A stretch of DNA of 23,727 bases from positions 1-23,727 of the IMG/VR virus record IMGVR_UViG_3300000116_000230; one strand, written 5' to 3'. The notes under the pieces are model-generated. The model was given only the letters and a program-made list of their open reading frames with translations, searched no databases and was not told the DNA's origin. The position numbers were made by a program, and so were the translations under genes. Origin of the DNA: a virus. Shown here piece by piece: positions 1 to 23,727 of the stretch (position 1 is its first letter; the number at the start of each line of letters is the position of its first letter).

Positions 1-40
1 TATTGATTGATTCCATGACCCACTTTTCTATTAATTTCAT
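1..40 (-). CDS. Start of an unidentified gene, cut by window edge
   Basis: An ATG at 40-38 overlaps the TGA of the preceding small ORF (ATGA) and is preceded by a GGAGG ribosome site about 8 nt upstream. The visible peptide begins MKLIEKWVMESIN and runs off the window. It is too short to identify. It is at the place where the missing C-terminal half of PolB might be sought, but it shows no polymerase motif. Confidence 0.5.
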   Translation of the reverse strand, partial: MKLIEKWVMESIN

Positions 41-135
41 TTTGATTCCTCCATCTTTTTCTCCCCTTCACATAATTTACAATGGTGCTTTCCTTCAAAT
101 TGAGGATTGTGTTTTAATGGTTTTTTGCATTTCAT
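37..135 (-). CDS. 32-aa cysteine/histidine-rich mini-protein
   Basis: A short ORF of 32 codons begins MKCKKPLKHN and contains a later HHCKLC segment, so it may bind a metal ion as a single zinc knuckle. Its ATG is 8 nt downstream of an AAGGAG ribosome site that lies inside the third copy of the KAKEM seam repeat. Its TGA overlaps the ATG of the next gene, which supports translation. Function is unknown. It may belong to the material inserted into or behind the polB locus. Confidence 0.45.
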   Translation of the reverse strand: MKCKKPLKHNPQFEGKHHCKLCEGEKKMEESK

Positions 136-1121
136 ACTTTCATCTCCTTTGCTTTATTATAATAATGATTCTTTTTCATATTTTCTGTGTCTTTAAGTGG
201 TTGTAAGTTTTCTAAAGCCCAACACTTCTTGAAGTCTTCATCCTCCATAGATGTAAAATTAAAGGAGGCTACGGGCTTAATGTGGTCTATATGCCAAAGA
301 CCGTGATTATCCCAATTCATCCAATCATCAAATTGGTTTTCTAAATGGATTCTTAACTCATCCATAGTATAATCAATGTGGATAAAATACTCGCTTGTTT
401 GTATTCTCCCATGAAGGGCTTTCCGAATAGCATTTTGAAAACGAGAGTTAATTATATTCTTTGGTTGGTTTTTCCAATTATTGAATCTACATTTAGGGCT
501 ACACCACCGCCTCGTTGAAAGGGGTATGGTTGTTTCAAACACACTTTCGCATTCTTCACAAACTTTCTGTAAAACAGGTTTAATTTTATTAGCGGTTTTT
601 TCTCGTGCTAATCTATTTCTTCTTTCTGCTATGTCGGGTCTTTTACTATACGCTGATGCTTTATCCTTTTTACCGTTTATATTATTTTGATAGCGGTGTT
701 TTTGTTTTTGGTTATTTCTTTCCTTAACTTCAGGTCTTCGGCAGTATTCATATTCCCATTCTTTTCTTTTAGGGTCGTTCTTTTTCTTTTCATCACTCTT
801 TCGTGAAGACTCAAGACTTTTTTCGGGGTTTGCCTTTCTCCATTTTTTAGTTGATTTATTAGATGCAATCATTTTACATTCTTTAGAACAATACTTGATT
901 CGTGCATTCATTAAATGAGAAGAAGTAACTTCATCTGCACTGATATTGTTTAGTTCTAAAAGAACATCAAACTTAGTCATTTCTTTTTCGCAAATCTTAC
1001 AATTTATGGTAGAATGCCAGCCTATAATGTGTTTATTTAATTGGTGATTATCCTTACAGGAATAAGAACAATGTTCGCATTCTTTCATCTCCTTTGCTTT
1101 AAATGCGGCTAATCTAATCAT
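132..1121 (-). CDS. HNH homing-type endonuclease inserted behind truncated polB
   Basis: The 329-aa protein ends in a phage-type HNH nuclease module at residues about 276-319: WHIDHIKPVASF supplies the catalytic His/Asp-His, followed by CWALENLQPL and a lysine-rich NMKKNH end. The N-terminal half has several Cys/His clusters that look like DNA-binding zinc fingers: CEHC with a following H-x4-H near residues 15-36, CKIC near 41-44, YCSKEC, CEEC and WCSPKC. The start ATG overlaps the stop of the upstream membrane-protein gene and has GGAG 10 nt ahead. Residues 2-12 (IRLAAFKAKEM) are identical to a peptide near the end of the PolB fragment, and the protein ends NKAKEMKV, which repeats it again. 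Seen: motifs and repeats. Inferred: a homing nuclease that targets or targeted the polB site. Confidence 0.85.
   Translation of the reverse strand: MIRLAAFKAKEMKECEHCSYSCKDNHQLNKHIIGWHSTINCKICEKEMTKFDVLLELNNISADEVTSSHLMNARIKYCSKECKMIASNKSTKKWRKANPEKSLESSRKSDEKKKNDPKRKEWEYEYCRRPEVKERNNQKQKHRYQNNINGKKDKASAYSKRPDIAERRNRLAREKTANKIKPVLQKVCEECESVFETTIPLSTRRWCSPKCRFNNWKNQPKNIINSRFQNAIRKALHGRIQTSEYFIHIDYTMDELRIHLENQFDDWMNWDNHGLWHIDHIKPVASFNFTSMEDEDFKKCWALENLQPLKDTENMKKNHYYNKAKEMKV
137..155 (-). repeat. Seam repeat copy C (end of the HNH gene)
   Basis: Nineteen bases identical to part of copy B close the HNH gene (coding KAKEMK) and supply the ribosome site of the 32-aa ORF. Copies B and C therefore bracket the HNH gene as direct repeats. 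Confidence 0.9.
1082..1118 (-). repeat. Seam repeat copy B (recoded polB segment)
   Basis: The copy encodes IRLAAFKAKEM directly after the ATG of the HNH gene (1118-1086). It matches copy A in the polB end at 28 of 33 bases, and all five differences are synonymous. Its 3' 19 bases (1100-1082, AAAGCAAAGGAGATGAAAG) are identical to copy C. Confidence 0.9.
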
Positions 1122-1548
1122 AGTTTCTCAACTCCTTCGGCAGACTCCAACTGATTGTGTTTTCTTGTTTTCTTTTGTAGTCGTAATAATCTAACTTGTT
1201 TATGTTATATAATCTCAAGTCTGCTAATGTTGCTTCAACAAAACATTCCCACACCCAAGAAGTAAAGACCCTTGTGAGCCTAAATTTTCTTTTAACAAAC
1301 AAAAATAATACTATATCAATAGGTATAGTATATACATAAATTATAGATAAACAAGGCGTTATTGCTAAAAGAATAAGATAAAGAGAATATACTATCAAGA
1401 AAAACGGAAATGAAATTACATTGTAAATCCTTTCACCTAATGTTGATTTCCGTTTCTTTCTTTGAAAAAGAGAATGCTCGCCTTCGGGAATAAACCATTC
1501 ATGAAAGTAATTCTCACGCATACACTTACGAATATATTTCTTCATCAT
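1114..1548 (-). CDS. Small membrane protein between polB and HNH gene
   Basis: The 144-aa protein has a basic N-terminus (MMKKYIRKCMREN), then a long hydrophobic stretch at about residues 45-85 that reads as two transmembrane helices (FPFFLIVYSLYLILLAI, then a segment ending DIVLFLFV). A basic, aromatic C-terminal tail follows. No known family is recognised. The ATGATG start overlaps the TGA of the polB fragment, and its ribosome site AAGGAG lies within the polB coding end. It lies between seam copies A and B, so it looks like cargo of the first insertion at this site. A membrane protein is otherwise out of place in a replication operon. Confidence 0.65.
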   Translation of the reverse strand: MMKKYIRKCMRENYFHEWFIPEGEHSLFQRKKRKSTLGERIYNVISFPFFLIVYSLYLILLAITPCLSIIYVYTIPIDIVLFLFVKRKFRLTRVFTSWVWECFVEATLADLRLYNINKLDYYDYKRKQENTISWSLPKELRNYD

Positions 1549-3284
1549 ACTTCCATCTCCTTAGCCTTGAATGCCGCTAGTCTAATCGCCTCTCTCGCAC
1601 TAGCAGTAATACTAGCCGCTAAATCTACATCAGCCCAACCGAACCCCTTGTAAGCGAGGATTCCGTAGAAGGATGCCATGAGTCTTTTGACCGCCATTTG
1701 ATTATTATTCCACTTAGCGGTTTGCTCTTTATCTCCACTGTTTCTAGCCTCTTTCATATTAGCCTTGTATTCGTTTCTCAAGTCTTTCAACACCAACAGA
1801 GACTTGGGCAACAGTCCTAATTCTTCTGTAGTGTAATAGAGCATCTTTCTTTCATACTCTTCTTCTCTCAAGTTTTGAGGTGTGTTTAAATCAGCACCAA
1901 ATACTGTTTCAACATCACTCTTTGTTTCAAATGAAATATTCCTAGCAATAATCATACTAGGATAAAGACCTGCAAAATCAAACGCCGCTACATTGTAATG
2001 TAATCCGTTTGTTCCTTCATCTAATGGATTGTAAATCATAGCACCCGAATAAGAAAGACCCGCTTTGCACTTCTTACATGTCTTTAGTTTCTTATCATTA
2101 GGGTTTTTGTAGCCGCATGAATCACACACTTTATGTTTAGGCTTACTACCTGTTGGTGCTTTCCACCAAGCATTACGCATAAAATACATTGAACCCATAT
2201 TAGATGCAAAGAAACAAGCGTCGAATGGTGCTACTAGTAATCGCTGTAGAGATAGAATTGCCTCGGAGGTAAAGTTCTCTTCATCAATCCTTCTAAGTAA
2301 TTCTACATCTATAATTGCATACTGTAGATATGCCGAAGCGTCTTCTATCCATGCTCTACGGTAGAACTCATTCGGGTCTTCAAACTTAGTCTCGGTATGT
2401 TTTCCTTCACCGAACAGAGTCTTTGAAACATAGTCTAGTGATAGACTAGGTAGTGTTCCTCTTTGAGCATCATTCCATTGTCTTTCAAATGCCAAGTCTA
2501 GATTGAGAGTAATTCTACCTTTTATTGGTTGAGCCGTTGGGCTGTAGCCGTCTCCTTTAGTAAATACCCAAGATTCATTTTTTAGATAAACCCCATCAAC
2601 AACACCTAATGGTGACATCCCTAATGGGTTGATGTCTAATGCACAACACCGTTCTAGTAATTTAGGCAAATCGAACTTAAGACCAAACCATGCAATTAAC
2701 ATATCGGGGTCGCAGTGTTCCATAGAGATTAAGAATTGTCGAATCATTTCTTCTTCACTATCTTCGATAAAGAAAATAGAATCGTAGCCTTCTACTTTAG
2801 GTTCTACTATCTCTTTATTTTCTTCGGGTTGCCAAGTCCAAGTATAGAATTGACTATCAAAATTATCATAGCAAACAATAGCAGTAATTTTGTTATCATG
2901 TTCTCCACCTTGTTGCCACTCCATATCCCAATACCATTTACGCATATTGTATTCCGGTATTGACTCCAATTCATCTATAGCATAGCGATAGTGAAAAGGA
3001 ACATCGGCTTCATAGGTTTGGGAAAAGTTTTCTTTTGCTTTGTAGATGTCTTTAGGCATATCCACATAGACTTTCTTTAACTGTTCACCATCTAGATTAA
3101 CCCAATCACCATGCTCATATTCATAGTCTCTAGTAATTGTTTTGCTTACCTTGTAAGTAGCAGGTTCTCTAGCAGTCTCTTTAATATAAAAATAAGGCTT
3201 GTAAGTATCATTCTTAATCACTTTGTTTCCGTCTTCGTCTCTCCATGAGAGGTAAATATTATTATTATCATTTGTTATTATCAT
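1545..3284 (-). CDS. polB: Family-B DNA polymerase, N-terminal part lacking motif C
   Basis: Replicative family-B polymerase. Exonuclease motifs are visible: Exo I WDMEW (Asp120/Glu122), Exo II KFDLP (Asp205) and Exo III YAIID (Asp326). The polymerase domain has motif A DFAGLYPSMI (Asp436) and motif B KRLMASFYG (533-541), where the usual Asn of NSxYG is Ala. A four-cysteine zinc ribbon (Cys387, 390, 403, 406) sits just before motif A. The frame stops at residue 579 after IRLAAFKAKEMEV, before the catalytic YGDTDS motif C and thumb, so this piece alone cannot polymerise. The size resembles the large subunit of the naturally split PolB of Methanothermobacter, which also lacks motif C. The ATG at 3284 is preferred over a GTG at 3293 that overlaps the PCNA stop. 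The missing half is not in this window. Confidence 0.93.
   Translation of the reverse strand: MIITNDNNNIYLSWRDEDGNKVIKNDTYKPYFYIKETAREPATYKVSKTITRDYEYEHGDWVNLDGEQLKKVYVDMPKDIYKAKENFSQTYEADVPFHYRYAIDELESIPEYNMRKWYWDMEWQQGGEHDNKITAIVCYDNFDSQFYTWTWQPEENKEIVEPKVEGYDSIFFIEDSEEEMIRQFLISMEHCDPDMLIAWFGLKFDLPKLLERCCALDINPLGMSPLGVVDGVYLKNESWVFTKGDGYSPTAQPIKGRITLNLDLAFERQWNDAQRGTLPSLSLDYVSKTLFGEGKHTETKFEDPNEFYRRAWIEDASAYLQYAIIDVELLRRIDEENFTSEAILSLQRLLVAPFDACFFASNMGSMYFMRNAWWKAPTGSKPKHKVCDSCGYKNPNDKKLKTCKKCKAGLSYSGAMIYNPLDEGTNGLHYNVAAFDFAGLYPSMIIARNISFETKSDVETVFGADLNTPQNLREEEYERKMLYYTTEELGLLPKSLLVLKDLRNEYKANMKEARNSGDKEQTAKWNNNQMAVKRLMASFYGILAYKGFGWADVDLAASITASAREAIRLAAFKAKEMEV
1555..1587 (-). repeat. Seam repeat copy A (end of the polB fragment)
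   Basis: This is the genuine polymerase sequence coding IRLAAFKAKEM just before the premature end of PolB. The AAGGAG in it doubles as the ribosome site for the next gene, whose ATG lies 8 nt downstream. Confidence 0.9.
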
Positions 3285-3292
3285 TGTATTCA

Positions 3293-4084
3293 CTATTCCA
3301 TATGAGGAACCTTAACTAGTAGTCGGTCTTCTCCAACTAGTAGTAGAGGGAACTCGTCTTTAACATAGAAGGTAATTGTATCTCCTTTGAAGAACTTATG
3401 AAGTGGGCCTGTAAAAGCCACCGTTGCTGAATCACCTTTTCCATTTTCTACACTTACTGTAGTAGTATATGCTTTAACCCCAACTACCTTTGAAGAGATT
3501 TCAACTTCTCCCAAATCTTCTACATTCCAATCTAATTTATAGACGCCTGTTCCTATCAATTCACATTGGTTAATTACTTCTTTAAAATCAGCAGTAGCCA
3601 TGTCAAAAGAACCCTCAAATGCTTTGCCGTTAAATTGAGGCATTTTACCATCTAAGTTCAAGTCCATCAAATATAGTCTTTGAATAACTTCGTGGTGGGG
3701 ATGTTGATTAACTCTAGGCAAAGTAATTTCAGTATTACTACCATCACCGAGAGAAGAAATAATTACTCTATCATGGATTGCTATTTCTATTTCACCCGAC
3801 ATTTTCTTCAAGAAAGGCAGTAGTGTTTTGATGTTCACTGTTGCATTATGCGTGGAGTCGTCTAGTATAGTTACATCAAGAACTATTTTGTTGATGTAAC
3901 TTCCGTCACCATTCCATAATGCCAATAGTCCAAACGCAGTGTTGTTAGGATTGTCTTTCAAATCTAAGTAAGTGTATTCACTTAATACTCCCGACTTCAC
4001 TCCACCACTTTGAGCGTATTTACCACTGCCCATTATGTCTTCTAATCCTGTTCTAAACTCTTTTGCATCTACTGTAAATTTCAT
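3293..4084 (-). CDS. pcn: PCNA sliding clamp
   Basis: The 263-aa protein has the length and layout of an archaeal PCNA. It opens MKFTVDAKEFRTGLEDI (first clamp helix), has a mid-protein linker region and second-domain segments such as FEGSFDMATADFKEVI, and ends FKGDTITFYVKDEFPLLL...RLLVKVPHME like the last strands of clamp domain 2. It would ring the DNA and tether polymerase, RFC and ligase. The start at 4084 is preferred over an upstream in-frame ATG because it overlaps the previous stop (ATGA) and has a GAGGGG ribosome site. The gene sits between the RecA-like ATPase and polB, as expected for a replication operon. Confidence 0.9.
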   Translation of the reverse strand: MKFTVDAKEFRTGLEDIMGSGKYAQSGGVKSGVLSEYTYLDLKDNPNNTAFGLLALWNGDGSYINKIVLDVTILDDSTHNATVNIKTLLPFLKKMSGEIEIAIHDRVIISSLGDGSNTEITLPRVNQHPHHEVIQRLYLMDLNLDGKMPQFNGKAFEGSFDMATADFKEVINQCELIGTGVYKLDWNVEDLGEVEISSKVVGVKAYTTTVSVENGKGDSATVAFTGPLHKFFKGDTITFYVKDEFPLLLVGEDRLLVKVPHME

Positions 4085-4866
4085 ACATTCCCCTCTTTTA
4101 GTTCTTTGAATCCAGTCCAATTAACTTCTCCTGTTCGATTAACTGAAAGGAACGAAACCCTTTTGCCGAGAATAGAAGGAGTATATTTGCTACTTTTAAC
4201 AGTAACAAAGTATTCCATTCCTTTCTGTGTATTTCTTTGAGTTGTTTGTAGAACAGTCCAAAGGTGAGAATCCCAACGATTCCATATGGGCTGTGGAGTT
4301 TCGTCTCTAAATGGAGGTTTAGTATGTGTGATGTAGATTTGGTCGCAATCAATCGCTTCTACTTCTTTCATCACTTCTCTAAATGGTTGGTTTCGATGAA
4401 ACCAGTCTTGCTGTTTAGCAGTCTTCATTGGTCGCATTCTTGATGTCTCCATTCCTGTCATGTAAAGTGTGCAATAGTCTAGCCATGTATCTACTCCATC
4501 CCAAACAAAAACAATATCTTCTGTCTTTGCTGTTTCTTTAGCCAAAGCAATAAAGGAACGAATGTTTCCTTGAGTTTGGTATGGTAGAAACTCTCCGGTT
4601 TCTTCATCAGTAGACGCAGGATTGTAAATAATAATGCGGTCTGTAGAATCGTGGTTCGCTTTCCAAGTTGGGCGTGACCCGTTATCTACATCTAAGTAGA
4701 AAGTTTTCTTAGTCATATCCATAGCCAATCCTGTTTTACCCGTCTTAGCATCGCCTTCGATACCAACCCTAATTCTTTTAGGCGCATTCTTATGCTGTTC
4801 AGTCTGTTTTAGAAGTTTGCTTCTAAGTCCTTCAATGTCTATTTGCGTTTGTTTTTTATTATCCAT
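4081..4866 (-). CDS. RecA-like P-loop ATPase (Sak4/RadA-type recombinase candidate)
   Basis: The 261-aa protein has a Walker A GDAKTGKT at 38-45, a Walker B-like IVFVWDGVD at about 118-126 and a following IYITHTKPPF segment, the order seen in small phage RecA-fold ATPases of the Sak4/AAA_24 kind. Such proteins bind ssDNA and promote annealing or strand exchange. Length is shorter than full RadA, and no N-terminal helix-hairpin-helix domain is visible. It lies immediately upstream of PCNA with a 4-nt overlap, and an AAAGGTGA-type ribosome site precedes its ATG. A role in replication-linked recombination is inferred from fold and position. Another P-loop NTPase function cannot be excluded. Confidence 0.75.
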   Translation of the reverse strand: MDNKKQTQIDIEGLRSKLLKQTEQHKNAPKRIRVGIEGDAKTGKTGLAMDMTKKTFYLDVDNGSRPTWKANHDSTDRIIIYNPASTDEETGEFLPYQTQGNIRSFIALAKETAKTEDIVFVWDGVDTWLDYCTLYMTGMETSRMRPMKTAKQQDWFHRNQPFREVMKEVEAIDCDQIYITHTKPPFRDETPQPIWNRWDSHLWTVLQTTQRNTQKGMEYFVTVKSSKYTPSILGKRVSFLSVNRTGEVNWTGFKELKEGNV

Positions 4867-4868
4867 TT

Positions 4869-5090
4869 TTATTCACCTTTGTATTTTTTCCATGCGGAGA
4901 TTAATTCTTCTACCTCTTCTTCAAAGTCTAAATGTAGTCTTGTTTCTTTTGTCCCTATATGTAATTTAATGAAATAGGTATTGTCGTCATAGTTTTCTTT
5001 CCATGTGATAAAGTCTACTTCATCAAACGCTACAACCCATGTCCCCTCTTTCTCAACAAAAGAATTAGTAATTTTAATTGAATCGCTCAA
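4869..5090 (-). CDS. 73-aa acidic hypothetical protein
   Basis: Not recognised. The sequence alternates strand-like stretches (TWVVAFDEVDFITW, YFIKLHIGTKETRLHLDF) and ends with a short acidic helix, suggesting a small beta-rich fold. It starts at a TTG, since no in-frame ATG exists near the N-terminus. The 9 nt before and after this start are a near-perfect tandem repeat that overlaps the previous gene's stop. It lies directly upstream of the RecA-like ATPase gene, so a role in replication or recombination is possible but unproven. Confidence 0.6.
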   Translation of the reverse strand: MSDSIKITNSFVEKEGTWVVAFDEVDFITWKENYDDNTYFIKLHIGTKETRLHLDFEEEVEELISAWKKYKGE

Positions 5091-5098
5091 TCGCTCAA
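5081..5098 (-). repeat. Tandem TTGAGCGA duplication at a gene junction
   Basis: TTGAGCGA occurs twice in tandem. The first unit ends the upstream 75-aa gene (GLSD then stop), and the second unit overlaps the TTG start of the 73-aa gene (SDS). It may be a slippage duplication that created the overlap. Confidence 0.7.
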
Positions 5099-5314
5099 CC
5101 CCATCTTTTCTAATTTTAGAGCATGTAGAAAATCTTCTAGTATCTTAGCACTACATGTTTGAATTACAACACTTGGATGTGCTGTATATAATTTAACCTC
5201 TACTTCTTTTTTTCCTTCAATATTTGTCAAATACTGATAAGACACATGTTGTAATCTGTCTATCGGTATTGTCGCTCTTTCTGTTGTTATCATTTTATCT
5301 GCTACGCTTAACAT
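5087..5314 (-). CDS. 75-aa hypothetical protein
   Basis: Not recognised. The peptide MLSVADKMITTERATIPIDR continues into a beta-like stretch (EVEVKLYTAHPSVVIQT) and a C-terminal helix (KILEDFLHALKLEKMG). The start at 5314 is chosen because a strong TTAGGAGG ribosome site lies 7-8 nt upstream; an earlier in-frame ATG would read through a structured leader. It is the first gene after the leader hairpin and heads the group 75 aa - 73 aa - RecA-like - PCNA - PolB. Confidence 0.65.
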   Translation of the reverse strand: MLSVADKMITTERATIPIDRLQHVSYQYLTNIEGKKEVEVKLYTAHPSVVIQTCSAKILEDFLHALKLEKMGLSD

Positions 5315-5333
5315 ATTTTTACCTCCTAAGAGT

Positions 5334-5350
5334 ATAGGCTTCGCACCTAT
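5334..5350 (-). promoter_or_regulatory. Leader hairpin with TGCGAAG loop
   Basis: In the 84-nt gap between the SSB-like gene and the 75-aa gene, a 5-bp stem ATAGG/CCTAT encloses the 7-nt loop TGCGAAG, about 15 nt before the start codon and next to the AGGAGG site. A second leader at 21300-21312 has the same loop type (TGCAAAG) and a different stem, and both are preceded by AATGAC. The gap also holds a GAGTA-A-TACTC palindrome right after the upstream stop. Role unknown; translation control or processing are possible. Confidence 0.45.
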
Positions 5351-5398
5351 CCGAGTGTCATTCAACCGCCACACTTACACGGAATGAGTATTACTCAA

Positions 5399-6613
5399 TC
5401 AAAACCAATCAAGGTCTTCTTCTTTAGCCTCACCAATTTCCTCTACTTGTCCCTTTCTTTCAGTAATATAAATTCCCGAAAGGTTGATTGTAGCCGGTTC
5501 ATATCCGTCTTCACCTTCTCGTTGAGAAGTTCTACCCACTACAACAACTTCGGAACCAATGCCAAAGTCAATGTTAATGTGAGAAGGAACCCAACAAGTA
5601 GTCATTCCATCAGTGTCATAATCGAAGTCAGCATTCAAATCAGTAAGATTCAAAATGCGATTACCATTAGAAGTTGGAGTCATGTTCATATTACAAACAG
5701 TTCCCATCGTAATGACAAACCTATCCACTGCAACTCTTTCACGCAATTCAAGATGTTTAGCATCAAGTAGTGTTAATGATGCAACATTTTCAGCCGCCAA
5801 TCCACTAGCCAAGTCAAACACATTAACAGAAGAAACATCTCGGAACAAGTCTCCGTCGGGGTCTTGTTCACTATTCAAAGAAAGACTACCAAGGGTCTTC
5901 ATTGAATAGCCGTAGATGTAGCCTTCTCGATTTGAGTCCTTAATTACTGTCATGTTAATCCATTCAAAAGTAGATGGGGAAAATTGCATTCCTCCGTCAT
6001 TCTTGTATGAAAAGTAATAGAGGTTGTAGTCTGTGTCTTCACCGACTTTACCAATGAATACTCCACTTCGACGCATTAATTCTCTAGCCAAAGGCTTTCC
6101 GTAATTCTTGTTTTCTCCGCCATTTTGATAGCGTTGCTGTGAATCGAGAGGAATAATAATACTGCCATCTTCTAGGTATTCTGCCCCATCCGACAATTTA
6201 TTCATAGTTCTCATTTGTTCTTCGCCATCATAATAGCGAGAGACAACATATTGTCCTTGTTCATTCTTCTCGGCTGTTGCTACAAGCCCTGTTTGGTGTG
6301 CATTATATGGGTCACGGTTCCATTCATCAATCGCTTTCTTTCTGTTGTAAGCCATCATGTCTCTAGGTTCTTCAAGGGAAATAAAGAATCCGAAAGCATC
6401 GTCACCGAAGCCACCCTTCTTTTCTGTATTTCCGGTCGTGTTATCATTACGCTTCATTCTCAATTGTTGAGAAGCGTAACTTCGCCACAAGCCTTTCGCT
6501 AGAGGGGAGTCCGTAGACACCTTATTCTCTTCACATATATTTTCAAATTTCGATTGAGCATCAGTAATACTGATACCCAACTTCTCTGCCGCTTTACTTA
6601 TTTCGTTTTGCAT
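5399..6613 (-). CDS. Single-stranded DNA-binding protein candidate (OB-fold, acidic tail)
   Basis: The 404-aa protein has a helical N-terminus, then a strand-rich body. The segment from about residue 300 (DRFVITMGTVCNMNMTP through GIGSEVVVVGRTSQREG to INLSGIYITE) reads like an OB-fold. It ends in an acidic tail with a terminal aromatic pair (EEDLDWF), the hallmark by which SSB and phage ssDNA-binding proteins recruit or autoregulate partners. It lies between RFC small and the RecA-like/PCNA/PolB group with a strong AAGGAGG ribosome site. Function as an RPA/SSB analogue is inferred from tail, fold pattern and context, not from a family signature I can name with certainty. Confidence 0.55.
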   Translation of the reverse strand: MQNEISKAAEKLGISITDAQSKFENICEENKVSTDSPLAKGLWRSYASQQLRMKRNDNTTGNTEKKGGFGDDAFGFFISLEEPRDMMAYNRKKAIDEWNRDPYNAHQTGLVATAEKNEQGQYVVSRYYDGEEQMRTMNKLSDGAEYLEDGSIIIPLDSQQRYQNGGENKNYGKPLARELMRRSGVFIGKVGEDTDYNLYYFSYKNDGGMQFSPSTFEWINMTVIKDSNREGYIYGYSMKTLGSLSLNSEQDPDGDLFRDVSSVNVFDLASGLAAENVASLTLLDAKHLELRERVAVDRFVITMGTVCNMNMTPTSNGNRILNLTDLNADFDYDTDGMTTCWVPSHINIDFGIGSEVVVVGRTSQREGEDGYEPATINLSGIYITERKGQVEEIGEAKEEDLDWF

Positions 6614-6627
6614 ATTTTTTTACCTCC

Positions 6628-7533
6628 TTATATGAGATTTCCCACCATCCATGAAGCGAGTAGTTTCGGGGTCATGTTGTGGGAACGCCATTCACCTTCA
6701 CCAATTACTCGCAGGAATTTTAATTTTGTATTGCTATCCATTTCGGATGCAATAACAAAGTCATGTAGACCTATACAGATTTCCTTGATAGAAAATCCGT
6801 CATAGATTAGATTATGTAGATTTGTTAATACTTCGTTTGGATTCTTATTTGTTATTTCGATAATTATTTTCTCGTATTGTTTCAGCCCTTTTTCGACTTG
6901 AACATTCAGCCGACTCCCTGTAGCGATTGACGCTTGGAGTTCGGTGATTGTCCGTCTTAAGTCACCGTCGAAAGCATATATAAACGCTCTTAGTTCTTCG
7001 GGAATAGGGTGGCCTTCACTCTTGAGAATAGTTGTAACTACTTCTTCGACTAATTCAAAAGTGATTCTCTTGAAGTGATAATTTGCACACCTAGATTGTA
7101 ATGCGTAAATTATTTTATTACGGTTGTTACAAGTAATTATGAATCGGATATTATCCGCATACCGTTCCATCATTCTTTTTAGTGCCGCTTGAGCATCATT
7201 AGTCATTCCATCCATCTCATCCAAAAGAATAATTCGGAAAGGAACATTACCAATACTGCCACTTTGAGCAATCTCTTTTATTCTAGTTCTTACATTTTCT
7301 AGTCTTCTATCATCCGAAGCATTGACTTCAAAGAAGTTACTAGCAGTATCTTTTCCAAGCATACTTGTTGCGAGTGCGAGTGCTACAGTAGTTTTACCAG
7401 TGCCGGAACCCCCGTAAATCAATACATTAGGCATCTCTTTATTGACGGCCCAATTCGTTGAATCCATTACAAAATGTTCTTGTCCGACAACTTCACTTAG
7501 TCGCTGTGGTCTATATTTTTCAGTCCATAGCAT
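6628..7533 (-). CDS. rfcS: Replication factor C small subunit (clamp loader ATPase)
   Basis: AAA+ clamp loader of 301 aa. The N-terminus WTEKYRPQRLSEVVGQEH is the RFC box II signature. Walker A GGSGTGKT lies at 41-48, Walker B ILLDEMD at 102-108, sensor 1 IITCNNRNKI near 132-141, and the arginine-finger SRC motif at 147-149. The collar domain follows. It loads PCNA on primed templates together with a large subunit. It is slightly shorter than typical archaeal RFC small subunits (about 320-330 aa). The start overlaps the stop of the upstream coiled-coil gene. Confidence 0.95.
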   Translation of the reverse strand: MLWTEKYRPQRLSEVVGQEHFVMDSTNWAVNKEMPNVLIYGGSGTGKTTVALALATSMLGKDTASNFFEVNASDDRRLENVRTRIKEIAQSGSIGNVPFRIILLDEMDGMTNDAQAALKRMMERYADNIRFIITCNNRNKIIYALQSRCANYHFKRITFELVEEVVTTILKSEGHPIPEELRAFIYAFDGDLRRTITELQASIATGSRLNVQVEKGLKQYEKIIIEITNKNPNEVLTNLHNLIYDGFSIKEICIGLHDFVIASEMDSNTKLKFLRVIGEGEWRSHNMTPKLLASWMVGNLI

Positions 7534-7757
7534 TATATCCTCTCCAACTTAGATTCTATTTCTTCTATTTTAGATTCAACTTCGTTAATTGCTCTAGGTA
7601 ATTCAATATCTATATGATGGGGTTTGGTAATATCAACCCAATCTAAATTATCATAAGTCATTTCTATATCAGTAAGTTGTTCGTGTAGTTCTTTGTAACT
7701 TACCAATCTATTATGTATTTCTTCTATTCTTTCTATTGCTCTATCTTTACTTGACAT
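7533..7757 (-). CDS. 74-aa coiled-coil protein
   Basis: Unrecognised. Helical segments at both ends (DRAIERIEEIHNRLVSYKEL and INEVESKIEEIESKLERI) have heptad-like hydrophobic spacing and high charge, so it is probably a short coiled coil or helical hairpin. It overlaps the start of rfcS by one base and follows two winged-helix-like genes. A structural or adaptor role near the clamp loader is a guess from position only. Confidence 0.6.
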   Translation of the reverse strand: MSSKDRAIERIEEIHNRLVSYKELHEQLTDIEMTYDNLDWVDITKPHHIDIELPRAINEVESKIEEIESKLERI

Positions 7758-7759
7758 TA

Positions 7760-8026
7760 TTATTCCTCCCTATTAGACCATACAGCCTGTCGGCAATTCT
7801 TACTACCTGTTGGGTTTCTATTAGTGAAACCAACCTTTTCAAAAGGCTTTCTTTTCATTATATTGACTAAAGTATTCATAGTCACATTTAGATGAATGTT
7901 CCTTGACTTTCTAGTAGAAGAGGTGGACTCGTATGCCACCAATCTATCATAGATTTCACCCGTCGTTAATTCTTTTTCTTTATCTAGTATTTTTATTATT
8001 ATTGCCTGTGTTCTCTTGTGTTTCAT
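7760..8026 (-). CDS. Small winged-helix-like protein (paralogue 1)
   Basis: The 88-aa protein carries TTGEIYDRLVAY, a basic turn, and MNTLVNIMKR-KPFEKVG, a pattern shared with three other small proteins in the window (80 aa just upstream, 90 aa at 21412, 80 aa at 22782). The layout helix - turn - recognition-like helix - beta wing suggests a small winged-helix DNA-binding domain. A GGAGGAATAAAAATG start is clear. Its start overlaps the end of the preceding paralogue, as expected for a tandem duplication. Likely a viral transcription regulator, by inference. Confidence 0.65.
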   Translation of the reverse strand: MKHKRTQAIIIKILDKEKELTTGEIYDRLVAYESTSSTRKSRNIHLNVTMNTLVNIMKRKPFEKVGFTNRNPTGSKNCRQAVWSNREE

Positions 8027-8222
8027 TTTTATTCCTCCAATACCCTGTATTGTTTTGTATTCCCGCTAATTCAGCGTGGTTCGCTAGAAGTCTTCCTAAT
8101 TCCGACATCGAAACTCCCCATTTCATTTCATCATTTAAGTGATTATAAATTTGGTCTGTAGACTTAGACCCACCTTTCAAGAAGGCTTTCATCTTTCTAA
8201 TTGCTACTACATTTGCCGCCAT
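7980..8222 (-). CDS. Small winged-helix-like protein (paralogue 2)
   Basis: The 80-aa protein has STDQIYNHLNDEMKWGVSMSELGRLLANHAELAGIQ, matching the paralogue pattern xxxIYxxL...sxxxLxxLL. A hydrophilic Asn-rich tail (ENTGNNNKNTR) follows. The ATG overlaps the stop of the RFC-large-like gene (TAATG). It overlaps the next paralogue by 47 nt in another frame, so both ends are constrained. Confidence 0.65.
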   Translation of the reverse strand: MAANVVAIRKMKAFLKGGSKSTDQIYNHLNDEMKWGVSMSELGRLLANHAELAGIQNNTGYWRNKNETQENTGNNNKNTR

Positions 8223-9067
8223 TAAAAATCACCTAAGTTCATTTGTTTAATCTTCTTGACTCTTGGCTTTGGTTTTCGTTTTTCACCTAATCCAATAAGT
8301 CTACAATCTCCATTGTTTAATTTTTTCTTTGCGTATTCTTTGAAGTCTTCATCTTCAATCAACTGTTTCAATAGTCTATGACCGCCCGACTTAATTCCCA
8401 ACCTTCTACAAATAGAAGGGACTTTTGAATAGGCTCTACGGTGGGGCATACTAGGTCTTCCAAACTTTCTACCTCCATGATTATAGGCCAACATTTCAAA
8501 AAAGTAGTCCTTGTTCCATCTCCGCTTAACAACACTATCAATAAAAACTAATTTATTAGGGTGTTGGTTTTCAGCCAACCAGTTAATAATTTGAGTGTCG
8601 GGTGGATTGTTATACTTTAGCAGTAGTAATATCTTCTCTCTGTTCATTTCTTTTAGGTAATCATCCACTAAAGAAAACATATCTCGTTCAAATGAATATG
8701 GTGTTTCACTTCTTGGTGCTAAATCTTTAATTGAATCTCTCAAGTGTGAAACACTACCTGCTCTCTTAAATTTAATCATGTTTTTTATTTCACTAGGAAC
8801 AGACTTTTGATTGATACTCGTCATTACAATCTTACCTCTGTATTTTCTAAGAACATCTAGTATGACATCTTTCTTAGGTTTGTAATGTAAGTCCTCTATT
8901 ATTATTCCGTTGTCTATCGGTAATGATGACGGGTCTTTAATATCCATGACATTAGCATAGCAAACAATAGCATTAGGAATAATTTCTAATGCCTTTGTTG
9001 TTTTACCTGTGCCATGTTTGCCGGTAATTATTATGGCTCGTTCTTTTTTAATCGTTGTCAATCCCAT
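8222..9067 (-). CDS. rfcL: RFC large-subunit-like clamp loader with C-terminal PIP box
   Basis: The 281-aa protein begins with a P-loop ITGKHGTGKTT (Walker A about residues 15-23) and a degenerate Walker B IIIEDLH. A sensor-like VMTSIN follows, then a helical C-terminal part. The tail is lysine-rich and ends KQMNLGDF, which fits the PCNA-interaction box Q-x-x-L-x-x-F at the very C-terminus, exactly where archaeal RFC large subunits carry theirs. It is far shorter than cellular RFC large subunits (about 480 aa). Position three genes upstream of rfcS supports a clamp-loader partner. An alternative is an unrelated AAA+ ATPase that binds PCNA. Confidence 0.6.
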   Translation of the reverse strand: MGLTTIKKERAIIITGKHGTGKTTKALEIIPNAIVCYANVMDIKDPSSLPIDNGIIIEDLHYKPKKDVILDVLRKYRGKIVMTSINQKSVPSEIKNMIKFKRAGSVSHLRDSIKDLAPRSETPYSFERDMFSLVDDYLKEMNREKILLLLKYNNPPDTQIINWLAENQHPNKLVFIDSVVKRRWNKDYFFEMLAYNHGGRKFGRPSMPHRRAYSKVPSICRRLGIKSGGHRLLKQLIEDEDFKEYAKKKLNNGDCRLIGLGEKRKPKPRVKKIKQMNLGDF

Positions 9068-9464
9068 TTAAAATTCCTCTTATTTTCATTATTGATTCTA
9101 AACCTTCTAGAGTAAGGTGTTCTTTATTTACAAGTCTTAGTATAATTCCTTTATAGGCACTAAGACTACTATTTGCGTCGGAGTATGAATCGGGTATCAT
9201 TTGAATAACTTTATTTGTATTCTTGATACCCGATATTCTCATAATCGGTTTCGGTCTTGTTTTACTCTCCTGTTGTTTAACAAGAGATTTTACTTGATGT
9301 TGATACAGGCTTCGTTGTATGTCTAGTAGAAACTTTTCATCACCTCTAATACATATCGAAGGTAATACTGAATATCCTATTTTAGATTCATCACTTCTAG
9401 AAAACCGTATTTCAAATACGGCTTTTGAAATAAAAACCCCAATCAAGACATCTTTAGGAAACAT
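9048..9464 (-). CDS. LAGLIDADG-fold protein with lost catalytic motif
   Basis: The 138-aa protein shows the body of a single-motif LAGLIDADG domain: VFEIRFSRSDESKIGYSVLP with ICIRGDEKFLLDIQRSL, then PIMRISGIKNTNKVIQMIP, and a terminal KEHLTLEGLESIMKIRGILN, which is typical of archaeal LAGLIDADG endonucleases. The motif position reads LIGVFISKAVFEI, with Ile/Ser/Lys where the catalytic acid should be, so cleavage is unlikely. Most likely a domesticated DNA-binding protein, by inference. The ATG at 9464 is preferred over the upstream TTGs. It is not inside another gene but is embedded in the replication operon with 17-20 nt overlaps on both sides. Confidence 0.6.
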   Translation of the reverse strand: MFPKDVLIGVFISKAVFEIRFSRSDESKIGYSVLPSICIRGDEKFLLDIQRSLYQHQVKSLVKQQESKTRPKPIMRISGIKNTNKVIQMIPDSYSDANSSLSAYKGIILRLVNKEHLTLEGLESIMKIRGILNGIDND

Positions 9465-9771
9465 CAACAACCATTCCTATGTAAGCGTGGTCTATACTGA
9501 AAAGAGTAAGCCCCATCATTATGTTTCTGTAGATGTTGTTTTCTTGTTCGGATTGATTACCTGCTAGAACTATTTTTAAAAAGACATCATCCCTAATGCC
9601 AGTTTCTACATACACTTCTTGTAAAGTATTGACTCCTTTCTTAGCCAACATCAATCCATTGACATATTTCATTTGCCAAATATCTTCATCATCTACTCCA
9701 TCAAACAATTGAAACATGAGTGTTGTAGCGGCCCCAAACCGTTCTATGTATTTGTTGGCCGTTCCTCTCAT
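9454..9771 (-). CDS. 105-aa hypothetical protein
   Basis: Not recognised. The predicted protein is largely helical (ANKYIERFGAATTLMFQLFD; NNIYRNIMMGLTLFSIDHAY) with moderately hydrophobic helices but no clear transmembrane segment or metal motif. The ATG at 9771 follows a GGGTGA ribosome site that overlaps the ligase stop; a GTG at 9780 is the alternative start. It is translationally coupled between DNA ligase and the LAGLIDADG-like gene. Confidence 0.6.
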   Translation of the reverse strand: MRGTANKYIERFGAATTLMFQLFDGVDDEDIWQMKYVNGLMLAKKGVNTLQEVYVETGIRDDVFLKIVLAGNQSEQENNIYRNIMMGLTLFSIDHAYIGMVVDVS

Positions 9772-9776
9772 ATCTT

Positions 9777-11339
9777 TCACCCGAATATTAGTTTCTCTAC
9801 TGTCTCTAAAGTATCAATATCTTGAACATACTTGTCATCTCTTAGTCTAGTCTTTCTAGGAAACCTAAGACCTAAAGACCCATCTTTGTTTTGAGATACT
9901 AAATCGGCATTAACGGTAATTACTTTTCTAGGTAGAAAACGATACATATTATTTTCATGTCCGTCTACTATTTTCCGTAGTGTAGAAGTCAAAGAAACTA
10001 ATTCAGCATCACTAAAACCATTACCAACTCTACCTAGAGATACAAAACCATCACCATCTTTTACTGCAATATCGAAACTGCTGAATACAGAAGACTTAGA
10101 ATTTTCTCCATAACTAGCACCGAGAATAACTACATCCAATTCAATTCTAGGAGGTTTATATTTAGCCCATCCTGTTGAACGCTTTGCCGGTTCATATTTG
10201 ATATTAGCATCCTTGACAATAATACCTTCAAAACCATCACTTATTGCTTGGTTGTAAAACGCTATAGTGTTGCCACCTTCGGTCATTCTATGTGCTTGGT
10301 CGGGTAACTCTTTGAAAACTTCAAGTCTTTCTTTGTATGGCAAATCCATAATTACTTTGTTGTCAAACTTTAGACAATCGAATATTACCCATTTAACCGC
10401 AACCTTTCTTACTGCTTCTTCTTTATTCTTTGAGTGAACTCTTGTAGCCATTAACTTATGTGGTGCGGGAGAGCCGTCACTATTGATGGGGTAGATTTCA
10501 CCGTCAAGTATGCAATTGAATCCTGTTGGATAGCCGTTCTCTCTGTTGTAGCCTGTAACTTGTTTAACAACATCGGGGAATTGACTTGTTACTACTTTCC
10601 CACTTCTGTTAAAAATAATTACAGAAGGGCCGACAATAGTATAGTTTAAGTGAATTTGATACCTGTTTCCGTCATATTTGTAGTCCACTATTCTTTCATC
10701 GGGCCACTTATCCATAGGCACTTCTTTAGCCAACATGGGTTTTACAAAGTTACCATGTGTTAAATTGAGTGGTGGTTTTTCTCCCTTCTCATAGAATGTG
10801 AGAACAACTTCAATACTGTTCATTGACATGTCTTTCTTTACTTCACTTACGGTTTTGTTGTAGTGGCTAGCAATAGACTTAGTAACTTGTCCTAAACCTA
10901 TTCCGTTGTTTGGGTTTCTTAACCAATAACGGACAAACCACTTTCGTTCAAGAGAAGAAAGAGAGAGTAGTATATCTTTTATTACAAGGAAAGAGTCGGA
11001 GTGACCCATACAATCATACTCAAGTAAAGTTACTATTTGTTTTAGAGTGTAGTCTTGTTCTTTTTCTTTGTCGCTTTCTAAGTATTGGGTCGCTGTTCCT
11101 ATGTCTTCAAAAGTAGAATACAAGCCCTCTAATTCTTCATCGAATATATCGAATGCTTTAGCAATCCATTTTTTACCCTTAACCATTCCAATATTATTAT
11201 TGCGTAATTCTAAGGTCAGTATTTTACTTAGTAGTATGGGGTCAAAATTATCCCATGCTCTATCAATCACTGCTATTTGTCCGGTCGGGGTCAAGTCTTG
11301 TATTGTTTCCATTAGTCGTGCTAGTCTGCTTATTGTCAT
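9777..11339 (-). CDS. lig: ATP-dependent DNA ligase
   Basis: Nucleotidyltransferase ligase of 520 aa that seals nicks between Okazaki fragments. Motif I KYDGNR places the adenylated lysine at residue 221. Motif III-like CILDGEIYPI, motif IIIa VKWVIFDCL, motif IV FEGIIVKDAN and motif V STGWAKYKP follow in order, then an OB-fold C-terminus with LGLRFPRKTRLRDDK (motif VI region). The N-terminal 200 residues are helical, matching the DNA-binding domain of archaeal/eukaryotic ligase I. A GAGGT ribosome site precedes the ATG. The length (usual archaeal about 550-600 aa) is slightly reduced. Confidence 0.95.
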   Translation of the reverse strand: MTISRLARLMETIQDLTPTGQIAVIDRAWDNFDPILLSKILTLELRNNNIGMVKGKKWIAKAFDIFDEELEGLYSTFEDIGTATQYLESDKEKEQDYTLKQIVTLLEYDCMGHSDSFLVIKDILLSLSSLERKWFVRYWLRNPNNGIGLGQVTKSIASHYNKTVSEVKKDMSMNSIEVVLTFYEKGEKPPLNLTHGNFVKPMLAKEVPMDKWPDERIVDYKYDGNRYQIHLNYTIVGPSVIIFNRSGKVVTSQFPDVVKQVTGYNRENGYPTGFNCILDGEIYPINSDGSPAPHKLMATRVHSKNKEEAVRKVAVKWVIFDCLKFDNKVIMDLPYKERLEVFKELPDQAHRMTEGGNTIAFYNQAISDGFEGIIVKDANIKYEPAKRSTGWAKYKPPRIELDVVILGASYGENSKSSVFSSFDIAVKDGDGFVSLGRVGNGFSDAELVSLTSTLRKIVDGHENNMYRFLPRKVITVNADLVSQNKDGSLGLRFPRKTRLRDDKYVQDIDTLETVEKLIFG

Positions 11340-11472
11340 CTTTAATTACCTCATTGTATATTTTTTTATTTACCATAACCACTAAATCTTTAAGTGGTTG
11401 AGAATACTTACTTTTCATCATAGAAAGTTTCCATAAATACTTAGAAAGTTCATCCCATTCATTCTTCTTCAT
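11263..11472 (-). CDS. 69-aa basic hypothetical protein overlapping ligase start
   Basis: The ORF begins MKKNEWDELSKYLWKLSMMK with a strong GGAGG 8 nt upstream. It fills the only gap between the 116-aa gene and ligase, then overlaps the ligase start by 77 nt in another frame. The tail (TSTTNGNNTRLDPDRTNSSD) is low-complexity and hydrophilic. It is probably real because of the ribosome site and the gap it fills, but the long overlap makes the C-terminus less certain. Function unknown. Confidence 0.5.
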   Translation of the reverse strand: MKKNEWDELSKYLWKLSMMKSKYSQPLKDLVVMVNKKIYNEVIKDDNKQTSTTNGNNTRLDPDRTNSSD

Positions 11473-11809
11473 CAATCATTCCTCCTTCAATTTCATGTCG
11501 GACTCTAGGAATGTTGGCAATCATGCTGTTCAAGGTTTCTACTAAGTCACCTCTACCAACATGATGTGCCGCTAATTGTAGATATGTCAGCGTTCCTATT
11601 GTAATAGGCATAGCCACTTCATTCATATCTCCACCCATAACCATACTCCAATGAGTAATAAAAGAACCCCTCACTACATCATTTGTATTTTGAATAGTCG
11701 GCCATATCTCCTTGAAGGCTTCTCTATGGACTTCGGGTATTTTCTTTTCTGTTGTTATGCACCAATTAGCAAAGTGCTTTGGGCTTAGTTTCTTTTTAAA
11801 TTGCTTCAT
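11459..11809 (-). CDS. 116-aa hypothetical helical protein
   Basis: Not recognised. It contains KKLSPKHFANWCITTEKKIPEV, a central SFITHWSMVMGGDMNEVAMPITIGTLTYLQL and an acidic end EGGMIDEEE. The ATG at 11809 is chosen for its TTAGGTGAATAAAATG context; the ribosome site is inside the last codons of the PC4-like gene, so the two are translationally coupled. Mostly alpha-helical and soluble by eye. Confidence 0.6.
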   Translation of the reverse strand: MKQFKKKLSPKHFANWCITTEKKIPEVHREAFKEIWPTIQNTNDVVRGSFITHWSMVMGGDMNEVAMPITIGTLTYLQLAAHHVGRGDLVETLNSMIANIPRVRHEIEGGMIDEEE

Positions 11810-11810
11810 T

Positions 11811-12014
11811 TTATTCACCTAATATTTCCTCAAGAACATTCAAGAGAATCTTTGCTTCTTTTTTATTTAGACGAATACCTTTCCTAGTGGGTTTATCATC
11901 TTTATACCAACGGATGTCTACTACTTCTATTGAATAGTATTCCCCCGAATGAATCTTGACCGCATCTATTTCATTACGGACAATTTGATTATTGAATTTT
12001 AAACCTTCACTCAA
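11811..12014 (-). CDS. PC4-like ssDNA-binding protein
   Basis: The 67-aa protein matches the core of the PC4/p15 transcription-coactivator domain: strand IVRNEIDAVKIHSGEYYSIEVVDIRWY, then KDDKPTRKGIRLNKKEA and a terminal helix AKILLNVLEEIL. In this family the W-Y-x-D-D-x-x-P-T-R-K-G-I-x-L turn is conserved, and the beta sheet binds single-stranded DNA while the helix dimerises. It starts at TTG because no in-frame ATG precedes the conserved core. It may act in viral transcription or as a small SSB; the domain call is by pattern. Confidence 0.65.
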   Translation of the reverse strand: MSEGLKFNNQIVRNEIDAVKIHSGEYYSIEVVDIRWYKDDKPTRKGIRLNKKEAKILLNVLEEILGE

Positions 12015-12405
12015 TGAAGTTCCCCTCCTTGAATTTACTTAAGTCTCTTCTATTCATAAAATATCTAGGTATTTCTAATTGGGTTAAGCAATTAACTACC
12101 CAACAAGCCCCACCTAAACTTGATATTTGAACAACTTCATATTGAGAAGCATTTACTTCAATTACTTCTTTAGTATTTATTTCGGGAACAAGACCATACA
12201 TCCTAGTCATTTCGGATGCAACATCGGCCAAGTTATCCATTACATATTTTATGATGTGCGCTCTTTGAATAGGTATTTTAGGTGCTACCTTTATTTTTAA
12301 TTTTCCTGTCATTTCGCACACTCTACATTTATTGCCATCACATATAGGACATACAATCTCTGCCGCATAAGGGGCAGGTAGTGTTACTGTGACGGCTCTT
12401 TTCAT
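12007..12405 (-). CDS. CxxC-rich protein downstream of groEL
   Basis: The 132-aa protein has two close cysteine pairs near residues 19-30 (CPICDGNKCRVCEMTG), reminiscent of one DnaJ-type zinc knuckle or a short rubredoxin-like site. A segment with IDC-like beta pattern (EVVQISSLGGACWVVNC) and a basic C-terminus follow. It is coupled to groEL by a 2-nt gap and overlaps the PC4-like gene by 8 nt. A cochaperone or zinc-binding DNA protein are both possible; nothing beyond the zinc site is certain. Confidence 0.6.
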   Translation of the reverse strand: MKRAVTVTLPAPYAAEIVCPICDGNKCRVCEMTGKLKIKVAPKIPIQRAHIIKYVMDNLADVASEMTRMYGLVPEINTKEVIEVNASQYEVVQISSLGGACWVVNCLTQLEIPRYFMNRRDLSKFKEGNFIE

Positions 12406-12407
12406 AA

Positions 12408-13919
12408 TTATTCCTCAATGAGAACTGCCACTTCTGTAGTTAAAAACATTAGCGCAATAGAGAAGGCCGCACTTAGACTACTCTTTGTTACATTTGTTGG
12501 GTCAATGATTCCCGCATCAAGTAAATTTTCTTTTTTACCATTCTGTGCATTGAAACCAATATCTTGTTGTATTTCATGTATCATATCTCCAAAGACTTCA
12601 TCCACATCAGCACTGCTATTTTCTAGTAGTGTCTTTAGTGGTGCAAACATAGATTGAGTTGTTGCACTCGCTAGACCTAAACCAATTGAGGCTTTGATAA
12701 GAGACAAGCCCCCACCAACAATATATCCTCCATCAAGTGCGGCTTTAGTTGCATTTAGAGCGTCGTCAAGTCTTTCTTTAGTTTCTCGCATTTCAACTGC
12801 TGAACCTGCACCAACTTTAATCACTGCAACTCCGCCTTTCAATTTACTGATTCGATTAGAGATACTTTCTTTCACCCAATCATTAGAACCTAATTCGTAT
12901 AATGTTCTTAGAGTTTCTATTCTCTCTTCTACATTACCTCCTTCTCCACCAACAATAGTTGTCTTTAGTTGGTCTATTACCACTCGGTCACATGAACCAA
13001 AGGATTCTTCATTGACAATTCTCAAGTCGTCATCAGCCTCATCGGAATAGACTCGGCCACCAATTACTGCTGTAATGTCTTTCAGTTCATCTAATTGACT
13101 ATCACCGTAATTAGGTGCTTGAATTACTCCGATGTTTAATCTCCCTTGAATTACATTGGCTAGAACATTTTGTAGTGCTAGGTTTTGTAAGTCTCTACAA
13201 ATTAAGAATAGAGGTCTACCCTCCTTAGCCGCATATTCACAAGCAGGTAGAATGTCTTGAAACTTTCTTATTACCTTGTTTGTTACAAATACCAAAGGTT
13301 TCTCTAGCAAACAATCTCCGTTGTCTTGGTTGGCAAAAAGATGTGTTAAGAATCCTTTATCTAATTCTAGACCTTCTCTAATTTCATATTCTGTATGAAG
13401 ACCATGACTTTCTTCAACACTAATTACTCCATTACGGCCAACCGCTTCAAAGACCTCGGCAATAATTTTACCAAGCGTCTCATCATTGTTTGATGCAATA
13501 GTGGCAATTTTACCAATGTCTTCATCTTCTACAGGTTTGGAGTATCTGTCTAAGTTTCTAAGAATAGTGTCTCTATCGTTTTGTAGTATTTGTCTAGTTG
13601 TTGTTATGTTTTGTAGTGCTTCTTCGGACATGGTGTTACAAAGAGCCTGTGCTAAAACACATGCTGTAGTTGTTCCATCACCTGCTTTAGACTGTGCTTT
13701 ACTCGCTAAGTTTTGAACAAGTTGAACACCCATTTGAACATAAGGGTCTGTGCTAGACACATACTTAGAGATAGTAACTCCGTCGTTGATAACTACAGGT
13801 GGATTACCTTGAAGTATCGCTGTTCTAGCCTGTGGCCCTAGAGTTGGCTTAACTGTATTAGCCACTAGATTGATACCTTCAAGGATTTTCTTTCGTGCTT
13901 CTTCACCATGTAGAATCAA
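12408..13919 (-). CDS. groL: Group I chaperonin GroEL
   Basis: The 503-aa protein is of bacterial GroEL type, not thermosome. It has VKPTLGPQARTAIL, INDGVTI (Asp46), the ATP-site GDGTTT at 80-85, GRNGVISVEES, LDKGFLTHLF in the apical substrate-binding region, KLKGGVAVIKVGAGSAVEMRETKERLDDALNATKA with the hydrolysis Asp, and GIIDPTNVTKSSLSAA near the end. It is about 45 aa shorter than cellular GroEL and lacks the GGM tail. It follows groES with a 4-nt overlap, the standard groESL order. Presumably folds virion or replication proteins in an archaeal host. Confidence 0.95.
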   Translation of the reverse strand: MILHGEEARKKILEGINLVANTVKPTLGPQARTAILQGNPPVVINDGVTISKYVSSTDPYVQMGVQLVQNLASKAQSKAGDGTTTACVLAQALCNTMSEEALQNITTTRQILQNDRDTILRNLDRYSKPVEDEDIGKIATIASNNDETLGKIIAEVFEAVGRNGVISVEESHGLHTEYEIREGLELDKGFLTHLFANQDNGDCLLEKPLVFVTNKVIRKFQDILPACEYAAKEGRPLFLICRDLQNLALQNVLANVIQGRLNIGVIQAPNYGDSQLDELKDITAVIGGRVYSDEADDDLRIVNEESFGSCDRVVIDQLKTTIVGGEGGNVEERIETLRTLYELGSNDWVKESISNRISKLKGGVAVIKVGAGSAVEMRETKERLDDALNATKAALDGGYIVGGGLSLIKASIGLGLASATTQSMFAPLKTLLENSSADVDEVFGDMIHEIQQDIGFNAQNGKKENLLDAGIIDPTNVTKSSLSAAFSIALMFLTTEVAVLIEE

Positions 13920-14179
13920 GGAACCACCCCATACACTCTAGAATAATCTACAAAAGTATATTCTTCATAAGTAAAGTGTTTGTCTTCGGCATTGAATACA
14001 ACCTTCTTTCCTATCAAAGTTTTATCAACAGAACAATCATGCACTACTCCAATATTATCTCCAATAGAAATAATACCGGATGCACTTGTTGTCTTATCTT
14101 TCTTAATTACTACCCATGTTCCGACTGACTTCATGTTTTTATCATCGGAGTTATGAGTATTTAAACCATCTACTTTCAT
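13916..14179 (-). CDS. groS: GroES-like cochaperonin
   Basis: The 87-aa protein has the Cpn10 outline: VGTWVVIKKDKTTSASGIISIGDNIGVVHDCS, then LIGKKVVFNAEDKHFTYEEYTFVDYSRVYGVV, which follows GroES strands around the mobile loop and the terminal I/V strand. The mobile loop (TTSASGIIS) is short. An N-terminal extension of about 18 residues is not seen in usual GroES. Immediate coupling to groEL supports the call strongly despite low similarity. Confidence 0.8.
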   Translation of the reverse strand: MKVDGLNTHNSDDKNMKSVGTWVVIKKDKTTSASGIISIGDNIGVVHDCSVDKTLIGKKVVFNAEDKHFTYEEYTFVDYSRVYGVVP

Positions 14180-14619
14180 TCTTCTTCACCAACCATGCCT
14201 TTCATTACTTTAGAGCCTTCTTTCAACAATATCTCTTTATTTTGTTTCATCATTTTCAACCACTGTAGTTCTGCTTCCTTTGTATAGTGAGGGTTTTGAT
14301 AAACAATAACACTATCCCAATCAATATCCTCGGAGGGTATCGCTTCACTTGAAACAAATGACGCACCTTCTTCTTCAACACCAAGTATTTTTGTCAAGAA
14401 AGGTGAGTGGTCTGTTCCTATATCCATTCTTTTATCACCATTAGGTCTATCAAATGGTAGTGTGATAATCTCTTTACTATACATTCTTGAAAAACAAACC
14501 CATCTAGCCGATGTTTCTTCATGGGTAGAACAATACACTTCGCCAAACTTTGCTTGTATTCCGTCTTTCATTATTGATGGCAGGTTTTCTTTAGGTGTAG
14601 CGTGATAATATCTAGGCAT
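14176..14619 (-). CDS. ADP-ribosyltransferase-like protein
   Basis: The 147-aa protein opens PRYYHATPKENLPSIMKDGIQAKFGEVYCSTHEETSA, the arrangement found at the start of small ART-fold enzymes (KptA/Tpt1-like and phage ARTs): an NAD-binding His in YHAT, a helix ending in DGI, then a strand with CST. A later EAIPSEDIDWDSVIVYQ fits the end of the fold, with a candidate catalytic Glu. It could modify host proteins or nucleic acids, or act as an RNA 2'-phosphotransferase. Which one cannot be told. It lies between the JAMM protease and groES with overlaps. Confidence 0.5.
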   Translation of the reverse strand: MPRYYHATPKENLPSIMKDGIQAKFGEVYCSTHEETSARWVCFSRMYSKEIITLPFDRPNGDKRMDIGTDHSPFLTKILGVEEEGASFVSSEAIPSEDIDWDSVIVYQNPHYTKEAELQWLKMMKQNKEILLKEGSKVMKGMVGEEE

Positions 14620-15168
14620 TTATTCTTCCTCCCCTGCTTTCATCTGTATTCTATAATTACCATCCTTTTGCTTAATCTCTAATTGCTTAGGTTTAGTATT
14701 CTCCCAAAAACCGTAGTGGTCGTCACCGCCAATAACATAAGCGGTTTTCATTACAGGTTCCCAAATAGCAACAGTAGTCCAATCAGTGCCACTAAAGTAT
14801 GCTGAACCAAATGGATGAGTATGAAACCAACACTTGATAGGTAATTTCATCTTCTTTGGTTCTACTTTGAAACTTACATATCCCGATGAACCGGATGAAA
14901 TGTGCGCTCTGTTATTAGCATCAATTACTACTTGAACTTCAAGGCATGGTAACATTTCAGTAGAGGCTTTCCATATTGCATCTTGTAGTGCTTTAGTGTG
15001 TATTGCGTCGTCTCCCCATTCTTGATGTAGATTAACCCAAACTCCCTGTAAGAAAGGAATTATTTCACTTCTAGCACTAGCAATTGTTTCTTGGTATTCC
15101 CAATACTCTTCTGCTTCTCTAATACCTTTTTCTTCTTCTCTAGCAAACCATTCTCCGCTTTTACCCAT
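14620..15168 (-). CDS. JAMM/MPN-domain metalloprotease
   Basis: The 182-aa protein has the zinc-site motif H-x-H-x10-D: HTHP with His116 and His118, Ser126 and Asp129 (FSGTDW). A candidate catalytic Glu sits upstream in CLEVQVVID. Such JAB/JAMM proteins cleave ubiquitin-like tags (archaeal desampylases) or process Ubl precursors, and also occur in phage tail proteins. With an E1-like enzyme about 1 kb upstream and a Ubl ending GG plus two residues in the same array, Ubl processing or removal is the favoured role by inference. The ATG abuts the previous stop (TAAATG). Confidence 0.8.
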   Translation of the reverse strand: MGKSGEWFAREEEKGIREAEEYWEYQETIASARSEIIPFLQGVWVNLHQEWGDDAIHTKALQDAIWKASTEMLPCLEVQVVIDANNRAHISSGSSGYVSFKVEPKKMKLPIKCWFHTHPFGSAYFSGTDWTTVAIWEPVMKTAYVIGGDDHYGFWENTKPKQLEIKQKDGNYRIQMKAGEEE

Positions 15169-15387
15169 TTAAGCCACCATCCCATCTTCTGCATTCATAG
15201 CGATTTTAAATTCCCATGCGTGAAATGATTCATGTCCTGCAATAAATCCACCGGCTTGTCTAATTGGGCCAATGAACCTAGCACTGCAAATACCACAAAA
15301 CACTTCTACAATTCTTTCATCATAGTAAGAGCCGCTATCGTCATCATAATCTATTTTATTCCCTAAGTTTTTTTCTGTATATTTCAT
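15169..15387 (-). CDS. 72-aa zinc-finger-like protein
   Basis: The protein contains EVFCGICSARFIGPIRQAGGFIAGHESFHAWEF, a C-x2-C and H-x3-H spacing close to a C2H2 finger with a long loop. An acidic, tyrosine-rich N-terminus precedes it. The start is ATG after a GGAGGAATATAAATG site. It is directly upstream of the JAMM gene and could be an adaptor or DNA-binding protein. Not otherwise recognised. Confidence 0.6.
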   Translation of the reverse strand: MKYTEKNLGNKIDYDDDSGSYYDERIVEVFCGICSARFIGPIRQAGGFIAGHESFHAWEFKIAMNAEDGMVA

Positions 15388-15981
15388 TTATATTCCTCCA
15401 AATGGTTTTCTATTTTTTATCATATTGTATCTGTGGTTTTCGGGCCACCAGTCCGGTTCTTTTCTTTTACTCCAAAAGGCAAAATCCCATTTACCTCTTA
15501 AGTAATAATGTTGGTAAGACCTTATTACAAAATCCCAACAATGTTTTTCTTTTGGTAATCTATACATGTCATCCATAGCAATAGATACAGGGGTCAAGTC
15601 ATCTTCTTCATAAGAAAAAGTAAAACTATCTCCAATTCTTTTTTCTGTTCCATGAACTTTACCGTATCTAAATGTATATTCTTTACAAAGAGCCATAGCA
15701 TGATTGTATAGCCACATGTAATTTGTTTTAGTTTGTCTAGCCCAAATAGTGCTAGGATGATTAAGCATAGCAGGTTTCATCAAGTAGTTGAAGTGCGACT
15801 CTTTATGAAACTCTTTCAGTTCTCTCAAAGAAGGCTCTCTACCATGAGATTCCCAAAACAAAAAGTAGAGACAATTAGTGTGTAGCATTTGACAACTTTC
15901 AGTTGGCATTTTGACTACATGTTTGTCTAGCATTTGTTGGGCTGATTCTACGGGGTCTTTTGATAGTGCAAATATATTCAT
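15388..15981 (-). CDS. Conserved virus protein with DKHVVKM motif
   Basis: The 197-aa protein begins MNIFALSKDPVESAQQMLDKHVVKMPTESCQML and later has NHPSTIWARQTKTNYMWLYNHAMALCKEYTFRYGK, LTPVSIAMDDMYRLP and YYLRGKWDFAFWSKRKEPDWW. I recognise this pattern from proteins common in marine phages, especially T4-like cyanophages, where they are usually hypothetical. No verified activity is known to me; conserved His, Lys and Trp suggest an enzyme. Start ATG overlaps the previous stop (ATGA). Its presence links this archaeal virus to a gene pool shared with bacterial phages. Confidence 0.7.
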   Translation of the reverse strand: MNIFALSKDPVESAQQMLDKHVVKMPTESCQMLHTNCLYFLFWESHGREPSLRELKEFHKESHFNYLMKPAMLNHPSTIWARQTKTNYMWLYNHAMALCKEYTFRYGKVHGTEKRIGDSFTFSYEEDDLTPVSIAMDDMYRLPKEKHCWDFVIRSYQHYYLRGKWDFAFWSKRKEPDWWPENHRYNMIKNRKPFGGI

Positions 15982-16157
15982 TCCTCTTCATCCTCTACTT
16001 CATCTTCATCGGGGTTTAGTATTTCAATATCATAGACAACATAATCACATGCCCTTTCATCATCAATAGACCATGCCTTTGCCTCTGCGTCTTGTTCATC
16101 GTCAGCATCATACCTAAATGTCAATTCAATTGTTTTCTTTACTTCGTATTCCTTCAT
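15978..16157 (-). CDS. 59-aa acidic hypothetical protein
   Basis: A short ORF begins MKEYEVKKTIELTFRYDADD, continues with SIDDERACDYVVYDIEILNP and ends in a run of acidic residues (DEDEVEDEEE). ATGA overlaps at both ends with the E1-like gene and the DKHVVKM gene support it. The strand pattern at the start could fit a small beta fold, but it has no terminal Gly-Gly, so it is not itself a ubiquitin-like tag candidate. Function unknown. Confidence 0.65.
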   Translation of the reverse strand: MKEYEVKKTIELTFRYDADDEQDAEAKAWSIDDERACDYVVYDIEILNPDEDEVEDEEE

Positions 16158-16732
16158 ACATTCACTACCATAAAGTCATTAACTGATTCACCATTAAACC
16201 AACGCTGAATCCATTCAGCCGCCATACCTGCAATTGCTATGTGCATGAAATGTAGTCCTTTACTAGAACCATCCCAAGAATCTCCTTGACAACTAAAAGA
16301 ACCATCCGGCCCTGCCAACATAGTGTCATACATTGATGGGTCAGCCTTGTATGAAATAAAGGCCGCATTACGCCCTTGAGAGCGAAGGTCTAGCCATTTA
16401 ACCTGTGAGCGATACAAGAGCCTTCTAGCGTCTAAATTATCTACACAACATACTACCAAATCATATCCTTTCAACTGTGTTTCAGTCAATATTGGATATG
16501 GGTTTGCACCATTTACTTGACTGTGTTTTTTCATACAGTGAACTTTCTTTTTACCTATGTCTTCTTTCTTGAAGTCTTGGTAAGTCAAATTCTTTTCTTC
16601 TACAGTGTCGGGGTCGGAGACATTTATGCTATACAATCCTTCTTTAGTTCCATCTCCAACAACACTTTCAAGAATACGAATCAAATGACTCCCTATTCCT
16701 CCTGCGCCTATAATCAATATGTTTCTATCCAT
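16154..16732 (-). CDS. E1/ThiF/MoeB-like Ubl-activating enzyme
   Basis: The 192-aa protein has the Rossmann nucleotide site NILIIGAGGIGS (GAGGIG 9-14), the D-x-D pair VSDPDTVEEKNLTYQ (Asp40, Asp42, Asn48), Lys61 in IGKKKV and the VVCCVDNLDARR segment with Asp98, all in E1 order. The usual NLxRQ arginine is Tyr51, and the paired CxxC zinc site of MoeB is absent; a single Cys148 in GSFSCQGD is a candidate thioester residue. It would adenylate the C-terminal Gly of a ubiquitin/MoaD-like protein. The start has GAGGAATAG ahead and overlaps the TFB end by 19 nt. Confidence 0.87.
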   Translation of the reverse strand: MDRNILIIGAGGIGSHLIRILESVVGDGTKEGLYSINVSDPDTVEEKNLTYQDFKKEDIGKKKVHCMKKHSQVNGANPYPILTETQLKGYDLVVCCVDNLDARRLLYRSQVKWLDLRSQGRNAAFISYKADPSMYDTMLAGPDGSFSCQGDSWDGSSKGLHFMHIAIAGMAAEWIQRWFNGESVNDFMVVNV

Positions 16733-17562
16733 TCTATTCCTCTCCCTTCTATTTCTTCTTTATTTGTATTTTTTATTTTTAGTAGTCTTTTGGTTTCATC
16801 GTAAATTGCTCTTGTCGTGAAACCTGTGTGTTCGGAAATAACCTTTTGAGTTATTCCCATGTTTTCCAATAACGAAACAATCCAACAGAATGCTACAGGC
16901 GACGATGGCCGTAAGTTATCTCCTGTTAATTTTACTAAGTTATCATAGTGGTTTGCTACTCGACCAACCTTTGAAACATATGTTTGGTTGCTAAGGCCCA
17001 CTGCGTATTTCTCTGCGAAAGGACTACTATCTCTCATTAGAAATACTGATGTATTGTTTAATTCATTTGCTATCTTCTTAGCGAGTTTGAATACTCTTCT
17101 CTCGACGCAATCATATTCCTTACACACTTCTTTCAAAGTGAAAGGCAGGTTTGCTTCTTTGAGAATATAATATACTACTGCCGCCGCCCTATCTTCTAGA
17201 ATAGTTGTAGTGAAGACATGCTTTCGATACAGCGACCTGTAAAGTTGGTCTACTCTATCCGATAAAGATTTGGCACTGTTTAGTGTCGAAAGCAAAACCT
17301 TACACATTGTAATTCCTGTGTGTATCGCTCTATCACTTCTACCCCACTGCCTCATACCTTTGACAAGTGTTGGGTTGTTTTTCCAAGCCTCTCTAATTCT
17401 TTCACCATTAGCGTCATAGGCATAGGAGGTTTGTTCAAAAGGCTCGGTTACTAAAACCAAACCACATTCATTACAAACCAATTCTCCTAGCCTAGTATCT
17501 AAACTAAAGTCATTGGATTGACATTCCAAGCATTTCATCGTATTTGTATTGTTTCTGTTCAT
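16714..17562 (-). CDS. tfb: Archaeal transcription factor B (TFB/TFIIB)
   Basis: The 282-aa protein starts with the TFIIB zinc ribbon CLECQSNDFSLDTRLGELVCNECG, then a B-finger-like segment (AYDANGERIREAW) and two cyclin-like repeats (from about residue 90 and from about 195: SPVAFCWIVSLLENMGITQKVISEHTGFTTRAIYDETKRL with the second-repeat helix-turn-helix). TFB bridges TBP-DNA and RNA polymerase, so a viral copy could redirect the host polymerase. AAAGGAG lies 10 nt before the chosen ATG. Overlaps the E2-like gene by 53 nt. Confidence 0.93.
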   Translation of the reverse strand: MNRNNTNTMKCLECQSNDFSLDTRLGELVCNECGLVLVTEPFEQTSYAYDANGERIREAWKNNPTLVKGMRQWGRSDRAIHTGITMCKVLLSTLNSAKSLSDRVDQLYRSLYRKHVFTTTILEDRAAAVVYYILKEANLPFTLKEVCKEYDCVERRVFKLAKKIANELNNTSVFLMRDSSPFAEKYAVGLSNQTYVSKVGRVANHYDNLVKLTGDNLRPSSPVAFCWIVSLLENMGITQKVISEHTGFTTRAIYDETKRLLKIKNTNKEEIEGRGIEWIETY

Positions 17563-18877
17563 TTGTAAAACACTCCTTTAGTGGTATTCTTATTCTATCC
17601 TTTTGATTTATCATGTAGTCGCCTATGGTATTAACTCTTAACGATACCGAAGAGTCATTCATTAGTGAAAATATTCTAGATGCGAATTGGTCGCCCAATG
17701 ATGGGTTTTTCCCACCTGTGTTAATACATATGGGGCCATTCCAATTAGTTACTTTATATTCGTCATCTTCTCCTTGATTTTCAATTTGTGTCATTAAACA
17801 ATGAGTGTGAACTCTTTGAGGGTTGTTTTGACTACCATAACTGTAGACACTTTCTACCAAAAGCCAATCTGTTTTTTGACCCTTGACTAAGACTTTCATA
17901 GGTGTTCTTAATACTCCTTTATTGTCTCTTTGACCTTTTTCGCATTCTACCGAAGGAATAACTAAAATCCTATCTTTGAATTGTATAGCCATATCTTCAA
18001 TCAATTCTTTGGCTCTCTTCTCAACAATATCTTGGGTTCTATTTTGTTGAAGAAAAGCAATCATTACTTTTAATTGAGATTCCATTGGGACTTTACCCAT
18101 GATTCTAGAATAGAGTTTTGAAGGACTTAAGAACTTCCAACTACCTCTGTTATGCTCATGCAAATAATGACCTAGATATGTAGTTAAATCACTTTCTTTT
18201 ATTTCGCCCCATTTGCCATCGGATATTTCAAGAGCGTAATTTGATGTTCCTATTTGTTTAAGATTTAATCGAACATTTTCTTTTTTTCCCGTGGTGAAAA
18301 AGTAGAAGGGAACTCTATTTTCCAAACAATAAAGGATGTCTTCGGGAGTTTTCATTATTCTCCGTATTGCTTTCTTTGTTTCGGATTTATGTTCTTCACT
18401 TTCGTGTCTATTAAATATATTACCATAGGCTTGAATAATTCTACTCAACTTAAATGATAATTCTTTCAAGGACATTTTAATTCCGTTAATGGCGTATGGT
18501 TTTTCTATCCATAGTTCATTACCTCCAATGACTAAAACAACTTCAGTATTGAGGTTTTCTTGATTAAAATAAGTCTGCAATCTTTTAGAAATTACTTTTG
18601 CTAAATTAGATGTGATAGCATCGGCACTGCCTATACTCCCATCCATAATGCTAATTCTATTAGAGCGACCTCCTAGTAATTCGTTTCTCGCATAATGAGG
18701 ATAGCGATAAACATTTAATTCATCCCAAATATGGTCTTCTTCTGTGCTTATCCAATCTTCTCCATCGTGCATGTATTTTGGCATGATAACTTTATTATCA
18801 TCTACATCAAAAAAGAATCCGTTAATTTGTATTTCTTCTCGCCCTTGTCCTGTTCTATTTATTACAATTTTATTCAT
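17510..18877 (-). CDS. Large protein with E2-like cysteine segment (candidate Ubl-conjugating)
   Basis: The 455-aa protein is not matched with certainty to any family. Near the C-terminus, VHTHCLMTQIENQGEDDEYKV is followed by NWNGPICINTGG (Cys384) and SLGDQFASRIFSLM. That resembles the prokaryotic E2 arrangement in PRTRC-type cassettes, where a strand and a W/HPN-like turn precede the active Cys in a GxxC-x-G/S context, followed by a helix. The first 300 residues include strand/helix segments of unknown fold (GGRSNRISIMDGS; LVIGGNELWIE). It lies between the Ubl/51-aa genes and TFB-E1. The E2 role is a hypothesis from motif and neighbours. The ATG at 18877 is used; a GTG at 18886 is an alternative. 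Confidence 0.55.
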   Translation of the reverse strand: MNKIVINRTGQGREEIQINGFFFDVDDNKVIMPKYMHDGEDWISTEEDHIWDELNVYRYPHYARNELLGGRSNRISIMDGSIGSADAITSNLAKVISKRLQTYFNQENLNTEVVLVIGGNELWIEKPYAINGIKMSLKELSFKLSRIIQAYGNIFNRHESEEHKSETKKAIRRIMKTPEDILYCLENRVPFYFFTTGKKENVRLNLKQIGTSNYALEISDGKWGEIKESDLTTYLGHYLHEHNRGSWKFLSPSKLYSRIMGKVPMESQLKVMIAFLQQNRTQDIVEKRAKELIEDMAIQFKDRILVIPSVECEKGQRDNKGVLRTPMKVLVKGQKTDWLLVESVYSYGSQNNPQRVHTHCLMTQIENQGEDDEYKVTNWNGPICINTGGKNPSLGDQFASRIFSLMNDSSVSLRVNTIGDYMINQKDRIRIPLKECFTNEQKQYKYDEMLGMSIQ

Positions 18878-18882
18878 TTTAT

Positions 18883-19038
18883 TCACATCATGTATTGTTT
18901 TGATTTGTATTTTTTAACACATATTTCATGTGCTTCTATTTTAAATTCCTGTGGTGTTGTTAATTGCCCTCCACATATTCGGCATCGAGTTGCTATTGGT
19001 TTTCCTCTTGTATTAGGAACATATTCGGGATTATTCAT
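18883..19038 (-). CDS. 51-aa zinc-knuckle protein
   Basis: A short ORF, MNNPEYVPNTRGKPIATRC, continues RICGGQL and then HEICVKKYK, giving C-x2-C and H-x2-C ligands for one zinc ion. Its ATG overlaps the end of the 92-aa gene, and its stop overlaps the region before the E2-like start. Probably a nucleic-acid or protein-binding knuckle. No family name can be assigned. Confidence 0.6.
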   Translation of the reverse strand: MNNPEYVPNTRGKPIATRCRICGGQLTTPQEFKIEAHEICVKKYKSKQYMM

Positions 19039-19309
19039 CGTCGTTCACCTTTTTGTATTCAATAAGTATTTTCAATTCATTCACCCTGTTAATTAGATAC
19101 TCTACAAAGCCTGTATCTACTGCTACGGGAATATCCCATAATTCCTTTTTTACGGAATGTGTTAATGCAAAGCGTTTATCGGCATCATCTTCTAGATGCT
19201 CGCAATATTTGATAGTGTCTTCTATACGCTTTTGGCCCTCTTCCGAGAAGTCTTTGAGCATAAGAGAGACGATTCCCTTACACTCATTAAAATCCCGAAA
19301 AAGGGCCAT
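19031..19309 (-). CDS. 92-aa helical hypothetical protein
   Basis: The protein MALFRDFNECKGIVSLMLKD is predicted helical throughout (GQKRIEDTIKYCEHLEDDAD; FVEYLINRVNELKILIEYKK) and highly charged. The ATG at 19309 is chosen for its AAGGTG site 6 nt upstream. It separates the Ubl gene from the 51-aa knuckle and E2-like genes. No motif identifies it. Confidence 0.6.
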   Translation of the reverse strand: MALFRDFNECKGIVSLMLKDFSEEGQKRIEDTIKYCEHLEDDADKRFALTHSVKKELWDIPVAVDTGFVEYLINRVNELKILIEYKKVNDDE

Positions 19310-19348
19310 AGAATACACCTTGAGATAATCTTAGGACTATCAAGAAAC

Positions 19349-19555
19349 TTAGTAGTTTCCTCCAACAATTGCGGGAGTCAATGTTACATCAGCAACTTCA
19401 TCCCAGTTAATCTCATTTACTTCGCTTCGACTTACCATCTCGCCATCAACGAAAAGCCAATGGGTCGGGTGTTGGTCTATCTGTTCAATAACTTCGGATG
19501 AAGCCATCTCTAATTGCGTGTGTCCTGTCTCGTTTAAAATTCGTAGTGTTACCAT
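19349..19555 (-). CDS. Ubiquitin/MoaD-like beta-grasp protein (Ubl) ending GG-NY
   Basis: The 68-aa protein has the beta-grasp outline: strands VTLRILNETG and HTQLEMA, helix SEVIEQIDQ, strands HWLFVDGEMVSR, and a last strand ADVTLTPAIVGG. The Thr-x-x-Pro-Ala-x-x-Gly-Gly ending recalls MoaD (PPVAGG) and ThiS, where an E1 activates the final Gly. Two residues (Asn-Tyr) follow Gly65-Gly66, so the tail would need trimming before activation, plausibly by the JAMM protease of the same array. The ATG at 19555 is preferred because AAAGGTG sits 7 nt upstream. Alternative role: a tail-assembly beta-grasp protein like lambda gpI. Confidence 0.7.
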   Translation of the reverse strand: MVTLRILNETGHTQLEMASSEVIEQIDQHPTHWLFVDGEMVSRSEVNEINWDEVADVTLTPAIVGGNY

Positions 19556-19579
19556 AATTTTCACCTTTCCTATTTTTCC

Positions 19580-20671
19580 TCATGTCCTATGACTATTTAA
19601 GCCATCTGTTTTTATCTCGTTTATTGCGTTTGATGCTTGTCGCTTTGATAATGTTGTATCGCCTTCAAAGCCAAGTGCCTGTAAGTATTTTATTTGTTTT
19701 TCAGTAGCAGGAACCAAAAGGTTCTGTAAAGTTTCTAATTGATTATTGGATAGTGTCTTGAACTTAGAAAGTTGTTGTTTGATACTCGTGAAAAAGGTCT
19801 TTTCCCAATCACTCAAATAACTACTGCTAAACTTATTGAAGTTCTTCAAATCATAAAATTCAACCATATCGTTTATTGCATCTTCATCAGTCCGACGAAC
19901 CAATGTATTCTTGTTTGAGTTAATCAACTTGATTCTATCAGCAAATATTTGGTCTTCTTTCTGTAGACTTTCAATAAGAGGGGCTGACATTTCGTGAAAC
20001 TCGTCTAAATCATCAAGTAGTTTCTTGTTTGGATAACCATGCACTTCTTGTTGGTTTCTTCTGTTGTCGGGGTGATTCCATCTCCATACAATAGAAGCCA
20101 TGTTACCACCACTAGAACGCTTACGAATAACTGTTCTAGGTCTATACATCCCTAGTTGGTTATCCCAATAGGTTCCCTTCTCATTCACATTGATTCTCAA
20201 GTCCAATTCTCTAATGTCTTCAAATTTATCAATGAAATCGTCTCCTTGTTCTTCCCACCACTTTTCACATTTCATGGATTTAATTTTAACAGTTATCCAT
20301 TCTTCAATCATTTCATCAGTAATTTGGTCTTCTCTTAGACCTGTTCTGTTCTTGATTTCATTGAGAACAAGATAGGAGTTAATGTGGTCGCTACCGACAC
20401 ATTCTCTAGTCTTGGTTTCTTCATTAAGAATCTCAAAGTGATATACGATTTTATGACCGCATAGACATTTACCATATCCATTAGTAGAATTAGAAACCCA
20501 ATCGGGTGCTTGTCCTCTATCCATGTTCCACCAAATCTCTCCGGTAGCAGTCCACTCATACTTTGCTTCTTCATAGTTATCAGCAACGGAAAGTCGAACC
20601 ATCTCTTGTTTTAGTTTTCTATCCCATCGGCCTTCGCCTAATCCTCTCTTAAATTTTCTTTCTTCATTCAT
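19580..20671 (-). CDS. 363-aa protein with zinc-ribbon-like and ATEKQ domains
   Basis: The N-terminal third has GYGKCLCGHKIVYHFEILNEETKTRECVGSDHI, a Cys-x-Cys-x2-His ribbon-like unit seen in phage proteins of unknown function that read C-x-C-G-H...N-x-x-T...VGS. The C-terminus has ATEKQIKYLQALGFEGDTTLSKRQASNAINEI, a small domain common at the ends of phage and bacterial proteins and thought to be a binding module. The middle is helical and charged. Start ATG 20671 follows AAAGGTG. Neighbours are the helical 64-aa protein and Ubl gene. Function unknown. Confidence 0.65.
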   Translation of the reverse strand: MNEERKFKRGLGEGRWDRKLKQEMVRLSVADNYEEAKYEWTATGEIWWNMDRGQAPDWVSNSTNGYGKCLCGHKIVYHFEILNEETKTRECVGSDHINSYLVLNEIKNRTGLREDQITDEMIEEWITVKIKSMKCEKWWEEQGDDFIDKFEDIRELDLRINVNEKGTYWDNQLGMYRPRTVIRKRSSGGNMASIVWRWNHPDNRRNQQEVHGYPNKKLLDDLDEFHEMSAPLIESLQKEDQIFADRIKLINSNKNTLVRRTDEDAINDMVEFYDLKNFNKFSSSYLSDWEKTFFTSIKQQLSKFKTLSNNQLETLQNLLVPATEKQIKYLQALGFEGDTTLSKRQASNAINEIKTDGLNSHRT

Positions 20672-20858
20672 TGTATTCACCTTTTAAATGTTCTAGTTCT
20701 ATTTCTTTTAATCTAATTAGGATTTGTTTATCCGAATATCCTAGTTTTCGCAATAAATCCACATCACTTTCCAACACTAATAATTTGTATGGGTTTAGTC
20801 TACCAATGTCTTCTTTATTTGTTATCATTCTTTGAATTTCTTCGATTATTTCATTCAT
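20664..20858 (-). CDS. 64-aa helical hypothetical protein
   Basis: The short protein MNEIIEEIQRMITNKEDIG is followed by LVLESDVDLLRKLGYSDKQILIRLKEIELEHLK, a helix-turn-helix-like spacing (LLRKLGYSDKQILIRL) that could be a small DNA- or protein-binding fold. It overlaps the 363-aa gene start by 8 nt and has an AAGGTGA ribosome site. No family recognised. Confidence 0.6.
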   Translation of the reverse strand: MNEIIEEIQRMITNKEDIGRLNPYKLLVLESDVDLLRKLGYSDKQILIRLKEIELEHLKGEYNE

Positions 20859-21042
20859 TGATTTTCACCTTGTAATTCTTTTGAAACTTCTTAGGCATAC
20901 ACTGAATATGTTTAATTTCAATGTCACCATTAACTCTGTTTGGTGTAATAATTACAGAACACTTTCTACAGAGAGGTTGGTTACAGTGGTCGCAGGTCGT
21001 TGTTACTGCAACTCCTGTTGTTCCGCACATACAAATTTTCAT
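20851..21042 (-). CDS. 63-aa RING/FYVE-like zinc protein
   Basis: Eight regularly spaced ligands are visible: Cys4, Cys6, Cys17, Cys20, Cys25, Cys28, His45 and Cys48, with CDHCNQPLCRKC at the core. That matches a cross-brace (RING/FYVE/B-box-type) treble-clef site binding two zinc ions. The ATG at 21042 has GGAGG 7 nt ahead. In a genome that also encodes Ubl, E1, E2-like and JAMM proteins, an E3-like adaptor role is conceivable, but treble clefs are common in DNA-binding proteins too. Fold seen by pattern; role inferred. Confidence 0.6.
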   Translation of the reverse strand: MKICMCGTTGVAVTTTCDHCNQPLCRKCSVIITPNRVNGDIEIKHIQCMPKKFQKNYKVKINE

Positions 21043-21278
21043 TCCCAACCCTCCAAGTCCATGTTTTCATTCGCTCGTTGCTCTCTTAAGAAACCTGTGA
21101 GCATTTCATCCATCTTCTCTTGAAGTGATTCAATTACTCCGGCAATAGTTCTCCTGTGCAAACTAATCCAAATACGGTGATGAGTGTTAATCACTACCTT
21201 TGGGTCATCTTGTTCATTCATACTAATTACCAATGGTGGCAATTCTTCGTCGTCTATCAATCTAAATTCTATTTTCAT
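21039..21278 (-). CDS. 79-aa hypothetical protein
   Basis: The protein opens MKIEFRLIDDEELPPLVISM, has a strand-rich half (DPKVVINTHHRIWISLHR) and a helical second half (GVIESLQEKMDEMLTGFLREQ). It is the first gene after the tRNA-Arg and the second leader hairpin, with a GAGGAATAAAAATG start, and overlaps the RING-like gene by 4 nt. No family recognised. Confidence 0.6.
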   Translation of the reverse strand: MKIEFRLIDDEELPPLVISMNEQDDPKVVINTHHRIWISLHRRTIAGVIESLQEKMDEMLTGFLREQRANENMDLEGWE

Positions 21279-21299
21279 TTTTATTCCTCGTTTTTGTTT

Positions 21300-21312
21300 G
21301 GGCTTTGCACCC
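21300..21312 (-). promoter_or_regulatory. Leader hairpin with TGCAAAG loop
   Basis: The 73-nt gap between tRNA-Arg and the 79-aa gene has GGG/CCC enclosing TGCAAAG, preceded by AATGAC. Only three base pairs form, so this copy is weaker than the one at 5334-5350. The shared loop with changed stem bases suggests a conserved RNA element. Confidence 0.4.
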
Positions 21313-21351
21313 TATTGGTAGTCATTACAGATACTACTAAACTGTTTAAGT

Positions 21352-21426
21352 TGGCGAACATAACAGGAGTCGAACCCGTATCACCGGCTTAGAAGGCCAG
21401 TATGCTATCCATTACACCATATGTTC
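21352..21426 (-). tRNA. trnR-UCU: tRNA-Arg (anticodon UCU), CCA encoded
   Basis: Full cloverleaf by hand: acceptor GAACATA/TATGTTC (7 perfect pairs), D-stem GTGT/GCAT with G-T pairs, loop containing TGG, anticodon stem CTGGC/GCCGG with loop CTTCTAA (anticodon TCT), T-arm ACGGG/CCTGT with TTCGACT, discriminator G, then encoded CCA. No intron. It reads AGA/AGG, codons that appear frequent for Arg in the neighbouring genes. The upstream 90-aa gene's last codons and stop lie inside the tRNA's 5' 15 nt. Confidence 0.95.
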
Positions 21427-21684
21427 ATTTAATGCCCATACCTTTACTCGGTATGTGTTTGCGATATATTCGTTATTTCCATCCGATGTTGTATTGGTTA
21501 TTACCGAGTCTCCGACAGAAACAAACTGTTTATGTCTTGATAGTAAGTTGGATAATTGTCTCATACTAGGAGTGGTTTTAGGCCATCGTCGTTTGTAGGC
21601 ATCTATTATTTGATGAGCGTTCAAAGAATCATCCGTTAATAGAGTCTCAAGTCTTGAGAGAATTGTTGTGTTTTTTTTCACCAT
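21412..21684 (-). CDS. Small winged-helix-like protein (paralogue 3) ending inside tRNA-Arg
   Basis: The 90-aa protein has LNAHQIIDAYKRRWPKTTPSMRQLSNLLSRHKQFVSVG, aligned with the other three small paralogues (xxxIxxxY...TxxxLxxLLxxxxxFxxVG). A wing-like end VWALNEHMV closes it. The TAA stop is formed by the tRNA sequence GTGTAATGG, so the gene and tRNA overlap by 15 nt. The start is the ATG at 21684 (a TTG at 21696 is the alternative). Function inferred only as DNA-binding. Confidence 0.6.
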   Translation of the reverse strand: MVKKNTTILSRLETLLTDDSLNAHQIIDAYKRRWPKTTPSMRQLSNLLSRHKQFVSVGDSVITNTTSDGNNEYIANTYRVKVWALNEHMV

Positions 21685-21710
21685 GTTATGAATCAACTCC
21701 GACTACTATT

Positions 21711-22004
21711 TCAAAGCAACGCCCAATTCATTAAGTATTGAGCGTTCTTGTTGTCACTGATACTGTTTAAAGCCCTTACTGATTCTTCATCGTCACTGTG
21801 TTTCTCAACAATTAGAGAAGCCAAACATAGTGAAAGTCTTTCTTTGGTTATCTTACTAGATAGAATATCAGCAATCTTAATCGCCAATTCTTCTTTGAGT
21901 CTTTCTTCCCAAAGCAAACAATAGCAGGGTTCTTTGTAGACTACATCATGGTTATGACATTCTACAATCCTTTCACCTGTTCCGTTACAAACTTCGCAAG
22001 TCAT
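21711..22004 (-). CDS. 97-aa CxxCxGTG zinc protein
   Basis: The start MTCEVCNGTGERIVECHNHDVV is a DnaJ-type C-x2-C-x-G-x-G half site, completed by the later EPCYCLLW cysteines; the rest is helical (RLKEELAIKIADILSS, LSLCLASLIVEKH). DnaJ-like knuckles often appear as stand-alone phage proteins. An ATGA overlap with the 58-aa gene supports the start. Exact role unknown. Confidence 0.6.
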   Translation of the reverse strand: MTCEVCNGTGERIVECHNHDVVYKEPCYCLLWEERLKEELAIKIADILSSKITKERLSLCLASLIVEKHSDDEESVRALNSISDNKNAQYLMNWALL

Positions 22005-22177
22005 TCTTCTTCACCTTTCCACATGTCTAACAATTTATCACATGACTTTTCAAAGTCATCACATATCTTACAACTATGATTTTCCTTAGAATTTAGGTTT
22101 GCTTCATAATTGCAGTTATGGTTCACTAATTCTATTTCTAATTCACTTAATCTAATTACTATTTCTTCTTTATTCAT
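22001..22177 (-). CDS. 58-aa Cys/His small protein
   Basis: The ORF MNKEEIVIRLSELEIELVNH, with HNC, then SCKICDDFEKSC, may bind one metal ion. A good AAAAAGGAG site lies 9 nt before ATG. The TGA overlaps the next gene's ATG. Not recognised. Confidence 0.6.
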   Translation of the reverse strand: MNKEEIVIRLSELEIELVNHNCNYEANLNSKENHSCKICDDFEKSCDKLLDMWKGEEE

Positions 22178-22341
22178 ATTTTCAAACTCCTTTTTGATTT
22201 TTGATATGCTTGAAAGTGGCGCATACCATCAGCCACATATTGTTTGTATAGTGTTACTCTCTGTTCCTCAACTACTACCAATCTATTCAAGTATTCTTTT
22301 TTGAACAGGTGGTGGCAACCAATTCGGATTGTATCTTTCAT
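22174..22341 (-). CDS. Possible small basic protein (start uncertain)
   Basis: The frame ends KSKRSLKI and overlaps the 58-aa gene by ATGA. Upstream it reads MKDTIRIGCHHLFKKEYLNR through VVVEEQRVTLYKQYVADGMRHF. The first ATG choices overlap the 78-aa zinc gene in another frame by about 60 nt and lack a clear ribosome site; the true start could be a TTG after 22283. The C-terminal half is probably coding because it fills the gap. Confidence 0.4.
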   Translation of the reverse strand: MKDTIRIGCHHLFKKEYLNRLVVVEEQRVTLYKQYVADGMRHFQAYQKSKRSLKI

Positions 22342-22519
22342 ATATATCATCATAACAACCATCGCATATTTTTATCATTATTTTTTCTTCTAAGTCTTCA
22401 AATGCTAATGTTTTAAACTCCATTAACACATATTTTGTTGCACCAAGTCCACATGAAGCACACTTGGGTTTAGTTTCTTTTTCTTCTGTAACGAAGAAAC
22501 TTTTAATCCAATTTATCAT
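22283..22519 (-). CDS. 78-aa two-CxxC zinc protein
   Basis: Two cysteine pairs, CASCGLGATK and CDGCYDDIYERY, flank a 30-residue middle, fitting a zinc ribbon that binds one zinc ion. The ATG at 22519 follows an AGGTGATATT site; a TTG at 22534 is less likely. It is the first gene after the tRNA-like element. Function unknown; probably nucleic-acid binding. Confidence 0.6.
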   Translation of the reverse strand: MINWIKSFFVTEEKETKPKCASCGLGATKYVLMEFKTLAFEDLEEKIMIKICDGCYDDIYERYNPNWLPPPVQKRILE

Positions 22520-22533
22520 AATATCACCTATCA

Positions 22534-22630
22534 ATATGGGAAAGAGAAGGAGGGAACGAAACCCCCTTGACCCTACGGAGATGTAAGATGCTCTGTTGAA
22601 CTTTCTCTCTAATTACTGACAAACCCATAT
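22534..22630. repeat. 7-bp inverted repeat flanking the tRNA-like element
   Basis: ATATGGG at 22534-22540 and CCCATAT at 22624-22630 can pair and enclose the tRNA-like fold, adding an outer stem interrupted by a bulge. This could mark a larger structured RNA or a termination/processing site. Confidence 0.5.
22543..22610 (-). tRNA. Degenerate tRNA-like element
   Basis: On the minus strand a 68-nt segment folds like a shrunken tRNA: acceptor AGAGAGA/CTTCTCT (one mismatch, one G-T), D-stem GTTC/GAGC with only a 4-nt loop (AACA), anticodon stem CTTAC/GTAGG with a 6-nt loop ATCTCC, and T-arm GGGGG-TTTCGTT-CCCTC. The D-loop GG, a 7-nt anticodon loop and the CCA end are missing, so amino-acid identity cannot be read; it may be a pseudo-tRNA or an unusual structured RNA. 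Confidence 0.4.
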
Positions 22631-22635
22631 GTGGA

Positions 22636-22785
22636 TTATAATTGTCCTTTGAAGAAGTCTTGATAGGCTTTGACTAAATCCGAAGTCTTGTTAATATTAT
22701 GCGTTTGTTCTTCTAAATAATTAGCAAACACACGAATCAACTTCAACAAATATTCGGGGTCGTCATTATGCCTATCGTAACTCAT
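22636..22785 (-). CDS. 49-aa helical small protein
   Basis: The ORF MSYDRHNDDPEYLLKLIRVF continues ANYLEEQTHNINKTSDLVKA and ends FFKGQL. Its ATG overlaps the stop of the upstream winged-helix-like gene (ATGA). Likely an alpha-helical peptide of unknown role. It is the last gene before the tRNA-like element. Confidence 0.55.
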   Translation of the reverse strand: MSYDRHNDDPEYLLKLIRVFANYLEEQTHNINKTSDLVKAYQDFFKGQL

Positions 22786-23024
22786 TCAAATACCTCAACA
22801 AGTTTTTCTTTTTGAGGCTTCTTCTTCCAAAGAGCCAAAATATGTCTATTCTTAGAATTGACATTATAATGTTCTTTCAAAAGAAGTCTGTGGAGTTGGG
22901 TCTTTGTTGGCATGTTTCTATATTTCATGTCAATCAACCTATCGTAAATCTCGCTCGTCTCCCAAGAATCTTTTTCTTGAAATAACTTAGAGACATGTTG
23001 CATGGCAATTACACCTTTAGCCAT
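22782..23024 (-). CDS. Small winged-helix-like protein (paralogue 4)
   Basis: The 80-aa protein has SWETSEIYDRLIDMKYRNMPTKTQLHRLLLKEHYNVNS, nearly the same EIYDRL unit as paralogue 1, then a basic wing-like part ALWKKKPQKEK. The ATG at 23024 is fixed by GGGAGGAATAGATATG; an upstream in-frame start would lack a ribosome site. With the other three copies it makes a small lineage-specific family, probably DNA-binding. Confidence 0.65.
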   Translation of the reverse strand: MAKGVIAMQHVSKLFQEKDSWETSEIYDRLIDMKYRNMPTKTQLHRLLLKEHYNVNSKNRHILALWKKKPQKEKLVEVFE

Positions 23025-23026
23025 AT

Positions 23027-23251
23027 CTATTCCTCCCAATTAAATACAATAGCGCAGGGGACAGGCCAACCTTCAGCACTGTGAATACAGATACCAATAA
23101 GTCGGTCGTTTTCTCTACCCCACTCTACAAGAGCATTATGCATAGGAAATACAAACCCATCTTTAGGATGAAACTGTATTACTACTCCCGAAGGAACTAA
23201 TTCATCATGGACTGTAATAGTTCCCCACTGTGAAAAATCTATTTGAGACAA
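23027..23251 (-). CDS. 74-aa hypothetical protein (TTG start)
   Basis: Not recognised. Strand-rich sequence: WGTITVHDELVPSGVVIQF, DGFVFPMHNALVEWGREN, LIGICIHSAEGWPVPCAIVF. It begins with TTG (no nearby in-frame ATG) just after the helicase stop, with a run of Gs as a possible ribosome site, and its stop region overlaps the next gene's upstream part. Function unknown. Confidence 0.55.
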   Translation of the reverse strand: MSQIDFSQWGTITVHDELVPSGVVIQFHPKDGFVFPMHNALVEWGRENDRLIGICIHSAEGWPVPCAIVFNWEE

Positions 23252-23727
23252 TCACTGAACCCCCTTAGCAGGTTTTGGGCCGCAGTAGTGGAGGTTATTC
23301 TTAGCCCTTGTAATTGCGACATAACAAATATTCATCTCTTCTTTCATGTTGGTTGCTTTAGGATGAGGCATCCTATCGGTAGCCAAGATAAATACATTGT
23401 TTGCTTCAAGACCCTTAGCCTTGTGGACTGTAGAAAGCATGATGTCTCCTTTGCCATCGGAATTAAACACACGCTCAATCTCTTCAATAATACCTCCGAC
23501 AGTATCGGCTCTATAGACAAAGAGACAAAGACACTCATGTTTGTCTTCTAAGTTATTTGCTTGATTGAATCTTTCTTTGTCAATCAACTTATGGTATTGG
23601 TATTCAAAGTCGGCATCCAATAATTCAGCAAACTCTTGAGAAGACATTGACATATCCTTTGATATTTTACGGACTGAATTAACCAATCCCTTAGTTAAGT
23701 CTCTACCACGAATGTATGCTGATTTAC
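23252..23727 (-). CDS. SF1 (UvrD/Rep-like) DNA helicase, C-terminal part
   Basis: The visible 157 aa are the C-terminal end of a superfamily 1A helicase. The open frame continues to the window edge (SAYIRGRDLTKGL upstream of any start codon), so the gene is cut. Motif V IMLSTVHKAKGLEANNVFI and motif VI EEMNICYVAITRAKNNLHY are typical of UvrD/Rep/PcrA. It unwinds DNA during replication or repair. The gene heads the array in this window with the rest outside. Confidence 0.9.
   Translation of the reverse strand, partial: KSAYIRGRDLTKGLVNSVRKISKDMSMSSQEFAELLDADFEYQYHKLIDKERFNQANNLEDKHECLCLFVYRADTVGGIIEEIERVFNSDGKGDIMLSTVHKAKGLEANNVFILATDRMPHPKATNMKEEMNICYVAITRAKNNLHYCGPKPAKGVQ

Follow-up and report, generated by a model that had tools for sequence, protein, structure and literature searches.

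Magrovirus-like genomes carry a conserved gene array for a predicted ubiquitin-like activation and deconjugation pathway

Magroviruses probably encode their own core pathway for the activation and (de)conjugation of a ubiquitin-like protein (Ubl), perhaps one that works without an E2; judging from gene content, conservation, and predicted structures, we put the probability of this reading at about two in three. The evidence comes from a window of 23,727 nucleotides of viral DNA, which carries genes for a Ubl, an E1/ThiF-like enzyme, a JAMM protease, and a candidate transfer protein that we call p458, and from the related viruses that share them. These data suggest that magroviruses tag proteins as our own cells do with ubiquitin.

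Most of what is known about prokaryotic Ubl conjugation concerns cellular metabolism and defence against viruses. Operons of Ubl, E1, E2, and JAB genes are known in bacteria (PMC1779556), and SAMP with HvJAMM1 in archaea (PMC4443979, PMC4895103); in the literature that we searched, we found no earlier report of a Ubl system in magroviruses. If the complete set is real in this abundant group of marine archaeal viruses, the Ubl pathway would be a standard viral tool. The set would add a Ubl family beyond those in Pfam and PHROGs, offer a compact minimal system for reconstitution, and open the question of what viruses modify in their Poseidoniales hosts.

Results

A four-gene array conserved across related viruses

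A first-pass annotation of this DNA had proposed that a Ubl, an E1, a JAMM protease, and a gene with an E2-like cysteine segment lie co-directionally between 14620 and 19555, interspersed with TFB. All four are indeed on the minus strand at the positions given there, with a TFB homologue among them (Table 1). Its calls of a 68-aa beta-grasp protein ending in GG plus two residues, an E1/ThiF enzyme, and a JAMM protease agree with the structural and profile evidence below. Its E2-like call, made without naming the gene, is not established: p458 has an invariant cysteine within an order of helix, four strands, Cys, and helix, but no matching fold in the PDB or BFVD and no match to Pfam or to the profiles compared.

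Table 1. Genes of the array and its small neighbours, with positions in the window.
Feature	Positions	Strand	Length	Evidence or remark
JAMM/MPN+ metalloprotease (predicted)	14620..15168	-	182 aa	Prok-JAB E=2e-4, slightly below the Pfam gathering cut-off
E1/ThiF-like activating enzyme, minimal (predicted)	16154..16732	-	192 aa	PF00899 E=8.9e-16, above the Pfam cut-off
TFB homologue	16714..17562	-		PF08271 6e-9; between E1 and p458, also in relatives
p458, candidate E2-like/transfer protein	17510..18886	-	458 aa	Invariant C387 after a four-stranded sheet
p51, small CxxC...H...C protein	18883..19038	-		C, H, C pattern kept in relatives
p95, small conserved protein adjoining Ubl	19031..19318	-		Present in most relatives
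Ubl (predicted)	19349..19555	-	68 aa from ATG	Ends ...TPAIVGGNY (AIVGG-NY); beta-grasp model, GG conservation

The array is larger in its reach than that annotation described; it is a core set conserved across related viruses. The four genes occur together, and in the identical order Ubl-p458-E1-JAMM, in 81/81 distinct related virus loci with adequate flanks (at least 8 kb upstream and at least 4 kb downstream of E1). The relatives thus keep the set jointly, and the outcome that the annotation had held against its own proposal, relatives retaining only unlinked single genes, is not what we found. Checks of whole records, virus contigs of 84-97 kb, recovered JAMM in 29 of 29, p458 in 28 of 29, and Ubl in 27 of 28; both missing cases are loci where the contig stops before the block is complete. 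Of 133 loci, 18 have overlapping E1 and JAMM genes, and in another 16 the gap between the two is at most 100 bp. Median dN/dS across the array genes is 0.13-0.22 (0.13 for Ubl), indicating purifying selection. This constancy of order, these dN/dS values, and the invariance of catalytic and terminal residues described below argue that the array is not a product of chance.

Around the array, the window carries PolB, RFC, an ATP-dependent ligase, TFB, and a chaperonin, the genes by which Magrovirales are recognised, with the capsid genes falling outside it. The longest relatives, at 84-97 kb, compare with the tailed-virus genome of about 90-100 kb expected for Magrovirales (gene set and genome size compared with PMC10768690). 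The window is a magrovirus-like fragment, and the group consists of widespread viruses of ocean archaea. When we searched the contigs of GTDB genomes for the Ubl, a single 'Altibacter' MAG gave the only matches, on two of its contigs; since a further contig of this MAG carries a magrovirus-like E1, these two look like mis-binned virus. The window also contains a tRNA-Arg gene.

The predicted Ubl

The AF2 model of the Ubl (mean pLDDT 81.5) has strands at 2-8 and 11-17, a helix at 19-28, strands at 33-36 and 39-42, a helix at 43-48, and a strand at 56-59; this is the beta-beta-alpha-beta-beta-(alpha)-beta order of a beta-grasp fold, followed by a flexible or disordered C-terminal tail. An alternative GTG start 9 bases upstream would give 71 aa. 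Roughly 42 of the best 50 Foldseek matches of the model in the PDB are beta-grasp proteins of the ubiquitin-like, ThiS, PB1, UBX, or ferredoxin type, and the nearest folds, all weakly scored (best E=0.089, TM at most 0.49), are ubiquitin-like, ThiS, UBX, and SUMO. At the sequence level the family is unrecognised by Pfam and PHROGs: a Pfam search with 14 Ubls found no family match, a profile comparison against PDB sequences gave nothing meaningful, and PF02597 (ThiS/MoaD) had no match in 24 whole virus records, which places the Ubl outside the ThiS/MoaD family models. The di-glycine is kept in 101/101 distinct Ubls, whereas the tail beyond it varies from 0 to about 9 residues; 13 distinct Ubls terminate at GG, and JAMM is still present at their loci.

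The E1/ThiF-like enzyme and the JAMM protease

We file the activating enzyme as predicted E1/ThiF-like. Its profile matches MccB, Cap2, UBA5, UBA3, MoeB, and ThiF in the PDB, with scores of about 1e-6 to 1e-8 for the last five. Among 98 sequences the residues of the nucleotide site (G9, G11, G12, G14, D40, D42, N48, Q52, K63, and D98) are invariant, as is C148, which lies in an SCQ motif before the last helix (98/98). The protein has neither an N-terminal extension nor CXXC pairs. With only a few residues before the first strand, it is missing the N-terminal arginine-finger region, and the equivalent of MoeB R73 is Tyr in 123 of 134 sequences and never Arg; adenylation by this enzyme is therefore not assured. 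The E1/ThiF-like assignment holds despite the missing active-site arginines because of the Pfam score and all the other motifs.

The predicted protease carries the JAMM motif HTHPFGSAYFSGTD, and the pattern HxHP-x6-SxxD is found in 138/138 sequences. Its zinc-site residues E77, H116-x-H118, S126, and D129 are invariant in 100/100 sequences (residue numbers in the trimmed 100-sequence alignment are 10 lower than the protein numbering). The Prok-JAB model was matched by 15 of 17 relatives, and a profile search returned AMSH and Rpn11.

p458 and the question of an E2

The only E2-like cysteine segment identifiable in the array is 'NWNGPICINTGG' of p458, whose C387 is invariant (90/90). In the AF2 model (pLDDT 76.7), a helix at 284-302 precedes strands at 331-335, 340-345, 359-370, and 376-386, C387 comes directly after the fourth strand of this meander, and a helix follows at 397-409, an order like that of UBC. 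That p458 is an E2 is unproven; the label rests on the conserved Cys and this predicted strand order. A pyrimidine-dimer glycosylase homologue at 15388-15981, also considered as an E2 candidate, was rejected on its Pyr_excise match.

The odds are about even that p458 is unrelated to E2, a replication or transcription protein specific to these viruses whose Cys is structural and whose gene is only syntenic with a pathway that otherwise works without an E2. Consistent with this, a Foldseek search of the full model against the PDB returned nothing, and one against BFVD returned no E2, only three viral proteins that are presumably homologous; a disordered N-terminus and an extra domain may mask a small domain in such searches. 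Pfam found no match in 17 members, and the TFB gene separates p458 from E1. The classical HPN motif is missing upstream of C387, where the conserved context is W-x-G-(P)-x-C, but bacterial E2s can also be without HPN. Comparison with Prok-E2_D and Cap2 by hhalign was negative, a test without power since its positive control, Prok-E2_D against Cap2, was negative too. A purely structural role fits less well with the invariance of C387, its place right behind strand 4 with helices on either side, and the presence of p458 in 81/81 loci. This reading concerns only the fourth part of the set and is compatible with our preferred explanation.

Discussion

In the pathway that we propose, the Ubl would be made with a short tail past Gly-Gly, which JAMM would trim in the lineages that have one. 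E1 would then adenylate the exposed Gly-Gly and accept the Ubl as a thioester on C148, and the Ubl would be transferred to target lysines, either directly, without an E2, or through C387 of p458; JAMM could later undo the linkage. Archaeal SAMP/Urm1-type systems conjugate without a dedicated E2. Plausible targets, given the constant position of the array beside TFB and among replication genes, would be transcription or replication proteins of the host or the virus. TFB itself, as a neighbour of the pathway genes, could be a target or a regulator. We raise only tentatively, and with more doubt than confidence, the broader idea of an autonomous core viral Ubl-E1-E2-JAMM system, with a new Ubl family and p458 as a new E2 family, present in all magroviruses and reprogramming host transcription or proteostasis in archaea; a complete ubiquitin-like pathway would then be a hallmark of this virus order.

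The main rival to tagging is sulfur transfer, in which the E1-activated Ubl would become a C-terminal thiocarboxylate delivering sulfur to tRNA or a cofactor, with JAMM serving only to mature it. The E1 superfamily members MoeB and ThiF act in sulfur transfer, and both are among the profile matches of the viral E1; ThiS is likewise among the structural neighbours of the Ubl, the window holds a tRNA gene, and the partners could be encoded by the host. In 24 whole virus records, however, ThiS/MoaD, rhodanese, and PF01171 tRNA-thiolase families are absent, in searches that did give matches in control genomes, so that the virus has no recognisable complete sulfur pathway. JAMM, moreover, is always present, even where the Ubl already terminates at GG, and JAB is absent from the thiamine and molybdopterin pathways according to Iyer et al. 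(PMC1779556). We consider sulfur transfer unlikely, and protein tagging is favoured over it.

Because Ubl-type conjugation serves antiviral defence (PMC10097602, PMC11153139), the Ubl, E1, and JAMM might instead act as decoys, or as an altered pathway, against conjugation by the host, whether SAMP/proteasome or Bil/CBASS-like, rather than run a cycle of their own. The nearness of the E1 profile to Cap2 of type II CBASS and the unusual active-site arginines would fit such hijacking, but a decoy has no need of all four genes, which are kept together with intact catalytic residues in every sufficiently complete locus; we judge it improbable. Still more remote is a role in virion or tail assembly like that proposed for lambdoid TAPI/TAPK. 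A Ubl paired with JAB is known from phage tail operons (PMC1779556), but the neighbours here are PolB, RFC, ligase, TFB, and chaperonin genes, that is, genes of replication, transcription, and protein folding, which makes such a role very unlikely; an E1 is present, the extra C-terminal domain that follows the Ubl in TAPI is missing, and the scanned genes of the window showed no NlpC/P60 domain.

Tagging remains our preferred reading, and among known systems the array resembles the PRTRC cassette (type 6d of Iyer et al. 2006: Ubl, JAB, E1, E2-like). Both have a separate Ubl of about 70 aa, a conserved-Cys protein in the neighbourhood, and a compact ThiF, whose profile aligns with the viral E1 over nearly its full length and pairs its Cys with C148. 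The Ubl profiles did not match, however, and the PRTRC Ubl ends in MGTKG in the bacterial loci fetched; p458 did not match Prok-E2_D in the test of little power described above. Archaeal SAMP/Urm1, with UbaA as E1 and HvJAMM1, also combines an E1, a GG-ending beta-grasp protein, and JAMM (PMC4443979, PMC4895103), but the viral Ubl is outside the ThiS/MoaD models, the viral E1 is minimal and without CXXC pairs, and the genes lie in a cluster of viral core genes. A JAMM-type deconjugase also occurs in Bil and type II CBASS (Cap2/Cap3), and Cap2 resembles the viral E1 in profile; both systems are defence operons of bacteria in which the E2 is fused or separate, whereas the magrovirus set consists of viral core genes, its Ubl stands alone, and no E2 has been recognised in it. 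Lambdoid TAPI/TAPK, in which a phage Ubl accompanies a JAB domain (PMC1779556), differs in its tail operon, its lack of E1, and the fusion of its Ubl to a further domain; here, the 68-aa Ubl stands alone beside replication and transcription genes.

The p51 gene lies upstream of p458 in nearly all loci and might, speculatively, encode an adaptor; p95 had no family match in the Pfam scan of the window genes. In crAss-like phages, no Ubl has been identified at the gp77 (JAB)-gp76 (ThiF) pair, the E1 has an N-terminal extension of about 160 aa, and comparison of p458 with the neighbours gp78 and gp75 was negative, with no p458-type homologue beside gp76/gp77. Like the viral genes, however, gp77 and gp76 are an adjacent pair near replication genes, and the phage E1 is about 31% identical to the magrovirus-like E1 over some 115 residues; in its DPD...N...Q motif, too, the Arg is missing.

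The four genes are kept together in related viruses

The virus record, 23,727 bases at 36% GC, codes for PolB, an RFC-like clamp loader, an ATP-dependent DNA ligase, TFB, and a chaperonin, the same gene set reported for magroviruses of marine archaea (PMC10768690). The first-pass annotation had described a ubiquitin-like protein (Ubl), a protein with an E2-like cysteine segment (here called p458), a ThiF-like activating enzyme (E1), and a JAMM metalloprotease as one co-directional pathway; its gene coordinates are correct, and all four genes lie on one strand.

Positions of the four genes and neighbouring features
Feature	Position	Strand	Remarks
HNH-like ORF (by eye)	132-1121	-	next to PolB ORF
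Repeat copy	1078-1119		in start of HNH-like ORF
PolB ORF	1545-3293	-	ends in 42-nt repeat
JAMM	14620-15168	-	Prok-JAB 2e-4, under cut-off
Pyrimidine-dimer glycosylase homologue	15388-15981	-	PF03013
E1/ThiF	16154-16732	-	PF00899 8.9e-16
p458, 458 aa	17510-18886	-	E2-like cysteine segment
Ubl, 68 aa	19349-19555	-	C-terminus AIVGGNY
p366	19580-20680	-	near Ubl in many relatives
tRNA-Arg (TCT)	21352-21426	-	within same gene block

A first search with E1 gave 24 loci; profile scans of IMG/VR gave 188 matching stretches for Ubl and 235 for E1, of which the best 80 of each were used, and a further scan with divergent E1s gave 110. Among the 134 distinct E1-bearing loci fetched, 81 have adequate flanks (at least 8 kb before and at least 4 kb after E1). 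Every one of these 81 has the four genes in a single order: Ubl, p458, E1, JAMM. Loci retrieved with Ubl only also have E1 downstream, except where the contig ends. Whole records of 84-97 kb contain JAMM (29/29), p458 (28/29), and Ubl (27/28); in the exceptions, the gene block runs to the contig end. In 18 of 133 loci the E1 gene overlaps that of JAMM, and in 16 more the two lie within 100 bp of each other.

Across GTDB genome contigs, a pattern scan found Ubl only on two contigs of a single MAG, which has a magrovirus-like E1 on another contig; these are most simply mis-binned virus. Because the scan reaches close relatives only, a distant cellular source of Ubl is possible. The magrovirus papers covered say nothing of a Ubl pathway, and literature searches for one returned none.

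Features of the four proteins

Ubl is the best conserved of the four, with a mean column identity of 75% (14 rows), compared to 69% for E1 (12 rows), 41% for JAMM (17 rows), and 33% for p458 (17 rows); median dN/dS is 0.13, 0.16, 0.22, and 0.16, respectively. Gly-Gly is kept in 101 of 101 distinct Ubls, followed by no residues in 13, one or two in most, and longer tails in a few, with no constraint on tail sequence. An invariant Gly-Gly with a free, variable tail is what would be expected if Ubl is made as a precursor and then processed. One sub-lineage has long acidic tails, e.g. GGSCTIDDDDY (L160, L205, L210, L215), and these Ubls would be predicted to require proteolytic maturation. Ubl matches no Pfam family. 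Its AF2 model (14 rows, mean pLDDT 81.5) runs strand-strand-helix-strand-strand-helix-strand with a disordered GG tail, and its PDB fold neighbours are mainly ubiquitin-like, ThiS, UBX, PB1, and SUMO, with weak scores (best E 0.089).

In JAMM, the zinc-binding residues and the Ser, Asp, and Glu of the active site do not vary among relatives, nor does C148 of E1. E1 profiles match MccB, Cap2, UBA5, UBA3, MoeB, and ThiF; PRTRC ThiF aligns near full length (96% probability), placing C148 on its cysteine. Unlike MoeB and ThiF, the viral E1 has neither the N-terminal arginine-finger segment nor the CXXC pairs. The equivalent of MoeB R73 is mostly Tyr; R103, R117, and R121 are invariant and might stand in for the missing arginines. 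The E1 resembles those of PRTRC and of CBASS/Bil, and the set shares its pathway logic with SAMP/JAMM; when tested for membership, the set fell outside PRTRC and the Ubl outside ThiS/MoaD. In crAss-like phages, JAB adjoins ThiF as a pair, the ThiF carrying a ~160-aa N-terminal extension (L168, L169); this is possibly a parallel viral pathway with an unrecognised Ubl.

p458 is a candidate E2. The p458 cysteine, C387, is invariant among relatives, and in the model (mean pLDDT 76.7) helix 284-302, strands 331-335, 340-345, 359-370, and 376-386, C387, and helix 397-409 follow the UBC order. However, fold searches with this model returned no UBC protein, the HPN motif is absent, and profile comparisons with E2 families, which lacked power, were negative. 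We consider an E2 role about as likely as not.

Ubl conjugation is more probable than sulfur transfer

The first-pass annotation had allowed for tagging or sulfur transfer. We favour Ubl conjugation because JAMM always occurs together with Ubl and E1, even where Ubl already ends at GG, whereas the thiamine and molybdopterin pathways have no JAB (PMC1779556). Sulfur transfer is further disfavoured because 24 whole virus records yielded no ThiS, rhodanese, or PF01171, searches that gave matches in control genomes. Given the constant position of the set beside TFB and near replication genes, transcription or replication proteins are a reasonable guess as putative targets. TBP2 of an archaeon is known to be modified by a Ubl (PMC4895103); this makes transcription-protein targets of the viral Ubl conceivable but is not evidence for them.

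Neighbouring genes

The protein p366, encoded near Ubl in many relatives, has a conserved CxCGH ... GS-D/E-H type motif, predicted from sequence as probably zinc-binding; family searches gave no convincing match. The glycosylase homologue varies in position, lying between E1 and JAMM here and upstream of p366 in other relatives. The 42-nt stretch ending the PolB ORF recurs at 83% identity within the first part of the HNH-like ORF that follows. This suggests that 132-3293 (-) holds a PolB gene split by the insertion of an endonuclease gene; in Aoguangviridae, PolB is described as divided into NTD and CTD (PMC10768690).
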